Part shown: piece after piece, positions 1 to 12,872 of the stretch | Layout: the number at the start of each line of letters is the position of its first letter | How positions within the stretch are numbered: position 1 is the stretch's first letter | From: Chlorobiota bacterium | Lineage (GTDB): Bacteria; Bacteroidota; Ignavibacteria; Ignavibacteriales; Ignavibacteriaceae | Assembly (NCBI GenBank): GCA_008363265.1 | Contig: RHKR01000047.1 | Coordinates: forward strand, 1 to 12,872 | Length of the DNA: 12,872 bases | Reading direction: 5' to 3' | Translations under genes and position numbers: made by a program | The notes under the pieces: model-generated | Told to the model about the DNA's origin: nothing | The model's database searches: none | What the model saw: only the letters and a program-made list of their open reading frames with translations

Positions 1-2
1 CG

Positions 3-149
3 ACGGCGGTGCGATTCTGGTTGCCGAGCAATATTACGAAACACAGGTTTGCAACACTGACCCCCGAAGAATCAGTTCAGAAGATCGAAAACTTCAGGGT
101 TCACTCCGAAAGCAAAGCCAAACCTGAACAAACAAAACCTGCAGGTTGA
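3..149 (+). CDS. 3' end of the gene upstream of nuoJ, probably nuoI (5' end outside window)
   Basis: Reading from base 3, a frame stays open for 48 codons and ends with TGA at 147-149. That stop overlaps the likely nuoJ ATG as TGATG, the usual sign of a coupled operon gene, and this is the main reason for choosing this frame. The C-terminus is hydrophilic and rich in Lys, Glu, Pro and Ala (it ends KPEQTKPAG), like a disordered tail. In most nuo operons the gene before nuoJ is nuoI, the ferredoxin-like subunit carrying two 4Fe-4S clusters. No cluster-binding CxxCxxC motif is visible here, as expected for a tail only. I do not recognise the sequence itself as NuoI. The frame starting at base 2 is also open, to a TGA at 125-127, so the frame choice is not certain. 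Confidence 0.45.
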   Translation, partial: TAVRFWLPSNITKHRFATLTPEESVQKIENFRVHSESKAKPEQTKPAG

Positions 150-649
150 TGATGGAACTTTTTGATCTTTTCTTTTATGTTTTTGCCGCAATCATTGTAG
201 TCTCAGGTGCAGTTACTGTTCTGAACAAGAACCTTATCTACTCTGCATTCGCACTTTTGATCCTTCTTAGCGGAGTGGCGGTGATGTTCTTTCTGCTTGG
301 AGCAGAATTCCTTGCAATGGTTCAGATACTGATCTACGTTGGTGGCATTATGATACTTGTTGTTTTCGGTATCATGCTTACAGGGCAGATTAAATCTGTA
401 CCGGTGCGTGAGAATTTCGTTTTCCTGCTCATCGCTTCGGTTGTGAGCGGATTGCTGTGCGGGTTACTCGTAACAGGTATCACCTCAAGACCTGCTCAGA
501 TACTGGAATCAGCGATCAATTCGACTCCGGTCAAGGAACTCGGAACAATTCTGATCAACAAATATTACTTAATTTTTGGCATACTTGGTGTTCTTCTGCT
601 GGTGATCTTGATCGCCGCAGCCGGTATGGCACGTAACAACAGAGAATAG
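149..649 (+). CDS. nuoJ: NADH-quinone oxidoreductase subunit J
   Basis: NuoJ is a small integral membrane subunit of respiratory complex I. It sits between the quinone site and the antiporter-like subunits and belongs to the hydrophilic axis that carries the proton-pumping conformational change. About five hydrophobic segments are visible over 166 residues, the usual NuoJ length. The hallmark central stretch EFLAMVQILIYVGGIMILVV (about residues 50-70) is the pi-bulge TM3 region of this family. Three starts are possible: TTG at 146, ATG at 149 and ATG at 152. I chose ATG 149 because it overlaps the TGA (147-149) of the preceding gene. There is no strong Shine-Dalgarno, so translational coupling is likely. 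nuoK follows after 2 nt. Confidence 0.95.
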   Translation: MMELFDLFFYVFAAIIVVSGAVTVLNKNLIYSAFALLILLSGVAVMFFLLGAEFLAMVQILIYVGGIMILVVFGIMLTGQIKSVPVRENFVFLLIASVVSGLLCGLLVTGITSRPAQILESAINSTPVKELGTILINKYYLIFGILGVLLLVILIAAAGMARNNRE

Positions 650-651
650 TT

Positions 652-957
652 ATGGTTGGACTAAATCACTTTCTTGTGCTTTCAGCAGTTCTCTTCTGTC
701 TTGGGTTGTTCGGTGTGGTTACCAGAAAGAATGCGATCACCGTATTGATGGGACTCGAGATGATCCTCAATGCGGCCTCGCTTAATTTCGTCGCCATATC
801 ACGTTATATGGCTGACGCCGCAAACGGACAGGTGATCTCGCTCTTTATAATTGTTCTTGCAGCCTCAGAAGCCGCGATCGCGCTCGCCATCGTTCTGAAT
901 CTCTACAAGAACTTCTATAATGTCAATATTGATGAAATTAATACTCTAAAAGAATAG
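652..957 (+). CDS. nuoK: NADH-quinone oxidoreductase subunit K
   Basis: NuoK is a three-helix membrane subunit of complex I, homologous to MrpC, that passes protons or charge between NuoJ and NuoN. The 101-residue length is standard. Two buried glutamates characterise the family, and both are present: Glu36 in LMGLEMILNA and Glu73 in the ASEAAIALAIVL segment (E36 and E72 in E. coli). The three hydrophobic helices cover about residues 5-23, 28-50 and 60-88, followed by a short polar tail. The gene starts 2 nt after the nuoJ TAG and ends 3 nt before nuoL. With no room for an independent ribosome-binding site, it is probably translated by coupling from nuoJ. Confidence 0.97.
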   Translation: MVGLNHFLVLSAVLFCLGLFGVVTRKNAITVLMGLEMILNAASLNFVAISRYMADAANGQVISLFIIVLAASEAAIALAIVLNLYKNFYNVNIDEINTLKE

Positions 958-960
958 CTA

Positions 961-2882
961 ATGAATACACAGCTCACCATCTTTCAGGTACTCATAATCC
1001 TGCTGCCTCTTTTCGGTTTCGTTTTAGCCGTTTTGGCGCCAAAGCAGATGAAAAAAATGTATGTTGCAGAAGTCAGCATCATGTTTGTTTCATTCCTGCT
1101 TGCCGGATTTCTCTTTTTCACCAAAGTACTCAGTCATTCAGATGAATTGATCAGGTACAGCTTCACACTTTTCTCACTGCCGCTCGGCGGGGAAAATTTT
1201 GAATTCCTGGTTGACCTCACCATGGACAACATGACAGTTACTCTCCTTTTCATGGTGACACTGATCAGTTTCCTGGTGCATTTTTTCTCGCTCGAATATA
1301 TGCACGATGAGCCTCTGAAAAACCGGTATTTTGCTTACCTCGGTCTTTTCACATTCTCAATGCTCGGGCTAGTCAGTACCGGCAGCATTATGTTCATCTA
1401 TATTTTCTGGGAATTGGTTGGTCTGTCATCTTACCTGCTGATCGGATTCTGGGGATACAAGGATGAAGCCGCCTCGGCATGCAGCAAGGCCTTCATCACC
1501 AACAGGGTTGGCGATTTTGGCTTCTTCCTCGGCATACTGATGCTCTTCATTACTTACCGCAGTTTCGACCTGTTCTTCATTTTCGGTGAAGTGGCGAAAG
1601 GCCAATACCCCTACGGCAGTGAACTTTGGCTGACCATTACAGGACTTCTTCTTTTTGCAGGAGCGATGGGTAAATCGGCACAGTTCCCGCTCCATGTCTG
1701 GTTGCCGGATGCGATGGCAGGTCCTACACCTGTTAGCGCGCTTATCCACGCTGCCACCATGGTCGCTGCGGGTGTTTACATGATTGTACGGCTCTTCCCT
1801 ATCTTCACAGAAGGCGCGTTCCTTACGATCGGTCTGATCGGTGGTTTTTCAGCTCTTATGGCCGCCACGATCGCTCTTACTCAGCTGGACATCAAGAAAA
1901 TTCTTGCTTATTCAACTGTAAGCCAGCTGGGTCTTATGGTTCTCGCTGTCGGTGTCGGAGCTTATCAGGCAGCGATCATTCACCTGATGTTCCACGCTTT
2001 CTTTAAAGCCGGTCTCTTCCTTGGATCAGGCGCGATCATCCACGCCACACATTCACAGGATATCATGGACATGGGCGGTCTGCGTAAAAAGATGCCTGTA
2101 ACATTTTACACCACGCTGATCTACTCTCTGGCTCTTGTCGGATTCCCTCTTACGATCGGTTTCCTCAGCAAGGAGATGATACTTACCTCGTCACTGGTGC
2201 TCGGCAACATTTCAGGGAATTACATCTATTTTATTTTCGTGGTGCTTACAAGCACGCTGACATCATTCTACATTTTCAGATATATCTTCCTGATCTTCTT
2301 CGGTGAGCCGAGAAATCATCATGCGTATGAGCATGCACACGATTTCAATATCTTTATTAAATTGCCGCTGATCCTGTTGGCAGCACTTTGCTTCTTTTTC
2401 CTGTTCACATTCAATCCGATCACACTTCACGGTTCTTATGTAACCGAAGTTCTGTTCAGGTTTCCAAATATACTCCTTCCACAGGATGTTACATTCGGAT
2501 TCCTCTCTTCCGCCGCTAAAGAAACGATATACACGGAAGAATACATGCACACCATGCATTCTTCAGAGCTTGCCGCGATGCTCACCTCGGCAGTTATCAT
2601 TCTAATCGGTATCGGGTCGGCATGGTATATGTACATGAAGAAAAAGCTCCTTCCGAAAGTGCCCGAAGGATTCCTCGGAAAGCTCTACATCTTTTCGCAG
2701 AAGAAGTGGTATATGCCGGGTTCGACAAATATGTTGTCGATGGACTCGTAAATCTGGTTGCCTGGATCAACGGTGTGCTCAGCATGTTCGTAAGGAAATT
2801 CCAGACCGGAAAGGTTCAGACATATGTCACCCTTGCAATGGTCTTCATAGTAATTTTTGTTATGTATATTTTTTCTAACTAA
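961..2882 (+). CDS. nuoL: NADH-quinone oxidoreductase subunit L, reading frame interrupted near its 3' end
   Basis: NuoL is the distal antiporter-like proton pump of complex I. Its core is intact: the TM5 glutamate Glu151 (FIYIFWELVGLSSY), the TM7 lysine Lys238 (GAMGKSAQFPLHVWLPDA) and the TM12 lysine Lys404 (GFLSKEMIL). The starting frame ends at TAA 2749-2751, giving 596 aa with an untypical end (PGSTNMLSMDS). The expected continuation, GFDKYVVDGLVNLVAW, then a final TM helix (YVTLAMVFIVIFVMYIF), lies in the -1 frame and ends at 2882. Joining the frames at about 2715-2721 gives about 640 aa, normal for NuoL. One base missing in CCGGG (2716-2720) would restore the frame. A sequence error, a true mutation and programmed frameshifting all remain possible. 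Without the join, the protein lacks the end of the lateral helix region and its terminal anchor. nuoM follows 20 nt later. Confidence 0.9.
2722..2740 (+). other. Stem-loop next to the nuoL frame disruption
   Basis: TCGACAA (2722-2728) and TTGTCGA (2734-2740) form a perfect 7-bp inverted repeat around a 5-nt loop (ATATG). It lies just 3' of the point where the nuoL frame must change (2707-2721). A hairpin downstream of a slip site can stimulate -1 frameshifting, but this one begins immediately after the possible slip codon GGT (2719-2721), closer than the usual 5-9 nt spacer. No canonical X-XXY-YYZ heptamer is present. It may be chance. Confidence 0.4.
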
Positions 2883-2902
2883 AGAAACCGGAAGAATATA
2901 AA

Positions 2903-4486
2903 ATGTCAAATTTCCCGTATCTTTCAGTACTGACCTTCTTACCCCTTATCGCGGCACTCGGTTTGATCTTTGTGCCGGCACAGAAGAAGAACACGATCAG
3001 ATACACTGCCCTCTTCGTGGTGATTGTTCAGGTGATCCTGACCGCCGTGGTTTGGCTTGGATTCAACTACAATCTGACAGGTATAAATAAATTAGAAGGC
3101 TATCAATTCGTTGAAAAATTCACCTGGATATACATGACGGGTCTCCCGATCTTTGACACGTTCAAGGTTGATTATTTCATGGCAATTGATGGTCTAAGCC
3201 TTCCAATGGTAATCCTCAGTTCGATCATCGCTTTCATTGCGACAGTCTCTTCATGGAACATTGAAGACTCAACACACAAACCGGAATCGAGTAAAGGCTA
3301 TTTTATTCTCCTCCTCCTCCTCAATACCGGAACAATGGGTGTGTTCGTTGCCCTTGATTTCTTCCTGTTCTATATCTTTTGGGAACTGGTGCTGCTTCCG
3401 ATGTACTTCCTTATCGGAATCTGGGGCGGCCCGCGCAGAGAATATGCAGCGATAAAATTCTTTATCTATACACTTGCAGGCTCTGTCCTTATCCTTCTGG
3501 CGATAATCGGTCTCTATCTGAGTGTTCAGGAAAACATCGATGGGGTCAAGGTCCATACATTCAACATGCTTGCCATGATGGATAAAACCAATTTCACTCA
3601 AGACGGAATGATGTCGCTCCTGAATCCCGATAATTTCAGATTTCTGGCATTTTTGGGTCTCTTCATCGGTTTCGCGATCAAAATCCCTCTTTTCCCGTTC
3701 CACACATGGCTTCCCGATGCTCACGTTGAGGCGCCGACACCAATATCCGTTATACTTGCGGGTGTACTCCTCAAAATGGGTGGATATGCTATTCTTCGCA
3801 TAATCTATCCGATTTTCCCGGAGCAAGTTCAGGAGTGGGCATACTGGATAGCTTTCCTCGGTATGATAAATATTGTTTATGGAGCTTTCTGCGCCCTCGG
3901 TCAGAAAGACTTCAAGAAACTGATAGCCTATTCATCAGTTTCACACATGGGATTCGTGGTACTCGGTATCGCGGCGTTTAACGAGTTCGGACTCGCAGGC
4001 GGCGTTCTTCAGATGTTCAATCACGGTACTGTAACCGCAATGCTCTTCCTTATAGTGGGTGTGATCTATGAAAGAACTCACAAAAGAGGTCTTGATGATT
4101 TCGGTGGACTTGCTTCGCAGGTTCCAATGTACACCGGTGTGGTTACTCTGGCCTTCTTCGCGGCTTTCGGTCTTCCGGGTCTCAGTTCCTTCGTTTCGGA
4201 GCTTATGATCTTCATTGGGGCCTTCAGTTCTGAAGGCATAAGGGTTCTCACCGTTATATCTGCGATCGGTATTGTGATGGGAGCTGTCTACATGCTTCGC
4301 GCTCTTCAGAAGATATTCCTTGGTCAGATCAAAGAAGAACATAAAGGACTCACAGACCTCACGGTCAGGGAGTATATCATGTTCGTCCCGCTCGGTATAA
4401 TTGTGATCATCTTCGGTATCTACCCTACTCCGATGCTGGATATCATGAACAAGACCATCAGTAACCTTCTAGCTGCAATTCAGTAA
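2903..4486 (+). CDS. nuoM: NADH-quinone oxidoreductase subunit M
   Basis: NuoM is the middle antiporter-like proton-pumping subunit of complex I. The 527 residues form about 14 membrane helices. The family's channel residues are present: Glu161 in YIFWELVLLPMYFLIGIWGG, Lys260 in FAIKIPLFPFHTWLPDAHVE, and Glu433 in SSFVSELMIF. The last is the TM12 position where NuoM characteristically has Glu while NuoL and NuoN have Lys, which fixes the subunit identity. The HVEAPTPISVILAGVLLKMGGY stretch after the Lys is also typical. A Shine-Dalgarno-like GGAAG (2890-2894) lies 8 nt before the ATG, so this gene can be initiated on its own, unlike nuoK and nuoL. nuoN follows after 21 nt. Confidence 0.97.
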   Translation: MSNFPYLSVLTFLPLIAALGLIFVPAQKKNTIRYTALFVVIVQVILTAVVWLGFNYNLTGINKLEGYQFVEKFTWIYMTGLPIFDTFKVDYFMAIDGLSLPMVILSSIIAFIATVSSWNIEDSTHKPESSKGYFILLLLLNTGTMGVFVALDFFLFYIFWELVLLPMYFLIGIWGGPRREYAAIKFFIYTLAGSVLILLAIIGLYLSVQENIDGVKVHTFNMLAMMDKTNFTQDGMMSLLNPDNFRFLAFLGLFIGFAIKIPLFPFHTWLPDAHVEAPTPISVILAGVLLKMGGYAILRIIYPIFPEQVQEWAYWIAFLGMINIVYGAFCALGQKDFKKLIAYSSVSHMGFVVLGIAAFNEFGLAGGVLQMFNHGTVTAMLFLIVGVIYERTHKRGLDDFGGLASQVPMYTGVVTLAFFAAFGLPGLSSFVSELMIFIGAFSSEGIRVLTVISAIGIVMGAVYMLRALQKIFLGQIKEEHKGLTDLTVREYIMFVPLGIIVIIFGIYPTPMLDIMNKTISNLLAAIQ

Positions 4487-4507
4487 TCAGGACGGAAAGT
4501 TAAGGAT

Positions 4508-5995
4508 ATGATTAATCAAATGAATTTTCTGGCTACTCTGGTCCCTGAATATATCATTATATTCTTCCTGATGGTCATAGTTTTCATGGATATGAGCAAG
4601 GATGAGGTTGCAGCCAAAATTCCACTCGTGGCCATGTCAGGACTTCTGCTGGCTCTGCTCACCAATGTTTTTATGGCACCGGGTCTCTACGGTACAGAGA
4701 AGATCACTGACCCGGCTACTATATTCGTGAATGACGGATTTGCATTTATCTTCAAGTTCATGATCCTCGCTTCGTCATTGATCATGGTGTATTTCTTCAG
4801 GCATGATGGCGAAATAAATGCATACAAAAGCAGACGTGGTGAATTCTACACTCTTTTCTATTCGATGGTTCTCGGCATGCTTCTGCTCGCGTCTGCCAAC
4901 GACCTTATAGCGGTATATGTCGCACTTGAAGTGTTGTCTCTGCCATCATACATTGCTGCAGGATTCTTGAAGACTGACAAACGAAGCAGTGAAGCTTCAC
5001 TCAAGTACCTCCTTTTTGGTTCCGTGGCTTCGGGTGTAATGCTTTTCGGTATTTCATTGCTCTATCTCGGTGTCGGCTCCACTTCATTCAAAGCCATAGT
5101 TGGACTTGGCAACGTCATGCCGTTTGATGTCCTCACCATTCTCTCGATCATTTTTATCATCGGAGGTTTTGGTTACAAGATATCGATGGTACCTTTTCAC
5201 TTTTGGGCACCGGATGTTTTCGAAGGTTCACCGGTTTCGGTCACAACATTTCTTTCTGTCTCATCCAAGATTGCGGGTGTTGCCGTATTTGTGAGATTCG
5301 TCGTTGGTTCAATGTCACCGGAAATGAAGAATACAGAAGTTCTCGGCTTCGGGTTCAATATTGTGACTCTACTCGTCTTTCTTTCGATAATGACAATGAC
5401 CGTCGGAAACCTCACAGCCATATTCCAGAACAATATGAAAAGGCTGCTTGCCTATTCAAGCATCGGGCATATCGGTTTTATCGTGGCTGCAATGGCTGCC
5501 AACAGTGAGAACGGGTTAATTGCCATCAGTTCTTATTTGCTGGTATATACTCTGATGAATTTCGGTGCTTTCCTCGTGATACTCTTGATCAAGGCCAGAA
5601 TCGGATCAGAGGATATCAGGGACTACAAAGGATTGGGCTATAAACTACCATTCCTGTCTGTGATGATGGTTATCTTCATGGTTTCACTCGCGGGTCTTCC
5701 TCCCACGGCAGGATTCTGGGCGAAATTCTACGTGTTTACCGCCTTGATGGAATCGAAACTTTATCTTGTGGCCTTCGCCGCGATATTTAATACTGTTATC
5801 GCAGTTTTCTACTACTTTAGAATACTTAAGACCCTCTATTTCGAAAAAAGCGATAATGCTGAAGTTCTGCCCGTCCTTTCCGGCGGAAACAAAACTGTTC
5901 TTCTCATCCTGGGTTTACCCCTCCTTATTCTGGGTATTTATTTCTCTCCTGTCGTCGAATTCGCCCGGGAGACTTTGAAAATAGCCGGCTTTTAG
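4508..5995 (+). CDS. nuoN: NADH-quinone oxidoreductase subunit N
   Basis: NuoN is the antiporter-like subunit closest to the quinone module of complex I. Its 495 residues form about 14 helices. Visible channel residues are Glu141 (YVALEVLSLPSYIAAGF), Lys224 (GYKISMVPFHFWAPDVFEGSP) and Lys406 in TM12 (PPTAGFWAKFYVF). The FHFWAPDVYEG-type motif and the GLPPTAGFWAKF motif are specific to NuoN. A GGAAAG stretch (4494-4499) lies about 8 nt before ATG 4508; an in-frame ATG at 4520 is a less likely alternative. It is the last nuo gene visible here. No terminator follows: the TAG (5993-5995) is 15 nt before the cysteine desulfurase ATG, so transcription probably continues. Confidence 0.97.
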   Translation: MINQMNFLATLVPEYIIIFFLMVIVFMDMSKDEVAAKIPLVAMSGLLLALLTNVFMAPGLYGTEKITDPATIFVNDGFAFIFKFMILASSLIMVYFFRHDGEINAYKSRRGEFYTLFYSMVLGMLLLASANDLIAVYVALEVLSLPSYIAAGFLKTDKRSSEASLKYLLFGSVASGVMLFGISLLYLGVGSTSFKAIVGLGNVMPFDVLTILSIIFIIGGFGYKISMVPFHFWAPDVFEGSPVSVTTFLSVSSKIAGVAVFVRFVVGSMSPEMKNTEVLGFGFNIVTLLVFLSIMTMTVGNLTAIFQNNMKRLLAYSSIGHIGFIVAAMAANSENGLIAISSYLLVYTLMNFGAFLVILLIKARIGSEDIRDYKGLGYKLPFLSVMMVIFMVSLAGLPPTAGFWAKFYVFTALMESKLYLVAFAAIFNTVIAVFYYFRILKTLYFEKSDNAEVLPVLSGGNKTVLLILGLPLLILGIYFSPVVEFARETLKIAGF

Positions 5996-6001
5996 ATATT
6001 T

Positions 6002-6039
6002 TCGAGGTAGATGAATACAGAAAAGTTTATCTACCTCGA
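6002..6039 (+). promoter_or_regulatory. Hairpin burying the Shine-Dalgarno and start codon of the desulfurase gene
   Basis: TCGAGGTAGAT (6002-6012) is a perfect reverse complement of ATCTACCTCGA (6029-6039). The pairing extends inward through 6013-6016 with 6025-6028 (G-U, A-U, A-U, U-G), giving a 15-bp stem and an 8-nt loop (6017-6024). The left arm contains the Shine-Dalgarno GAGG (6004-6007) and the first two bases of the ATG (6011-6013). The right arm is coding sequence for IYLD. In mRNA this would block initiation. The left arm starts 7 nt after the nuoN stop, so a ribosome finishing nuoN would open it. The pairing is seen directly; control by coupling is inferred. An RNA thermometer or protein-bound operator would look similar. 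Confidence 0.6.
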
Positions 6040-7153
6040 TAACAATTCCACGACCAGACTCGATCCCAAGGTTTTTGAAGCCATGGTGCCGTATTTTAAT
6101 GACATCTACGGTAACAGCGGTTCACCTAATCCTAATGGAATTGCTGCAGCTGCCGCAATTGAACACGCCCGGAACAGTATTAAATCGATTTTCAACATTC
6201 CTGACGGCGAGGTACTCTTCTCCCCTTCTTCCACTGTGAGTATTAACGTTGCCATCGCGGGTATTGCCTTTTCATGTTACCCGGGAAAAAATCACCTTAT
6301 TACTCAAACGACGGAACATCCTGCTGTTTTAGAAACGATGAAATATCTCTCCTCTCTGGGGTTCGAGGTTACGATCCTTGCGGTCGACAGGCTTGGTTAC
6401 ATCGATCCGGAAAAGCTCAAAACAAGCATTACAGAGAAAACCATCCTTGTCTCACTTATGGCCGCGAACAATGAGATAGGTACACTCCAGCCGCTTGAAG
6501 AGGCCGGGAGAATATGCTCTGAAAGAGGTGTCTACCTCCATTCAGATGTCACGCAGGCAGCCGGTCGTTATGAGATTAACGCAAACAGTCTGCATCTTGA
6601 TCTTATCTCCGGAGGAGGACACAAAATTCATGGTCCGAAAGGGATCGGTTATCTCGCGGTAAGAGACAGTAACCTGATAAACAGAATCATACCTTTGTAC
6701 CATGGCGGAGGTCAGGAGCATGCCCTGTTTCCCGGAACTTTAAACGTACCTTTGATTGTTGGTTTAAGTGAAGCACTTTCAGTCGCTCATGGGATGAAAG
6801 ACTCTGAAAACGCTCTTTTGAAACGGTTTTCGAATATATTCCAACAGATATTAGGAGACAAAGGCATAGAATTCGACATCAATGGGCCCGCTGACCGTTT
6901 GGCGAACAACTTAAGCATCGTTTTTAAGGGAATTGCTTCTTCTCGGATGCTGAGCGGTATCAGACAGGTTGCATTTTCAGCCGGTTCTGCTTGCTCCGCG
7001 GGTTCTGAAAGCCATGTCCTCAAGGCAATTGGCCTATCCCATAGTGAGATAAATTCAACACTTCGATTCGGTTTCAGCCGTTTTAACACTGAGAGCGAAG
7101 TGGTTCAAGCTGCAGAGATCATCGCAAATTTTATTAAAACAGAGAGAAAATAA
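6011..7153 (+). CDS. Cysteine desulfurase, IscS/NifS family
   Basis: This is a PLP-dependent enzyme that takes sulfur from L-cysteine as a persulfide for Fe-S cluster assembly. The 380-residue length is standard. The N-terminal motif YLDNNSTT, His103 (TTEHPAVLE), NNEIGT, Asp179 and Gln182 (HSDVTQ), the Schiff-base Lys205 (GGGHKIHGPKG) and the catalytic Cys328 (SAGSACSAGSESHVL) are all present, so it should be active. Oddities relative to E. coli IscS as I recall it: Val76 instead of Glu in the TES motif, Gly202 instead of the phosphate-contacting Ser, Phe240 instead of Arg before PGTLNV, and a Cys loop about two residues shorter (no EP before the SHVL). These could mark a divergent subtype. 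GAGG lies just before the ATG but inside a hairpin. No iscU scaffold gene is nearby. The TAA overlaps the next ATG by one base. Confidence 0.93.
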   Translation: MNTEKFIYLDNNSTTRLDPKVFEAMVPYFNDIYGNSGSPNPNGIAAAAAIEHARNSIKSIFNIPDGEVLFSPSSTVSINVAIAGIAFSCYPGKNHLITQTTEHPAVLETMKYLSSLGFEVTILAVDRLGYIDPEKLKTSITEKTILVSLMAANNEIGTLQPLEEAGRICSERGVYLHSDVTQAAGRYEINANSLHLDLISGGGHKIHGPKGIGYLAVRDSNLINRIIPLYHGGGQEHALFPGTLNVPLIVGLSEALSVAHGMKDSENALLKRFSNIFQQILGDKGIEFDINGPADRLANNLSIVFKGIASSRMLSGIRQVAFSAGSACSAGSESHVLKAIGLSHSEINSTLRFGFSRFNTESEVVQAAEIIANFIKTERK

Positions 7154-7464
7154 TGAACGAAGCCTATAACCTGTTGGTGAATGAAAAGGAAAAATTTCTT
7201 CACTTCTTCAAACACAGATTCCCTGTTTTTCACAACTCGAACGTATTTTACCGCGATATTGAATATTCAGTCAGATATTATCTGGAATCAAGAAACGTTA
7301 AGCTCAATACCAACACACTCATTAAAGTGACGGGAGAATTGATCAGATATTTTGAGACAAATACGATATTCGTATATATGAGCCCAAAAACGTGGATGAT
7401 TAACTACCCAGAGTTTGTAACAGCACCCCCGGTTGTGGAGACTGAAGCCGGCGTAACAAAATAA
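7153..7464 (+). CDS. Unrecognised 103-aa protein between desulfurase and A-type carrier
   Basis: I do not recognise a family. The protein is soluble-looking, has no cysteine, and is rich in Phe, Tyr, Asn, Lys and Arg. A central part (about residues 33-68, RDIEYSVRYYLESRNVKL onward) looks helical, and the C-terminus (VTAPPVVETEAGVTK) looks disordered. There is no signal peptide or membrane helix. Its ATG overlaps the desulfurase TAA (TAATG), and the A-type carrier begins 14 nt after its TAA. That tight placement makes it very probably a real, co-translated gene and suggests an accessory role in sulfur transfer or cluster delivery, for example as a partner or regulator of the desulfurase. That role is inferred from position only. 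Confidence 0.75.
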   Translation: MNEAYNLLVNEKEKFLHFFKHRFPVFHNSNVFYRDIEYSVRYYLESRNVKLNTNTLIKVTGELIRYFETNTIFVYMSPKTWMINYPEFVTAPPVVETEAGVTK

Positions 7465-7478
7465 ATCAAGGAGATTGA

Positions 7479-7829
7479 ATGAGCATGAACCAGGTTGAGC
7501 AGGAAATTTTGATCACTGAAAAAGCTGCCAGGCAGATCATAAAAATAATGGAAGAGAACTCTGTCACCCCCGGCAGCGGTTTGAGGGTTGGAGTAAAAGG
7601 TGGCGGCTGTTCAGGTCTTTCTTACACCATGAATTTCGTAAATGAACCGAACGATGCTGATACAATCATCGAAGACAAGGGTGTCAGGCTCTTTGTCGAT
7701 CCAAAAAGTTTATTCTATCTGATGGGTACCCAGCTTGACTTCTCCGATGGCCTGAATGGAAAAGGCTTTACCTTCGATAATCCCAACGCATCCAAAACCT
7801 GCGGTTGTGGCCAATCGTTCGGAGTATAA
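7479..7829 (+). CDS. A-type iron-sulfur carrier (IscA/SufA/HesB family)
   Basis: A-type carriers bind iron or a Fe-S cluster and hand it to target apoproteins. The 116-residue HesB fold is complete. The three conserved cysteines are present: Cys44 in the VGVKGGGCSGLSYTM motif, and Cys108 and Cys110 in the C-terminal TCGCGQSF motif. The start has the best Shine-Dalgarno in the cluster: AAGGAG (7468-7473), 5 nt before ATG 7479; the second ATG at 7485 is a possible but less well spaced start. The sequence alone does not separate IscA, SufA and ErpA. Its TAA is followed directly by the ATG of the superoxide dismutase gene, with no spacer. Confidence 0.95.
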   Translation: MSMNQVEQEILITEKAARQIIKIMEENSVTPGSGLRVGVKGGGCSGLSYTMNFVNEPNDADTIIEDKGVRLFVDPKSLFYLMGTQLDFSDGLNGKGFTFDNPNASKTCGCGQSFGV

Positions 7830-8555
7830 ATGAAAAGAAGAAGTTTTCTTACTGCACTTGGCGTGCTCTCGGCGGCAGCCACCGTAAAACCTGTAAGCAA
7901 TGCTATTGAAACGATCAATCAACTAAATCCAATTAGGAGTAAATCCACAATGTCAAAATTTGAACTGCCAAAACTCCCCTATGGTTACGATGCACTCGAA
8001 CCTGTCATCGATAAAATGACCATGGAGATCCATCACACGAAGCACCACCAGGCGTATGTTACCAATCTTAACAACGCTATAGCCGGTACTGAGATGGAAG
8101 GTAAATCACTCGAAGAACTGATGGCCAATATTTCCAAATATCCTATGGCTGTTAGAAACAACGGTGGTGGTCACTACAATCACTCACTTTTCTGGACCCT
8201 GATGAAACAGGGAGGCAGCACTCCTTCAGGCGCGATTCTTGAAGCCATCAATTCCACCTTCAATTCAGTTGATGAGTTTAAGGAGAAATTCAACGCTGCC
8301 GCGATGACCAGATTCGGCTCAGGTTGGGCATGGCTTGTTGTTTCAGGCGGTAAACTTGTTATTTCTTCAACACCTAATCAGGATAATCCTCTGATGGATG
8401 TTGCCGATGTAAAGGGTACTCCCCTTCTCGGTCTGGATGTCTGGGAACATGCTTATTACCTCAAATACCAGAACAGAAGGAATGAGTATGTAGGTAACTG
8501 GTGGAATGTCGTTAACTGGGACGAAGTATCCAAGAGATTTGCCGAGGCAAAATAA
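7830..8555 (+). CDS. Superoxide dismutase, Mn-type, with Tat-like signal peptide (long form)
   Basis: This enzyme converts superoxide to oxygen and hydrogen peroxide. The Fe/Mn-SOD domain covers about residues 41-241, with metal ligands His68 (EIHHTKHHQ), His118 ([11 protein letters not shown]), Asp203 and His207 ([16 protein letters not shown]). The GGGH context and the Gln in TPNQDNPLM favour manganese over iron, though such proteins can be cambialistic. The first 25 residues look like a twin-arginine signal: MKRRSFL, a hydrophobic stretch, then a possible cleavage after VSNA. A linker of about 15 residues follows. GGAG (7821-7824) supports ATG 7830. A second in-frame start at 7950 has its own ribosome-binding site and would give a 201-aa cytoplasmic enzyme of standard length. 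A hairpin follows the gene. Confidence 0.95.
7935..7952 (+). promoter_or_regulatory. Internal ribosome-binding site and alternative start of the SOD gene
   Basis: AGGAGT (7935-7940) lies 9 nt before an in-frame ATG at 7950. This ATG begins [18 protein letters not shown], which matches the normal N-terminus of a cytoplasmic Mn-SOD. Initiation here skips the Tat-like signal and linker and gives a 201-aa protein, so one gene could supply both an exported and a cytoplasmic enzyme. A short direct repeat TAAATCC (7924-7930 and 7940-7946) flanks the ribosome-binding site; I see no clear role for it. Confidence 0.6.
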
Positions 8556-8561
8556 CTTTAA

Positions 8562-8585
8562 GGTCCCGGTTTAACCACCGGGGCC
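8562..8585 (+). terminator. Intergenic hairpin without U-tract between SOD and Lon-domain genes
   Basis: GGTCCCGGT (8562-8570) pairs with ACCGGGGCC (8577-8585) as a 9-bp, very GC-rich stem with one G-U pair and a 6-nt loop (TTAACC). It starts 6 nt after the SOD stop. No U-run follows (ACTATTG), so it is not a normal intrinsic terminator. It could be a partial terminator, an RNA-stability element protecting the upstream message, or a block on translation of the Lon-domain gene, whose ATG is 15 nt downstream. Confidence 0.55.
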
Positions 8586-8600
8586 ACTATTGAAACTGAT

Positions 8601-9215
8601 ATGATTCCAATTTTCCCGCTTTCATTAGTTGTTTATCCTGGTTCACGGTACCCGCTTCATATATTTGAAGAGAGGTACAAGAACATGGTCAAGTATTCGA
8701 TGAAACTCGATGAACCGTTTGGCATTATTATCTACGAGAACAATGCCATCGGAAGGATCGGAACCAAGGTAAAGGTTGAGTCGGTTACCAGGAATTATCC
8801 GGATGGTAGTTTTGATATTATCGTCAGGGGTGAGGAACGCTTTGTTCTTAAGACGGTACAGGAAAATATTATCGGGTATTTTGAGGCAGAGGTCGACCGG
8901 TATAATGACCTTATAAGTGGTAATTATTCAGAACTCGAGATCGAAGCGATTGAAGTCTTCAACGAAGTGATCGAAAAAGCGGGCGTCACTCTTGAAGACA
9001 ACTTCTATATCAACCTGGATGAGACCAGATTCAAATCCTTTAAATTGGCCGAAAAGTCAGGACTGACGCTTGAACAACAACAGTCTCTGATAACCCTGCA
9101 GAATGAAGGTGAGCGTTTGTTCTTTCTGATCGAGCATCTTAAAAACATGTCGGTTGAACTCGATAAAAGAGCAAGCATGAAACTAATAATGGAACGGGAC
9201 GGTTATTTGAATTAA
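8601..9215 (+). CDS. Stand-alone Lon N-terminal (substrate-binding) domain protein
   Basis: The 204 residues match the N-terminal LON domain (PF02190 family) that recognises substrates in Lon protease. The first line IPIFPLSLVVYPGSRYPLHIFEERYKNMV is the characteristic opening, followed by a FGIIIYE strand, a VRGEERFVL strand and a helical C-terminal half. There is no Walker A motif or Ser-Lys protease domain, so it is not Lon itself. Such single-domain proteins are common, but their function is poorly defined; a role in protein quality control is inferred from the domain. ATG 8601 coincides with the domain edge, but no Shine-Dalgarno is visible, and a GC-rich hairpin lies just upstream. The gene ends at a strong terminator. 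Confidence 0.85.
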   Translation: MIPIFPLSLVVYPGSRYPLHIFEERYKNMVKYSMKLDEPFGIIIYENNAIGRIGTKVKVESVTRNYPDGSFDIIVRGEERFVLKTVQENIIGYFEAEVDRYNDLISGNYSELEIEAIEVFNEVIEKAGVTLEDNFYINLDETRFKSFKLAEKSGLTLEQQQSLITLQNEGERLFFLIEHLKNMSVELDKRASMKLIMERDGYLN

Positions 9216-9220
9216 AACAC

Positions 9221-9250
9221 AAAATCCCGGTCGCGAGACCGGGATTTTTT
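9221..9250. terminator. Bidirectional intrinsic terminator between convergent operons
   Basis: A perfect 12-bp stem, AAAATCCCGGTC (9221-9232) with GACCGGGATTTT (9237-9248), closes a GCGA tetraloop of GNRA type. On the plus strand a run of T follows (9245-9252), a strong intrinsic terminator for the Lon-domain gene. On the minus strand the hairpin is followed by ATTTTGTGTTTT, a weaker but usable U-rich tract for atpDC. The plus-strand stop ends 5 nt before the stem, and the minus-strand atpC stop (9253-9251) lies in the T-run, so both operons share one very compact element. Confidence 0.93.
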
Positions 9251-9657
9251 TTATAATGTTGTTTTGAGTTTCATTCTGTTCAGTGCTCTTTGCAGCGCGG
9301 CTTCCGCCCTCGCCACATCGACTTCAGGATTGCTCCTGTCACTTATCCTCTTTCTCGCCCTTTCGGCAGCTTTCTCTGCTCTCTGAAGGTCGATATCCTT
9401 GATGTTCTCGATCGAACGGACAAGGATCAGCACTTTGTTCTTCAGCACTTCTGCCACACCGTTTGAAATGGCAAATACACTCTCACCATCTGCAGTGGTG
9501 CGTATTTTCATTTTACCTACGTCCAGAGTACTGATGATCGGAGCATGATCATGAAGGATCTGAAACTCGCCCACCGTACCGGGAAGCGATACAGAGACAA
9601 CATTGCCTTCGTACACTTTCTTTGACGGCGTAAGTATTTCCAGATAGAACTCTTTCA

Positions 9658-9658
<1 letters not shown>
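9251..9658 (-). CDS. atpC: ATP synthase F1 subunit epsilon
   Basis: The epsilon subunit belongs to the central stalk of the F1Fo ATP synthase and can inhibit ATP hydrolysis. Its 135 residues show the usual N-terminal beta-sandwich (LEILTPSKKVYEGNVVSVSLPGTVGEFQILHDHAPIIS) to about residue 85, then an Ala/Arg-rich helical hairpin (LQRAEKAAERARKRI, then ARAEAALQRALNRMK). The start overlaps the atpD stop by one base (TAATG on the minus strand), so it is translationally coupled to atpD. The TAA stop sits within the T-tract of the shared terminator. Confidence 0.96.
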
Positions 9659-11070
<1,412 letters not shown>

Positions 11071-11085
11071 TTAAAACTCAAGTTA

Positions 11086-11116
11086 CAAATTTACTACTTT
11101 TTTAGCTCTTTTTCAA
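11086..11116 (-). promoter_or_regulatory. Probable atpDC promoter, Bacteroidota type
   Basis: On the minus strand TAAATTTG (11093-11086) matches the TAnnTTTG -7 element of Bacteroidota primary-sigma promoters. A TTG (11116-11114, within ATTG) lies 20 nt upstream, fitting the TTTG -33 element. The element ends 30 nt before the atpD ATG, leaving a short leader with the Shine-Dalgarno. The whole 11056-11152 gap is AT-rich and contains no other gene, and no clear terminator for the upstream lipoprotein gene is visible in it. The call rests on motif match only. Confidence 0.5.
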
Positions 11117-11152
11117 TCCGCTTTTTATTGATTTTGAGCCGCAAAGTTGTTA

Positions 11153-12226
11153 TCAGGTATCAGTTGACAGACGGAACCTGACGATCCTGCCGTTCGCGCG
11201 GTCGACCACGTATAATATTTTATCGTAGTGTGCAATTCCCGCGGGCGTTACAAAATTTTGAGCTCCCCCGAGCTTTTGAAGAATTCCACCAAACTGATTG
11301 AACCGGTAGACCGAGTCCTTGGCCATATCAGCAACATAAATGTTGCCGGAACGGTCAATCGTCACATCTGAAGGATCGGTGAATTTGTTGATCTGCATCA
11401 GATCAGATCCGCCCTGGGGCGATAATTTAAGTTCATACTGTTCTCCCAGCGAACTAACAACATACGTCAGCCACTGAACCCTGAAACTGTTATCACCCTT
11501 CAGAGTTAGAATAAAATCAATATTCCGTTTGTCGAATCCCACTAATGAGGAAATACCGTTTGCAGAGAGGATGCCTGTGCCATTTGGGTCTATGGCCGGG
11601 AGACGGCCCAGCAAAGTATCTCTCCCTGAAGGTGATTTTTGATACGATAATATCGAATTGTCAGGATCAACAACACTGGTATTGTTAGGGCCTGTTCTGC
11701 TGATATAGAACGAATTGTTGTAGAATACAGAGATGCCCGTGTAGCTAATCCGGAGATCAGAAGCGGAAACACCACTTCCCGGCCTTGGGAGTATTCTTGA
11801 AACCGGGGCAGAACCGAGATTGTGACCACCGGCGACCATGTTTATTTTATAAACAGCATCGACCGACCTGCTGATATTGTTCACCACAGTGTCAAATTTA
11901 GCAATTACAATAAGGTTGAGTTGATAATCCTGCTCGATCTTAACAGGCTTGGGAACAGTGAGTGTGCTTAGTATGTCGCCATTCTGATTAAGCATCACAA
12001 CTCTGTTATTGTCAGTGTCAGTCACGTAAATGAAGTAATCTTTCCCTATGATGATATCTGTCGGATTACTGAAACCACTCCACTCCGGAGTAAGTTTTAC
12101 GTAAACAGTATCACCGGCCACATTACCACCGGTTTTCTCCGATTCAAACACGCTAAGATCAAACTTCTCACCACATCCGGAGAAGAGAAGAAGCGCTGTT
12201 ATTGAAATAGCAAATAATCTCTTCAT
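11153..12226 (-). CDS. Lipoprotein with NHL/six-bladed beta-propeller repeats
   Basis: A 357-aa secreted lipoprotein. I chose ATG 12226 because it opens a classic lipoprotein signal (MKRLFAISITALLLFSGC, lipobox FSGC with Cys18) and lies 1 nt after the stop of the preceding gene. An in-frame ATG at 12265 would add 13 residues inside that gene and hide the signal. NHL-type repeats are visible at about residues 50-90 (NPTDIIIGKDYFIYVTDTDNNRVVMLNQNG) and twice in the last 80 (DPSDVTIDRSGNIYVADMAKDSVYRFN, and TPAGIAHYDKILYVVDRANGRIVRF). These fold as beta-propeller blades that usually bind proteins or ligands; the middle is more divergent. No enzymatic motif is evident. The function is unknown; an envelope location is likely, coupled with the PorV-like gene upstream. 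Confidence 0.85.
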   Translation of the reverse strand: MKRLFAISITALLLFSGCGEKFDLSVFESEKTGGNVAGDTVYVKLTPEWSGFSNPTDIIIGKDYFIYVTDTDNNRVVMLNQNGDILSTLTVPKPVKIEQDYQLNLIVIAKFDTVVNNISRSVDAVYKINMVAGGHNLGSAPVSRILPRPGSGVSASDLRISYTGISVFYNNSFYISRTGPNNTSVVDPDNSILSYQKSPSGRDTLLGRLPAIDPNGTGILSANGISSLVGFDKRNIDFILTLKGDNSFRVQWLTYVVSSLGEQYELKLSPQGGSDLMQINKFTDPSDVTIDRSGNIYVADMAKDSVYRFNQFGGILQKLGGAQNFVTPAGIAHYDKILYVVDRANGRIVRFRLSTDT

Positions 12227-12227
12227 T

Positions 12228-12872
12228 TTATATTCCCAGGATGATTGAAAGTCTGTGAACGGCACCTAATCTTTCGAAATTGACGAGTGCATAGTCGAAT
12301 GTGAATCTGGCCATCGAGATCGGCAGATCAAGGCCTGCTCCGAAACTGTAGTTCTGTTCTTCGACGTTGATCTTGTAGCCTCCACGAAGCAGGAACGAGA
12401 GTCCCGTGGACCGCTCTCTGAAAGTGTATTCAGCACCGAGTGATACGTTTTCACTGTTATCGTTTGGATGATTCAACTGTACAGAAGTGGTAACCTTGTG
12501 GTTCTCGCTTTCGTAAGGTTCAAAAGCAAATCCAAGCCTGAACATAGTGGGAGGTGAGAATTCCTGCCAGTTCGATTTTTTTCTGTTCCCTACGAGCACA
12601 ACATCACCATCGGGTGCAAGCTGGTTTCCGAAATTTGAGAAGGCAACTGCAAATCGTGTCGAACCAAGTCCGGTCCAGTAGTAGGTACCGAAATCGAGGA
12701 GAACACCTCTCATTTTCAATTTGTCCAGGGTTTCTTCCATATACTTTACTGTTGCACCAAAACTGAATTTATCGGTCATTTTACGGGCGTAGCTAACAGA
12801 GATCGCCATATCGGAAAAGGTGAAATACTCCCCTGTTCCGAACGGGGCAAACTCCGTCGTCACCTTCATGTC
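12228..12872 (-). CDS. PorV/PorQ-like outer-membrane beta-barrel protein (5' end outside window)
   Basis: The C-terminal 214 codons of an outer-membrane barrel are present; the frame is still open at the right edge, so the first Met in view (12869) is probably internal. The sequence alternates polar and hydrophobic residues in strands ending in aromatic residues, with typical phrases such as AISVSYARKMTDKFSFGATVKYMEE, LLDFGTYYW, FAVAFSNFGNQL, SLGAEYTF, LLRGGYKI and YSFGAGLDL, and it ends with a strand (HRLSIILGI). This pattern is that of the PorV/PorQ family (FadL-related), whose members shuttle or anchor type IX secretion substrates in Bacteroidota. Which member it is cannot be decided from the fragment. 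Its stop is 1 nt from the lipoprotein start, so the two are one operon. Confidence 0.75.
   Translation of the reverse strand, partial: DMKVTTEFAPFGTGEYFTFSDMAISVSYARKMTDKFSFGATVKYMEETLDKLKMRGVLLDFGTYYWTGLGSTRFAVAFSNFGNQLAPDGDVVLVGNRKKSNWQEFSPPTMFRLGFAFEPYESENHKVTTSVQLNHPNDNSENVSLGAEYTFRERSTGLSFLLRGGYKINVEEQNYSFGAGLDLPISMARFTFDYALVNFERLGAVHRLSIILGI

Follow-up and report, generated by a model that had tools for sequence, protein, structure and literature searches.

A conserved hairpin over the start of the cysteine desulfurase gene behind nuoN: a possible translational-coupling gate in one genus of Ignavibacteriaceae

Operons for Fe-S cluster assembly can be headed by a gene for an Rrf2/IscR-type regulator. 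The locus analysed here, within a stretch of 12,872 nucleotides (the window), resembles such operons in that it combines a cysteine desulfurase gene with an A-type carrier gene, and in that the cluster of relatives is preceded by an Rrf2-family gene; unlike them, it has no Rrf2 gene at the locus in its own genus, and the cluster directly follows nuoN. Other systems close to it are defined by translation. Gene pairs coupled through RNA unfolding include VII/IX of phage f1, coat/lysis of MS2 and rpmI-rplT of E. coli, and some coupled genes have starts that are poor by themselves (PMC12548453, available portion). For E. coli pairs, a 40–80% drop of re-initiation at about +14 nt is given in the accessible part of PMC10666635. 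Ribosome termination structures are the subject of PMC7518266, an excerpt of which reports that a stable structure directly behind a stop codon lowered re-initiation and distal expression in a synthetic operon.

In the window, the nuo (complex I) series ends with nuoN, an open reading frame at 4508–5995 (+ strand; Pfam Proton_antipo_M). It is followed on the same strand, after a gap of 15 nt, by the gene for a 380-aa cysteine desulfurase of the NifS/IscS/DndA kind (6011–7153, +; Pfam Aminotran_5), whose best NCBIfam models, DndA, NifS and IscS, all scored below their cut-offs. A search for intrinsic terminators (a stem with a T run) between 5850 and 6150 found none. The ATG of the next gene, encoding a 103-aa protein (7153–7464, +), shares one base with the desulfurase stop codon (TAATG), and a gene for an A-type Fe-S carrier of the IscA/ErpA kind follows (7479–7829, +; Pfam Fe-S_biosyn, TIGR00049 above cut-off). 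The 103-aa protein has no match in Pfam or NCBIfam; the sole named one among its seven database matches is from Ignavibacteriales, and its relatives occur in the equivalent cluster throughout the family. Two further coding possibilities at the junction were rejected: a small overlapping frame is open from 5863 to a stop at 6040–6042 but has no ATG, GTG or TTG, and a frameshift from nuoN was judged by eye. Elsewhere in the window, the 3' end of nuoL is apparently frameshifted (a 596-aa frame at 961–2751 and an overlapping 86-aa frame at 2622–2882), the counterpart in G001, G002 and G003 being one open frame of 685 aa; the frameshift may be genuine or an artefact of assembly. G000 (C148, 3866–6865) also contains a further, distant desulfurase-like match (26% identical); an Rrf2-type match lies close to it on that contig, and the place may be a suf locus that has a regulator of its own.

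Folding of the nuoN–desulfurase junction revealed a hairpin at 6002–6039, in which 15 continuous pairs join the 5' arm TCGAGGTAGATGAAT (6002–6016, +) to the 3' arm GTTTATCTACCTCGA (6025–6039, +) across a loop of 8 nt (6017–6024, +) in the window's own fold. Its core consists of 11 uninterrupted Watson-Crick pairs (6002–6012 with 6029–6039), and the inner pairs beyond the core are G-U, A-U, A-U and U-G. The 5' arm contains a GAGG (6004–6007) and the desulfurase ATG (6011–6013), the 3' arm runs from the last base of desulfurase codon 5 to the second base of codon 10, and the stem begins 7 nt past the nuoN stop codon, which ends at 5995. A preliminary description had proposed this anatomy, including the pairing over the GAGG and the start region, and the fold agrees with it. 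The segment 5980–6060, singled out there for folding, has a minimum free energy of −22.1 kcal/mol (z −4.86; shuffled mean −9.5), and none of 200 shuffles was as low. The hairpin over the desulfurase start is real. Its GAGG begins at −7, compared with a norm of −11 to −9 in G003 (17 starts there, one at −7). Comparison of 5700–6400 with Rfam gave four matches up to E 5, none of them at the gathering score of its family.

The genus is represented by four genomes in our collection, G001, G002 and G003 being the congeners. Gene order in G002 and G003 is nuoN, desulfurase, 103-aa protein, IscA-type carrier and superoxide dismutase; G001 has no desulfurase, no carrier and no hairpin, and retains the 103-aa protein and the dismutase behind nuoN. 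The desulfurases of G002 and G003 are 58% and 56% identical to the window's own (nuoN, 82%), and the codon identity at shared residues (M and W omitted) was 0.43 and 0.42, respectively, for the desulfurase and 0.40 for nuoN. Alignment of the window with G002 and G003 revealed a conserved block at 5971–6045 (+), in which 71 of 75 columns are invariant and the differences lie at 5989, 6016, 6018 and 6020. All 15 intergenic bases and desulfurase codons 5–11 are invariant, 18 invariant bases of the block lie inside the end of nuoN, and conservation stops 6 nt past the stem. Within the hairpin, all differences fall in the 10-nt loop of the G002 and G003 fold, three loop positions being affected and none of the 28 in the stem (Fisher p 0.014); all three alter an amino acid, and position 6016, which varies, forms the innermost U-G pair in the window's own fold. 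The comparison of related junctions for compensatory changes, as the preliminary description advised, showed the hairpin kept in both of the congeners that have the gene (G002 and G003, being closely related, amount to a single comparison across a deep split); the 14 pairs common to the three species are invariant, with no compensatory change and no covariation. A loss of pairing with the IYLD codons kept, which would have spoken against the structure, did not occur within the genus. The database relatives P0001–P0018 include six (P0001–P0006) that are 69–93% identical.

How unusual this conservation is was judged from 87 reciprocal-best pairs of starts between the window's own contigs (327 kb) and G003 (1.6 Mb). 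The desulfurase start had the top identity from −35 to +38 (0.92, with a protein 56% identical), in an ungapped comparison that scores pairs with indels lower and so favours its rank. Its longest identical run was 26, against a median of 11; one pair reached 29 and another 26. At no other start do both species have a stem of at least 10 bp, and at no other are the 15 upstream bases all identical. Codons 5–11 are identical in two of the 87 pairs, desulfurase and nuoM. The nuoM start (2858–2940) is also strongly conserved relative to G003 (0.90 around the start) and has no long stem.

We compared the opening cost of the desulfurase start, that is, the energy to unfold the 30S site from −15 to +15, with that of control starts called by the first ATG, some of which will be wrong. 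The predicted cost was 19.9 kcal/mol for the window's own start, third among 241 starts on its own contigs, and 19.5 kcal/mol for the G003 orthologue, fifth among 1211. The 304 starts predicted in 400 kb of G003 include none with a longer stem over a ribosome site than the orthologous start (14 bp), the next-longest being 13 bp at one other start; by folding energy in a 70-nt window the orthologous start ranks seventh, with six starts more stable. When the stretch before the desulfurase was taken from other genes instead, none of 1400 such regions reached its own opening cost (maximum 18.4), nor did any of 1500 versions with the 15 upstream bases shuffled (maximum 16.1); with the desulfurase alone among the 87 pairs in having 15 of 15 upstream bases identical, these figures substantiate the earlier statement that the match is unlikely by chance. 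Recoding the first 20 codons synonymously gave a different result: 1053 of 3000 variants were no easier to open, since F-I-Y-L-D, written in the codons that the genome normally uses, complements GAGGTAGATGAA in any case. The 3' arm is largely dictated by the residues F-I-Y-L-D, and the unusual element is the intergenic 5' arm; codon choice tuned for hairpin stability is unsupported, given so many equally hard recodings. At the level of the genus, the hairpin has very probably been selected.

Outside the genus the picture is different. We read 39 desulfurase starts of the order, three of them from the genus, with locus L023, a match without the N-terminus, omitted. None of the 36 starts outside the genus has a stem longer than 10 bp over the start, and their opening cost averages 6.8 kcal/mol (highest 16.1); the start motif I/V-Y-L/M/F-D is retained there and the hairpin is absent. 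The hairpin is restricted to its own genus. Of 80 family genomes, three carry the two-arm pattern, one copy each, and matches to a single arm (up to 2 mismatches) numbered 55 in G000, 58 in G002, 50 in G003 and 16 in G001, versus 22, 31, 38 and 8 for the reversed control. A regulon with repeated arms was rejected, since the two-arm pattern occurs once per genome and the single-arm excess over the control is weak.

The gene neighbourhood as such is old: a survey of the region behind nuoN in 37 genomes, in which some contigs end early, revealed an Rrf2-family gene within 400 nt in 21, the desulfurase directly in 12 (three of them from the window's own genus) and neither in 4. The window's 15-nt gap is the shortest among the 12 direct junctions, and the hairpin is absent from those of the nine junctions outside the genus whose starts were read. 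In G005, outside this set of genomes, a NuoN-like frame abuts the GTG start of a desulfurase (gap 0), again with no hairpin. Close packing of nuoN and desulfurase thus occurs also in another genus, and the pair needs no hairpin. The Rrf2 protein of G021 scored above the cut-offs of Rrf2 in Pfam and rrf2_super in NCBIfam and below those of IscR and RirA; its best matches in the genus are 28–30% identical and lie at other loci, not behind nuoN, and G003 has no match to it at E 1e-10. In the nuoN tree, midpoint-rooted for drawing only, a very long branch leads to the genus, which falls outside all 33 other rows; nuoN of the genus is about 42–50% identical to that of other family genomes. Loss of Rrf2 in the genus was set aside as an account, because this tree cannot separate gain from loss. 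Eight of the 21 genomes that have Rrf2 behind nuoN (L164, L165, L168, L173, L178, L179, L180 and L182) show a gene of the 103-aa type after Rrf2 and no desulfurase match in between; G001 likewise has no desulfurase. It seems that the desulfurase is repeatedly absent where the small protein is kept.

We propose that the hairpin serves as a start-masking gate for translational coupling, a role to which we give a probability of about 50%. The mRNA would run through from nuo, and the hairpin would hide the GAGG and AUG of the desulfurase, where a free 30S subunit would hardly initiate. A ribosome ending nuoN would reach with its front edge into the stem's GC-rich outer half and would open the stem; either that ribosome or its 30S subunit, standing 15 nt before the AUG, could then restart on the desulfurase. 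Desulfurase output would then follow NuoN, as perhaps would that of the 103-aa protein, which the gate could set as well because of the one-base overlap TAATG, and the sulfur supply for Fe-S clusters would be tied to complex I production. Co-transcription, the action of the ribosome and the purpose are what we infer from the sequence, the predicted structure, its conservation and the model energies. The gate is favored by the 5' arm, the 3' arm and the 15 intergenic bases, unchanged despite the divergence of the desulfurases, by a structure that masks the entire initiation site and by a gap shorter than at any other of the 12 direct junctions; the poorly spaced GAGG may fit an inherently weak start. 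With a ribosome of E. coli footprint on the nuoN stop codon, the modeled opening cost was 3.2 kcal/mol when the RNA was held to 6008 and 10.1 kcal/mol when it was held to 6005. The claim that terminating nuoN ribosomes melt the stem therefore stands in the model insofar as most of the barrier is removed, but the smaller footprint leaves a cost that argues against the gate. So do the absence of covariation, the frequency of equally hard synonymous recodings, the promoter-like sequence within the conserved block, the hairpin-free junctions of other genera and the lowered expression behind stop-proximal structure in the synthetic operon; moreover, the terminating ribosome would also cover the GAGG, and a fresh 30S subunit would race the refolding stem. 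The 15-nt gap is also expected to weaken re-initiation, given the drop at about +14 nt described for E. coli pairs (PMC10666635, in the part available). A further idea, that the genus has an RNA gate where relatives keep a regulator of the Rrf2 type (the Fe-S sensing kind), with ribosome traffic having taken the place of regulator-protein control, appears doubtful to us; if it were true, the sulfur supply for Fe-S clusters would be set by the level of complex I translation, not by cluster sensing.

The same structure might instead act as an insulator, a ribosome termination structure at which nuoN ribosomes are released, leaving desulfurase translation low and uncoupled. Its stem is very stable and starts 7 nt past the nuoN stop, in line with the loss of re-initiation in the synthetic operon; however, such structures are depleted at gaps below 25 nt (PMC7518266, excerpted), the gap here is 15 nt with the next start codon included in the fold, and an insulator has no need to pair with codons 5–10 of the downstream gene. 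We regard this reading as unlikely. We consider it rather unlikely that the conserved element is a signal in the DNA, with a promoter in the end of nuoN and perhaps the inverted repeat as operator, giving a nearly leaderless transcript without most of the 5' arm. A promoter-like TTTG-N19-TATTTTCG lies at 5974–6004 (+), alternatively read as TTGAAA-N16-TATTTT, of which there is one site versus 0.4 expected; the spacing from TTTG to TAnnTTTG fits, 5 of the 6 fixed −7 bases match, and TAnnTTTG is enriched upstream of G003 genes (49 versus 18.2 ± 4.7 shuffled; other strand, 24). A promoter would explain why conservation reaches into nuoN, with its 18 invariant bases, and the −33/−7 numbering in the accessible part of PMC6847099 puts the transcript start near 6009, with most of the 5' arm missing; RNA starting at 6008 or 6010 folds at −13.8 or −11.6 kcal/mol, versus −28.7. 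What makes the promoter less likely is its TTCG, in which C replaces the nearly invariant T at −6 (PMC6847099, same part), and its nearly leaderless position, rare in G003, where the motif lies mostly 26–45 nt before the ATG and 11 of 182 matches begin at −15 to −6. G001, which has no desulfurase, retains ACTTTGAAAAT too, and genome pattern scans gave no sign of the arm being used as an operator elsewhere. As a separate observation, the clade (G003, C2, 1–400000; L137–L156) shows TAnnTTTG motifs plus Shine-Dalgarno enrichment (AGGAG, GGAGA), and seems to combine Bacteroidetes-type promoter motifs with a clear excess of Shine-Dalgarno sequences; Flavobacterium is described as being without Shine-Dalgarno sequences in the portion of PMC6847099 at hand.

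A switch by temperature or protein had been suggested as well. An RNA thermometer is unlikely and this part of the suggestion was dropped, since the start stays paired: the mean unpaired probability of 6004–6013 is predicted at 0.0006 at 37 °C and 0.014 even at 65 °C. A protein or small RNA that binds or opens the hairpin, for instance in desulfurase feedback or as an Fe-S sensor, would fit a strictly conserved stem with a variable loop and the Rrf2-type regulator gene at the equivalent place in many relatives; with no candidate binder, three differences in an unconserved loop, the full hairpin once per genome and no Rfam family at gathering score, we find such a regulated switch improbable. 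That an ordinarily conserved start just happens to fold is the reading to which we give least credence. Many synonymous versions fold equally well, other starts such as that of nuoM are also well conserved, and 13–14-bp stems cover 2 of the 304 G003 starts, that of the desulfurase among them; yet chance has to contend with the intergenic identity unique among the 87 pairs, with the failure of all 1400 swapped upstream regions, with hairpin differences confined to the loop that the species' folds share and with conservation that ends 6 nt after the stem.

Set beside the RNA-unfolding coupled pairs (PMC12548453, as far as available), the proposed gate is like them in having a structure over the downstream ribosome site and close, co-directional genes; the site is masked by prediction, and the nuoN ribosome reaches the structure in the model. 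It is unlike them in that the start pairs with codons 5–10 of the downstream gene itself, in its gap of +15 nt and in that coupling is here a prediction. With ribosome termination structures it shares a stable fold immediately behind the stop codon, whose −22.1 kcal/mol over 81 nt lies below the −6 kcal/mol used for a 40-nt window in the accessible part of PMC7518266; in contrast to the gaps of at least 25 nt or operon ends given there, the gap here is 15 nt and the next start codon is inside the fold. If the gate operates, sulfur mobilisation would be matched to a large Fe-S consumer, complex I, by ribosome coupling alone, and the junction would offer a compact natural test piece for ribosome passage through a strong stop-to-start structure, a question it suits because the structure has stayed intact while the protein diverged to 56–58% identity. 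Among the best open-access literature matches, judged by title and the start of the abstract, none dealt with a nuoN–desulfurase junction, and we claim no absence from print. Thus, the principle of coupling is known, whereas the nuoN–desulfurase example seems to be new and its partners unusual.
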